Positions 1 through 64,000 of a stretch of 64,000 nucleotides of DNA are shown here, one piece after another. A program made the translations under genes and the position numbers. The stretch covers positions 1 through 64,000 of the forward strand of contig JAQYUZ010000025.1 of NCBI GenBank assembly GCA_033819885.1, in the 5' to 3' direction. The first letter of the stretch is position 1. Each line of letters begins with the position of its first letter. The notes below the pieces were generated by a model. That model made no database searches, was not told where the DNA came from, and was given only the letters and a program-made list of their open reading frames with translations. The DNA is from Microbotryomycetes sp. JL201 (lineage: Eukaryota > Basidiomycota > Microbotryomycetes).

Positions 1-1180
1 AACAGTGCGATCAAGCCGGCTCCGATCGTGATCAAGCCCTCAGCTACATCGTCCCACTTCGTCAGCCTTTGCTCACGCCAAAGCAAGAAAGGTATTGTTT
101 TCCCACGAAACTCACCCCAGAAGATGATGCGCCATCCGCGGATCATGCCGAAGCCAGGGCAAGCGAGGAAACCGGATGCAAGCAATCCACCACAAGCTCC
201 GGACAACGGGGGGCGAACGTGATGTAGATACCGAGGCGGAAAGACAATTCCGAACGCTTCTTGTAGAAGCGAGAGAGGAAAAACGCCGTCATTGGGAAGA
301 AACCTGACTCCATAATGCCTACATTCCTCGAAGTCAGGCTCTGTCAAATTCTAGCCGCCCAAGTACCGCACGTACCGAGAAGGGTGCGGACGGCAACACC
401 TTGACCAAAAGTGCGAACACACGCCATGGCAAAGGACAAGACGCCGAAGAGTACGGTGATCGTGGCGAGGAAAGTTCCTGGTCCCATGAGTTTAGCGATA
501 TATGCTGCAAACGGCTCGGCAACAATGTATCCAATGTAGAAACATGTCAAGAGCAAATTGTAGCCGTAACCACCATAATCGGTTGGGCGCATGCCAAGAC
601 CGGCTTCGAGGCCAGCGATGCGCCTAAGGCAACGACGGTAAGCGAGCGTCACTCGAATCCCAGAATGATCTCGCGCTCACGCGTTGCCAATGTTCGTTCG
701 CTACCGAAACCGCACTCGTCAGTAAAGACGCTCCTCCCGGGCAAGCCCTTTCTGAAAGGAGCCAACTCACGTCCACGCTGCGAAGACACAGGATTAGTGA
801 TCCGTCTGGAACACGCTCGCGCGGATGAACCTCACTCACAAACACATGATGTAGCAGAACAAGACGCTGGGGAGAATCATGAGATCGAGCTTGCGTCTGG
901 CAAGAGCATTACGAAATTCAGCAGCGCGATCGGAGCAGATTCAGCCACTCTTGCTTGGACGTACACGAGCGCACGTTCGGCTTTCGGGTCAACTTCGACG
1001 AGGGCATGGCCGTGGATATCAGTTGCTGCCTGGCCGGATTGGGCGACGTCCTCAACTGTGTCCGAGTTGTCAGAATTTTGCGCTCGAGCCAGACCCGTGC
1101 AGCCAAAGTAAGGACTGACCGTTGTCGAGATGAAACTTTTCAATTTCCGAGTCAGTCCTGTTTAGCTCTGGTTTCGACAT
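1..1180 (-). CDS. MFS transporter, allantoate/Dal5-type permease, 3' end outside the window
   Basis: Plasma-membrane proton symporter of the anion:cation symporter (Dal5-like) branch of the major facilitator superfamily; substrates in this family are small organic anions or vitamins, so the substrate here is unknown. The start MSKPELNRTD at 1180 is chosen because splicing from it gives one continuous frame. Spliced exons read ALVRKLDLMILP, then VDRTNIGNARIAGLE (the family signature after TM1), then GYGYNLLLTCFYIGYIVAEP, RTLLG, and a TM4-5 block GIMESGFFPMTAFFLS ending RGWRIIFW. Two very small exons (681-700 and 771-777) are needed to encode the signature. The frame breaks once, at a run of six G on the plus strand (208-213); one more base there would restore the family sequence. 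This is either a homopolymer error or a real disabling change. Only the N-terminal part is visible, up to about TM6. Confidence 0.82.
681..700 (-). other. 20-nt microexon of the MFS gene
   Basis: Encodes R-T-N-I-G-N-A between an acceptor (ttcggtag) and a donor (gtgagc), and restores the MFS signature DRTNIGNARIAGLE across the junctions on both sides. Confidence 0.8.
771..777 (-). other. 7-nt microexon of the MFS gene
   Basis: Reads C GTG GAC on the minus strand. It is flanked by an acceptor (cttcgcag) and a donor (gtgagt). Joined to its neighbours it encodes F-V-D of the conserved motif CFVDRTNIGNA. Skipping it would lose the motif and the frame. Confidence 0.75.
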
Positions 1181-2026
1181 TGCGTTCTTGGACACAACAA
1201 GATGAGGGAGAAAGGATGTCACGAAGCAAGCCCGCGACGAAGCAAAATGGAGTCCCCGCGCTTGGCACAATGATCACCCCGCACGGGCAGTTCACAGTCG
1301 AATCTGCCATGTGATCTTCGCTGCCAAGGAATCGAGAGGTTCGGGGGCCCGGTGTATTGCGCGAACCGATCGCCCTCCCAGGCCCGTTCAATCCGGCTGA
1401 TAGTTGCAGGTCGGCTGAGAGACGGAACATCGAAAGTAGCGAGAGCGCTTGCGGTTAACAATTGCTTCAACAGGTTCTTTCTATCATATCCGACGAGTGG
1501 ATTTTTTTTGCCGCCTTTGTTATTGAAGAGTGCTAGATACACCACCGAGGGCGCGTAGCGCGACTCGAGAGTGCTACGATTTCGCTTTTAGTAGAGACCA
1601 AGATCCTCAGTCGGCGTTGAACTGCCATGGATTTTGCAACTATCTAGTGACACTGTTGCACGTGCCAAACTCTCCGACTTTTCGTGGAATTGAAGCGGCT
1701 CGCAAGCGCTCTAAAGAATGTGCTGCGGACGCGACGGCACCGGACCCTTTTCGCTCGGGCTTGCTTTGAATACACCGAACAAAGAATTGACGGAAACCGG
1801 AATTCCCCACATGTCAGAGCTAAGCCCTTCGTCGGCTAGCCCTTCGTCGGCTTGATTGTGACGCTGGTCACCCGGAATTGAGGTCAGCGCCACCAGCATT
1901 CGTGCGACGCCAGCGAAAGTGTCTCGCGAACATTCGCAAGGGACGAGTTGGTCTGTGGCAGGCTGTGTATGCAGACACAAGAGTTGCAAATATAAAAAAG
2001 CTTTACAAACGCTTTGAAGACTTGTG
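1181..2026. other. Intergenic, no gene seen
   Basis: Between the MFS start and the stop of the APC13-like gene. Open frames on both strands here show no family motif or plausible splice pattern. A 14-nt direct repeat (cccttcgtcggcta) occurs twice near 1829-1850. It probably holds the MFS promoter and the 3' UTR of the next gene. Confidence 0.5.
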
Positions 2027-2904
2027 TCAGGCAGTCGGACTATCTTCGTCGTGGTCACTGGGCGCGTCGCCAGCATTCTGACCCGCTGGCACCGCGGCGT
2101 CTGGGCCCCTCGCGCCCTCAATTGGATCTCCACCATGAGCTGCGCCAGATCTGGCTCCACCCGACGCGCTTGAACCAATGAAGCTCCCACCATCGTCTTC
2201 CGTTCCTTCTCTCCTCAGTATCCCGACCGCAGGGGCTCCTCTGACCACTTGATCAGGAGCAATCTCCATCCATCTCCGTTCCCTGGGCTCGCCGAAATTC
2301 GTTTGGGAAAATAATTGTCTCAACTGCAGATTGGATAGCGTTGTAGCCAAGCTGCCCGGGTTTGACGAAGTCGGCTTGTGAAAGAGGCTTGGTGGCGGCA
2401 AATTTGATCCACTTCCTGACAAAGTCGAGGGTAATCCAGAAGCGGCAGACAGGGTTGTAGAGAAGTGAAGTTTTGACGTATAAGGATTGCCGAACGGATA
2501 CGATGGATGAGTCGTCGAGGGCAAGACGGCTGCGCGTGAGATTAGATGTCAGCTCACATGGTCAACGATAAAAGGCGAACACGCACTGTCATCTTCTTCG
2601 TCTTGATAAGTCGGCATCAAGTGAGGTGCGATGTCGATGTCTGTACGCAAGCAACCGGCCAGGGTTCCGTCTCTTCTTAGCGTATGCTACAGTGCTCACG
2701 CGAGACGTGCCACCTCACCATCGTCAGGAAGTTCCCATCCTTCCGAGTCTTCCTGGTTGTCAAGCCACTGCAAGCTCGCGTTGACGCTCGCGTGCACGTA
2801 GCTAAATCGGTCGTCCTGCACGTCGGCACGAGCGCGCGTCTGCAGGTCAGCTCGACTCGCGCATTCACTCATGTCGATACCTTGCGCCCCAAACTCACGC
2901 TCAT
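2027..2904 (-). CDS. APC13: Anaphase-promoting complex subunit Apc13-like, with long C-terminal tail
   Basis: Apc13 is a small scaffold subunit that stabilises the TPR arm of the APC/C ubiquitin ligase in the nucleus. Splicing of four exons gives a start MSTRARADVQDDRFSYVHAS and then, across an intron, WELPDDDIDIAPHLMP followed by an acidic run (EEDD). This matches the family core (aromatic/His N-terminus, LPxDDIxxP...LP, acidic stretch). The first exon codes only for Met-Ser; its intron has a gtgagt donor and a ctgacctgcag acceptor, which is why I prefer the start at 2904 to the internal Met at 2872. After the core about 165 residues rich in Ser, Pro, Gly and Asp follow, far longer than usual for Apc13. 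The match rests on a short motif, so the identity is probable rather than certain. Confidence 0.55.
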
Positions 2905-3048
2905 GCGACGACGCGCTCGGTCGCAAAGTATTGGATAGGCAAGTTGAACAAAAGGTGAATTGTTTAATGCTGTATTCATTGATCATATTCCAAGCATCTC
3001 TACCCCGAAAAACATGCTACACGAAAGAAAAGTGAGAGTCTTGCATCC

Positions 3049-4990
3049 TCAGTCCGTCTTAGTGAGGGGATAGTAGACCGACTCTGGCTTCATCGTCTCT
3101 CCCTTTGCCAAGCGAGCCTCGCCCCACTTTTTCAGACGGATTGACTCGATCGCGATGAATCCAGTCGTCATCTCCGGAACAAAGTCACCAATGGCGTCCA
3201 TCGAGGACTGGTCAGCGTCGTACAAGTGCTCCGTGTCTGAAGACCGGCCCTCGATCGTCACGTTGCCACAGAACAATGAAAGGCGCACTCGGCCGTTGAC
3301 AGTCTCCTGGGATTTTTCGAGGCAGCTTTGAACAAACTCTCGCTCGGGGGAGAACCTGCATGAGAGCGTGCGTGAGTTGAGCCCGCTGACCTCGTAAAGG
3401 GCGGGCAGAGACGCGCAACGCACCAGAAACCGTTGTAGAGAATGTTGGACAGAGATGTCGTAACGAACGAATCACGCAATGATCGGACGTTACGATCGAC
3501 AGTCAAGCCCTCCAAGTCCATGTGCGCCTTGCGCAAGATGGTGGCGCCAGGCGTTTCGTAGCATCCACGCGATTTGACACCAATGAACCTGTTCTCGACA
3601 ATGTCGATACGTCCGACGCCGTGTCTGCGAGCGAGCTTGTTCAGCGTCAAAAAGATGGCGACGGGATCGGTGATTTTTTCGCCTTCGGTCGACGGCTTTG
3701 GCTCGGTGCCAGCAGGGTGGATCAACAACTCGACGGGAATTCCCTTCTTGAACGTGATTGAAATGCGCTCAGGTTGAGCAGGAGTCTTGTCGAGGTTGTT
3801 GGTCAGCTTCCACATGTCTGATGGCGGGGTCGTGTCGGGATCCTCGAGGATGCCGGCCTCGTACGAGATGTGGAACAAATTCTCGTCTACCAAGCGGGAT
3901 CGTTTCTTTCAGTTAACGCCTTAGTTTTAGGTTTGCAGGCAAGGCTTTACCTGTTGACCACGGCTTGGCTGCGGTCTGGAATACGGGGATGCCCTTTTCA
4001 GCTGCATAGTCGAGCAAGGCAGTACGACCGGCGAAGCGGTTGTAAAACACTAAGGCGGAAACAGGTTGTTGAGCCTGGTGTCGTGCAGCCCAAAAAGAGA
4101 TCTGCTTCACGTACCAGGGTCCCTCCACGGTGCAATGACCTTGATCTTGGGGTTCAAGGCGTAAAAGGCCAGCTCGAATCGAACCTGGTCGTTGCCCTTG
4201 CCGGTGCAGCCGTGCGACACGAACCTGGCAGCAATCAAACGTTCGATGAGCTAATGCGAGAAACTTAAGCGACACGAATCGCAATGAGCCTGTTTGACGC
4301 ACTGGCACTGTTCTTGCTCGACAATGTCCATCATGCCGCGAGCGATGACTGGGCGGGCAAGCGAAGTGCCGAGCAGGTAGACGCCCTGCGCGCAATTGAA
4401 AGTGTCACGTGTGAGGAGAACTGTCGCTATTGATCTGCCCAGCCTGACGTGAACCAGACTGACTTCGTAGATGGCATTGGCTTGGACTGCGGGGTAGACG
4501 AGGTGCTCGATAAACTCCTTGCGCAAGTCCTGCCAATAGGTCCGGCGCCGTCAGTGTTTGTGTTCTCGAGTCGAATAGATGTCAGTGATCTGCAGGACAG
4601 TCGGTCGCCGGGCTGCAGCCGGGACTTTTTTTTGGGGGGTAGACTGGCGTTGAGTCAAGCGCTGCGATCCGACCAACGCGACAGCAGAGGCCCACTGGCG
4701 TGGGGCGAGGGAGAGTGCAACGGGCGACGTACGACGCAAAAGAACTTTTTAGCTCCGATCGCAAGCGCCTTCTTCTCTGCGGCGGCAAAGTCTTCTTCTT
4801 GGCCGACGTCGGCCATGAACGCGACCACGTCGTAGCCCTCTTCGATCAGCCACGCAAGGATGCATGACGTGTCTGCAAGCGATTGATTGATGAGACAAGA
4901 GTCATTCCGGGGGGGCACACGTCCGTTTGACTGACCGAGGCCTCCAGAATAGGCGAGCAGGACGCGGCCGGCGGATCCAGGGGCGACCAT
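3049..4990 (-). CDS. ARG1: Argininosuccinate synthase
   Basis: Cytosolic enzyme that joins citrulline and aspartate with ATP to make argininosuccinate, the penultimate step of arginine synthesis. The first exon gives [18 protein letters not shown], continued by DTSCILAWL: the ATP-binding SGGLDTS loop is split by an intron. Further exons give the block around ADVGQEEDF, then [14 protein letters not shown], then the conserved [15 protein letters not shown], and a long exon with [28 protein letters not shown] and SRGCYETPG. The last exon ends PLTKTD. All expected family blocks are present in order with about six or seven introns. The start is 154 bp from the UTP7 start on the other strand, so the two genes share a very short divergent promoter. 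Confidence 0.95.
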
Positions 4991-5144
4991 GTTGGCTGCA
5001 TGAGTGATGGAGCCAGTCAGCAGCTGCGTGTGAGCGTGCCAAAGACGAGCGTCTGTTGCGTACGAATAGCGAGTGTATGCGAGCGAGGTGTGCGGTGAGA
5101 GCGAGAAAGCGTCGGTTGCGCTCAGGCGACAACGAAAAAGGACG

Positions 5145-7462
5145 ATGAGCGCGCCCGTTGCGAGCTCTTCCAAGCTCGATCACGGCGCCAGCGATGCTTC
5201 TCGTACAGCAGCCAACCACAAGCTGCCGCCCCAGCCAGGTGAGAGCGGGCGCGCGCGCATTGGCGTTCTGCGCCGAGCGCCGAGCGAAGAGTCGTTGCCG
5301 TCGTCGCACATGCTCATACATGGCCGTCCGCCTGCACGCAGACTATGTCCCACCAGCACAAAACATCAAAAAGTACATGTACTCGAAGCCAGCGATGCAG
5401 CAAAAGAACTTTTTGAGCCGCCAAAACTTGAAGCACTCTGGCTCAAACAAGAAGCTCGCACACCACCTCTCGCACCTGTCGTCAGCGGCACATGCCTCGT
5501 CTGCCAAGAGTTACGAGCACGACGACCTGCTCTTGCCGCAAGACAATGCCGGTTTGATCGAAGCTGAAGACGAGATGGAACGCACTTGGCGCGTCACACA
5601 GCAAGACATCATAGACAGCTCAGCCGTCGGAGCTGCCTCAAAATCGTTCAGCTTGAGCTTGACAGACTTTGGACCCTACGCCGTCGACTATACGCGCAAC
5701 GGCAGGCGAGTTTTGCGAGCGGGTTCTCCCCCTCGATCTCATTACGCCACCACCCTGACATGGTCACTGATCGTTCCTTCTGTTCGCACACACAGACACC
5801 TCGCAATTGCAGGTCGTAAAGGTCACGTCGGCACGTTCGACTGGCAATCAGGCAAGCTGCACACCGAGATCCAGCTGCGAGAGACTTGTCGCGCCATCAG
5901 GTGGCTGCACGACGAATCATTCTTTGCAGTCGCACAAAAAAAGTACGTCTACATCTACGACAAGGAAGGCCTCGAAGTGCACCAGCTGCGCGATCACGTC
6001 GAGGTGACACAGATGGAGTTTCTGCCGTACCACTTTCTCCTCGCCACTGTCGTAAGTGCCTGACTCGTGGACAGCGCGAGCGGATGCGGTCACTGAATGG
6101 CGCGGGTCGTGGCTTGTTTCAGGGAAATGCCGGTTTCCTCAAGTACCAAGACACCTCGACAGGCCAGCTCGTGGCTCAGCACCGGACAAAGCTCGGCGGC
6201 TGTCAAACGATGGCTCAGAACGCGCACAATGCTTTCATCAGTCTCGGTCATCAAAATGGCAAGTACAGCTTTGGATGAGCTACACAAGTATTGCATGGCT
6301 CATCTGCATCGGTTCCAGGTACTGTCACGCTATGGTCCCCGTCCGTGTCGCAAGCTCAGGTCCAATTGCTCGCGCACCGTGGACCCGTCTCGGCCATCGC
6401 GTACGACCCTTCGACGATGGGTACACGCATGGTGACTGCAGGCATCGACGGCACGGTCAAAGTTTGGGATACTCGCAAATGGGCCGTCTTGAACGAGTTC
6501 ATGTTCAAAAAGACGCCACAGGCCGTCTCGTTCAGTCAAAAAGGGCTGCTCGGCCTCGGCTGGGGGAATCACATCAGCGTCAGTATCCTCCGTCAACCTT
6601 TTACACTTAGGTAGATCTCGTCGAGTCGAGAAAGCTGATCCGTGTCCTCGCCCGTTGTACAGGTTTTTAACGATTTGCAGAAACCGGGACAAAACCCGAG
6701 AATGCCGCCGCCGCCTTACATGACCCATACGTTCCCTTCAACTCCAGTCAAAGACGTTCGCTTCTGCCCTTTTGAAGACGTTCTTGGAGTTGGTCACGCC
6801 TCTGGATTCACGTCGTTGATCGTACCAGGAGCTGGTGAAGCCAACTTTGATTCGTTGGAGGCTGATCCGTTTGAGGGCAAACGAAGAAGACGAGAACGTG
6901 AAGTCAATGCGTTGTTGGACAAGATCCCATTCGACATGATCACTCTTGATCCAAATTTGGTCGGCAAGCTAGATTCGAACGTCAAACACGCTTCTGAACG
7001 AGATCAAAACAGCAAGGTTGTTGGCAAAACAAAGGACGTGGCATTCGCAAGGAAAACTAGGGTTGATAGGCTGAAAACGACCGGCCAGGCTCAGTTGGAC
7101 GAGGACGAAAGTTCGGAAGAGGATGAAGAGGATCAAGACGAAGTTGCAAAGCGTGAACGACGATTGAAGAGAGAGGAACAGGCCGACAACAAGAAGCGAG
7201 CGAGGGGTCGCAATTCGTCTTTGAAAAAGATGTTGAGAAAGAGAAAGAGAAACGTGATTGATCCACAGACTGTACGTCGAACTTTGGCGACGGGCGCGCT
7301 TTGACCAGCTCACAAAAATCTTTGTTTACTGTCCGCCAGGTCGCAATCAAAGAAAAGATGGAGAGGCAGAGGCAGGCTGCCAAACAGTCCAAGAAGAATG
7401 CTTTGCTCGCAAAGTCTCAGGCGTCCGGACAGGCCGGCGCGTTGGATCGTTTCAAGTTTTAG
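5145..7462 (+). CDS. UTP7: U3 snoRNP/SSU processome protein Utp7 (WDR46/BING4)
   Basis: Nucleolar WD40 protein needed for 18S rRNA maturation. The start [14 protein letters not shown] is followed by an intron, then [20 protein letters not shown] repeats follow: [19 protein letters not shown]-type block [37 protein letters not shown] and [17 protein letters not shown]. The BING4 C-terminal domain is clear: [20 protein letters not shown], then [20 protein letters not shown] and [15 protein letters not shown] Lys/Arg/Glu-rich tail with acidic patch ends in LDRFKF, spliced in the last exon. At least five introns. It converges on the LAMTOR1-like gene with 98 bp between stop codons. Confidence 0.93.
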
Positions 7463-7560
7463 ACTGTAGCTTTTTCTGCATACCTTACACACACTTCATG
7501 TTGTCACAACAATGGCTCTTAAGGTAGACTTGTACACGGACACTTCCTCGTTCCCGTACA

Positions 7561-8769
7561 TTAGGATTGCTGCGCGCCGAGGTTGGCTACGATCGGTCCG
7601 ACTGGCTCGAGTTGGAACGTCTTGACGGACTCTTCCAGCTCAGCGAGCGCCTTCTTGAGCTTGTATGCAAACAAAAGTCAGTCCTTGCGTCGCGTTGCGT
7701 TTCAGCGCGCGAGTGCAAAATACGCTCACATCGGCACTCATTGTTTCGTTCGGGACGATGTCGCTGTCTCTGTTCTCTCTTGCGGTCTTGTACGAAGTAA
7801 CAGTACCGTTCCTGTCGTGCGGCGCGCCTTGATTTTCCTCGTTCTCTTCGGCATCGCTCTCTTCTCCGTCCTGATCTTCTGCCTCAACTGAGGCAGAGGC
7901 GCCCTGGTGCCTCAGAGGGGAAGGTTTCACCTCGCCCTTGAATGTCGTTGACCCTCTCGGCAATGTCTTTAGCGAATGAGCACTCATCGGTCTCTGCGGA
8001 GAAGGTTGACTCTGTAAAGTAGTCCGTCGAGACTTGCTGTTGGTGTCGTTTGCCGTGCCGTGAAATGCGTTTGCGAAACCTTGGACGTCAAACAGTGGTC
8101 CGAGGTGGACGACTTTGATTCTTTGTTGTCGATCAGTGTACGTCTCGTCGCCGTTGAATGTCGGTCTCCAAGACGCTATTCGTCGCTTTTCAGCGTGCTG
8201 GCGTTCGGGTGTGTGGTCGGCATCGCGGTGCGGTGGCGACGACGGACCGGATCGAGTCGGTGAAGTTGATCGTGACGAGAATGGGGACGCCTGACTGAAC
8301 GGTGCAGGTGCTTCAATATTGACGAACCGTCTAAGCGATGAAAGAAGCATGGACACAAAGTATCTGAGCTATGCAACTCGGTGGGGCCCTCGCAACGAGC
8401 CGAGCTTACTCTGCCGCCTTGTGCAGAATCTTGCGCAAAGCTTCTTGCTGCGCAGCTTGCTCCTCTGTCGTCTGTTTGGGTTGTCGTGCAGGTGCCCTGC
8501 GTTGATGTGTGCATGAAAGGCGAGTCCGCGTCAGTGGGACAAAGCAAGGTATGCGCCAATCTAGCACTGACTCTGGGATAATATCGGGATTGAGGAGAGC
8601 GGTGTGCTCGTCCACTTCGTGATGCTGCAAGGCGTTACTGGTCAGCGTCGAGCGAGCATGCAAAGTATGGCACGTCGGCTCGTCGCCCCGGTCCGATTGC
8701 TCAACTCACATCGTTGTATGTGTTGCCGGAGCCTAGGCAGCCACAGCACAGTTGCCACAGCGCTGCCAT
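7561..8769 (-). CDS. Ragulator/EGO complex subunit, LAMTOR1/Meh1-like
   Basis: Membrane-anchored scaffold that recruits Rag GTPases and TORC1 to the vacuole or late endosome. The N-terminus MAALWQLCCGCLG has a Cys cluster suited to palmitoylation. Three splices give TYNDHHEVDEHTALLNP, IIPEAPARQPKQTTEEQ and LRKILHKAAERFVNIEAP, the family's acidic-LL patch and amphipathic helix (compare the mammalian ILxKTAxxxIDVS region). After that comes a Ser/Pro-rich region with many SP and TP sites (about residues 85 to 230), an acidic Glu stretch, and a last exon LKKALAELEESVKTF. The tail makes this much longer than the yeast or human protein. The residue after Met is Ala, not the Gly needed for N-myristoylation. 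The start lies only 90 bp from the VPS28 start on the other strand. Confidence 0.7.
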
Positions 8770-8859
8770 ATACGCGGGCGTGTCCTGATCGAGCACGAGT
8801 GAAAGCGGGCGAGGTTGTCTTTCTGCGCGGTTCGTGTTCGCGCTCGGGCCTCGCCTGTC

Positions 8860-9958
8860 ATGGCCTCGATTAATTTGGACGAGGTCAGTCACTCCAGCAG
8901 AAGGTGCACACCTGCCATGCTCATTGTCAATCACACGTGCGTGCCTTGTAGGAGGTGCGGCTGTTCACGAGCAACGCGGACCGCGAGCGACTCGACGAAC
9001 TCGCGACTCTGTACGGCATCATCGTCAGCCTCGACTACCTTGAAAAAGCCTATGTCAGAGACTCGATTACGCAGAGCCAGTTGAGCTAGCGTACACGCAC
9101 GCGCGCGCGCTCTCTTGGCGACTGTTCGTGGTTGACATGACGACACCCGTCCGCAGGTATACGCCTGCATGTACGAGGCTGCTGGCTCAGTTCAAGACGA
9201 TCATGAAGCTCGTTGGCGATTCAATACCGAGCGTCACCGCTTTCATGTCTGAATACAGGGCATGTATATCTCTTATACGGTGGCGCGGATGGACTGGCAG
9301 CTGATCTGACCGCAAACGGACACTCGACAGATGGACTGCACTGCAGCTACTCACAGGCTACAAGTCGGCGTGCCAGCCACGGTCGAGCACAGCTCTGAAG
9401 AAGGCACCGAGGTGGCCAAATGGGTCGCCGAAACAACTCAGGTGCGTGCGCGAGCGTTCATGTACTACCAAGTCCGAGTTCTCAGTGCTTTCATCTACAG
9501 AACTTTATCACGCTTATGGACGCCATCAAGCTCAAGCTGCGAGCGAAAGATCAATTGCACCCGCTATTGACAGACTTGATGAGCGGTTATACCCGGTTCA
9601 AGAACAGTAATGAATGGGAAGGCAGACCGAAAATATTGCACTGGTGAGGCCTGAACAGTCGATAATGGCCTTGTTTGCTTGCTGATGAGCTTTCGCTCTC
9701 GACGCAGGCTCATCACCCTAAACCAAATGAGAGCGAGCGAAGAGATCACTGAAGAACAATCGCGGCAGGTCAGTGGTCTAGCTTTTCTCCTCGTCAGACA
9801 TGCGTCCCAAATACTGATGTCCTGAGTTGCTCACAGCTCTTGTTTGACGTCGAGAACGCTTATTCCGAGTTGGTCGAGACTCGCTCTCATACTTGGAAAG
9901 ATCATGCTAATCTGATAAACGATACAGATTTTTCCGCTCATTGTCCGCTGGCAAGTGA
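8860..9958 (+). CDS. VPS28: ESCRT-I subunit Vps28
   Basis: Component of ESCRT-I on endosomes; its N-terminal domain binds Vps23 and Vps37, and its C-terminal four-helix domain binds ESCRT-II. Spliced exons give MASINLDEEVRLFTSNADRE, ATLYGIIVSLDYLEKAYVRD, TQSQYTPACTRLLAQFK, EYRMDCTAATHRLQVGVP and a C-terminal domain with FITLMDAIKLKLRAKDQLHP, then LLFDVENAYSEFFRSL, the family's typical end. The EYR-MDC junction at 9260-9330 needs a GC donor, and two other introns use gttg donors. Length and domain order are normal for the family. The stop is 115 bp from the MRS2 stop on the opposite strand. Confidence 0.93.
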
Positions 9959-10073
9959 TGAAATCTTCAAGTATGTTGTTGTACTACAGACCATGGAAGG
10001 CCCATCACAAAACAAGAAGAGCAGTGTTTTACAACAACACACTGGGTTCCATAACACGCGAACGAGTGACTGT

Positions 10074-12061
10074 CTAGAGTTCATCCTCCAACCTCTTTCG
10101 ACTGTTTCTCAATCTTCTCTTGCCACCCCATTTGTCTATGAATCTCGACTGCTCGTGTTCTCTCCAACCTAGGCCGACTCGTCTCATTCGACGAAGTCGA
10201 CGCAATCCGAGCATGGTTACGGTACCTGCGAGAGCGAACGACATTGCTGTGACGATAGGGAAAGCGAATGGGTGATCTTCCATGTTTGTTGTCAACTGAA
10301 TCGCGCGAGACGAGGTCAGCATTCACAAAACTCGCAAAACGCAGTTGTTCCAGTCAAACCAACGCACATTCTGTTCAACGAAAGAAGATATGACAAAGAT
10401 CAGCCCAATGAAAGTTTTCAAGGAGACGACGCAGACTGACCATGCCGAACAAACCAGCTATTAGCGCGCCAGAAGTCAAACCTAACGTGGCAATCGAGAC
10501 TCGAAGGTCGTAACCGAGCAAAGAGTTTCGATTCGAGTCTAAAATCAGCTCGATAATATCTTCTGTACTCCTGACGTTGGCCTGTGACCATTCATCAGCG
10601 TTCGGACGCAAGTGTTCATTCGCGCGAGCGCACTGACCGACAAAGTTTCGACCTCGCTGACGATTTCTTCACATCGCTTGCTGAAACTTTCAAGCAACAG
10701 TTCTACCTCTTCATGGTCGTCCGCGCTGCGAGGTTTGCCCTCCAACTTCGCCGTCAGATACATGGCAGCAAGATCATCATCTGGGCGCCGGAGGATCAGC
10801 GCTTCTTGTCGCGACACAGGAGCTGCAGCTCTGCAACTGACCGTTCTCCAGCACTTCTTCAAGACACTCTTGTACGAGCGTCGCGCGCTTCTGAAAAGCA
10901 GACAACTTGCGCGAGTATTGCAACAGCAACCGCAGCTTATCGCGCTCGATATGGTCCTCCAGCTCGGCGAGCAAAGTCAACACGAGAGACCTGATATTTG
11001 CTAGCTCGGTTTCCAACGCGGTCGTTACTGAGATGAGACACGATTCGAGTGCCCTTTTTCCAGGCGTGGGTCAGTGAAACGCCGCGGATGGCTATGGTCA
11101 GGGCATACCGAAACTCATAAGGCAGTCCGTGAGCCGACCTTCCAGTGGACTTCAGGGCGCCCTGTTTGCTGTAGTTGATCAATTCTCGTTCCGACTTGAC
11201 TGCAAATTTTATAGGCTTACTTCGAGGTGCCACACAAACACGCCTTTTAACCAGCTATCTTCTGAGCCGACAGAGTCGAATAAAGCAACCTGTTTCCCTG
11301 TGATGACGACGCGGAGATGCAAAACTGTGACGATTATGCACGACCTTCGTACAAGAATTGTCGGAACGACCGTGGGGACGGCACTGTCGAGCTTGCGCAA
11401 ATCGCGAGGCTGTATATTGTAGCGTGTACACAGTTCAAGCTTGCTGAACTGCCTTGCGGTCGTCGTGACAATGCCTGCAGCCAAAAGAACGTGCTTGCGG
11501 TCAGCGAGTTTTTTTTGCCACTTGCTTGCTCGAGGCCGGAATGCGAGTCGCTTCAGACTGACCGTTCCCGTCAAGTGTGGTGCATCGGATGTCGAGCGTG
11601 TTGCCTCCGCTCAGTGGTCCGCTGCGCGCACCGCCTCTGAGTGTGCGTTCAATCGCCTTGGCCATTTCGGCGTTTCTTCGCCACGCCTGCTCTTCCTCAT
11701 CTGTCCGCTTTTCCTTTTTCATTTTCAGCCATCTACCAAGGAATGATGCGCTAGCTTGAGCTTGCTTGTAAAGCGTCACCGCGTCCGCCGTCGTTGTCGA
11801 CGATGGCCTTTGTGCCAGACTCGTCTGCGCCGCAGACGACGAGCTGTCGGAGGTCCGAGCGACGTTGGTGTCGGACACACCTGTGAACAGATCGAGTATC
11901 GACTTGAAACCTGAAGGGTCGCCATGAGATGCTAGCGAGCGTCGGCTGGTTGCGAAATGACGACGATCGCCCGGCGTCTGCAGCACACGAGTAGACGCAC
12001 GTCGGGAGCACGAGCACGTGCACCGTAGTAATGCCCGGGGCGTCGAGAGGCCAGTGGCCAT
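10074..12061 (-). CDS. MRS2: Mitochondrial magnesium channel Mrs2/Lpe10 (CorA family)
   Basis: Pentameric Mg2+ channel of the mitochondrial inner membrane. The N-terminus MATGLSTPRALLRCTCSCSR is an Arg/Ser-rich targeting sequence (a Met 16 codons upstream, at 12109, is an alternative). Spliced exons give LDIRCTTLDGNGIVTTTARQ, TRYNIQPRDLRKLDSAVPT, LPYEFRYALTIAIRG, a long helical region with DDLAAMYLTAKLEGKPR, and HEEVELLLESFSKRCEEIVS. TM1 is the conserved block RVSIATLGLTSGALIAGLFG; TM2 follows after DHPFAFPIVTAMSF. The invariant Gly-Met-Asn gate motif is completed only by a 3-nt exon (10368-10370) placed between GLFGM and LTTNMEDHPF. Without that exon the protein would lack the Asn. The C-terminus is Arg-rich. 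Confidence 0.93.
10368..10370 (-). other. 3-nt microexon encoding Asn of the Mrs2 GMN motif
   Basis: Minus strand: ...GGC ATG, then an intron (10371-10440; gtcagt ... ttgaacag), then AAT, then an intron (10296-10367; gtgcgt ... gcgattcag), then TTG ACA ACA AAC. Both introns have normal donors, acceptors and branch-like ctgat/ctgac sites. Reading on from AAT without splicing meets a stop after 15 codons. Skipping AAT gives GM-LTT, without the invariant Asn. Confidence 0.8.
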
Positions 12062-12239
12062 CGACTCGGCGAGTTCAGGTCGGCTCGCGCTTCGCGAGAA
12101 ATCGAACATGAGTCTGATCCGGAGACCAGACCCGCAGAAATTGCTGCACACCACGCAGTATCAGCTCTGCGCTCTCCTGCAATCCTTGTTGGAGTTCATG
12201 CTATGCAATTTGCAGATTTCTACTTGGTTAATTATCACG

Positions 12240-12370
12240 TGACTCCAATCACCTATAATTCCTCAGCCCGTCTCGTACCCTGATGTTACTAGAGACGATC
12301 TGACACGCTTTTACTGCACGTCAAGGGGCCTCCACTCTTCGGACCCCCTGTTTCTCCGGTCACATGACTC
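12240..12370. promoter_or_regulatory. Two TGACTC (Gcn4-type) half-sites upstream of the bZIP gene
   Basis: TGACTC occurs at 12240-12245 and 12365-12370, in the divergent region between MRS2 and a GCN4-type bZIP gene. This hexamer is the core recognised by Gcn4-family proteins. Two hits in about 370 bp is only modestly above chance, so autoregulation is a suggestion. Confidence 0.25.
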
Positions 12371-12433
12371 GATCGTTCTCGGCGGCTCCTGCCTCCATCC
12401 CAAGACCCGCACGAACAGCATCTCCTTCGGCAC

Positions 12434-14287
12434 GTGGTGAGAACAGCTTCTGCAGCCATACATTGCACGCGAGTTCTCGAGTGCAGCCGTACACGTGTGC
12501 GTTACAAACCCGCTTACTCAGCCTTTCGGCGCCGAAGACCTCGCGCCGGCCTCGCGCTCGCTTCTGCTTCCTCCACTTCGAAGCTGTCTCGTCCAACAGA
12601 AGTGTTCTCTCAAGCGCACACCCAAGAGTCAGTGCATTCAGTCGCGTGCGTGCTAGCGACGATGCTCACGCGCCTCGACAGCTCGCGCGCCTCGGCATCC
12701 TCGCCTCCACCTAGCACTCTGACGCCTGCATCCGTGGCCACTCACCAGACTCGGTTACAGACGCGCCGGAATGCCTCCGCTCGCTGCCACACTCCCCCGA
12801 AGACTACCGCGAGCCGCTCGAACGAGCGCGAGCCAGCGCGAGCTGCGCACGACTTGATGACCCAAGCACGGGCCGCCGACGGTCCCTTTGCCACTGCTTC
12901 GCATTCTGATCCCTTTACAATGTCACTGGTCACACCGTCCCACACTCACCGAGAATCGTCCCCCTTGTTCGGGTTCAACGAGGAGCCCTCATCGCCACTC
13001 GGCTCGTCTGGCGCAGACGCGCTCCCGGCCATTCGACGCGCTCCGGCGCCGCCAACGGCCATTCACAACAGCAAGACGTCGCATGGAGGTGCGTTCACTC
13101 GCGGCCCGAACTATGTGCATGGCACCGAGTCTGATCTCATCCTCACGCCACTCTCGCTAGGAGCCTCGGGTCCTGTCGACTACACCTGGTCGCCTGTGCC
13201 GTCGACGACGGACGCCATGACGCGCAGTCTCGTCAAGACAGAGCCCATCTCGTCGTACGATCCCATGTCGTCATATCCTTTTGCAACAACGGCGCTCGAC
13301 GATTTCTCGGTGTCTCCACTGCCGATGCTTGGTGCAAACGCTTCGCCGTCGCTTCTGCAACATCGCGCTCTTACGTTTGACGCCACACTTGAATCGCCTC
13401 TTGACGCGGGGTACGATTCGCCGGACGGATCGAGCGACTTCCAGACATCACCGTTTGACGACTTTCTCCAAGCGCCGATGACTGATTACTCATCGTCTTT
13501 ATTCGATCCAGCGTCTTCACTTGCGGCGTCAACATCTACAATCAAAGCAGAAACGGCTGGACCCCTCAGCGAGCTGTTCCCAGACTTGAGTCTGTCGGCA
13601 GCAATCAAAGACGCGGACGATCGCGACGCTGACAGCACAAGCGAGCGCGGATTTGCACCTCCTCCCGTTCGTGACGACAGCTTGTACAGCTCGAACGGTC
13701 ACATTGACGCGCAGCTGAGAGATGACGGCGAGTTCCAAGCCGAAGACGACGACGATGAAGAACCGAGCGCGCAGGTTCGAGACGGAGAAGATGACGATGA
13801 ATACGTTCCTGGCACTTTCGACGGCAGCAAATCCGCAGTCAAGAGACGGAGTCGCAAGCGCAAGTCGCCGAGCTCGCGAATGTACGATGATGATGACGAG
13901 GACAGTCTCCCGTCGTCCAAGCGACATTCGACCGGTCCACGCCCGCCTTCGGTCGTTCCTGTTGACGCTCCCATCCAACCTCGCGTTTACAAAGGAGAGT
14001 CCAAGACATCGCGCAAAGTGTTGCCGAAAGCGATGGCCAAATCGATGGCTGCGCACAAGAATCGACAGAAATCGGTCGCGGCCGGCTCAGCGGAAGCCGA
14101 CGAAATTGACGACGTGACGCGCGCCATGGTCGACCAGCGAAGGCAACAAAATACGATTGCTGCCCGCAAGAGTCGTGAGCGCAAGGCGCAGCATCTGGCC
14201 GGTTTGGAAGAGGCCGTAGATCGGTTGACCGAGGAGAACCAGATGTTGAAGCAGAGACTGATGGACGCCGGACTGCCTATTGATTAG
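12434..14287 (+). CDS. GCN4/CPC1-type bZIP transcription factor
   Basis: Nuclear activator of the kind that drives amino-acid biosynthesis genes during starvation. The C-terminus carries a bZIP: basic region QQNTIAARKSRERKAQHL with the NxxAARxSR signature, then a short leucine zipper with heptad spacing LEEAVDRLTEENQMLKQRL. Upstream are acidic and Ser/Thr/Pro-rich activation regions (about residues 140 to 450) with DDF and hydrophobic clusters such as SPFDDFLQAP. A Lys/Arg cluster VKRRSRKRK is a likely nuclear signal. There is no intron in the long frame. The true start is uncertain: the first 75 residues look like translated leader, and in-frame Met at 12662 or 12857 is as likely. A 116-codon frame beginning at 12364 would overlap such a start as an upstream ORF. 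Confidence 0.8.
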   Translation: MVRTASAAIHCTRVLECSRTRVRYKPAYSAFRRRRPRAGLALASASSTSKLSRPTEVFSQAHTQESVHSVACVLATMLTRLDSSRASASSPPPSTLTPASVATHQTRLQTRRNASARCHTPPKTTASRSNEREPARAAHDLMTQARAADGPFATASHSDPFTMSLVTPSHTHRESSPLFGFNEEPSSPLGSSGADALPAIRRAPAPPTAIHNSKTSHGGAFTRGPNYVHGTESDLILTPLSLGASGPVDYTWSPVPSTTDAMTRSLVKTEPISSYDPMSSYPFATTALDDFSVSPLPMLGANASPSLLQHRALTFDATLESPLDAGYDSPDGSSDFQTSPFDDFLQAPMTDYSSSLFDPASSLAASTSTIKAETAGPLSELFPDLSLSAAIKDADDRDADSTSERGFAPPPVRDDSLYSSNGHIDAQLRDDGEFQAEDDDDEEPSAQVRDGEDDDEYVPGTFDGSKSAVKRRSRKRKSPSSRMYDDDDEDSLPSSKRHSTGPRPPSVVPVDAPIQPRVYKGESKTSRKVLPKAMAKSMAAHKNRQKSVAAGSAEADEIDDVTRAMVDQRRQQNTIAARKSRERKAQHLAGLEEAVDRLTEENQMLKQRLMDAGLPID

Positions 14288-14632
14288 GATCTTCTTTGTT
14301 GATTTGTTGATATGGGTTTGTTTAGTGTCTCCACTCTACGGTTTGCCACCTGCCCTGTCTGCCTTTGCGTTCGTCCTCTTGCAATTAGCTTTCTGTTTTT
14401 CTTTGCTCTCGATTCTTCGAAAGTGCAAGTGCGTGTCATTGATGTCCCTTGATTTTGGACGACGACGAAGCAAAACATGGGCGGAAATACATGGACAGTG
14501 GAAAAGGTTGCAACGCAGGAAAGAGCGTTTGTAAGTTGATCAAAGTGCTCTGTCAGCATGTGAATGTATTGTCATGCCACTGCTCACGCTCGAAAGTGAC
14601 GGCATTGCGTTCTTCTGCTTCAGCCTCTCGCC
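14288..14632. other. Intergenic between the bZIP gene and RPN2
   Basis: T-rich sequence after the bZIP stop, then the RPN2 leader. No gene seen. It must hold both the bZIP 3' end and the RPN2 promoter. Confidence 0.5.
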
Positions 14633-17600
14633 ATGGTCCAATCAGCAGGTGCGTCCTGAAGCGTCAATGACAGCACGACGATATTGTTCTGTGCTCCTTG
14701 CGCTGACTCGCTGATGACGACTGCTCTCTGACATCGTTGGCTACAGCGGGTTTGCTGTCGCTGTTGGACGAGCCCGAGCCATCGCTGCAGGCGCATGCGC
14801 TCGAGCGCATCAACCTGCTCATCGACTCTTTCTGGGCAGAAGTGGCAGACGAAGTCGTCAAAATGTACGTTCCGAGTCGGCTTCCTGCGGGACACGCGAC
14901 GCCTTGACGCTGACGACGCGCGTCGATCCGCAGCGAGACTCTGTCCGAGGATGCAAATTTCCCGGCGCAAGCGTTGGCCAGTCTGGTTGCTTCAAAGGTC
15001 TACTACCACCTCGGCGACCTCGACGAGGCCCTCACCTTCGCGCTCGGCGCTGGCAAGCTCTTTGACGTCGCACAATCGTCAAAACCCTCGTCGTCAGAGC
15101 AAGAATACATTGCTACAGTCATCGGTCTGTATTCAACAGAAAGGTGCTGGCATGCGTGATGGCTGACGAAACATTCGGCATGCAGCGAAAGCGATCGACA
15201 GTTACGTCGCCTCGCGCGAAGCCGTCGCCTCGTCATCAACAGCTCAACCTGCAGACCCGAGACTAGAGTCAATTGTCGAACGTATGTTTGAACGGTGCGA
15301 GCGAGACAGGGAATATAAGCAGGTATGGCAACGCCTGGCTCGAGCGATGCCAAACTCTTCGAGTCATGATGTCTGACCGGCTTGTATACAGGCTGTCGGC
15401 ATTGCATTGTCCTCACATCGCCTCGACGTTTTGGAACGAGTGTTTTTGGCAACAAAAGATGCGTCTTTGCTCGAGTGGGTATTGCAAATAGTCGTCCGCG
15501 AAGGTGTCATTGGTGGCTCGACGCGGGCGTACAAGAACGAGGTCAGTTCCGTCGAACTACATCTGTTCTTGGTAGAGAGCCTCACAATTCTCTGTCATTC
15601 GGCAGGTTTTGTCCCTGCTGGTCAAGCTGTTCAAGGCTTTGCCATCGCCAGACTATTTCTCAGTTTCTCAATGCTTCGTTTACCTCAATGATGCCGCACT
15701 CGCATCAGAGTTGCTCACGCAGCTCCTTCAATTGACGCCAGGCGACAGCGAGACCGCGCCATCTGATGATAACGTCTTGACGGCGTATCAAATCGCGTTC
15801 GACCTCGTCGAGACGGCAACGCAAGAATTTTTGGAATCGGTTCGCAACAACTTGCAAGCAATCGATTTGACAATCGACGGTGCCAAGGAGCACAGAGAGC
15901 GGGTCGTCAGGATCTTGACGGGCGAAGAAACCATCAAGCTGTTCCTCGAGTTTTTATATCGCAACAACCACGCCGACATGCTCATTCTCAAAGGCACGAA
16001 AGTACGTCAACCAGCCTAGTCCTGTTTTGGTTTCGTGCTCTAGCTAATCAGTGTTCGTTTTTGACAGGACACGCTTGAGTCGCGCCAGTCCATCTATCAT
16101 TCGGCAGTCACCTTCATGAACGCTTTCGCAAACGCTGGCACAACCTCAGATCTGTTTCTGCGCGAGAACCTCGATTGGCTGTCGCGTGCGTCGAACTGGT
16201 CCAAGTTCTCAGCGACTGCAGCTCTTGGTGTCATCCACAAGGGCAACTTGGCCCAAGGCCGCGCCATTCTTGAGCCTTACTTGCCCAAGGCGGATGGTCC
16301 AACTTCATCATTTTACTCTGAAGGTGGAAGCTTGTATGCGCTCGGACTCGTACACGCCAATCACGGTGGCGCAGAAACGTTGGACTACCTCAAAGAGCAG
16401 CTCAAGTCGACTACTCAGAACGAAATCATTCAGCACGGTGCCGCGCTCGGTCTCGGCGTTGCTGCAATGGGTTCAGGCAATGAAGGTTCGTGATTGCGTG
16501 GTTTTACTCAACAATCCTCCAAACTGACTCGTGTGATCCCCAGAAATATACGAAGAGCTCAGGACAATCCTATTCAACGACTCTGCCATAGCGGGCGAAG
16601 CTGCTGGCTACGCCATGGGCCTCGTCATGCTCGGCACAGGATCGGCCAAGGCTCTCGATGAAATGCTGCAGTACGCTCACGAGACTCAGCACGAGAAAAT
16701 CATCCGCGGTTTGGCGATCGGCATCGCCTTCCTGATGTACGGCAAAGAAGAAGAGGCAGACAATCTGATCGAAACTTTGCTCGGAGATGCTGTGAGTTGG
16801 ACTGAAACGATCTGGACAAGGCTTTTCGTTCTTACAGGTCAATCGCTCAACAGGATGCCGTTCTGCGATACGGTGGCATTTACACGATTGCAATGGCCTA
16901 CGCCGGCACCGGCAACAACAAGGCAATTCGGGAACTATTGCACGTCGCCGTCTCGGACGTCAACGATGACGTTCGACGAGCAGCAGTCACGTCTCTTGGA
17001 TTCTTGTTGTTCCGGAACCCGACGCAGGTACCTCGAGTCGTGCAGCTCTTATCAGAGAGTTACAACCCGAACGTGAGGTACGGCGCGGCACTTGCCTTGG
17101 GCATTTCATGCGCCGGAACAGGTCTCGAGGTGGGTCCAGCTGATCGATCAGGATCTCTACACCGAGCAAAGACTGAACTGGGCGTTCGTGCAGGACGCAA
17201 TTGCCCTTCTCGAGCCACTGACGAAGGATCCAGCCGACTTTGTCCGACAAGGTGCCTGCATCTCTCTCGCTATGATTCTCATCCAACAAAACGACTCGGC
17301 TAATCCAAAAGCGGCCTCAACGCGCAAGATATATGAAAAGATGATCGGCGACAAGCACGAAGATTCTATGGCAAAGTTCGGAGCGGCTCTGTCACAGGGC
17401 TTGATCGACGCCGGCGGACGTAATGTGACGATTTCGATGCAAAACAAGTCTGGAAGTAGCAATATGCCTGCGATTGTCGGCATGGCCTTGTTCACTCAAT
17501 TTTGGTACTGGTTCCCGTTGGCGCACATGTTGTCGTTGGCGTTTACTCCGACAGCCATCATCGGCGTTAACAAAGATCTGCAGGTCAGCATCCAATTTGA

Positions 17601-18483
17601 CGATCAAGCGTTTACTGCCTCAAACCTGACCATTTTCTCGCGTTCCCCAGATCCCCAAATTCGAGTTCGTCTCAAACGCCAGGCCGTCACTGTACGATTA
17701 CCAACCGGCCACGAAGCCGCCGCAGAAAGAGGCTGTTGCCAAGGTGGCGTCAGCGGTCTTGTCAACAACTGCAAAAGCCACGGCTCGGGCAAAGGCAAAA
17801 GAGCAGGCAGCCGACGCCATGGACACCGTAAGTTTGCGCGTCTCGTTTGATGATCCGGTCGGTGTTGACGCGATCGTTTCTAGGATGCGAAGAAGGAAGA
17901 GAAACCATCCGCGACTGCCAGCGAGGATACTGAGATGAAAGATGAGAACGCGCCGGCGGCAGACGCAGCTACCACGACCGCCGCGACCGATGACGCAGCC
18001 GATGTCAAGCCGGCCGAGGCTACCACGACGGCGAAACCGAAACGCAGGAACGAACCTTCATCGTCACGACTGTCAAACTTGTCACGAGTGACTCCTGCTC
18101 AACTACCCGTGATCCAATTCCCTTCAGACTCTCGGTTCGTCCCGGTCAGACCGGTCGTGTCATCATCATCTTTGGCTACTTCGACTGCTGCTACGTCAAA
18201 GTTCATTGTCGGCTCGAGTTTGACCAACAACATTGCTGGCGGAGGCGGAATCTTGTTGGTCAAGGACACACGACCAAATGAGGAAGCGGAATTCTTAGAG
18301 ATGGAAGTATTAAAGGCGATTGACACGTCAAATACCGCGGCAACGGGCGCTGCCGCCGCTTCAACAAGCGAGGGTGCGACGGCATCAGCAGCTGGACCGG
18401 GAACAGGTGGTCAAGATGACGACTTGTTGACGGGTCCGATCGCAGATCCGCCACCATCGTTCGAGTGGACTGATTGGGAGTAG
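14633..18483 (+). CDS. RPN2: 26S proteasome regulatory subunit Rpn2 (PSMD1)
   Basis: Largest non-ATPase subunit of the proteasome base; its toroid of PC repeats scaffolds Rpn10, Rpn13 and the ATPase ring. A 16-nt first exon codes MVQSA and is spliced to [20 protein letters not shown]. Further exons give the N-terminal helical rod, then the PC repeats: [64 protein letters not shown] and [16 protein letters not shown]. The C-terminal domain includes MFALF-type segment [19 protein letters not shown] and SRFVPVRPV, then a Ser/Ala/Gly tail ending EWTDWE. At least nine introns. A Lys/Glu/Ala-rich insert before the C-terminal domain is normal for the family. It converges on MED5 with 146 bp between stops. 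Confidence 0.95.
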
Positions 18484-18629
18484 AACAAAGCTTTTGCAAT
18501 CTAACGTAGCGCTAGCGTATACTTGATCGCAGAGCACGTGCTTAATGTTACTTCGTGCAACGGTCCGACCGTTTTCTCTGCTTTACAACAACCATAGCCT
18601 GTCCGCGCAACTGGAGTCATCCAAATGTT

Positions 18630-21600
18630 CTAGACGATGCCATCGATGACACGACCGAGCACGTCGTCCTTTTTGATTGTCTCCATGAAAGATGTCACTT
18701 GGTCGAGAGCAACGTCTAGCCTCGTCTTGTCCGTCTTGAACGCGTGCTGGACGAGCGACTTTACTCTTTCAACGGCCTCGACGATTAGATTGACGAGTTG
18801 ACTTGGCGACAACAAGGTAGATGAAGTTTGAGTCTGTTCTTGAACGTGCTGGGTGATAAGTACGGCATGTGACGTTGTCGTACAGACAATGTCGGCCAAG
18901 ACGTCGAATGAACCGATCAACGGCGTTGTCTTGGAAACGTACTCTAACAGTAGACTCGAAAGGTCTCTCGACAGAAAGTGATATAGGGTTGGAAAAGTAA
19001 TTCGACTTTGAGGCAATGTAGACGCAGACGGCTGAGAAGCAACGACTGTAGCGAGTCGACGGAGACGGGAACGACGACGAGTTTGTTGCTCGATTGTGAG
19101 ACATGGGACGGCTGCGTCCATCTGCAAAAGAGCGTGCAAAGAAATCGACGCCGTCTCGACTTGGTCGAGTAGCATTTTGCCGGGGATTGACTTTGCCGAA
19201 ATCAGGTACTCGTCCCCTAGTACTGACGTAGTCGTGGTTGGTGCTTGCGACACTTCGGCCAGCCAGAACGGTTTGATGACCCTTCTGATAGCAGACAAAT
19301 CGATTACGGGAGCCGAATCACCTTGCTCCAATCGGTTTGCTAGTTGCGACAACCTTGGCGCGACGATTTCTAGAACTAGATTGGGCAATGCTTGGGATTC
19401 TGGGAACACGAATTTACCCAGGGTCGTCAACATTCGTGAGCGTGCCGTACCAGCGCTACAAGTAGAATGGGGTGATATCAACACGGGCATGAGAAGAAAA
19501 TTCGCTTCGAACCTACGGCGTCCGAAGAATCTCGTCGACGAGCCACAATAGGACGCCTGGCAAGGTGAACGAGAGCAGGTCCTGTAAGAAAAATGAGAGG
19601 GAGTTCCAAAGCGTCTCTTCATCAATCACGCCAATGTTGCATGCTGCGAGAGCTTGTTTGCAGATCGTCGGCGCGACATGCAGCAGGGTTTGGGGATTCG
19701 TTGTTCTGAGGCAAAAATTATCAGGTGACTGTCCCTCAGCTCCTCAGAACAGACCTCACCCCATGAGTTCGTCCGAGATTCCTTCTCCGAACAAGCCTTC
19801 GATCCAGTCGTCAACGGCCGCCCGCGAAGTCAACGACAGGCCGTCAAGGGAATACACGGCAGACAAAGACGGAAGCCATCTTGAAAAAAAGCTCGACTCG
19901 GACCCGAGATGCAGCCCAATATCGTCCATCAACTTGGGTTCCGTGCATGGTCAGCGACATACCGTGAAGCTCCGCAGTTGGCAACGCACGCTGTGTCTCT
20001 TGAGTATCACCTGGAGACTTAGAACAATCTGCCCAAATGCTTCAATCGGCGGTCCGTCACCTGTGCGAACTAGAGTGAGTAAGCCTCTGACCGACGATCA
20101 GACCCATGGCTGACCAAAGTTGTCAAACGTCTTGCCAAGCGCATCGAGGCTCTCTCGAACCGGAGACAAGATTTGACAGGGCGGGATGTGAAGGAACAGG
20201 CTTGCAAGAACGACTGGTTCAGATGCGAGCGCTTGCATAACGAGTGCCAGCCTTCCCAAGTCGAGCGATTGAGCTAGAGACGTTATCGTCTGTCAGAAAA
20301 CGATCAGTGACCGCCGCAGATCCATCAGTGAGGGTAGACTCGCCTGATCGATAGCTATGGCGAGCGGTCGCAAGTATGCGATGTCGCTGCGAGCGTAGCC
20401 TAGAGCGTCGCGGATCCCTTCCGGCTCGCCTGTCTGCAACATGGTGAAGAAATCGACAGACGGAGGGGACTTCAGTGCAGATACATCTCTCATGTCAAGG
20501 ATTGTGGCAGAGTACGCGTCTTGCACGAGACGGTATCGATACAAAGCAGCGATTGTTTCGCGCAGCACGTCTGGAGTGGCACTGATGCTGTTCAATGCCA
20601 ATCAGCTGCCGATCCGATGGTAGAGCGATGCGCAAACGGACCCGTCCACATCCATCCCATCCCTTTTGACGATCGATGCGAAGTCGTCCATAGCTTTTTG
20701 CATTGCGCCCAAATACTGCGCAGATGTCAGCTCTCTGTCCAGGAAGCGCAATTGACAGAGTGCTCACATATTGCCGCTCCTTCGATTCTGCTTCAATGCA
20801 GGCGGCCAGCAACTCTGGAAACTGATGACACGGACAACGCAATTCAGAGGAAGCTAATGGGGGTTAGGCTTCTCGGAATGACGAACTCGTGAGAACGCAA
20901 ACGCCTTGTCAAACAAGGCTGCTGCCCCTTTTTGGTTTCTCGGGCGTAACCGGACCGTCGCTGCCAATAAAAGTTCAAGCATTACCTGCGCGGTCGCTCG
21001 TCGCTTGTCGCTGCCTCTGGCTGTGCATTCGCGCTGACGCTGCTCAATCACGGCCGACAAGCGCCCTATCGCTGCCTTGGTAGAAGATGCGCCTGTCGGG
21101 GTAAAAGCGTGATGGACCTGTGCAAAATGATTTTGTCAGGGCGACCGCGAGTTTCAGCAACCATCGGGCAAGCTTGCCAAGTCCGAGACGAGGAAAGAGA
21201 CATCTACGTCTGCTTCGGTGACGTCTTCATTGTCGAGATTGATCTCGACCCCATGCTGTGGCTTGAGGGCGGTTGCATTGGCGCTCATTGTGGACAAAAA
21301 CGCTTCAAGGTGGCGATGCAGATCCGCAAGTCCGGGCAGAGCATCCTTGCGGGACCTGTGACGTTGCAAAGAGCTGACACATGATTGGACAGCCCCGATT
21401 ATTTGCTTCTTGACAGCATCGGAGACCTCTTGGGACGTCTGTGGCCAGTCTGCAGCCAGCAACCTGGTTGTGTATTCGACGAGGCTGGCTGAGCTTCTCG
21501 GACGAGACTGCGCATCGAGCAGAGATGTGACATGTTGTAGCAAGCGTGCGAGAATGGCGTGCTTCTCTGTGAGCGTGCATTTGTGGGGGAACGGTGGCAC

Positions 21601-21906
21601 AGACGATTGGCTCGCCAAGACCGTATTGATCTCATCCAGCACGAGCGCGAGCGACGAGATTGGCAGCTCGGGATCTGCATCAAGCATACATCTTGCCAAC
21701 GTGCCCGGTTCAACTAGCGTAGCCGGTGAGGCTGTTTTGCTGGCGCTCTCGACGAGGCTCTGGCGCACATAGGCGAGCACGACGGGCGAATCAGCCTCAT
21801 TGGCAAGGCTGGTAGGTCGATTCAACTTGAATAGCTCCACTAGCGCCGCTATTTCGAGCAGCAGCTTGTCGTCAGTCTGCGCTGCAAGTTTGGGTCCCGA
21901 GCTCAT
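18630..21906 (-). CDS. MED5: Mediator complex subunit 5 (Med5/Nut1)
   Basis: Tail-module subunit of Mediator, bridging activators and RNA polymerase II. The start MSSGPKLAAQTDDKLLLEIA opens a large all-helical protein of about 950 residues with several introns. Fungal Med5-like blocks are seen in order: an Ile-Pro-Pro block (LASLFLHIPPCQILSPVRES), then DDWIEGLFGEGISDELMG, TNPQTLLHVAPTICKQAL, and LWNSLSFFLQDLLSFTLPGV followed by LLWLVDEILRR. These match the family's 'LFGxGISDxLM...FLxxLLSFTLPGVLxWL' core from memory, not by alignment. One intron (21118-21177) needs a GC donor to keep the frame from SDL to VHHAFTPTG. The C-terminal exon ends DDVLGRVIDGIV. The gene diverges from ODC across 879 bp. 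Confidence 0.72.
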
Positions 21907-22785
21907 GCGTGCGCGAGCGACTTGCCTGCCACTTGTCCGTGAATGGCAGCGTCCGAGAGCTTCGGTATGTGTTGCTCTGCAGCCTGTCTGACGTGATTGT
22001 CCCACTGGCATGGTCATCACGAGCTCGTCAGCGCGTGGTCGCCTCGAATAGGTGGGGGACCAAGTGTGCGGCGCTCGGCTGTAGGCGAAACAGCCTCGCG
22101 CTTACCGAGTTGGCGGGCACAGCTTGGCTCCAGCATGCCCTCGTGACTCGAGAAATCATCCACTCGAGCGGCTCGAGCGTGAGGGGCTTTGGCCAGGTCT
22201 ATGAGAGACACTATTGGTTGCGAGAAATTGCGGTTACAAACGCGGTGACGCACGAGGGCAGAGCCGCCTTCAATTTTCTCCCCTTGCGACTTGGCTTTCG
22301 TCCCCTTTGCCCTCGCATCACTCGGCAAAGACCATCGGTGCAGGTTAGCGTCATACGCTCTATCGAACCTCACTACCCGCCGCCCACGATCCCACTTGTT
22401 CGTCGGCTCGTCGACTTTTTGCGCCTGTTCCGCCTGCACCCCGCCGGCGAACCCCTGCCTCAGACACCGCCCTAAGTTGCGACGTTTGGAGTTTCTTTCT
22501 TTCCGCTTACCTTATCAGACCCGTCGCCCCTAGCTTCCTGCGCCACCGGGGGACGCAGGACCAGCTGCCGCATCAGTCGTCCACCAAAAGGCGAGCCCTG
22601 GTGTGCTCGCGCTCCTGCACAGGAGTCTCGATCCGCCTGATTGCGGACACCACACTCGAGCGAGCGCCTGAGTTAGCCGAGTGCTTCTTGTTTGCGTGCG
22701 ACTCGTCGTCGGCGCTTTTTCGCCCAAACACGCGCGCGCGCATCGCCCGCCGATCCCTCGACCGCCACCGTCGCGTGCGCCCGCA
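21907..22785. other. Divergent region between MED5 and ODC
   Basis: It carries open frames on both strands, the longest about 190 codons on the plus strand (21909-22475) and about 140 on the minus strand (22017-22439). Neither shows a recognisable motif. The stretch probably contains both promoters and a long ODC leader, which would fit the translational control known for ODC mRNAs. Confidence 0.4.
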
Positions 22786-24632
22786 ATGACCGCAGTCGCC
22801 ATCCCAATCGGCCAGCAGGCACCATTCGACGACGAGCGATGCTACCAGCGTCTCGCCTTGTCACTCTCCGCCTCACCCGCCCGCGCACACTCGCTCTTGG
22901 CATCGAGTCCGCGCCACCACGTCCACAAACCCGCTGCGCCCGAACATGACCGCCCTGCACCGGCCTATTCGCCCGAGAACAACGCTCAGCACCACAAATA
23001 CTCAGCAGTCATCGACGGGTCGACAAAGCCTACACGCCCGCTCAACCAGGTCGATGCTTTGCCACAAGTTCATTCGGGCACGATCCTTGACAACTTTCGC
23101 GCGGCCCTCCAAGATATCGACCTTGAAGAGTGTGAGGCCCACGGCGACAATGCCTTCTTCGTGTGCGACCTCGCAGAAGTGTATCGCCAGCATGTCAGGT
23201 GGATGCGCGAGCTCGGACACCGCGTTCAGCCCTTTTTTGGTACGTGTTGCACAGGCACCCTGGCCAAGTCTGCTCTCGAATCCTCTGGCTGACACATTGG
23301 CGTGCGCCGACACACATTTCAGCCGTCAAATCCAACCCTGATCCATACGTCTTGCGGCTGATGGCGGCTCTCGGCCTCGGCTTCGACTGTGCGTCGCAGC
23401 CTGAAATCTCGGCCGTACTCGCGCTGCCTCATCGCCCGGAGCCGTCGCGCATCATCTATGCCAACCCTTGCAAGGCTGCGTCGTTCGTTCGCAATGCAGC
23501 AAAGAACGGAGTCAACTATATGACTTTTGACAATGGCGACGAGCTCGTCAAGATCAAAAAATATCATCCCAACGCCAAGATGGTTCTTCGCATCCTGACG
23601 GATGACTCGAGCTCGCTGTGCCGACTCGGCCTCAAGTTTGGATCCCCCTTGTCTGAAGTCAGAGGCCTTCTTAGAAAGGCAGCGTCGCTTGGCGTGAACG
23701 TTGTCGGCATCTCGTTCCACTGCGGCAGCGGATGCAAAGATCCCTCATTGTTCGGAGATGCCATTCGACGTGCACGGTGGGCATTCGATGTCGGTGCAGA
23801 AGAGGGCTTCAAGTTCAACCTGCTCGATATTGGTGGCGGATTCGAAGATGGCAACTTTGAGGCGATCGCCGCCGTTCTTCGCGAGGCCATCGAGCAATCT
23901 TTCCCACTTGCCGCTGATGGTTCGGGCGTGCGTATCATCGCCGAGCCTGGACGCTACTACGTCTCGCGTGCGTTCCAGCTCGCCACCAACATTATCGCTC
24001 GACGAGCTGCGCGCGACGGCGTCAACGACGAGACGTCCATGATGGAAGGCGTCGACGAGACCCCCGAGGACGAGGCCAAGCCAACGGCCATGTGTGCGTA
24101 TCGGTTCGCCGCCTTTTGATTTTCCGCCGCCTGCTGACAAATCCTTCCACTGGGGCAGACTATATCAACGACGGCGTGTACGGCGCTTTCAACTGTACCA
24201 TGTTCGACCATCAGGTTGTACACCCAGTCGTGATGACGCTTGACGATACCTTTTATGATTCCGCCGCTGTCGATTTGGGACCGCTCGAGGAGTGCTCCGT
24301 TTGGGGTACGTGGCCACCTTGATCTGAACCGCGAGTTTTGACTCACTGTCTCCAATCTGTCAGGGCCCACCTGTGATTCGATCGATGTCGTTCAGCCTCA
24401 CGCTCAGCTGCCTGTCAACGTCTTGAACGTCGGCGACTGGTTGCGATGGGAAAACATGGGCGCCTACACCATTTGCGCCGCGAGCCAGGTGATTTTTCAA
24501 TCCCCTCTTATGCCCGCAATCACAAACTGACTTTATCATGCTCAGTTCAACGGTTTCCGCAAGTCCCTTGTTCGCTACACGATCGACGCCGACCGCAACG
24601 TCGAAGCCAAGATTCGAGCCTTGATCGCCTAG
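22786..24632 (+). CDS. SPE1: Ornithine decarboxylase
   Basis: PLP enzyme making putrescine from ornithine, the first committed step of polyamine synthesis; cytosolic homodimer. The start MTAVAIPIGQQAPFDDERC is followed by a long low-complexity N-terminal extension (about 95 residues). The fold then begins with FFVCDLAEVYRQHVRWM and, after an intron, AVKSNPDPYVLRLMAALG, which holds the PLP lysine. Other key parts: GISFHCGSGCKDP, LLDIGGGFED (phosphate site), IIAEPGRYYV, and, in later exons, YINDGVYGAFNCTMFDHQ and WGPTCDSIDVV with the catalytic Cys of the partner subunit. The C-terminus ends KIRALIA. All catalytic residues are present. Four introns. Confidence 0.96.
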
Positions 24633-25043
24633 ATTGATGCCTCTCTCTTACCATACATACACCACGACATTCGTGATACCCTCTTTACACATTCAAAAGG
24701 GTTCATAGTACCCATAACCGCCGCGTATTCTGGGCCCCACACCTGTTTCGTCCAGCCGTTCGATAACATTGCTGGCACATAATTCCCGTGTCATATTCGT
24801 CGGCAATACAAGGACATTGTCAAGATTCCTTCTCATGTCCTTGTGTACGTGTCACTCTTCGCAAAAGGATCGATCCCGTTTCTTGTTCTGTAGTTGCCAT
24901 GGCTCTCGCTGCTCTTTATTCTGTCTGCAACATATGAGAGAACAATTGTGTATTGTAACCGCGTCCGCAGAGCCTACAACAGGAGTATTTTACAGGAAAC
25001 AATAGCACCGCCTCCATGAGTTAGACAATGTTACAACTTGGAA
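24633..25043. other. Intergenic, 3' ends of ODC and the small fungal protein
   Basis: Convergent 3' region. T-rich, no frame with support. Nothing else seen. Confidence 0.5.
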
Positions 25044-25521
25044 CTAAATTGAATCAGTTGCTTGCTGTTGCTCGAGTTGATTCTTCTTGTCTTGCAATCG
25101 GATCTGGTTGCGCTTGCCGAGCACGCGGAGGACATTCGCTCGTTCGTGAGGGAGCAATTCCGCCCAGTTGCCAATCCTGGATAGCGCTGTCATTTGATTG
25201 ATACATAAAGAGCTGCAAGTCAGCGTCGCGTACAGCGCTAGAACTCTGAGCGCGGCTGCCTGCGATGGATCGCCAGTGCCGACCTGCTCAATCAAGGCAG
25301 TCCATACGATACTCACTGCCATCAGAATTGACAACTGTGGGCCCGAGCTTATCGAATAGCGACACGCTCTGTCCGTTAACGGTCAACGTCGTCGGTTGGT
25401 CGTCTGAAGGTGCGTCACCGCCGTCGCGATTGTCGTGCGTTTGAGATACAGGCGCTGGTAAAGCCAATTTGGGCGCTTCTGGATGCGTCTTTTCTGCCAC
25501 TTCCGGGGACTGGTGTGACAT
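25044..25521 (-). CDS. Small conserved fungal protein, function unknown
   Basis: Two exons give a protein of about 120 residues. The N-terminal half is Pro/Gln/Ser-rich (MSHQSPEVAEKTHPEAPKLA). The second half carries the conserved block VSLFDKLGPTVVNSDGTLSR (Thr created at the splice), then IGNWAELLPHERANVLRVLG and KRNQIRLQ. I recognise this 'LGPxVVNxDGTxSRIxNW...RVLxKRNxxRL' pattern from many fungal genomes, where it is annotated as hypothetical. There is no signal peptide or membrane segment. The basic C-terminal helix could contact nucleic acid or a partner, but this is speculation. Confidence 0.72.
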
Positions 25522-25531
25522 GAATGAGTTT

Positions 25532-26089
25532 TTAGTGCGAGAAAGGGATGCGAACGTTCGTCAAGCTTCGTTGCAGATCACGTGCCGAAAACGAAACCCG
25601 AGTCTCAACCCGCCAGTTTGACGCTTTTCCCAAGACAAGTGATAACCATTGTCCTTCCACGTGCGGTCCCGCTTCCCTCGTTACATCTCGCGGTGCGTGC
25701 AGAAAATCATCAAACCAGCCATCTCGAATCTTCCAGAAGCCCGTTTGCCATCCTAGTGGGCAGTAGTCTAGAACGCGGTCCGCATGACGATCATGAGGTA
25801 GACTGATGATCATTTGCAGCGCCTTCTCATATTTCATCCTGCCCGGCAAAGAAAAACAGTCGCGCCTCGCCAGCCATCTCGCTCGCAGCAGGTCGAGGGC
25901 GGCACAGTTGACGAGCCTGCTCTCTCGACAGGACGGGACGGCACAACGTTCGACTGCAATGGCTTGAGCGTCTTCCAAACTGATAAATACCCTCTCGTGA
26001 GTGTTCTTGATTCTCTTCCTCTTCCACTTCACTTCTCCCTCCTCGAGCTTGGAAGGGCCACTCTTCATCGCAAGCCATGCTCGCCACAA
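25532..26089 (-). CDS. Unsupported 185-codon frame overlapping a secreted-protein gene
   Basis: Single open frame starting MWRAWLAMKSG and ending NVRIPFSH. It overlaps the start of the plus-strand secreted protein by 13 bp and stops 11 bp before the small conserved gene's start. It has several Trp and an acceptable codon look but no motif I know and no intron, unlike its neighbours. It may be only the opposite strand of the promoter and leader region. Confidence 0.15.
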   Translation of the reverse strand: MWRAWLAMKSGPSKLEEGEVKWKRKRIKNTHERVFISLEDAQAIAVERCAVPSCRESRLVNCAALDLLRARWLARRDCFSLPGRMKYEKALQMIISLPHDRHADRVLDYCPLGWQTGFWKIRDGWFDDFLHAPRDVTREAGPHVEGQWLSLVLGKASNWRVETRVSFSARDLQRSLTNVRIPFSH

Positions 26090-26849
26090 AGCTCATCATC
26101 TCGTGCCTCGCCACCATGGTAGCCATGTCATCAACAACGTCCGCCCTTCCACTGCCGGCCTACTTGGCACCAAGAGCTACTTTCGACCTCGGTCAACAAG
26201 CACCGCTTCGCTTCACCGCGCCCGCCACCGCCACCACACCCAGGCTGCACATTGTCGAAGACGACTCGACCGTCGAAGGCGACAACGAGTTCCAACAAGA
26301 TGTGGCAGTCAACGAAGACAGCATCTTTAACGAATTCATCCCTGTTCAAGAACAGGCCGATCACGTCTTGAACCCTGAAGTCGCCGTCGAAGACGATCAC
26401 ACAAAGACGTTCTCAATCGGCGAGAAGCGCATTGGCGCACTTATTGTCGTCAAACAAACCGTTCGCCAACCTCTTGTCAAGCGCTCGTCCTCTGTGCATG
26501 CTTCAAAGCGGACGAAGCGATCTTTGATGGTTATTGCGCCAAAAAACAAGACAAAGCGCAGCTCACGCAAGGCGAAAAAGTCAAAGAAGAGCACTGTACC
26601 AGTTTCAGCTCCTTCTGTCGCCGTTGAGTCCGCGCCAGTCGAGCGACAACCTACAAGATCGTCGTCTGTTGCACAAGTCGGCCCGACGCAAGCCCCAAGC
26701 GATCGAGCAGCCAAACTTTGTGAGTGATCTCGGAGGCATTTTTCGCGGTTTGGATGCCAGACATTGATTCCGTTGCTCCCTTTCAACAGCTCAATTGCGC
26801 TTCATCGGGTATGAAAATATCGCGCACGAGACGCTTGCGGCTTTCCTTT
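26077..26849 (+). CDS. Secreted basic protein with dibasic (Kex2-type) sites
   Basis: The N-terminus MLATKLIISCLATMVAMSS and then TTSALPLPAYLAPR is a classical signal peptide with a cleavage site near ALP. The mature part has an acidic first half (ATTPRLHIVEDDSTVEGDNE) and a strongly basic second half with Lys-Arg pairs at GEKR, LVKR, SKRTKR and KTKR, then RSSRKAKKSKKS. Such Lys-Arg sites suit Kex2 processing into peptides, although the lysine clusters could also bind anionic surfaces. Unspliced, the frame ends at 26727 (KLCE). A well-formed intron (26720-26789; gtgagt ... caacag) would instead give a tail SQLRFIGYENIAHETLAAFL ending at 26849; I prefer the spliced form. No homologue recognised. 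Confidence is for the gene existing, not for a role. Confidence 0.6.
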
Positions 26850-27802
26850 GAAAGGATCGCCATTCTTTCGAAAAACATACAAGTCACCAGCTTGAAGCTG
26901 TCATTCACAATCCGATCGTTTGGGCCGAGCCCAGGCACGGCGTGTAATCGCCAAAGGTGATCGTTTCATTCGCCACCACAAACACCTTTTCGTCTTTCTT
27001 CAAATCGAAAACCTTGCCAAGAGATGGGCCAGAAAAAGACAATCACTCTCGTTCGAGGTTAGGCTCGAGTCGACACGTTCGCTTTCCTTTCGACAAGGAC
27101 TCGAACACACACTCGTCTCTGGAGCGCCCTGAAGCTGGCTTCCTCACGATCTTTTCCATCCCATCTCTTGGAACAAACTTTCAACCCCTTTTACTGCAGC
27201 CGTAGTGCTACGTTTGAGCAGAGCTCACGAGGCTTTCCTGTCATAGAACCTCTTTGCAATCGAAAATTCGCAATTGATTTGCACTCATTTTCGTCGAACT
27301 TGAATCCCATGATTACATTTTCGCGTTCCAAGTCCTTTTATTGATTAAGGGTCTGAAAAAGGTCTCACAGAGACGACTTTTGACGACCGATCAAGTTTAC
27401 AACAAGACCTTTACTGGTCTGGAGACAACGGAAAATTCCGTCCAACTGCTGAGAAACCCGACTTTCCCATTCCTTGCAGAGCAACCAAGAAGAGCAAAGA
27501 AAAAGTCAGCAGCACAAAGCACGCACAATCGACTGTTACCTGTTGTCGAGCGAAATCATATGGTCGTTTCAGTTAGTAGGCTGCGGCCACGGTCTCGAAT
27601 TTCTTCGAAGCCGAGCAGAAGTGGAGGATATCGTCATGTGGAAAAGAAAGAAAAGCGAGGGGCGCAATATACTGTCGTCTCTTCGCGTAGATGCGAGACT
27701 TGTCGTGAGAGGCAGGCAGAAGAGGTATAGAAAGATGCGAGGGTATCGTACAGACGTGACGCAGCCCTTCGGTGCAATGGCTCGAGGACGGCCTAACGCG
27801 GT
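26850..27802. other. Intergenic, no gene seen
   Basis: AT-richer than its surroundings, short frames only, no motif and no consistent splice pattern. Likely 3' UTRs of the convergent secreted-protein and large unknown genes. Confidence 0.5.
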
Positions 27803-30508
27803 TTAAGCGGAGCTGTCGATTCGAGCTCGCTTCGCTTCGCCTGCAGAGAGCAGTGATTGTCAGCTCAGATACAGGGCCAAGTTTTGACCAGTTCACGCAC
27901 CCTCGCCAGCGCCGTCAGCACCTTGCTCCGCTTCAGCTGCTTCTGCCATTGTCCTGTCTCGTTTCTCTCCCGGAGAACCGCTCGTGCCCACTTGACTAGC
28001 CTTTTCAGAGGCACTAGCATTGCCTTGTAACTCATCAATAGCCGGATCAGCTTCGTCGTAGTCTATCGTAACTACTTCTGCTGCAGCCGCGTCTGCAAAA
28101 AGGACAGACCCAGACGTCAGCTAGCATCTCCAACGTGTTTCACGGTCCAAGCTCACCAGAAGCGCCACCGACGCCAGGCTCGAGCGCAGATGCGCTGGCT
28201 ATCGCGTCGGAAGCCGCTGCAGCGTCAATGACAGCATCGAGCTGGTCCACAGGAACAGCAGGTGGCTCATCTCCGTTGCCGACAGGAGTGTCATACGAAA
28301 GTTCCAGTTGAACCGAGGGCGCCAGTAGCGATGCAGCCGACATCGGGGCTTCGCCAGCAACTGTCGCCGACAATGTTGCTTCCGATTCCGCAGTCTCTGT
28401 GTCATCATTGGTCGTTGCAGACCATCCCTTAGTGTCGTCATCTGCAACCTGATTGTCTTCCGCCTGCTCTTCCGGCGCTGCCGGCTCTTCCCGGTCTGCT
28501 TCACTTTGCGCTTCAGCATGTTCAGACAAGACGAAATCCTCCCGCGCGCCTTCAATGTAGGCATTCAAATCTTCACTGTCCAGCTCTGCCAGCGCCTCTT
28601 CGAGGTTCTCCGGCTCCTCAAACTCGTCGTTCCCCGTGACATCGTCCTCGGCGTCTTCGTCGTTCTCCTCGGCGGTCTCGGCATACACGACTTCCTCGTC
28701 ATGCCAAGCGTCTTGACCATGTTCAGCATTGTCGTCTTGTCCTTCTTCCGGCTCCTGTACATCCGGCTGAGCTACTGCCTCACCCTCTTGCATATCTTTC
28801 GCTTGGTCAATCACTTCGACGTATTCTTCCTCAACCCGGTAGGCTTCTTCATCATTGTTTGCCTCTCTTTCATCGTTACCCACGTACGCCTCGTCGTCCA
28901 GTGGAACAACAGCACCCACGCCCGCTGTCGGAAATATACGAAAACGTCAGGATAATCCTCTAGTACGGATGGCTGCAGCACTCACCAGCTTTGAACGATT
29001 CGGCGACGTGACTAGCAAGCGCATTGAAATCCCTTGCAAACCTCCCCCTCGACGAGGCGACTCTCATGCGTAGCCGACCTGGCAAGCTGCAACCGACGTG
29101 CATCCTGTCAAAATCATACAAGCAAGTTTCTCGAGTATATACGCTGTCCTAAAAGTAGATCGGAATGCATTAGCCGCCGTGCACACGGTGACTTGAAGTT
29201 GCGCAAATGTCTCACCTCTGCCAACAAGATGCCCAAGTCTGGGAACTCGAGCTCGAGTTCTTGATCTTTGGAGGGCAAGTCGGGTAGTGACGTGCGTAGA
29301 CGTTCAAAAAGCGATTCGATCTGGTCGAAATACAAGCTATGGTCGTCGTCCTCTTGGAAGAGGGGCACAGCCTCCTCGTCTCCGTCGACGACGCCAAATA
29401 ACGTGAAACGCCGATTCTCGTAGTCGAGCTGAACAGGCGCCGCCGCTAGCTCGTCTTCGGCAGAGCTGCCGTCGGCGACAACCAAGCCTAGGCTCACGGC
29501 CGCGAGCAGATCTTTGCGAATGTCCGGTCGGCTCAGGGCGCCGCCCGACAATGTCTTGGATGCAGTGTCTTCGCCTCGCCTGTAGACTTTGACGTGGTTG
29601 ATCTGCTGTATCCTGCCGCCATGCGACGCTACGTCTCCACCTTGATTTCTCTGATTTGTCTCGACGACAGTGCGCCATTCACCGCCTTCTTGGTCGGGCG
29701 ACTGCTGTTTGATGGTGACTTCGTTCTCTTGCCGAGCTGGCGTATCGCCTTTGCGCTCAGGCTCCAAGCTTTGCCTCTGGGTGACCGTCGTTTGTCGCTC
29801 CCCTTGGTTTTCAACGGTCTGCTCCTGAGATAGCTTGTCATCGTCCGTGCGTTGATGCTGACTGGCAAGCGCTCGCCTGGCGTCGAGATCGTCGCGCGAC
29901 TGCTTCTGCAAGTCGCCGCTGGCGACGACAGCATGAGAAGTCGGTGACGCGGACCAGTCTGATGAAGGTGCCGCTGCTGCGAGTCCGCTGGCGGTGCTGA
30001 AGCTCGTGTCGTGGCCATTGGCGTAGCGAGCCTCTGGCGAAGGGGTGATGACGGGCGAGTGCCTGAGGACGGACTGGCCGTCTCCGCCTGCTGTTGCTGG
30101 GCCTTGCGCGGAATTACCGAGCAGTGACGTCTGCAATCCGTCACGGCTGACTGTGACCAGCGGCGGCGAGGAGAACCCGACCGAGTCCACAGCGGCCGGT
30201 GCGGCAATCATGCCTGCGGGAGGCAGGTCAAGTGACAGGCCTGCGCTTGTCGATACGTCGTCAGGCTGAGTCATTTTGTCAATCTCGACTGCCATGCCGT
30301 CTGGCGCCGGTGCATACGCCGTCGTTGTGGTGGACGCGGCATCGGCGCTCTCATCGTGCATCAGAGCCTCATCATCGGCGTCGTCGGCAATGCCGGCGGT
30401 CGTTTCGTCATCTTGCATCATATCTGCATCGTCCGGCACGTGTTGCGGTGCGTCGTAGTCAATCTTCATGCCCTCGTCGCCCGTCATCGGCAATGGCTCG
30501 GCGTCCAT
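27803..30508 (-). CDS. Large conserved fungal protein of unknown function
   Basis: Exon 1 starts MDAEPLPMTGDEGMKIDYD and has about 300 residues of acidic and Ser/Thr/Gln low-complexity sequence. It then reaches a folded region: VQLDYENRRFTLFGVV, DGDEEAVPLFQEDDDHSLYF, DQIESLFERLRTSLPDLPSK and LELEFPDLGILLAED. The next exon gives DSVYTRETCLYDFDRMHVGC and FNALASHVAESFKA. The third exon is extremely acidic (EEEYVEVIDQ, ENDEDAEDDV), and later exons give IDYDEADPAIDELQ and a tail EGEAKRARIDSSA that looks like a nuclear signal. The pattern of a folded 'LF..LR..LP..LxFPxLxLxLxED' module followed by an acidic tail and KRARID is familiar from fungal hypothetical proteins; I cannot name a function. All junctions keep frame. 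The end at 27803 assumes a last intron with gtgcgt donor; without it the stop is at 27893. Confidence 0.75.
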
Positions 30509-30993
30509 GATGCTGTGACAGCCAGATGACGATGATCGCTTGGCGGGAGCAGCACAGACGCGGGCGGGCGCAACCTTGCTTGGCGGTGTTTGAGACGATA
30601 GAAGCGAAAGGTGCGGCTTTGGCTTTTGACGGACTCTCCGACTTGTAGTTATCACGCGCCCATAAAGCGAGCAAGACTTGACCCTGTGAGTAACTGTCTA
30701 TGGCACATGCGGAACTAGGTTCGAACGACCGGTGCCCTGCTACACGAGCCATCAGCGTTGACTCGAGTACGCCAGAGCGTGCATCCGCAAGCGCTGCAGC
30801 GACCGGTCAGAGCTTCTTGTGCACAGACACTGCATTTGAGGTGGCTCGCTTTGTGGCGTCCTGCAACTGCAAGGCTTGATTCGGAACTGACAGTCTCCCG
30901 CTGCTGCCAGCTTTCGCAGCCGAGAGCTCACAAACTGACCGGCGTACGAACGGCATAGCACACCCCTGCCCTGCCTGCGATAGGTCTCACAGC
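30509..30993. promoter_or_regulatory. Divergent promoter of the large unknown gene and THR1
   Basis: 485 bp between start codons. It includes TGACTC at 30759-30764, about 230 bp upstream of THR1, which is a Gcn4-type core and would fit general amino-acid control. A single hexamer match is weak evidence. Confidence 0.3.
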
Positions 30994-32375
30994 ATGGCCG
31001 GCTCACCCGCCACCCGCAAAGTCAGCTTGGCATCCGCATTTGAATTCGATTCGGGGACAGTGGCTGATTCTCGTCCCTGCACATTACAGTGGACTATCCG
31101 CGTGCCAGCGTCCTCGGCAAACATTGGCCCTGGGTTTGACGTCCTGGGTCTTGCCCTGACACGTTATTTGACGCTTCAAGTGTCCTCGACGCCATGTGAC
31201 CCTGCTGAGAGCAAGGTCGTCCTGAGTTACGAGGGCGAGGGCGCAGGCGAAGCGCCCCTCGACCCGTACAAAAACTTGATCACGAGGGTCGCTCTCTACG
31301 TTTTGCTGTCTCATGATCTCTCATTCCCGTCAGCGGTTGTTACCGTCGACATTACCAACCAAGTGCCGTTCGGTCGTGGCCTGGGTTCCTCTGCGTCCGC
31401 CGTCGTCGCCGGCGTCTTGCTCGGAGACGCTCTCGGCAACTTGAGGCTGAGCCAAGAGCGCGTCAAGGACTATGCTCTCATGGTTGAGCGCCACCCGGAC
31501 AATATTACGGCTGCACTCGTCGGTGGATTCACTGGATCATTCTTGCGCATCCTCGACCCCTCGGAACTAGCACCTTCGTCCATCCCGCTGGCAGAAGTAC
31601 TGCCAGAATACCCTGCCAATGCCGGTCCGCCGAAACCAGGAGACGAAAAACCGCCGCAGCCGCCCACGAACGTTGGTCGTCATGTTCGATATGGATTCTC
31701 TCCAAAGGTCGGCGTTGTCGTTGTCGTGCCAAAGTTCGAGGTTGCCACATCAAAAGCCCGCGGTGCGCTTCCACAGGAGTATCCTCGCGCCGACGTTGTC
31801 AGTCAAACGGCTGAACCATTCGCTCACCTTTGTGCTGATGGGATCGGATTTCCGTCTACGCCAGGTCTTCAACTTGCAGCGGTTAGCCGTGTTGACGGCA
31901 TCATTGGCTCAGTCGCCGTTAGATCCCAGTGTGATCTGGGAAGCCATGCGCGACAAGGTTCATCAACCTCAACGAGAGGGCCTCGTGCGTGTGGTCCTAA
32001 TGCGGTCTTGTATTTCGGGGATGACTGACCTCCATGCGCTCCCGTCAGATCCCTGGCTTGTCGAAAATTCTGAACACGATGACACCAGCGACAAATCCCG
32101 GCCTGCTCGGCATTTGCCTATCTGGTGCAGGACCAACCATCCTGGCCCTCGTTTCAAAAGAAGAGCAATCACCTTCGGAAAACACTCTTATTTCGACGGA
32201 CGTGTCTGACATCACGTTGGCTTCCAAGTCCGACTTGCACGACGGCAAGGTCGCTGCGCAGCGAATGGAGGCTGTCGGAGAAGCGATCAAACAGCTTTGG
32301 AAAGAGGATGGAATAGAAGTTGAATGGCATGCGCTCGAAGTCGACCATGAAGGCTCAACTTTGACGGCACATTGA
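30994..32375 (+). CDS. THR1: Homoserine kinase
   Basis: GHMP-family kinase that phosphorylates homoserine in threonine synthesis; cytosolic. The start is MAGSPATRKVSLASAF. The N-terminal domain has VPASSANIGPGFDVLGLAL and the ATP-binding glycine-rich loop VPFGRGLGSSASAVVAG, then RHPDNITAALVGGFTGSF. After two introns come FNLQRLAVLTASLAQSPLDP and the C-terminal GHMP motif LGICLSGAGPTILALV, and the end at DHEGSTLTAH. A Pro-rich insert of about 15 residues follows EVLPEYPANAG; otherwise the length is normal for fungal Thr1. Confidence 0.95.
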
Positions 32376-32825
32376 CATTGCTAGAAAGGGGTCGCTTCAA
32401 GAGAAAAACGGGTTTGCTGGCCTTTAAAGGGTCGTCGGGGGAGCGGCGAGTACATTGTATTCGTAGCATAGATGGAGCATCATAAACTGCACTGGACTTG
32501 TACGTTCTGCAGCTATATGTGTTGCCTGGTTGTATGCGGAAGAAAGTGGGTAACGCTGTTCACTGTCTCACGCGACGAAGTGACGCAAAGTCATCCGAAG
32601 TTGAGGGCCTTTTCTTTTCCCTGATGTCCGGCGCGTCACACGCGCAAATTCCGTAGCAGTTGTATGCAAGCGGGGGTGGCGCATTGGAGCACCGCGCTGC
32701 GAAGTCAAGTCCGCGAACCCAAAGTCGTGCACGACACCACCTCTGTGACATTGCATAAATTGTTCAGCATGCAGAAATGTTTCATTTGCAATGCTTAAAA
32801 CATTGCTATGATTATCGTTGGCGAA
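32376..32825. other. Intergenic, no gene seen
   Basis: Downstream of THR1. Short frames only, no motifs. Confidence 0.45.
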
Positions 32826-33237
32826 TGCTACGAATGAGCAGAGCGTGTAATATGGTGGCGCTGCTGATGGCACTGTTATGCGGCGACCGGACTGGCCAAG
32901 CGATCGTCGAATCGGCCGGTGATCACAACGAGCGGGCCTCAGCCCGTGCATCTTCCTTTGACACGCGCACAGACCGCGAGCCCATCAAGCGCTCGTCGGC
33001 CGGTGCTCGATGACCGAAGCACAGTCTGCACGGGCGAGAGGTGGAATGAGAATCTTGCCCTTTACAGACACCGTTGACGACCACTTTTCACGAACCCTTT
33101 TCTGCCACGTTTGTCACGATTCTCTTGTACAGCAGTCCTGTTTTGACGACCGCAACGACCACGCCAAATCTCTACGCCACGCTCCTCGACGACCCTTTGC
33201 CCTTTTTCACCAACAAACTGATCGACGCGTCCAATAG
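32826..33237 (+). CDS. Weak candidate for a small secreted protein
   Basis: A frame starting MLRMSRACNMVALLMALLCG looks like a signal peptide ending near GQA, followed by a polar stretch with a Lys-Arg site (PIKRSSAG). Unspliced it stops at 33013 (62 residues). A possible intron from about 33003 (gtgctc ... ttacag) would extend it to DHFSRTLFCHVCHDSLVQQS and a stop at 33237, adding three Cys. Donor quality is poor and I know no homologue. It may not be a gene. Confidence 0.25.
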
Positions 33238-35088
33238 GACAACTGCTTCTCAACGTAAGTGGCTCGCCGTTTGTCCTACAGTCGCGTCTAGAAAGGCGCG
33301 TGATGGGTGGCAGAAAGCTGCTAAAGGTGCGTGCATGCAGTCGGTCCGCGCCCGAGCGGTCGGCGAAGACGAGGGTGGCATGCACAGCCGAGTATGCAGC
33401 AACAGACCCAAAGTGAAACGCTACATTGTACAACGACAAATATACATAACTGTGTTGGCATCAGCTTCCCGTCTGTTCCGGACAAAAAGATACGAATGTC
33501 GCAGACGGCGCATCGAGAGGCGGTCGTGATCGCTTGTGACAGCTCGAAAATCTCCTAGATGGAATTCCGCTGACGACGATTGCATATACATGACTCTACC
33601 CGTCTCGCTCTGCATACGTCTAAAATTCTGCCGTGCATGCAAACATTGGCGGGTGTGTGGGATGCTCGTGTCTCACTGCCCCTTGACCCGACCGCCTGGA
33701 TCCTGTCATGGCTCGAAACCTTGTGGATTTGGACGCTTTATCTCAATACAACAACTGTCCTATAAAAGCACGACTGGCATTTGCGTCTAATCAAACACCC
33801 TACATTCCTGCAGCCAGCTTTCCGTTTGTCAAAAGCACGCAAGCTGCATTTCTGTAAGTGTTTTCATGAACCCGCTGTGAAAGGCGTTGTTGCATGTACG
33901 AACGCGTGCTCGCTGTCGCAATCCTGTTCGGGTGTCTGAGATGGTGTATGGCTCGCAGAAAGGGGCGGCCGACACGATCGCGCGCGCGCGCGCTCGCGCT
34001 CTCAAGGCCACGCGAACGGGCTTCGATGAGATCGTCCAGACATTAAGAATGTTCGCACCGCGTGCGTGCGTGATGTACACATAACGTGCTTGTGGTTTCT
34101 GGACTGCACGTGGAGTTTGCTACAGGACTACCGGCTCGCAATGCAATTCGCTGACTTTCTGATTGATTTACTGTTATTTATGCTGCATCAAAATACGCGC
34201 TCTCCAAGCCTAGCACGACTTTAGCTACGACACTACAACTACAATCCCGTGCGCTGCTAGTTTCATTCGAAGTAAAGGAGACGCGTTCATTTCGAGCTTT
34301 AAGCTTCGGACTTGGACGCACCGCGACGCGACTAGGGCACAACCACGCGCCTGCGTCGGTCTTTCCTCATTCGAATACCTTTTCTGGGCTCACGTAAGCA
34401 GACAGAACACGCAAATGATACTACACATGCAACTATGTGCCGACAGCTGACGTGATGTCAAACGCGTGTAGGTTTCGGCCCCACTTTGGCATCAATTTCC
34501 GTTTCGAATCGAATTGCGCCTAGGGCCGCTGGCACGGACGATCTCGAACAAGACGCGACCTACGTCACCCCTTTTCTCGTTTGGCTGGACACGGTCGCGT
34601 GCGCAGTCACAACTCTCGTGAGTCGCGGGCGCGCGCACTGGCGTACCCCGGATTCTTTCCCCCGCACGCGCGCTGATCACTCGCACCCTTGCCTTCACTT
34701 TGTCGGAACCCGCTCCTCGCTCGCATCGGACTCGTGTGCGCATCCATTTTCCTTTTCTTGCACACTTGCATCCTCTCCGGCCTTTCTCATCCGCCACGCG
34801 ACACGACCTTGTTCCATTCTTGCATCTGTGTGTGCCTTGACGTGTGTTGTGTGTACGACTACGCGTGTTACATTTCTCGTCTGTCGCTAAAAACGGCCTG
34901 CGCGACTCTGACGGCTCTGCTGCTCGACTGCACCCGCCCACTGCCTCGGTATCGACTGCTGCACCACTTTGACAGTGTTGGCTCGTCAAGAGCGCGTCGA
35001 CCGAGCTCGCTGTTGCCGTTGCGGACTCAGGACGCGTCGGATTGCCCAGTCGCGCACGGACGCGCGCTGAAATCGAAAATACTCGACT
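33238..35088. other. Long gene-poor region upstream of the G1 cyclin
   Basis: About 1.85 kb with only short frames on both strands. It includes a short alternating CG run near 33980-33996 and T/C-rich stretches near 34700-34900. A long upstream region and leader are common for G1 cyclins, so much of this may be cyclin promoter and 5' UTR. No gene supported. Confidence 0.5.
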
Positions 35089-36748
35089 ATGGCTACACGA
35101 GTGAGCCAGCCGGCGTCACGGGCGTCGGCCTGCAGCAACAAGCGACGGAGCCCACCGACGAGTGCCGCGTCTCAGCTGTCCAAGCGGCGCGACTCGCCGT
35201 TGAGGGACGCCGTCCGGCGCACGCCGCCCGAGCTCATGTCGCAAGCCATGCAGCGCCAGCATGTGATGCATTTGCACAATACGGACAAGGACATGCAGGC
35301 ACTCCTCGAGGTTGACTACCGGGAAGACGTCAAGGCATACATGTACGAGATGGAGGTCAGTCGCTCTCGCCCGATCGTCCGCCTCGATCGTGCCGCACTG
35401 CTGCGGCTCCGACGACGCGACTGTGGGCTACGCGCTGAATTTTCCATTCTGCCAATAGACAAAGACGTTGGCATCAGTCGAGCTCATTGATCAGCAGCCA
35501 GAGCTGCAGTGGTACATGCGCGCGTACGTCGTCGACTTTTTGATCGAGATCCATCAGCAGCACCGGCTCCGGCCAGAGACATTGTACCTCGCCATCAACA
35601 TTGTCGACCGCTACGTCTCGCGGAGAATTGTCTTTAAAAAGCACTACCAGCTCGTCGGTTGCGCCGCGCTGTGGATCGCCGCAAAGTTTGAAGATGCAAA
35701 GGACAGAGTCCCAACCGTGCCAGAGCTGTGCCAGATGTGCGACGGCGCATACGACGAGTCGGCGTTCATTCAGATGGAAGGACACGTCTTGTCGACCATC
35801 AACTGGGTCATAGGCCATCCCACTAGCGAAGCTTGGCTCAGGCTCGCTTGCACGACCGGACCGGTTGAGGACCAGCGCACGCAGCACGTCGCCAGGTTCC
35901 TCATGGAGATTACGCTCTTCACGCGGGAGTACATTCCTTTCAAACCGTCAGAGCTGGCACACGCTTCTCTATTGCTGGCGCGCTTCATGCTCGGCAAATC
36001 GCGTCGTGTGAGTCGGCCTGCCAAGACGGGTCTCCCGAACCAAAAAGAAAAAGAAGGAAACTGACTCGAGTACGGCGAGCAGATCCTCGATGAGACTGGT
36101 CGTGTGCTCGACATCATCAAGATGCTCGACACATATCTTTCGACGTCGTTGAACAAAGTGTCTGCCATCCTTGTCAAAAAGGTACGTCAGGCTCTTGCGC
36201 GCGTATCCAGCGTCGAAGCAGCAAAAGTTTACCAATGCCTTTCGTTACAGTACTCGTATCCATTCTACTCTCGAGCGTCAACATTCGTCAGTGAATGGTA
36301 CCTGTCGGGCAAGCGGTTCTCGTTCCAGCAATGGACTCATCCCTCGACGCCGGCCCGACACGTCTTGCTCAGGTCGTCGCCCGGCACAGCTGGTGGCGCT
36401 GCTACGTCATCGTCGAGCGCGTACACTTCGAGTCCGGCGTCAAATATGTCCATGTACTCTGACTCGTCATTCGAGTTTGAGGGACCGTCTGAGCCGCAAA
36501 CGCCGCTCACGCCTTTGCCGCCTTATTCGAGTGCCGATCCGTTCTCTGCCGCGACTACCGGCAAGGAGAACGCGCCAAGACCGAGTAACAAGCGACCAGG
36601 ACCGGTTTCTCACCACCCGCATCATGAACAGCACTATCAATTGCCTCCAAACCGACCGCCGCTGCACTCTGCCGACCATTGGGACATGAACGCGTCGGCG
36701 GCGGCAATGTCGGTTCCGGATACAGCCGTGCCATCCTATCACGCATGA
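35089..36748 (+). CDS. G1/S cyclin, Cln-like
   Basis: Activator of the cyclin-dependent kinase at cell-cycle Start. The start MATRVSQPASRASACSNKRR leads to an exon ending YREDVKAYMYEME, spliced to TKTLASVELIDQQPELQWYM and RAYVVDFLIEIHQQHRLRPE. The cyclin box continues with LYLAINIVDRYVSRRIVFKK, YQLVGCAALWIAAKFEDAKD and VPELCQMC, and the second cyclin fold includes LSTINWVIGHPTSEAWLRLA. The box pattern (RxxLVDFLIEIH type with KFED) is that of fungal Cln/G1 cyclins rather than B-type cyclins; there is no destruction box. The C-terminal 150 residues are Ser/Pro/His-rich with SP and TP sites, typical of phosphorylation-controlled turnover. Three introns (about 35356-35460, 36009-36069, 36181-36249). 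Confidence 0.85.
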
Positions 36749-37370
36749 TGACCTGCACGCGTCATTCCGATTTTCCCGCCTCGAGTTTCTGGTTTCGGGT
36801 TTCCTTTTTGGGTCAAGGGTTCAGGGCGCATTCTTCTCTTCTCTCGACATCGCTTGCACAAAACGACGCGGTATTCCTTCCCTCACCGTTTACAACGTTC
36901 CTGCCCCCTATGTTTCTTCGCCTTTCGTCGACGTCACTTATCATTGTTTCATCTAGCCTTAGAACTGTTCGAGCTTGTGCATAGCCCCTTCGGGCGCCCT
37001 CCTGCTTTTCGCCTTGTCACATTCTTCACCACACAGCTAACCAACCTTGTTTTATCATTTGCATCATATTCTCTTCTTAGCTTCTACGCGCTCTCTCTCT
37101 CTCTCCCGTGTAGATTCTGGGGCTGGTACTCTCTCTCTCTCTCTCTCTCTCGCGTGCGCGCACGCGAGTGTCAGTGGCGAACATACACGCTTGCTTCTCT
37201 TCTGATAATAAAGAAAGGAATTCAAAACTGAATCCAAGCGAGCTTCACTGCCAGTGAATTTTTTGGAAAGCGAGAGAACGCCAGCCATGCTCGAAGAATG
37301 AACATTTCGAACCTCGAAATACAACAACGAACGAATCGAAACGCGCTCTCCTTTTGTCCATCAAGTGTTT
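36749..37370. other. Convergent 3' region of the cyclin and RRP4
   Basis: T/C-rich, no supported gene. It carries the CT microsatellite described separately. Confidence 0.55.
37091..37151. repeat. CT/AG dinucleotide microsatellite in two blocks
   Basis: CT repeats at 37091-37105 and 37129-37151, separated by 23 bp, followed by a short GC-alternating palindromic stretch (cgtgcgcgcacg). It lies in the 3' region between the convergent cyclin and RRP4 genes. Confidence 0.9.
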
Positions 37371-38976
37371 TTAATGGTCCAACTCTGCCTCTTGCCTCTT
37401 TTTTGTAGCTACAAGCTTCAACAATTTGAAGGCAACGTCTGGTCTGGTCAACTGGTCAAGTTTGTCATCTTTGACCAAGTCGAAACTCGATTGATAAGTT
37501 TGTGCGATCAAGTCTGCAGAGATGGGCACGCAGTGTGAAGACAAGATTGAGATGACGAGGGCCGTCCGAGAGATTGACAAGCGAACTTGAGGTGAAATGT
37601 CCTTTTTGGGGGGAGGGGGTTCCGACACTTGTCAGCTTGTTTCTCAAGGGGCTGTGCGAGAGTTAGAAGTGGCACGTACCTCGTTCTGCGAGCTGTAGAC
37701 GCTTTCATTCGATTCTTCGCCAAATCCTGCGTCGTCCATGGCACCATCGTTGGCGATCCCTCTTGCCTTGGTCACAGTCTTTGACACCCAAATGTAGCCG
37801 TTCAACCCGATAATCAAGTCGACACCGTAAGGCAGAGAGTGAAAGTGTGACTTGAGTCGAAGAATGAGCGAGGGCGGAACAATTACGAGTGTGCCGTTCT
37901 TGAGCTGTCGTTAGATAGGCAAGATCAGAAAAGGCTTTGAGAGACAGCATAACTTTTTCTGACCTTGCCATACTTGAGCGAACGAGTGTGCAGACTCATA
38001 GCTCCGTCCGCAAAGAATGCTTGCACTTCTGCGACAAGCAAATCACCTTCTTGGAAGAAAGTTCGCATCTGAAGCTCGTCACTCTCAAGTTTGCGACGCT
38101 GTTTGACAAATTCATCGGTCAGTATCGCAAGACACGGTTGTTTTGACACATCAGTGATGCACTGACTTGCCTGCACACCATCGGGCAAGTTGATGGAGGA
38201 CAGCATGAGGACAGCGTTTTGAGCTGCGTGAGCTTCGACCTTCCACCTCCTAGGGCCGACCTGCAATGATTCGTAGACGTGGCAAGGTCAACGAAGCATT
38301 TTCTTTGTCTGAGCGAGTGTCACGTTCGAAGTCACTGACCTCTGCGATCCTGCCAATGACCAGGTCTCCAACTTCGGGTCGATACCTGCGTTGTGGCGTG
38401 GGACACCGAGTTGTAAGTGGCCAGCTCCACGTAGATTCCGACTGGTCCCTAGAAATCTGAACGAACGATAATTCACCTTGTTCTGAGGGGTTTGACAGAG
38501 ACGAGTTTGTTGACGCGTTCGACCGAGCCTGCAACGCTCGCCACGACCTGGTCACCATGAACGTATGTCCCGTGACCTCTGCAGCACCGCATTAAGACAC
38601 AATCAGTGGATTTTTTCTCTAGCTTCGTTCGTCGCAATCAAGTGCGCAACAGGTACGCTCGAGAACCTCGACGACCGAGCGTTTCGGGAGAGACGGAAAT
38701 GTACCTCATCCACTCTTGCTTGTCTGCAATATGTTGTCCAGGCATAGCCAACATGCTCATCCTGTCTAGTCGCACGTCGTCACCGTCGTCATCGTCCATG
38801 GCAACGTCGCTGTCTTCATCGTCGCGGCGCAAGTCTGTCACGTGCAGCGCAACATTGTCCTCGTCGCTCTTGATATCATCGTCCTCCTCATCATCATCTA
38901 TCCTTCTCTTAATCAGCGGTCGACTGCTCGCGGACTGGCTCGTGATCCGGAACATTTTGTTTGAAAGTGAAAGCAT
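37371..38976 (-). CDS. RRP4: RNA exosome cap subunit Rrp4 (EXOSC2)
   Basis: S1/KH cap protein of the RNA exosome, in nucleus and cytosol, for RNA 3'-end processing and decay. The likely start is [20 protein letters not shown] (Met at 38955 is an alternative). An acidic stretch follows ([15 protein letters not shown]) that is longer than usual. The family core then reads [40 protein letters not shown] and [20 protein letters not shown]; the S1 domain continues with [20 protein letters not shown] and [11 protein letters not shown], and the KH-like part with [20 protein letters not shown] and [17 protein letters not shown]. The C-terminus is [17 protein letters not shown]. Six or seven introns. 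The start is about 130 bp downstream of the CON7-like stop on the same strand. Confidence 0.93.
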
Positions 38977-39107
38977 TTTGACAAGTGCGCTGCGACAAGT
39001 CTTACATGGTTTTGCCATTCCAGAGACAGACGCAGAGAAACAACGATTAAAGAAAACAAAGTGTGTACTGGACCGGCCGACAACAATTTGTAAAATGGGA
39101 ATGGAAA

Positions 39108-41382
39108 TCAAACTTTCTGCAATTGACCAGTCTCTTCGACATGTCCTATGCCGCCGCCAAAATCTGTCGTCGCACCATTGGCGCTCGCGTCGTTCAAATC
39201 AACGAGCGTGTGTTCGTCTTCTTCGATCAAACCTCCAGCGCCAGCTTCTGCGACGTCACTGAGGCTACCACCGTTGTAACCGAGAATAGGCTGAGGTGCC
39301 TTGAGTTCGGATATTCCAGGCAACGACATACGGCGAGGTAATGGCATCGCTCCACTGGCTCCATTGACGTTCGTCGAAAACCTCGCTTGGCTGGACGAGG
39401 GAGCGAACGACGACGCGTAACCGAACGCGGGCGCGCCATAATGGTTCGGCGCAGTGACTGGTCGACTCGGAGACGAAGATGCGTCGAGCATGGCAGTGGA
39501 AGGGTTGGCAAACATGCCTGCCTGACCGCCGCTGATAAACATCGGATGCGGCTGCAAGGCCATCGCGTGCGGATACAAGCTGGCCCCGGCACTCGTCACG
39601 GTTGGGTCGACGTAAGCTGCCCCAGGCGCGGGCGGTAAGGGCATCTGCGTTGGAAACATGGACATCGACCCGTGTGTCGTCACGAGCGGAGCTGGAACGT
39701 TGTAATGGTATTCGCCGGCAGACGTCGACGGTCGGGGTCGCTCGGACGACTTCGCCTTCAGTGACTTTGTATCGACCGGTCTGCCTTCTGCGGCGGCTTG
39801 TCGTGCCGCCTCTGCTGCCTCTCGCTTCTTGTTCTCTCTCCACTTTTTTCGCATTTCTTTGAACTCTGTTGACCCGATTGCTGTCAGCTGAGTAGACATT
39901 CGACAGGGACTCAGTGCGGTACTGACCTGCAGGAGTGCTACGCGGGCCGTGCTTTTGCATTGTCTTGTGCGAGTTCAAATGATTGAGCGTGCCATACGCT
40001 TTTGTGCAGCCAGGGTAGTTGCAAGCATATAGCCGCTCGATCTCGTCGTATCTTCTTCGCGGCCGCTTCTGCTGTCCCGCACTTGCGACAAAGTTGTAGG
40101 TTTTCGCAGGCCCTGCGCTCGACTCGACAGGCTTGCCGACGGTCGTGTACGGCGAGCGCAGGAGCAGCGGCTGAGTTTGGGCGCGCGTGTGCGACGACGT
40201 CGGTCGCGAAGACTCTGCCGTCGTTGGTCTCGATTGAGACGATGCCGGTAGCAAGTCGCGAGGATCGGCAAGTGTTGGCGCCATGCCGGTTGCCGAGAAC
40301 GTCGAAGACGGGAACGTGAGCGCGCGTGCTTGTGTCGGTGCCTGGGGTGGCGCATACAAGAAAGGATTGTTCGACGAGATTGGTGATGGCTGACCGTCAG
40401 ACCCGCCGGACGAGTATCTGAGATCGTCGCCGAGGCCGTTGTCGACAACGGCGTGCGGTGGCAAGCCTGGAATATCAGGCAAGCTGAATCCTCTCTCACG
40501 CGCGCCCTCGTATGCCTGCTGATGCGACATGGCATGTGGATGTTGATGTGATGCCATGTCGAGATGCGAGGTCGAGTAGAGTGGGTTGGGCCCCACGGGG
40601 CTTGGATCTTGCGAGTCGACAGCGTATTGGAACGACGGCTGGTACGCAAACGGAGCGCCGGAGTCTGGCTGGGACGTGTAGAACGACGATGGCCCGCTGT
40701 ACGCACCCAAGTAAAAGGGTGCAGCAGCGCTTGACGGGGCAGTCATCGGCCTTGTGTTGCCAATGTTGACGGCCGGATTCAGCGTATGCTGGTGCATGGC
40801 AACGCTGTATCCCGGGGCAAACAAGCCCTGTCCGCCGCTCGTTTGCGAGTACTGGCCTTGCAGAAACGGCTGGGCGGCGATGGCGGAGGCGGCGGCGACG
40901 GCGTTTGGCGAGGGTGCGCCGTATAAACTGCCGCCATTCGTTCCCGGTTGCTGTGCCTGCATGACAAGCTGTTGATAGGCCTGGGACAGTCGGTCGAGGT
41001 GGGCGTGGGCGGGCTCGGGCGCGTGTTGGCTGCGGTCGGCGCCGACGCCGATCAAGCGCTCACGGGTGTCACAAGCGGCGTCGCCAGCTGGCGCTTGCTG
41101 CAAGCTCGACTGTTCTACTTCTGCTCGACCACTGCCGTCGACGAGCGTGTCGAACGACGACGTGCACGGCCCAGACGAGGCGGAGACGGCGGCGGAGGCC
41201 AAAGGTGTCACGGCACCACGCGGTGAAGGCGAATGGATCAAGCGACTGCTGCCGGCAGGCTGGTCGAACCACGACAGGTGGACCGGAGTGGCCGAACGTG
41301 GGGTGCTGGCCAACGACGCAATGGCGGCGTTCGAGACGGGCAACGGCGAACGAAGAGCGAGTCGACCGTCGATCACTTGCAT
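39108..41382 (-). CDS. Con7-like C2H2 zinc-finger transcription factor
   Basis: The start is MQVIDGRLALRSPLPVSNAA. A Ser/Pro/Gln/Ala-rich region of about 410 residues with an S-phi-P-D-I-P-like motif (FSLPDIPGLPPHAVVDN) precedes one C2H2 finger: RRYDEIERLYACNYPGCTKA and YGTLNHLNSHKTMQKHGPR, spliced to EFKEMRKKWRENKKRE. This 'CxYPGCxKAYGTLNHLNxHxxMQKHGxxRxPxEFKExRKxW' block is diagnostic of the Con7 family, which in filamentous fungi controls cell-wall and morphogenesis genes and infection structures. The C-terminal 230 residues are again low complexity with an acidic patch (LIEEDEHTLVDLNDAS). One intron, inside the block after the finger. Confidence 0.87.
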
Positions 41383-42801
41383 TCAATTTGCTAAGCAAAA
41401 CCGCGCAAAAGGGGCCTCGCGTAGCCAGCAATGTACTCGGGCACGTCCTCGTGAACCTGCACATACCAAAACTGTTAGCCGTGTCCAGGGGTTTCCGAAT
41501 TATCCGCGCTTGACCACCAGCTCGCGCCGCTCCGGAGTGGCGCTGGCGGTTCGAGGCTCGTTCCAGAACACAACTCACTTTGCTTGCACACCAAAGAGCG
41601 GTTCAGCAGCCGTTTCAAGCTCTTACAAGAACGATGGGCAACGCTGACGTTGGAAAGCCCGCCTCGGTCGCGGTGCACCGATCCGCGCTAGCGTGCTTCC
41701 TCTGTCTTGGACTACAGGACGCGCGCGCAAAACGAGACAGGCCTGCAAGTCAGTAATGTCGACCACACACACACAAGCACCGACCACTCGCGGCCTTTGC
41801 ACACGTAATACCCGTATCGCGAATCTCGCAAATGACGACGCTCAAAATGAACCGCAGCAATGCAGGATATCTTCGGAAATGAAATGTGCGACGACGAAAA
41901 GTGACGCGATCCTATTCGAAGCCCTCGCGAACACAATTGAAGAAGAATGGCAAGCTCGTGACAAGGCTGTTGCTGTGTGTCATGCGGGTCCTTGAGGCTT
42001 GCGGTAGTTTGCCGAACCGGCGACCTCACATCGCCGGCGCACGTCCGTCTCGCGCGATTCTCGAGCACAGTATTCGTCGGCAAGAGATAAATTGGTATTC
42101 ACACATCGAAAGTTCATGCTCGGAATGCTGGTTGCAGGATTGCCAGAAAGTGCAGAAGAAGCTTTAAAGATCAGCCGCCACGCAACTGAATCTTGAACGG
42201 GAATCCATCCAACCACTTGAGAACGCGCTGCTCAATCTTTGAAAGATACATCGCCTACAGGGGTCCGCTTCCTGGCAGCAGCTCAAGTGCGCCAGCGCAA
42301 TCCATGAACAAGGGAGTCTGCCGAGGATTTCGGAGGCAGATTGCATTACGCACAAACGATAAATCTTGAGTCGCTTTATGCGATGGCTTGTAAGCTCCCC
42401 GAGCACGTGAGGTTTGACCCGTCTTCGGGAGATACAGGCGGGCGACCCATCGTGGCGAGTCTGTCGAGAATGACACGCATCCCATCATTGTCAGTCGAAC
42501 AGCACTTGAGACTTGCACATCACGAGGAACAGCACCGGTCGAGCCATGATCTCATCTTGTCTCAGCACTGACATGGCGAGCGACACATATTCACGTCTAA
42601 AGTAGACGGATTGCAAGCGTAAAGCCGTTTCCATTGAAATGCATCAACTTGATCAACCTAAAGACTCCCATCAGATCCAGGCACAAGACAAGACTGTTAC
42701 CCAATACTTTGTTTTATCCTTTTTTCCTCGTATTTCCCTTCATCACCGTCAAACCGCGGCGAGACCCTTGCATGTTGCCGCCTCGCGGCATTGTGCTTCT
42801 T
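41383..42801. other. Intergenic upstream of the CON7-like gene
   Basis: About 1.4 kb with short frames on both strands and no motif. It holds the CON7-like promoter and the 3' end of the cysteine-rich gene. Regulators of this type often have long upstream regions. Confidence 0.45.
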
Positions 42802-45781
42802 TTACTGCTGCGGGAAGTTGCAAGGGGTCGATAGGGCCGTATCCGTGAAGCAGTTTCCGGCCCCGTTCCACCAGGTATCCTTACACTTGGCGCCTGCCAC
42901 AGTGCCCTGTACAGCACAGCCTCCAATACCCCATGCAAATGCTGGACTATACAAGCGGCTGTACACCGTGTCGCCGGAGACGCTATCTGACCTCGTATTT
43001 TCAAGGTACGCGAGGTACGGCGCCTTGACAAGATAGCTCAAAGGACCAAGTGTTGTGAACATGCGATTGGTATAGATAGCTTGCGTCATATTGGCTTTGA
43101 TGTCGGGCAAAAGGTACTTTGCCGCGACATCATAGGGCGAAGCACCGTTTGTCGAAATGTTGACAATGGCAGCCTTTGGTTGTAACTGGACAGTAACGAC
43201 TGTTTCAAACGGAATTCAGCGATGAGAAAGAGGTTCCAATTAATGTGAACCAATGAGAAAAGCGACGTACCGTCAACGGTGAGCGGTTTGAGATAAGTCC
43301 AAAGCGACAGCTTCCTGATACATCGATCTAGTCCCCAGGAGGTCGGTAAGCAGAGTGCCTATGCGAACGCAGAGAATGCGATCATACTCACTTTGACCTC
43401 TGCTGTCTCTCACAACCTCAGCACCGATAGAGCAAGTTATGGGCGACGTGAGGTTGCAAGTTTGGGCAAGTTCGAATCGATCGCTGCATAGCTGGCAAGT
43501 CGTCGAGTCTGGGGGTGCCAGGAAGTACAATTGGTCAAATTCCGCTTTCTCGTACCATGTCTGGCATAAGAAAACTGACTTGGCTGGATGTAGGAGCTCG
43601 GACAGCCGCACGTCGATCCAGACCCTGAGCCAGTGGGCTTGAACCCGCCAGAGCAGCTCAAAATTGTTCCATCAGGCTTGCAAGAGGTTGCAAGAGCATT
43701 GAGTTTAGAACAATCGATGCACTGTCGGTTGCTGAGATATTGTGAGGGAGTGCAGCCGCACGACGTATTGTTGAGCTTGGTAAAGCTAGTGGCGCAATCC
43801 GTCACTGCGTCGGACGTGCAAGTCGCTGCGTTCGGGAATAAAGTCGAGCATTGTCCACATTTTGCGTTAGCGCCTGTGCAAGAGAAGCCGATCATCAGCG
43901 TAAGGATGAGCAGGTTACTGGCCGACGAAGTCCTTACCGGCGCCCGTTTGGTACAATCCTTCCAGGCAACCGCACATGCCCGACGTCGAGTCAACCTTCA
44001 TCGACGAGTCGACACATGTCAAAGACTTGTTGACATCGCAAGATGTCGCGAGCGGATCCTTCGACGTGCAGTCGGAGCAGGTGCCNNNNNNNNNNNNNNN
44101 NNNNNNNNNNNNNNNNNNNNNNNNNNNNNNNNNNNNNNNNNNNNNNNNNNNNNNNNNNNNNNNNNNNNNNNNNNNNNNNNNNNNNGCTTTACCGGCGCCC
44201 GTTTGGTACAAGCCTTCCGGGCAACCGCACATGCCCGACGTCGAGTCAACCTTCATCGACGAATCGACACATGTCAAAGACTTGTTGACATCGCAAGATG
44301 TCGCAAGCGAGTCCTTCGACGTGCAGTCGGAGCAGGTGCTGTTGCCGTTGAGGAACTGCGACGACGTGCATCCACAGGAGGTCGGGCTGAGCTTGGTAAA
44401 GCTGGTGGCGCAATCGGTCACAGCATCGGTTGTGCACGTCGCGGAGTTTGGGAACAATGTGGCGCATTGTCCGCACTTTGCATCGGAGCCTGGGCGTAAA
44501 AGTAAGCGTCAGGATCAGGAGGTGACGCACTAGCGGTAATCCTCACCCGTGCCCGTCTGGTACATGCCTTTCGGGCAGCCGCACGTGCCCGACGTCGAGT
44601 CGACCTTCATCGACGAGTCGACACATGTCAAAGACTTGTTGACATCGCAAGATGTCGCAAGCGAGTCCTTCGACGTGCAGTCGGAGCAGGTGCTGTTGCC
44701 GTTGAGGAACTGCGACGACGTGCATCCACACGAGGTCGGGCTGAGCTTGGTGAAGCTGCTCGCACAGTCTCCGATCGAATCTTGTGTACACGTCGCGCTA
44801 TTAGCGAACAGTGCAGTGCATGACTTGCAAGTTGATGTGGATTCTTGCGAGATAAATACGACGTCAGCTACGACGACTCGTGGCGCGTGCATATGACAGC
44901 GTACTGTCAAGATACTGTCCCACTTTGCAAGTGCATTGGCCATTCACGATCGTCAGCGAGGCGTCGGTGCAATCGATGGCTTTCGACCCATCGCAGGTCT
45001 TTGCGAGGGGGAACTGCGTTTGACAGTCGATGCATGACGATCCTGCTCAACACACTATTAGCGCTTTGTCTACTTCACACTCTGGTTGCTCGGAAGGGAC
45101 TTGCCATCTGCAGCCAGGAACTGTGTTGATTTGCAAGCGCACGTGTTACCTGACTGGGTGAATGTCGACTTGCAAGACGTGACGGCAGTCGCAGTACACT
45201 TCTGAGCATTAGGCCAAGTCTTGGTACATTCAACACACGCCGATTCTGCCTCGTCCTCGGGTGGTCAGCCAGGCAAGGCAAAGGAGGAAGAAGAACGCGT
45301 ACTCACGATCAGAAGTCAGGTATTGAGAGTCTGTGCACGTCGGGATCTTATTGCAGACTTTGCCAGTGTCGGTGGTCGCTCCGTAATATCCTCCGGGACA
45401 CTTGCCGCGACACTGTTCTTGAAAGTAGAACTGCGTCTTGCACGCAGCGACTTTGAGAAAGTTGGTGCACGCCGACGCATCTGTGTTTTTGATCTTGCAA
45501 GGAACACAAACCAAGGCTGTGGTGTAGTGAGCCAGCGCAGCGTTCCGATGTCAGCAAAGACGGCCAAGGCGCGGAACGCGCCGACGAAACTCACTGTCCT
45601 GAAGCCATGGAGATGCTTGGCAGATTTTCTTCTGAGTTTTCTCAAGCCAACCGAAATCAAACGCGCGCTTGTCGAGCGAGCGTGGGGCTAGTTCGTAATC
45701 AATGGAGTCGCGCAGTCGCGCCGGGCTGGCCACGGTGCTGCCGACGAGGCAGCCGACGGCCACGACTTTGAGCGCAATCAT
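42802..45781 (-). CDS. Modular cysteine-rich secreted protein with tandem repeats
   Basis: The start MIALKVVAVGCLVGSTVASP is a signal peptide, followed by a likely Kex2 propeptide site (APRSLDKRAF). The body is a string of Cys-rich modules of about 45 to 50 residues with the plan CxxC...LFxNxxxCT...xxxCxxxxx...CxCxxxQFL. In order: CVPCKIKNTDASACTNFLKV; ACVECTKTWPNAQKCT; SCIDCQTQFPLAKTCDGS; then units pairing a CKSCTALFANSATCT-like half with a CSDCTSKDSLATSCDVNKSL half. Three such units are almost identical; the third is cut by an N gap (44086-44185). Two more diverged modules (KCGQCSTLFPNAATC, TTCQLCSDRFELAQTC) follow, then a unique C-terminal domain (YDVAAKYLLPDIKANM, FAWGIGGCAVQG) ending PCNFPQQ. 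Every intron I could place in this gene is phase 1. The pattern resembles growth-factor-receptor/furin-like Cys modules of surface proteins; no TM segment or GPI signal seen. Function unknown. Confidence 0.82.
43938..44852 (-). repeat. Near-identical tandem repeat units of the cysteine-rich gene
   Basis: Unit 1 exon spans about 44547-44852, unit 2 exon 44193-44489, and unit 3 exon from the gap to 43938. Each full exon encodes two Cys-rich halves, and the shared part (CSDCTSKDxLATSC onward) differs by only a few bases between copies, implying recent duplication or gene conversion. Units are separated by short phase-1 introns with different sequence. Confidence 0.85.
44086..44185. other. Assembly gap (100 N) inside the repeat
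   Basis: One hundred N, the usual placeholder for a gap of unknown size. The bases after the gap end in a donor (gtaaagc on the minus strand) and those before it begin mid-unit. At least an intron plus the first half of unit 3 (about 200 nt) must be missing, so the real length and the copy number are unknown. Confidence 0.95.
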
Positions 45782-46650
45782 GCTCGATGATCAATGTCCT
45801 TCAAAAAGAAGGACAGTGTCGGACGAAGAAGACAAGAAGGCGGGTGCTCCTCTGCACGCTCCTCTGTTATTGACCCTCGGACATACAGAAAAGCCAACGT
45901 GGCAAGAACAGGTCAAAGGGTGCGGGAAGCGCATCTCGTCCCGAGATGGAATTCCCAATTCCGCCCTGGTGTTTCTCGCGTGCCAGACAAGACTCAGATC
46001 GCTCTTTTGATTTTTCATCCTTGACTTTCCCGCGTCGATATGCAGTATCCGCCGTATCCGAGGCCAAAAGAACCTCAAAGGCTGCAGGAAGCGGGAATCG
46101 GCGGCCGCAGTCGGGGCGCTCCAGGCCATTCCCGATCATCAATATAGCAGACTCTGAACACTCCAGCTACACTTATAAGCCTCTGAGCTCAGGCTTCGTG
46201 AATCGCTCCGGCACAGCGCCGATCTGCTCGCGACCGTTTATCCGAACGTTCAGAACTTTGGCTTATGTCATGGATTACGGCACATAGTATTTGAGTGTCC
46301 TTCATGGGCTGCACGATCAGGGGTGCTCCTCCGAACTCAAAATAAGAGCTCGAGCGTGATGCATCGACAGATCTTCAAAACGGACGAGATCCCGCGCCCT
46401 TTCAGACATTCTTTCGCGCGCGCGAGACATGACTATTGGCCATCTTTCACATGCGCTAGCGGATCATCACATGACGAGTCTCCATTCGATGTTAGGCATG
46501 TGCTCTGGTGCCTGAAACATGACCTGAATTGAAACGCAGCATCTCTCTAACTTGATTGCAAGGTACGAACAAACGAGGTTCAAAAAGGGTCGTCATGCTA
46601 ACGTAGTCCTATTTCTCCGCCGTCGAACCCGAGCAGGCAAGCGGCGAATT
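45782..46650. promoter_or_regulatory. Promoter region of the cysteine-rich gene
   Basis: 870 bp between the stop of the hoxa13-like gene and the start of the cysteine-rich gene, both on the minus strand. Short frames only. A cttataag element lies near 46171 but is far from the start codon. No gene seen. Confidence 0.4.
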
Positions 46651-49600
46651 TCACAGCTCAATGTGTGGCACGTGCTCATCAACGGCACTCTTGACCTGTT
46701 GAGCAACACTGCTGGCAGATTCCGATATGCCTTCCGCCGTCGTCCTCGTAACATCGTGCAGGACAGACGATGCCTGACTTGCAGCGTCACTCGCGACACT
46801 GCTCGCTTTTGAGACGACCTGCTGAGCCTGCTCTCGCGCGCCACTTGCTTGCTGCGAGAGGACGCTTTGCGCGACTTTGGCTGCACTCGTCACACGCTGT
46901 GCGACATCGGTGGGCGATGGCTCACTACCGACGGCCCTAACGATAGTCTGCGAAATATCTCCGGCAGCCTTGACCACGCTTCGTCTTGCTTCATCCACCA
47001 GCGAAGACGCGCTCGATGAAGCTTCGCTGCCGACCGTCACGCCGGCGTAAGCGCTCTCTACCGAAGCTCGAGCAGCCTTGACAACCGAGGTTGCATGTTG
47101 TCGCGCATCCGTCGGCCGAGGTTCTCCGCCGACAGCTCGAATGATAGATTGAGAGGCATCTGCCAAAGCTGCCTCTGCCATGATCGAAGCCGAACGGGCT
47201 GCCCGAGCGGCGGATCTGGCCACAGATGCGGCCGACTGTCGCAAGTCGGTCGGACTAGCTTCTACACCAACGGCTTCCAGCACTGATTGTGAAGCATCAC
47301 CAAACACAGACTTGACGCTGTCGTAGACTCGGCCGTCGCTCACGGCTGCGCCAACGACATTAGCATATGAATTTGCGGCTGAGGAAGCGACCGACGCGAT
47401 CGAGCTGGCCGAACCTGCAACGTCCGTCGGAGGAGGTTGAACGCCAGCCAACGATGAAGCCGAGCTTTTGACGGCATCGAAGGCCACTGAGACAGTATCT
47501 GCGGCGGCATCGTATGCCTTTACAGCCTCATTGCTCATGCCAGTCCACTCGCCACGCAACTCGCGCTTGCCAAGCTCCACACGACGGTCCAGCACAGTCA
47601 CTGGTGTTTAGTTGGGTCAGCATGGCCGATTTTATATATAGGCGGCGACGACCGTACCAAAGTTCGCAACGACAGAACTGGCTTGGGTTTCCACTTGCTG
47701 GAGTAGCTTCTTTGCGTCGAGTCCGGCCAAGGCTTCGTCCTCAATGTCACCCGCACGCAAGCCGTCAAAATTTGTTTTCCAGTTCTTCACGGCCTTGCTC
47801 AGGCCATGGTATCCTTTTCATCGCTTGTCAGTCTGACAGATGATGTAACATGTGTAGCGCCCACTGACTCTGCCAGTCCTTGTGCGAGACGTCATCGAGC
47901 CATGTCCATCCGTAACCAAGTTCCTCCTACATGACCAAATCAGCGAACCAGCACGGCTTGTATCGATCGCGCAACCTACCTGCGCTTTGGCTAGCAAGGC
48001 ATCGAGGGCTTCGCTCGCTCCACTCGCCGCTCTCAGTTCACGCTTGTCCAATTGGTCTCTGTACGCCCGAACTTCAAGGATGACATTATCCGCCAGTTTT
48101 CTGATTTTGTGGATAGCCTGCTTGCCAAGTAACTCCGCCTCGGCAATCTTTTTGTCCGGCGAGTGAGTTGTCTCTGCTTTCGCCCGCTCGAAGTACTTTT
48201 CAAAACGAGCGACCATCTTGTCGCTCTCTTCATCAAGATGAACGAGCAAGGGGTTGAATCTCTTGGGCACGTCATCAACGGCGTTTTTGCGCAACTCCAC
48301 GAGTCTCGAAGTCAGAAGTCCGTGCTCCGTGTCACCAAGTTTCAGCATCTCTTTCTCGTATGAGGTTTGCAAAGACTGGAGAGCCGCTCTTTTCTCCGCA
48401 TTCAGCGCTTTGCGTTCGGCAGGGGACAAAGTGGACTCTGGTACAGGAGACGAAGTGCCGGTGGCGGTGATCGCAGGCTCGTTTGGAATGTCGCGCAGTT
48501 CTGCGATGAATTCTGGACACGAGAAGATGAAGAGGTCAGATTGGTCAGCCGGTTGCCAGTGACAAGCCCAGTGTGCTGCTAAGCGCACCTTCAACATCAT
48601 CCGAGTTTCCGAAAACCTTTTTCTCTGCCTCGTCGACGGATGCTTCGGCCGTTTGCCTGACTTTCCTTACTCTGTATTCGTGTACCTTCTCCGAGATCTT
48701 GTCCAGCTGAGGCGCGATGAATACAGACCAGAATCTTTGTAGTGCCGGCAGAACTCGTGCACGCAAAAACGACACACCGTGTCGACTGCCAGCAACGAGT
48801 CGAGGATGGACCTCGTTGACGTACCCAGAGTAAACAGTCTTGCTCGATGTCACTGTGATGGGAACGACCGTTTCTCTGAAATGTTTCCGAACAAAGGGCC
48901 AGCCTCGAGTCCACGCCGGAGCGACAAACTCGTGCACTTTGCTCGAATATGATTGCAAAGTGTGCTCGGCCTGCCGCACATGAGCCTCGGCATTGTTCTT
49001 ATACCATTCGTTGTACTCTCGGGAGTACCATTCAACGCTCGGCGCCAAGGTCTTGCGGTATTGCTTGTCGAGAGCGTGCACGACGGGCTTCTGAGCTTGC
49101 TGCAGAGCTGTGGTCGCCTGGTCGACACGAGGCTGTACGTATTTGTCGTGCAAGTGTTGTCGTTGTTTGAGCACGTAACGAGCCGTCTGGTCCGCCTTGT
49201 GATAGTACGGCCTGACGAGCTTGACGTACGGATCTGCCGTTTGTTGGACGTGTGCGATGTAAGGCTGGGCCTGTCGCCATACTATATCAGTGTACGGCTT
49301 CAAATGGACGTTGAGGCTCTTGACAGCCGATTCCGTATAGTCAAACGCGTGGCAGATAGCTTGCTTGTCTGTTTCGTGTCGCTCGTTGGGGCATACAGCG
49401 AGCCACGACACGATCGTGTACAGCAAGAATCCTCTCAGGAGCAGGCCTGACGTGCTCGCTCTTTCGCTCTTGAGTTTTCTGTCTACTGCGCGCGACACGT
49501 TCTTGCTTTCGTACAACTCGGCTTGTCGCTGCTGTTCGAGCTCTTCGTGCATGCGAGCAACCTGGACCGAACAAGCCAAGGCCATCAGCTTTTCCTGTCA

Positions 49601-49936
49601 AGTGTGTTAGAGTCTTACGATGTGAAACCTCACCTCGTCGTCCTGACGAAAGCAAAGAGCGAGGCGCGACGACGTCAGCCAGATCATCAAACACGCGCGT
49701 TCACGACTCGGAACTAGCCGAAACGGAGTTGGGAAAGGCGCGAAGGGCTACAAACAACGTACGTAGAACCGTATGGGTGCTTGTGCTGGCCGCTCATGCT
49801 GCTGCTTGATCGCGACGAGCTCGTTCGCCTGGCTGTTCTGCCCAAGTCGCGACATATGGTCACCCGTCGCCGCTGACGTCGCGTCTGACCTCCTTGACGA
49901 CTTGCTACGGGTTGGCGGTGACGCTTTCGCCGGCAT
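46651..49936 (-). CDS. Large fungal protein of the 'hoxa13-like' family, membrane anchor plus Ala/Ser repeats
   Basis: The start MPAKASPPTRSKSSRRSDAT is chosen because it splices in frame, through a 9-nt exon, to EEKLMALACSVQVARMHEEL. One hydrophobic segment follows (GLLLRGFLLYTIVSWLAVC), then AICHAFDYTESAVKSLNVHL and a run of Tyr/His/Gln-rich helical repeats with PYxxxVxxxAQPYxxxV spacing. Next come a coiled-coil stretch, EELGYGWTWLDDVSHKDWQ and RYHGLSKAVKNWKTNFDGLR. These match a fungal family often mislabelled 'transcription factor hoxa13'; the label is not functional evidence. The last exon adds about 300 Ala/Ser/Val residues with four imperfect repeats carrying a PTD motif (PPPTD, ASPTD, PRPTD, PSPTD), likely long amphipathic helices. 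I infer an ER or membrane-bound role. About seven introns. Confidence 0.72.
49634..49642 (-). other. 9-nt microexon of the hoxa13-like gene
   Basis: Reads GAC GAC GAG between an acceptor (tttcgtcag) and a donor (gtgagg). It joins IRFY to EEKLMALA as D-D-E and keeps frame (phase 0 on both sides). Skipping would also keep frame, so it could be a cassette exon. Confidence 0.55.
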
Positions 49937-50118
49937 GATCTGCGACGGACAAAGCGTGAACAAGGGCAAGCTTGTTTCACGCTCGAGCTCGCGCCGGCTC
50001 ATCTGATAGGTAACACGATGTGCCGCAGGGGTAAAAAGTGCAAGCACAAATGTGACAACTACGATGATTGAGAGGTCTAGATGCTTTGGAATCTAATTTT
50101 GTGAGTGTGGTCCATCCT

Positions 50119-51251
50119 TCACACCTGCAGCTCAGTCGCAGGCTTGTTCGAAGGCACGAACGTGCTTGCAGTCTTTCCGCTTGCTGTCGCAATTTGATGA
50201 GCTTTCATGGCCAGGATATGGTCGTTCACAAAGTATCTGTTCAGAAACCGCAACTGTTAGCCTTTGTGCGCGTCAGGCGCGCCGCGTGCAACCACGTCTC
50301 GACCGACTTTGACAACACATCTTGTTCGATGTGCTCCGCGCCTCTGATTGTACCCAGGCACTTTTCAGAGCCACATTGACACACGAACGGCTGATCCATG
50401 TGCCACTCGCTCGAAAAATAGGCAAACGTCAACACGTCACCGACGTCAAGGTCCTTCAATGCCGCGACTTTCCAGTCGCCCGGTGAACCACGGACGTCAA
50501 ACGCAACGTTGGGGTCGCAAGAGTGGTTGACGTAGAGCAAGTCCGACATGAGCTCGATGTGGCGAGGCTGAGATTCGTCCTCGACTTTGAAGTTGGGCAC
50601 AGGAGGGTCCGGCAGGACTTGAACAGTCGAGTAGGCTGAATTATACGATTGTCGGTCATTACGATACAACGTTGTCCACATGTCCACGCGAGAATGAGAC
50701 TCGTCAGTTTTCCGGTGCGAAGACGCTTGCGCGCTGTGAACGAGAGACGGGACTGCATGACTTGCCTTTCGTCCCTGGCTGCGTGCCTTTGATCTCGGCT
50801 ATTGTGTCGCCTTTCTTGAAAGCCTGGGGATCAAATCAAACCATTTGTCAGTGATTCGATAGCCTCTATCGCAAAGCATGCTTCTGAAGATGTTGTAGCT
50901 GTAACTGCATGTCATGCCGAACTGCGGTGCTTGAAATTTGCAGTCCAGTGCTGCAAAACATTCCGGTCGAGAAAGGCCGAATTCCGAGATTACCGACTGG
51001 TACCGGTACGAGTCCGCGGTTGCGCAGACGGTACAGACGACCGCCGCGCGAAATCGCACGGCGATTATCTTGTCCCTTGCGCCTGAGATGCTTGATCAAT
51101 TTGAATGGCTCACCTTGTCGAGTTTCAAGCACGAGTTGAACTCGCCCTCATCGGCGAATTGAATGTGAAACACGCCAGGGTGGGTAGGCGTATACGTGTC
51201 CTTCTTGGGCAGGAAGGGCGGCGTGAACGTGCGAGGTGGCGAGACGGTCAT
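50119..51251 (-). CDS. SET-domain protein, small fungal type
   Basis: Putative lysine methyltransferase; target unknown. The start MTVSPPRTFTPPFLPKKDTY leads through GEFNSCLKLDK, a 290-nt intron, AFKKGDTIAEIKGTQPGTK, and a 130-nt GC-donor intron to AYSTVQVLPDPPVPNFKVED. The catalytic SET core follows: RHIELMSDLLYVNHSCDPNV with the NHSCxPN motif, then DLDVGDVLTFAYFSSEW and a post-SET-like Cys cluster (FVCQCGSEKCLGTIRG). The last exon gives YFVNDHILAMKAHQIATASG and ends PATELQV. At about 195 residues it is a minimal SET protein with no other domain, a type common in fungi. It diverges from RPB4 with 239 bp between starts. Confidence 0.8.
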
Positions 51252-51490
51252 GGTGGTGTTCGTACAACGAGATGGAATTGCCTCAAGTGGGGGGAGACAG
51301 CGGAACTTGAAGTGAACGAGCGGTGAGTGAGCGACAAGCTCTATATGCACTAGGCACAGGCGGTATCTGCAGAAGACAGTGAGCGACGAGGTGCAGTGCG
51401 AAGTCGTTTGTTAGAACAAAGGTAAAGCGCTCGAGCGCGCGAACGCGGCCTCCACTCTTGCGCCGTTGTCTGTCCCAACGACCCCATCCG

Positions 51491-52306
51491 ATGAGCCTGC
51501 GGCACGCTCGCAACAAGCAGGACGATGAGGACGCGACCCAACTCAAGTTCGGTCCCGGTCAGTAGCCTTCGAGCGCCTGCTGAAACGGTAGGCAGACAGG
51601 CCCTGACCCGCAGCCTGGCTCCGCCGCGACCCACAGAATTCAGTGGAGATGTGCAAAAGGGCTGTCTGACGATCAGTGAAGTCAAGATTCTCCTCGAGCA
51701 GCTCGGCAAGAAGAGCGACAATGCGTGAGCCTCGTGATTTCGGCAAATCTCCTGCAGTCGAGTCGAGCCGCACGTGACATGCATTGGCATGCGATCACAC
51801 TCTCAAACATTCTTCGCTCGAGAGCTGCTGGGTGCTGATGCGCCGTGGTGTGCTTGCGCGATGCGCTGTCGCGCCCGGCTCGCAGGTGTGAGATGGCTCA
51901 CTGCTGACACTGTCCTGGTCCTTCAACGCTACCAGCGTCTTCAAGAAAACACATGACTATGTCACAACATTCGCACGCCTGGATGACTCTGAGACGTCAC
52001 AGTCTGCAAGAACGTGTGTAGATCTTCGACCCAAGCTGAGCCTTTGGAGGCTAACTTACTCCACCAGTGTCTTTGTCGAGTCTGAATTGGCGGATTTTGA
52101 GCAGGTGCAGATCATCAACCTGTGCCCAGCGACTTCAGAAGAGGCGAAAACCCTCATCCCAAGGTTCGTGGCGACGCCGACTATGCTATTGCCCCTCAGT
52201 CTCGTGCTGACATGTCCTGCATTGCAACAATAGCCTCGCCGAGCGAGATGACGACATGTTGCAGCAATACTTGAATCAGATCGCCGCGTTACGCAAGTTT
52301 CAGTAG
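51491..52306 (+). CDS. RPB4: RNA polymerase II subunit Rpb4
   Basis: Forms the Rpb4/7 stalk of RNA polymerase II. Spliced exons: MSLRHARNKQDDEDATQLKF, EFSGDVQKGCLTISEVKILL, AVFKKTHDYVTTFARLDDSE, VFVESELADFEQVQIINLCP with ATSEEAKTLIPSL, and a last exon DMLQQYLNQIAALRKFQ. The order EDAxxLKFG, CLxxSEVxxLL, VFxKTxxYVxxFARF, ELAxFExxQxxNLCPxxxEEAKxLIPSL is the Rpb4 signature. About 135 residues, normal for non-yeast Rpb4. Four introns. It converges on VMA12 with 89 bp between stops. Confidence 0.93.
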
Positions 52307-52395
52307 CGAGACGATCTCGAGATCCTCGCATGTGCCCCTGTATCTTTCTGTCCCCTTGTTGTAACAACACGCTATGCTCGTCACAGGTGCCGTGA

Positions 52396-53391
52396 TCATT
52401 GCAGCTTCTTCGTGGCTAGCGAAGCTGCTTTTTCGCCGAGCTGAAGGCGCCTCTGTTGATCGATTTTTCGGCGCTGCTTCGTGGCATCCCCGGAGTATTG
52501 CGTAAAGAAACGATAGTACAGGAAGCCTTCGATTGCTGCAATTGCGACGGCGCCGAACATGGCCAAAGCAAGCCTCTGCGTCCATGGCATGCAGAAAGGA
52601 ATGCTGTGCGTCAATCGTTTTGCTCTCTTCGAGCCAGTGAAGGAGCAGAATCACTCGATCTCGTTCGCGCCTCCAGCGCGAAAACAGACTTACCGCTTCG
52701 ACGCTTCTGCCGCCACCAACCCACCACACGCCCGTCGCGACCGTCACCATGCTCACCAACACGTTGACAATAGCTCCCACTTGTCTCCTGATTTGTTTCC
52801 ACTCCTCTGCAATGCTTACTTCGCCAGCATTGGCAAGTTGTCCTGCGCGCCTCGAATAGGGATCCGTCGTCGGAATTTGAGAAGTGAAAGCAGAAAATGA
52901 CAGCGATGTCATAGAGTCATACGCTTTTTGATCTTGTTCTTGTTGTATTTGAGCGAGAATCGCCAGCAGTTCAGGCGACTGCAAAGTGCAAGAATCAGGC
53001 GCAGTCCGGTTCGTATTCTGCGGTGCAACCCAAGCTGACCTTTTCACGGTGGGGAAGAGGTGGTGCATAGATATCTGTCAGCTTGAGCAGAGATGCTAGT
53101 GTGCAGTGACCTGAGATTGAACATTTAGTGCTATTTCAGTAGCGGCGAGCTGTCTGCGTCTGACGGCAACTACTTACGCCCTCGACCTTGCTGATCTCTG
53201 GACCACTGTGCAACTTTGACCAAGACATCGTGTGGTATCGTCTTCTGCTGCTGCTGCTGCTGCCGCTGATGCGGCGTTTCGCCTGTTGGTTCGGCGTCGA
53301 CGTACCTTGCAACAAGCTCGCGTAGCTCGACAGGGAGTTGCAAGCTTGCCAATCGGTCTTGTAAAGGTGCAGTGAGCTGGAGCTGCACCAT
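52396..53391 (-). CDS. VMA12: V-ATPase assembly factor Vma12 (Vph2/TMEM199)
   Basis: ER membrane protein that helps assemble the Vo sector of the vacuolar proton pump. The start is MVQLQLTAPLQDRLASLQLP. A Gln run (HQRQQQQQQK) is coded by a CAG/CTG tract near 53245. A central Leu-rich helix (SPELLAILAQIQQEQDQKAY) is followed by the family core EEWKQIRRQVGAIVNVLVSM, VATGVWWVGGG and RLALAMFGAVAIAAIEGFLY, which form two TM helices split by an intron. The C-terminus is basic (KQRRKIDQQRRL) and ends KKLQ, a dilysine-like ER signal. Length fits the family. Confidence 0.88.
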
Positions 53392-53869
53392 GATAGCGTC
53401 CGCGTCGTTTTGGCTGCACGTGACGCGACGACGATCAAGTGAAGCTGGCGAGCGATACTAAAATCATAAGTTACGAAACTACTTCAGCACATGAAGGATA
53501 AACAATGGTGGAGCTCCAATTTTTTTTTTGATGTAGACGTGTAGCATTCCTCGTAAATTTCGCATGACGTCGGAAGTGCCTCTCGAGAGCTTTTGACCGA
53601 GCCAAACGGTCATTCCGCGTTTTTGAAGTGGAGCGCCATGTTTGGGTGTGCAGAATGGCAAAACAGATGACCGCCAGATTGCCGGTTCTCCACAGTTCTG
53701 GCGCTCACTGCTCGTTTGGACTGCACCGTGAGTACGCTATACTCATACTTGTATGAAAGTGGCTCTCATTGACATCTTGTATCGGGCAGTCACTTGCGCA
53801 CACATACATCAGCGTGTCCTTCAGCTTTGATTAACTTAGGTTGTCACAACCGCGAACTCATTCTCTGCG
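53392..53869. promoter_or_regulatory. Divergent region of VMA12 and the acidic-protein gene
   Basis: 478 bp between starts. A poly-T run lies near 53520-53529. No gene seen. Confidence 0.4.
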
Positions 53870-54606
53870 ATGGCTGCTCTCGTTGACAAAGCAAGTCATA
53901 AGTACAGTCCGCTCGACTTGGAATTCCTTCACTAACGCTTCTGTCGTCTCATCACTAGGCACGCTCGTCCGTTCAAAAGCTGAAACCAGGTCAGTCAATA
54001 TTTCGCTAGCGCTCCATTCGCGAGTCGCGATCCTCCTCTTCCGCCAAAATAATAGCAATACCTATATCTCATCGGCTCAGGGAATCTCAAGTCGTCCAAC
54101 GACGAGTCTGGCACGCCACAGCAAACCGCCGAGCCTGAAGAAGATGAAATGATCTTGAATAACGGAGCTGGCGGTGTTGATGTTGCTGGTCAAGCTACTA
54201 AAGGTGGAGATTCGAGGTCCAACTCGTAAGTGCGATTGCTTGGCGTGTACGACTGCGACATTTTCCCCTCGACTTCAGACGCCGACTGAGTGGCTTCTTG
54301 CTCCTTTACTTTGGGTGCTCTCGTTTTCGGTAGCTGATCAAGCTCACTCACAGGCGCATCATTGACGATGCGGACGAAGAGACAGCTGATGTGAATGACA
54401 AGAAAGGTGGCGACGAGCTCGACGAAGAAGCCGTCGGCGGCGAAGATGGAGTCGACAGCGACGAGGAGCAGCGAGGCGGTCCAGAGCGAGCAGAGAGGGA
54501 AGAGGAAGAGGAAGATGAAGACGAAGACGGGCCCGTTGCGTCTGACGACGCCGAAGCCGAGGTTGATGAGAAAGACGAAGCTGCAGAGGCCAAGGAGGAG
54601 GATTGA
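53870..54606 (+). CDS. Acidic protein, function unknown
   Basis: Several short exons precede a long acidic one. The start MAALVDKA is spliced to STLVRSKAETR (donor gtcata, weak), then to SSNDESGTPQQTAEPEED and MILNNGAGGVDVAGQATKGG. The last exon reads RIIDDADEETADVNDKKGGD, DELDEEAVGGEDGVDSDEEQ and EREEEEEDEDEDGPVASDD, ending EAKEED. The 3' half is a single clear frame with very high Glu/Asp content, as in histone or nuclear-chaperone tails, but there is no folded domain to classify. The exact splicing between the first and third exon is uncertain: an acceptor at ctcaag gives the frame but is weak. Confidence 0.45.
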
Positions 54607-54787
54607 TATGTAGAGTGACTTGTGCTCAGTTTCGTATCTAAAGTACTGTATTTATCTCGGTTGTGCCACATGAGGTTGATTTGACGTCATTCGGCTTGGA
54701 GTTTCCCCCCACTTGCCTTTCAACCGCGTTTCAACCCGTTTTGAGCACTCAGACCCAACGAGTAGCATCCAGGACGAATCGACAGCC

Positions 54788-55939
54788 ATGTCTGTAGACA
54801 TCTCGTCGCCGCGCGAGCCGACGATCCGCGGTCGCCGCGTCCAGACGCCTCTCGAAGTGGCCCAATTCATCGAGGAAGTCATCAAACGACATATGAGATC
54901 CGCTCTTGGACCAGAAGATACTGCGCTCATGGAGCGGGCAAACAAAAAGCTGATGGTTCACGCGACGACTGGCTTGGCCATCGGGTCGATGGCAGGCACG
55001 TTGTTCGTATTCAGAGGGCGATGGTCTGCAGCCAAAAGAGTCCTTGGGATCAAGACGAGCGCGACGACGGGAACTGCAAGCGGAGGAGCCGGTGCGAGCC
55101 ACTCCAAATTCTATCCCTCGCTCGGCAGCGCTGGAGCTCAGCAAGCGGAGGCCCAAGGTGCAAACACGGTCACAAGCAATGCATCAAACAGGAGTAGATT
55201 GTGGTTCATGGCAAGAGGACTTGGTGCTGGCATGCTTGGCGCCATGATCGGGTCAGTGGCGACGCTGATGCATGTGGCGTCTGTCTTGTTGCGTTGCTGA
55301 CCACCCCAATCCATCTTGTTCAACAGGACACAGATTGGAGTCTGGTCAGGGACAAAGTCTGCTCAGCGCGTGATTGCCGAGTCTGGCAGGGAGAATGATA
55401 TCGCACGAAGCTTGACGAGTGCAGTGAGGGCAGCTGTGGCCGAAATCGAAGCGAATTCGACCGGACTCGAGGTCAAAAATCACGCGCTACTCAAGTCTGC
55501 CGCCAAGTACAGCGAGTTGGCGCCGGGAGGTGACTGGGGCGACTTGACAACCGACGATCCCGCTGCATTGGGCAATGGTGAGCCGTCCTTAACTAGCGTA
55601 TGCTTCCGGTAATTGCTTACAGACGCGTTCGCGACAGCTTCTCCTGTTGCACCTGCACCAAGTGTTTCCGGTGCTGACAAACCAAAGAGTCGGTGGGACG
55701 AGCTGAGACAATCCAACGCTACTCCACCCTCGTCCTGGGATGTTATCAGAGAGCGATCAGCCCGGGAAAACATTCCTCATCCATCGGTAAACCGGGGGGA
55801 CCATTCGGCCCGGTTCGAAGAAACAAATAAATCCGATTCGACGACTGATGAAGACCGCCGCAAGAAGTTTGACGAGTTGATGGAAAAGGAGAGAAGAGGG
55901 GGAGACGACAGATTCAGTCCTGATAGCAAGAGCAACTAG
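54788..55939 (+). CDS. Predicted two-TM protein with glycine-rich helices, unknown
   Basis: The start MSVDISSPREPTIRGRRVQT opens a soluble N-terminus with a long helix (LEVAQFIEEVIKRHM). Two Gly-rich hydrophobic segments follow: HATTGLAIGSMAGTLFVFRG and FMARGLGAGMLGAMIG continued by TQIGVWSGTKSA after an intron. GxxxG spacing suggests packed or oligomeric helices, as in mitochondrial or peroxisomal membrane proteins, but I cannot assign one. The tail is helical and polar with SRWDELRQSNATPPSSWDVI and DRRKKFDELMEKERRGGDD, a WDxLR repeat pattern. Two introns, both in frame. I recognise no named family. Confidence 0.6.
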
Positions 55940-56149
55940 ATTGTGCATGCAAGCTTTGTCCAACATTTTCTCCCTAAGTGATACGCTTGCGCCGAAAGCT
56001 CGCGCTCGGCGAAGCGGTTCTTGTTTACTTTTAGACGATCCGCACACTCATTCTCTCCTCGCTCAGACGTCATACAAGGCTCGAGTCTCTGATCCCTGCC
56101 ATTGTCTGGAGCTAGTCGTTCGTCTATATCGTGCACGAGCTCGTCAAAA

Positions 56150-58168
56150 ATGTCGTCGGCGCCTCGACGCGGCGCCGGACGCGGCACAGTGCGTCGAGCG
56201 GCATCGCAGGCCGACTCTGACCGATCCACGCCTGCTCCGAGCTTGTCACGAGTGTCTGCTGGCACTCCCGACACTTATGAGGGCGGGATGGACGAAGGTT
56301 CGGCGGCAGTTCAAGACGCGGATGAGGACGTCAAGCCTCAGCGGACAACACAGCGCGCGAGGATGATGCCAGCGACGAACTCACAGCAAAAGACTACGAG
56401 CAGGGTCGGAGGCATGCTCCAAAACTCAGAGTATGGCCGGCATGCGAGGGCGGGCCAGTCACCATCCGAAGCTGGACCGTCGGCTGCAAGCCAGACCACG
56501 GCAGCAACGGCGGCCAAGAAGCTTCAGTTCAAGCCGAACATGAGCAGGAGGAGACAAATCGTGCACGACGACGAGGACGAGTGAGCTTAGCCTGTTCCTG
56601 GGCCAGGAAAGCGCTCAGACTGACTCGTCTCCTCGATATCCATTACAGCGACGTCAAAATGGTCCGTCGACAAGAGACATCCTATAACTTTTGCCTTGCG
56701 CTGATCCGCCTTGTCCGTTTAACCTCAGGAGGATGACGCTGGCGTTTACAAAAGTCGGGATCGCAGACCTCGTGAACCGCGAGCTCAGCAAGAAATGATG
56801 GCCACCGGTCCAATGGCCCAGGGTCCGAGCGGAGCCCGTGAGTCGATGAGTTCTTGCGCCGTGCGCAACTCACTAGGACTAAAGCTTGAACTTCTTGGAC
56901 CCACAGCCCGACTGTTCGGTGGCAAACCCGTGCGAGGTCCAGAAGGTGGAGGAGTCATGCAAGCTTCGAGGGATGGCAAAATCAGCTCAAACTTTGGTGG
57001 CAGTACATCACACTACAACCCCGCAGACACGTCAGAATCCGATGACGAGGACGACGATGCGGCCGAGGCGCGCTGGCGGAGGGGCAGACCTCGAGAGTTG
57101 GACCGGATCGCAAAAGAAGACGAGATGGCACCCCTCGTGCTGCCAACTGACCCGACCGTCGCTAAAAAGGACAAGGACAGAAGGAAAGCTAAGAAGGAGG
57201 AGAAGGCGAAGAAGGAAGAGCAAAGCAAGGCTGAATGTCGGTTGCGACTACTGATCTCCCTAGACGAGACGAACTGACTTTGACGCTACTCTGGCGTTAC
57301 AGACGTCAAACCGGAACCTGAAGATGATGCGTCCACTGCATTGCTGTCTTCTGCCAACGCGACACCGGCCATTGAGCTTGAATCAAAGACGGGCAGCCTG
57401 ACGCTCGATTCAAAAGAGGCCAGCTTGGAGGTCGAAGACGATGACAAGCCCGTTGATCTAACTCAGGCGTTCGCTATCGTGAGGATCATGGGACGTTTCT
57501 CTCTTTCGCAATTGACACAGTTCTGCGCAGCCGGACGGACCAGATCCTTTGTACATTTTCCAGTTTCCTCGCAAATTCCCGAACCTGGTCGACAAGACCA
57601 CGCTCGATCTCGAAGCTGCAGACATCAAGCCTGAGAACGTTGACACGACTGTTGGCATGGCGTCGGCCCTTCGACGAGTGGCTCCAGACTGGGGCAGAAT
57701 GGGCAGTCGAGCGAGCAAGGCTGTGAGATGGCCTCCGGTCGAGGGACAAATAGGCAAGATGATCATAAGACGAAGTGGCAAGGTAACGCTGAAGATCAAC
57801 GGCGACCTCGAATACGAGGTGAGCGTTTGCGCAAATCTACAAGTGTCTCGGCGCTGGCGATGCGTGTCTGACCACAATATTTTCAGGTGTTGCCGGCCGC
57901 TCAGCCCACATTCTTGCAAGAAGTTACCGTTTTGAATCACGATCCATCCAACGAACCCAAACTGAGCACTGCAACAAATGGCGATGTCGACATGCGCGAC
58001 TCTCATTCTGAACCCAACAAGGCCATCATCGTTCTTGGTCAGACGAGCCGCAAATTTCTGGTTGTGCCTGACGTCGATGACTTGCTGGACAAGGTTGACC
58101 GGCAGGAAAAGGACGAACGGAAGAAGAGTGCGCTTGCAAAGTCGGTCAAAAAGGAAAGGAGGGCTTGA
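56150..58168 (+). CDS. RPC53: RNA polymerase III subunit Rpc53 (Rpc4)
   Basis: Forms the Rpc53/Rpc37 heterodimer of RNA polymerase III, involved in termination and reinitiation. The start is MSSAPRRGAGRGTVRRAASQ. The N-terminal half is basic and Gly/Arg/Ser-rich, then PRLFGGKPVRGPEGGGVMQA, a Lys/Glu helix (KDKDRRKAKKEEKAKKEE) and an acidic segment. The conserved C-terminal domain is clear: FQFPRKFPNLVDKTTLDLEA, VRWPPVEGQIGKMIIRRSGK with VTLKINGDLEYE, then VLPAAQPTFLQEVTVLNHDP, the family's VEGQIGKLxxxxSGK...FLQEV block. The end is VDDLLDKVDRQEKDERKKSA plus a basic tail. At least six introns. It converges on TAF10 with 118 bp between stops. Confidence 0.9.
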
Positions 58169-58286
58169 CAGCTTTTTGCAATTTCACACATGCATGTCGC
58201 ATGTTTCATCCATTTACGAGGTGTGATTTTGATACGCTTACAACACTTGAGCGAGAAACAAAGCAAAAGTCGACAACAACATGGGT

Positions 58287-59119
58287 TCAGAGATAGTAAG
58301 CCGAACGGGAGGCATCAACGCCGTACTCCTTCAACGCTGCGGACAGGTCCTCCATCGTGAGAACGGTTCGAGCGCGGTTCTGTAGAACAAGCTTAGTGTT
58401 CATGGTCTTGCATCAGCGCAAAGTTCTAGCCGCCTTACCTTTGACTTTGTCTGGCCGCCGTCCTTTTTAGACGAGGTGGAGGACCGGGCCCGAGCGTACT
58501 GGAATGCGTCGGATGCGATAGACGACACGAAGCGCTGTGTTGCCAATGCGAGCAGTCGTTTCCTGCAAGCGACGCAAAGATTCGTCAGTATCCAAAGTGG
58601 CGCTCAATCGCCAGCGCATGCGCGCACACTCTAACGTCATCCGTCTCGAACCCGGCGCGTTGAAGGTAAAAGTCTGTCACCTCGTCCGGAATCTGTGTTG
58701 CGTTTTGTCAGTATGCGTTCTCTGACGCGAGATATCTGGAGTAAGTCCAAACAACTGACGACCGGCTTCCATTCGTCCATCGACTCGAGCAGCTGGCTCA
58801 GTTCGAGGTCTCTTTTGTCTTGCTCAATCTCTTTTTTGCTCTTTTGTCGCTCTGGCAACGGCGGCAGGTCTGGGAAGTCTGACGCGGTCGCTGCGGCCGC
58901 CGCCAACACGGCCGGGTCCAAGTCCAAGTCCATGCCACTCAGAATCGAGTTGAAGCCTGCGCTGCTAGTATTGTTGTAGTTGACGTTGCCCGACGCGGAC
59001 GGCAAGTTGAACATGGCGGACGACGTTGGCGGCAGCGGCGCTTGCGATGTAGATGCACCGCTACTAGTGCTCGGCATGGCCCCGGCCTGAGATGAGTTGG
59101 AAAACGCCGACGGATTCAT
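58287..59119 (-). CDS. TAF10: TFIID/SAGA subunit Taf10
   Basis: Histone-fold protein shared by TFIID and SAGA. The start is MNPSAFSNSSQAGAMPSTSS, with about 85 residues of Ser/Ala/Asn/Pro low complexity and a Pro/Leu segment (FPDLPPLPERQKSKKEIEQD). The histone fold reads LSQLLESMDEWKPVIPDEV, TDFYLQRAGFETDD, RLLALATQRFVSSIASDAFQ, YARAR and RTRTVLTMEDLSAALKEYGV, ending ASRSAYYL, all characteristic of Taf10. A Lys/Gly-rich loop (SSTSSKKDGGQTKSK) separates the last two helices, as in the family. Four introns. Confidence 0.94.
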
Positions 59120-59581
59120 GCTGGTGCGGAGAGGGGGGGAGACGGGGCGTCACTGGCGTTGCGCGCTGAACCCACGAGCTGCTCGCACACATGACCTTGA
59201 AACTGGCAACAAAGTAGCCAGATGTATAGTCAAATACGTGCAAGAAAGCCGTCTTCCAGCTTCGCTCTCGTACCCAAATTGACCTGCAGTGTGGCCCCTG
59301 TTGCGCAGCTTGAATGGAGGAGTTTCTGCCTCGTTTGTCGGCGCGCTGCCTTTTGCCTTCGTGCGCCAAGAAAACTCACCAACCGTAAGTCGCGCCGCCA
59401 TTCGCCAAGCTTGTCGGTACTTTCATGCAACCATACGTGTCCGCCTCCGCTGGTACCCTGCAGATGCATGGGCGGGATCGGCACGGCGGCGGTTGGAAAT
59501 TTTCGACAGGGCCTGTTCCAGCCGTTTGCAGTCCACTGGCGCTGACCTTGTGCCTCCTCTTTCACTGTCTTTAGGACAACA
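59120..59581. promoter_or_regulatory. Divergent TAF10/RPL30 region with a probable RPL30 leader intron
   Basis: A strong donor (gtaagt at 59385-59390) and an acceptor with branch-like ctgac and pyrimidine tract (ag at 59573-59574) bracket 190 nt in the RPL30 leader. Splicing would leave GACAACA before the ATG. Leader introns are typical of fungal ribosomal-protein genes, and L30 autoregulates splicing of its own transcript in yeast; whether it does here is unknown. Confidence 0.45.
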
Positions 59582-59990
59582 ATGGCCCCCGCTGCTTCCA
59601 AGAAGAAGACAAAGTCGTCGTCTGACAACATCAACTCCAAGTTGGCGCTTGTCATCAAGTCGGGGTGCGTCTGCCATCTTTCGTCCACGGACACATCGCA
59701 TCTATGTCACTGACACACTTGTGTTTCATAGCAAGTACACCCTCGGCTACAAGTCGACTCTCAAGGCCATGCGCTCGGGCAAGTCCAAGCTTGTCTTGAT
59801 CTCTGGCAACTGCCCCCCTCTGCGCCGCTCCGAGCTCGAGTACTACGCCATGTTGTCCAAGACCCCCGTCCACTTGTACGCTGGCTCCAACGTTGCCCTC
59901 GGCACTGCTGCCGGAAAGCTCTTCCGCGTCGGCGTCATGTCGATCGAGTCGGCCGGTGACTCTGACCTCTTGACGGCCACCACCGCCTAA
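59582..59990 (+). CDS. RPL30: 60S ribosomal protein L30 (eL30)
   Basis: Cytosolic ribosomal protein of the L7Ae-like kink-turn binding fold. Start [20 protein letters not shown], intron after LALVIKSG, then [59 protein letters not shown] and [18 protein letters not shown]. Length (113 residues) and all family blocks are normal. Codon use is strongly biased (C-ending codons) compared with neighbours, as for a highly expressed gene. Confidence 0.97.
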
Positions 59991-60651
59991 ACGCGGTCAC
60001 ATCTCAAAAGGCGGCGACCGAGTCTCCCTCCTCGCCATCACTCTTTGGGCGTTCCTCTCAGGATGATCGTTCGTCGCGCAACTCGTCTCACGTCAACGTC
60101 AAGTTTTCTCCCGGACAACTGCGCGCACAACGCTTCTTGTGTGTACAACTGTTTCGTTTTCTTGGTCTTTGCGCGCTGGCGTGTTGTAACTATGGCGACG
60201 TCGTCTTGAAAACGCTCAGAGAAGGGTTTCACGCGGTGAACCTGGAGACCGTTTTCTGCTTGCTTTGGCTTCTTTGCGAATTTGCGTAACCTTTCTGCCG
60301 TGTACTCTTGTTTTGCGAATCCTTGCCGGTTTGCAGGTAAGTCCGTTGTCTTCCATCACCTATCTGGCCGGTTCGCCATCTTCGATGCGGGGGCACATTG
60401 GCTTTTTTTTTTCTTTCTTTTTTTCTTTTTTCTTGCTTGCAATGGCAGGGCTGAAAACCCTCATTACAAGCACATGATTTCGTTTGGGCAATTTTCGACT
60501 CATTGCCTAGAAGCAGCGAAGAAGAACAGTGTCTATATCAATGCACAAAAGAAAAAGGGCATCTATAAGAGGTTTATAAAATGTGTCTTGCGCGCACCCC
60601 GCATCAAAGCAGATTCGTCGCCAATGAACACAACAAGACCTGGATAGCAAT
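59991..60651. other. Convergent 3' region of RPL30 and SEC53
   Basis: Includes a long T-rich tract near 60405-60434. No supported gene. It probably holds the RPL30 3' UTR and terminator. Confidence 0.5.
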
Positions 60652-61886
60652 CTACAGCTTGAACAATTGCCTCAACTCGTTCATTGTGTCTTGGGGCGAA
60701 GTGACGCTGTGTCCGATTGTCCTGTCATCCGTATAAATTTCGTAATCGTTGCCACCTTGGTACGTCTTGTCACCAAAGAAGTGAATCTCTTTGAAACCTT
60801 CGTTAGCGATGTGCTTGAGAGCGTACGTCTTGTCCCATCCGGCGGGGCTGCAGAACGTGATTCGAAACCAGAGACGCAAATGTCGATCGCGCGCGTCAGT
60901 ATCGACATGTTCAAACAGAAGGGTCCATGAGAGCTACTGACAAGACGTCAAACGAGATTTGACCGCCGATCGAGTAGGTCAAACCATAGTCGGCGAATTC
61001 TTTCTTGAGCGCTTCGACAAACGCCGCTCGAACCTTGTGGACTTTGTCGTATTTCTCAAATTCGTCACGTTCTTGGACGCTATAATTGTGTGACCAAAGT
61101 CGACTGTCAGCCGGTCCATTGACAGACATTTCATCAAAGTCCTCACGAAGCGTTACGACCGATCGGCGAAACGCTGTGATTGTATTCGTTTGTCAGACGG
61201 TGACCAATAAATGTTGCAATCAGGCAGATCCAAGCTTACTTGATCATACCGTTCCTGAACTCGATGAACGTGCCACTGTCGAGAGCATCCTTTCATCAGA
61301 TACCCCTCAGAATGAGAGGAACAAAATGGGCGCTAACCGCTTGATCGGAATGTCCAAGTCTGCGACATAGTGCAAGACGAATCTGACGAGTTTCTTGTAC
61401 TTTTCCTCGCCAATCCATTTGATGAATGACTGGCTTTCGAGCGTCTGTCCGAGCTTGATGGCCGTCAAACCGTTCTCGGCAAAGCAGAAATCAAAGTCGT
61501 CCGTGACTGCGAGTTACGTCAATGCAACCGAGTCAGAGCTTGTTGATGAACGTGCATGAGATCCATCGAACAGTGGGCTGCTCGCATGCTAGCCGACACT
61601 CACTCTCTTGTCCGTTAATCGCGAGCTGTTCCGTGATCTTTGGCAAGTCTGACCCTCCGACAAAGCCAATGACGGCCTTTTGCCTGACTTGCTTGAGCAC
61701 TTCGAGCATCTCTGGCGCGGCAGATCGACGGGCGGGCGTCAGAGTGCCGTCGACGTCTGTGCATTGTCAAAAACCGCAAACTGCGGGTCAGACAGCCTGC
61801 GCAATCCGTCAAAGGGTGCTGCAACACTTGCCAAACAAGCAAATGACATCGCCTTGGGGGCGCTGGGCGAACGGGACGGGCGACAT
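60652..61886 (-). CDS. SEC53: Phosphomannomutase
   Basis: Converts mannose-6-phosphate to mannose-1-phosphate for GDP-mannose, dolichol-linked glycans and GPI anchors; cytosolic. The start [18 protein letters not shown] is joined through a GC-donor intron (61757-61831) to [20 protein letters not shown], so the catalytic DVDGT aspartates straddle the junction. Next are [64 protein letters not shown] and [10 protein letters not shown]. The last exon gives [40 protein letters not shown] and [10 protein letters not shown]. All motifs of eukaryotic PMM are in order. Six or so introns. It lies head-to-tail with ERG7 on the same strand. Confidence 0.94.
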
Positions 61887-62163
61887 TGTGGTTGAAAGAA
61901 AAGGCGCGCGTCGACGCGCCTCGCCGGACAACACGTGGCTGGCAACCAGGCGATATTGCACAGCATGACGTGGCATCATCAACTCGCATTTGCATAGCAC
62001 ACGTGTACATGTCGGATCGAAAGCAGCCGTGCTGCTCAACTTGACACGCTTTTCACTGGCACACTCCGCAGCATCTTGCAAACAAATACACACAGGCGTC
62101 TTGATAATCTCGAGCAAATAAGGAATGAGACGCACAGCAGGTAAGAGTCGACACAGTTCAAAT

Positions 62164-64000
62164 CTACCACCCATCTTTGCCAACATACTTCGCCGCCAGA
62201 CCGAGGGCCTTGATCGTGAACGCAAATTTCTGCTCAATTAGACCCAGGCGCTAGGTCAGCAAGCTATCCTTGAATGGTCAGCAGGGACAGGCGCACATAG
62301 TTGGGATCTGGATGCCCCGCAGGCGAAAGTGTAACGCAAGTCAGTTATGAAAACGGGTCAGTCAGGCCTTGGAGGCGCGAAAATCGCCACTCACAGCTAA
62401 TCGCCGCATTCTTGTTGAACACTGGCGGTGCCGCACGTCAGCATGAGATGGTCGCACTTCTGAGAGGTTGCGGAGGCTTACCGCCTTCGATGCATTCCTG
62501 GGCCCAGCTGCCGTCTTGGAGCTGTCTCGACATGATGAGCTTGCATCCGCGCCGGATCGGTTCCATGTTGGGGTATTTTGCCGTGATGAGCGTAATGACA
62601 GCTATCCAGAGTATTGTTTGCGTCAGGATGGATGCCCCACTTGAAGACCTAGATCTGCTCACCCCATGCAGTGTTGACAACCTGGCTCGTATCATTGTGG
62701 ACATATTGCTCCATCTCGCAAGACTAAATGGACAAAAGTCAGTGATTTGTATATCTGTGCCATCAAACCCATGACGTACTTTGTAGCTCTCGCCCCAACC
62801 TCCGTCGTCCATCTGCTTGCTCAACAAAAACTGACAGGCCTTTTGTACAGCGGTGGAATTGTCGTAGTGCTCGCCGGCAAGCGACAGAGATTCGATGGTA
62901 AACATCATGGCGTAAGTGAAGCACTTGACTCGAGTGGTGTTAGCTTCGCCCAGACCGCTCAACTGAACCAGCTCACGATGGCCCAGCTGCCGTACCAACT
63001 TCCATCGGGCCTTTGTTTCCGCTTGATGTATCGGATGCCACCACGCAAAGCCTTTTCAATGTCGTCCTTGCGATAGCCTGGATGTTGCTGCCTGAAAATG
63101 CTCAAAGCCGTGACGCCTAAGGACAGCACAATGAGCGCCTGACGCAGTGAGCAGCGTCCCTGACTGAGACCTACACGCAGTAGTGCACTCTGGATACGAG
63201 TATTCGATCATGATGTTTGCGAAAACCTGGCCGCTGGCGTGCTTCAGCCAATCATCGCTTCCGTCGCTCACTTCTGGGTGCTCACCTCGGCAGGGTTTAA
63301 AAGCTCAAGCAGCGGCGAACCTCGAATAAGCTCGTACGAGGCCCAGCCACCATCGGAGTTTATCATCGACAAGATGACGTCGACGGCATCAAACATTCTA
63401 TCTTCTGTAACTAGCTTGGGAAACCCGCTGCAACCTCGTCTGTCAACCCATTTTCTTGAAAGGAGGTCAATGGATGTACTTACGGCAAATTTTGCAACAT
63501 GATGACGCTCTTAAGCCCTTCCGAAGTACAATCACTGACAGTATATCCTTGTTCACGTGTCGAGAACGGCCAGGCCCCTTTCGTTTGGTGCCGGAAGGCT
63601 TCCTTGTACCACTTTGGGTTCTGCCTGATTTGAGCTCTGTCCAACCATTTGAGAGCCCGTTCGGCGCTTTCTTTGTTCTGAGGGAGTTGTGCGAGACCAC
63701 CTTCGACGATGGCTTGAGTGATGAATGCCGTATCCCACAACTGAGAGCCGTTCGTACCTGCAGAGCAGCCTCAGCCCTAGTATTAAGGTCAGGGTGAAAC
63801 CTGCTCCGCACCGGTCATCATCATTCCTTGCCGGCTCATCCACATGAAATCTCGAATTTTTTGCTTGTGTAGCGTGAAAGCCTCACTGTGAGGACCCTCC
63901 TCAATGAAACAGCAGCTACAGACAAAAAATTCAGGACAGTGTTTCGGGACTATGAGCGAAGCGCAACTTACATCATCTGTATCGCTTTAGATACCGGTCC
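62164..64000 (-). CDS. ERG7: Lanosterol synthase (oxidosqualene cyclase), N-terminus outside the window
   Basis: Cyclises 2,3-oxidosqualene to lanosterol for ergosterol; membrane-associated in the ER and lipid particles. Only the C-terminal part is present. Visible exons: [40 protein letters not shown] with the catalytic VSDCTxE (here Ser replaces the usual Ala), [90 protein letters not shown] (a QW-like repeat) and [17 protein letters not shown]. The last exons give [10 protein letters not shown] and [20 protein letters not shown] with W as the final residue. Many short introns. The start lies beyond position 64000. Confidence 0.93.

Follow-up and report, generated by a model that had tools for sequence, protein, structure and literature searches.

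A probable one-codon exon carrying the filter asparagine of a fungal MRS2 gene

Can a single codon stand as an exon of its own and supply the asparagine of the Gly-Met-Asn (GMN) motif of an Mrs2 channel? In published work the GMN motif is taken to be the selectivity filter of these proteins or their site of Mg2+ capture (PMC11919701, PMC10632456). The question arises in the MRS2 gene of Microbotryomycetes sp. JL201, which lies in the window, the whole 64,000-nt stretch of DNA that was analyzed. The codons for Gly-Met and for the Leu that follows the motif are separated there by 145 nt. An earlier note placed a one-codon exon, AAT, within this interval and proposed that skipping it might act as an on/off switch.

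The MRS2 gene model and the AAT codon

The MRS2 gene was modeled on the minus strand from 12109 to 10074 as eight exons that all join in frame and encode 524 aa (Table 1). The product matches the solved Mrs2 structure 8q8q_A over residues 173–498, in the soluble and transmembrane (TM) region (homology search, E 4.2e-89), and three stretches of the gene score above the Pfam cut-off as MRS2-like. One MRS2-like locus was found in the 17.15 Mb genome (92 contigs), so no second copy was seen to supply the Asn. From its family, the 524-aa product is predicted to be a typical Mrs2 channel for Mg2+ whose GMN filter is intact, and its mitochondrial location and Mg2+ transport are likewise predicted. 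The JL201 database protein, P0001, has 443 aa compared to 524 in our model, starts differently, and is missing some of the N-terminal region. The 5' end of that annotation looks misannotated or uncertain.

Table 1. Exons of the MRS2 gene model and the two introns around AAT.
Feature	Position	Strand	Description	Basis
Exon 1	11563..12109	-	start codon inferred; 5' end uncertain, database protein starts differently	
Exon 2	11221..11474	-		gene model, genome search
Exon 3	11109..11161	-		gene model, tblastn with P0002
Exon 4	10842..11053	-		gene model, genome search
Exon 5	10638..10780	-		gene model, genome search
Exon 6	10441..10581	-	end of soluble domain and TM1; last codons GGC ATG (Gly-Met)	model, homology
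Intron 6	10371..10440	-	70 nt, GTCAGT...GCTGAT...GAACAG, phase 0	read in DNA, gene model
Exon 7	10368..10370	-	3-nt exon AAT, Asn of GMN	read in DNA; relatives' read-through ORFs compatible
Intron 7	10296..10367	-	72 nt, GTGCGT...GCTGAC...ATTCAG, phase 0, in-frame stop if retained	DNA, model
Exon 8	10074..10295	-	LTTNMED loop, TM2, C terminus, stop	model, homology

Exon 6 closes with GGC ATG at 10441, and exon 8 opens with TTG ACA ACA at 10295. The two introns between them and the AAT that they enclose are read directly in the DNA, as the earlier note had described. Each intron has its own donor, GCTGAY branch motif, and CAG acceptor, and the branch A lies 29 nt from the end of intron 6 and 20 nt from the end of intron 7. 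These signals resemble those of the gene's other five introns, whose donors are GTCAGT (three), GTAAGC, and GTATGC, and four of which contain CTRAY (it is absent from 11220–11162). Inclusion of AAT gives the 524-aa protein with GLFGMNLTTNMEDHPF, and GMNLTTNMED aligns with GMNLENFIEE of 8q8q, with GMN at the end of TM1 and the conserved Glu in the loop. This agrees with the earlier expectation that inclusion yields the family sequence. Skipping of AAT gives 523 aa without the Asn, and retention of intron 6, intron 7, or both ends the protein early at 465 or 471 aa; the predicted loss of the Asn on skipping and the predicted stop on read-through are both seen in these models. Skipping is the sole alternative outcome tried that preserves the reading frame. 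Introns 6 and 7 show no more similarity to each other than shuffled sequence does (their score is reached in 40% of 500 shuffles), which leaves an origin by duplication of one intron unsupported.

Joins with one or two introns were tried in the region 10500–10251, with GT or GC donors, AG acceptors, and introns of at least 40 nt. A single two-intron join out of 234, the one with the AAT exon, gives GMN with the downstream frame open to EDHPF. Four of the 74 one-intron joins in this region are open to EDHPF, and none of the 74 gives GMN. The full anatomy of a 3-nt exon was written as a GTNNGY donor 50–100 nt upstream, CTRAY, YAG/NNN/GTNNGY, CTRAY, and YAG 50–100 nt downstream. It occurs once on both strands of the 64 kb, as AAT at 10370–10368. 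When the interior of the 145-nt interval was dinucleotide-shuffled 20,000 times, the full anatomy arose with any codon at a rate of 0.0001 and with AAY at a rate of 0; the AAY rate is 0.00065 once the branch and length demands are dropped. The pattern GCTGAY..CAG/NNN/GTNNGY..CTGAY recurs genome-wide (18 matches compared to 4 for the reversed pattern), so the anatomy alone is not proof. What appears to settle the 3-nt exon is the homology of the encoded protein rather than splice signals alone.

The junction in annotated homologues and in relatives

The best protein match of MRS2 is P0001, annotated for Microbotryomycetes sp. JL201 (98% identity, 84% of the query). P0001 reads GM-LTTN (GMLTTN) with the Asn missing, and the annotation therefore passed over exon 7. 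The best 120 of 1097 homologues were examined, and the top 28 are 27 named Microbotryomycetes plus P0004, with genus placement by one species per genus. Any GMN string is missing from 17 of these 120, all of them among the top 28. An exact one-residue gap follows GM in 16 of the 28, JL201 included, and 10 of the 28 have a clean GMN. The GMN string is found in 92 of the 92 remaining homologues, and it is present in Atractiella, which belongs to another class of Pucciniomycotina. Exact loss of the Asn from otherwise well-conserved proteins is the effect that a 3-nt exon is expected to have on gene finders. These annotated proteins suggest that gene finders often merge both introns and drop the Asn, and the GML database proteins fit a gene-finder miss better than real isoforms. 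On a tree of 35 sequences the annotated GML label requires 8 changes. The label is an annotation state, and these changes are therefore not taken as gene history; 8 of the 32 inner branches of the tree are open, P0116, P0027, and P0083 are long branches, and Microbotryum may be misplaced. The remaining two of the 28 are P0003 and P0023. P0003 (Leucosporidium) reads GMN, then 22 extra codons ending in Gln, then LSTRLE, as if the second intron had been retained in frame. P0023 (Rhodotorula araucariae) is aberrant, with GMDRRV... between GM and LTSQLE, and no CAG/AAY/GTNNGY-compatible site was found in it.

The earlier note had called for a comparison of the same junction in related basidiomycetes, and this comparison brought out compatible sites in several lineages. 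The splice sites of relatives were deduced from translated open reading frames (ORFs); a search for MRS2 DNA of relatives gave 52 pattern matches in viral contigs and 202 in bacterial or archaeal contigs, none of them confirmed. A C-terminal profile search of proteins was used, and the best 120 of 257 matches were examined. Contiguous GMN is missing from 16 of these 120, and 11 of the 16 keep family homology up to GM. The other five (P0226, P0227, P0237, P0238, and P0239) were left out, their homology stopping before GM. The six bases that follow GM can be GTNNGY in 10 of the 10 ORFs with GM in frame. Six read-through ORFs extend at least 38 codons past GM, and five of the six (P0122, P0173, P0175, P0203, and P0231) contain exactly one CAG/AAY/GTNNGY-compatible site in three frames, which sets the first intron at 53–60 nt; for P0203 the frame was assumed, and its intron count may be two bases short. 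No site was found in the other five read-through ORFs, which stop 12–22 codons after GM, and the longest-reaching, P0233 (22 codons), nearly gets to the expected position of the site. The background of compatible sites is 21 in 216,573 positions of other proteins, and shuffled peptides reach one in 0.3–3% per ORF. When all 64 middle codons were tried on the five ORFs, AAC fits four and AAT three, and no other codon fits more than one.

Two ORFs appear to have one intron each. P0178, which extends at least 38 codons past GM, has Gln and then Asn joined to LTSRLE; it would have the first intron only, and its Asn is continuous with the downstream exon. P0169, whose nearest named protein is that of Sporobolomyces phaffii, reads GMN, then 32 intron codons, then LTSHLE; it would have the second intron only, its Asn being part of the upstream exon. 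P0169 came from an exon-8 search that gave nine proteins. Two of these, P0242 and P0247, start within exon 8, and a third, P0167, is from another lineage and has GMN contiguous. The same search brought in P0241 (nearest to Rhodosporidiobolus), which has a compatible site with a first intron of 70 nt and a second of 98 nt. The named proteins nearest to P0175, P0231, P0122, and P0173 are from Phenoliferia or Pseudohyphozyma. P0122 and P0173 are left unplaced because they are only about 80% identical to the nearest named protein over 89 residues. P0203 is closest to Leucosporidium by exon 8. As translated, these ORFs conserve the position, phase, and coding value of the exon, with P0023 unexplained, and the CAG/AAY/GTNNGY signature between Met and Leu appears to recur in several lineages. 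Separately, in P0246 an acceptor-compatible Gln stands immediately ahead of exon 8, and the opening codons of this ORF can be read as ATGTNNGY (exon end plus next donor). P0246 is similar to P0178, both are of an unplaced lineage, and the Asn is joined to exon 8 in P0178 only; the contrast suggests that the second intron was lost in one of the two.

A set of Rhodotorula records places a likely transcript beside likely genomic sequence. P0004, an ORF of 542 aa whose contig is no longer than 1778 nt, has GMNLLNRIEE at the junction. P0244 is identical to it at 81 of 82 residues of exon 8, has the same variable tail, and reads PSTQ right before LLNRIEE. P0230 is identical to P0004, P0006, P0008, and P0009 in exon 6 (47/47), and donor-compatible sequence follows directly after its GM. 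The nearest annotated relatives of P0004 (P0006, P0008, and P0009) are without the Asn, and the tree puts P0004 inside their clade. The records bear only source tags, and from the ORFs we infer spliced RNA as the source of P0004 and genomic DNA as that of P0244 and P0230. Both introns therefore seem to be present in the Rhodotorula group, alongside an uninterrupted ORF that contains the Asn.

Splicing of the two introns and rival readings

We consider it very probable that AAT is a constitutive microexon of 3 nt that is widespread in Microbotryomycetes and frequently annotated wrongly. The earlier proposal that a one-codon exon supplies the Asn of GMN is backed by the DNA, the chance statistics, and the relatives. 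Positions 10370–10368 would then be a real spliceosomal microexon, normally included, between two ordinary short U2-type introns that could each be recognized by intron definition. The 3 nt between one acceptor and the next donor leave hardly any room for both assemblies, so the introns are probably removed successively. With the first intron gone, the second would resemble an ordinary intron beside a long exon, and the expected end product is an Mrs2 Mg2+ channel with its GMN filter intact. The two-intron arrangement appears to be widespread in the class and is probably old there. The lineages with a single intron and the Asn fused to one neighbor would reflect intron loss rather than gain.

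A regulated switch is an unlikely alternative to constitutive inclusion. It would have the exon skipped conditionally, so that some subunits are full-length but lack the filter Asn and poison the pentameric channel. Skipping keeps the frame (523 aa) and the three retention outcomes are truncated; a ring of Asn binds Mg2+, the yeast Mrs2 GMN triple mutant shows reduced growth (PMC11919701), and a fungal microexon switch has been reported in Trichoderma (PMC11121469). The Asn binds Mg2+ in CtMrs2 (PMC11919701, PMC10632456), and together with the growth defect of the mutant this means that a skipped form, if it is made, should be a poor or poisonous subunit. The arrangement is not universal, however. 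The Asn is fused upstream in P0169 and downstream in P0178, so skipping is impossible in these lineages, which argues against a conserved switch, and the Asn is included in P0004. These observations count against the on/off switch put forward earlier. The description of the Asn as a gate residue also does not hold, because Met and Arg rings further down the pore have been proposed as the gates of Mrs2, and GMN is placed as the filter or Mg2+ capture site (PMC11919701, PMC10632456). A specific form of regulation is speculative and has a small probability. In it, Mg2+ or stress would change how far the exon is included, mitochondrial Mg2+ uptake would be tuned through a skipped form that acts as a built-in poison subunit, and only the two-intron Microbotryomycetes would have kept this system.

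It is very unlikely that the 145 nt are a single intron and that the gene truly makes a GML protein as annotated. The JL201 database protein and 15 others do read GML, but GMN is found in all 92 other homologues (best 120 of 1097), and it binds Mg2+ in solved channels (PMC11919701, PMC10632456). The interval also holds a complete internal acceptor, an AAY codon, and a donor, which are matched in relatives, and P0004 has GMN within the GML clade.

A stwintron or a recursive splice site, in which removal of one intron first creates the signal of the other, is highly improbable. Adjacent introns with almost nothing between them are suggestive of it, and stwintrons, defined by an internal intron that interrupts a signal of the outer one, are known in fungi (PMC6616335). 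Against this, each of introns 6 and 7 already comes with a complete set of signals of its own (donor, branch motif, and acceptor), and the three bases are kept in the message. A strict stwintron is excluded by the sequence: the internal intron interrupts no donor, branch, or acceptor. At a recursive (zero-exon) site the acceptor abuts the donor and no bases are kept. Here AAT separates CAG from GTGCGT, and GMN cannot be made without it. A decayed gene, an assembly error, or coincidence is barely credible, since its one attraction is the oddness of the exon, and it runs against eight exons in frame, a single MRS2-like locus found, and a signature that recurs in other records.

What stands out, if AAT is the microexon proposed, is a one-codon exon that carries a pore-filter residue and recurs across a fungal class. 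The pore-filter codon of a mitochondrial channel would be its own exon, in an arrangement that appears to recur across several orders. It would offer a natural test of how the spliceosome copes with an exon that cannot accommodate two complexes at the same time, with the one-intron lineages as ready-made controls. The annotations, too, seem to carry a systematic error, the family-defining residue being missing from 16 of the 28 closest homologues (best 120 of 1097).

Comparable exons and other loci

Exons of 3 nt (homothorax) and 1 nt (plants, Fusarium) and a fungal microexon switch are already known. No report of a fungal MRS2 microexon or 3-nt exon was found in the open-licence literature that was searched. 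The Drosophila homothorax 3-bp micro-exon is, like AAT, a one-codon spliceosomal exon that is evolutionarily conserved; its 3 bp form the beginning of an alternative exon of 48 bp and fall between two domains (PMC7392893). In MRS2, unlike homothorax, no longer alternative was seen, and what the codon specifies is a conserved residue of the filter. The 1-nt exon of Fusarium CYP621A resembles the MRS2 case in being fungal, ultra-small, placed in a conserved motif, and inferred by comparison, and it has read support according to its authors (PMC12940212). It supplies one base of the PKG Gly codon in a P450 without a known function, whereas the MRS2 exon is a whole codon in a mitochondrial channel. 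The 1-nt exons of plant APC11 and VPS55 are likewise conserved, missed by reference annotations, and lost with introns in some lineages; they differ in being in plants and in other genes and in having RNA evidence (PMC8831610). The Trichoderma Xlr2 microexon is also fungal and missed by gene models, but it is 20 nt long and glucose-regulated (PMC11121469); the sequences analyzed gave no hint of regulated inclusion for the MRS2 exon. Spliceosomal twin introns share with introns 6 and 7 the tight packing of fungal introns and possible removal in sequence (PMC6616335). The MRS2 pair is not a stwintron because neither intron interrupts a splice signal.

The other genome-wide pattern matches were checked for a comparable exon. 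Four of 17 have a joining with at least 150 nt open on both sides (L003, L013, L016, and L018), and a second convincing 3-nt exon was not found in the three of these four that were inspected, L003, L013, and L018. The look-alike at L013 (G000:C34:293400-296000) resembles, by eye, the ordinary exon end of a seryl-tRNA-synthetase-like gene, and it is a warning for searches by pattern only. CorA-type loci L001 and L002 are located elsewhere in the genome. Contiguous GMN codons were not found in the fetched stretch of L001, and GMN is contiguous in the DNA of L002.

Some MRS2 annotations of relatives have additional features. That of P0002 (JL221) is 896 aa long and has no match in the window after residue ~454 (tblastn, E 1e-3); it may be merged with another gene. 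The Rhodosporidiobolus annotations P0020 and P0022 also bear Pfam PF05347, and these are perhaps merged gene models or a fusion. In the window, a long plus-strand ORF with a bZIP domain (12368–14287) is divergent from MRS2, and two further plus-strand ORFs carry an ornithine/arginine-type decarboxylase domain (23136–24119) and a GHMP kinase domain (30880–32028).
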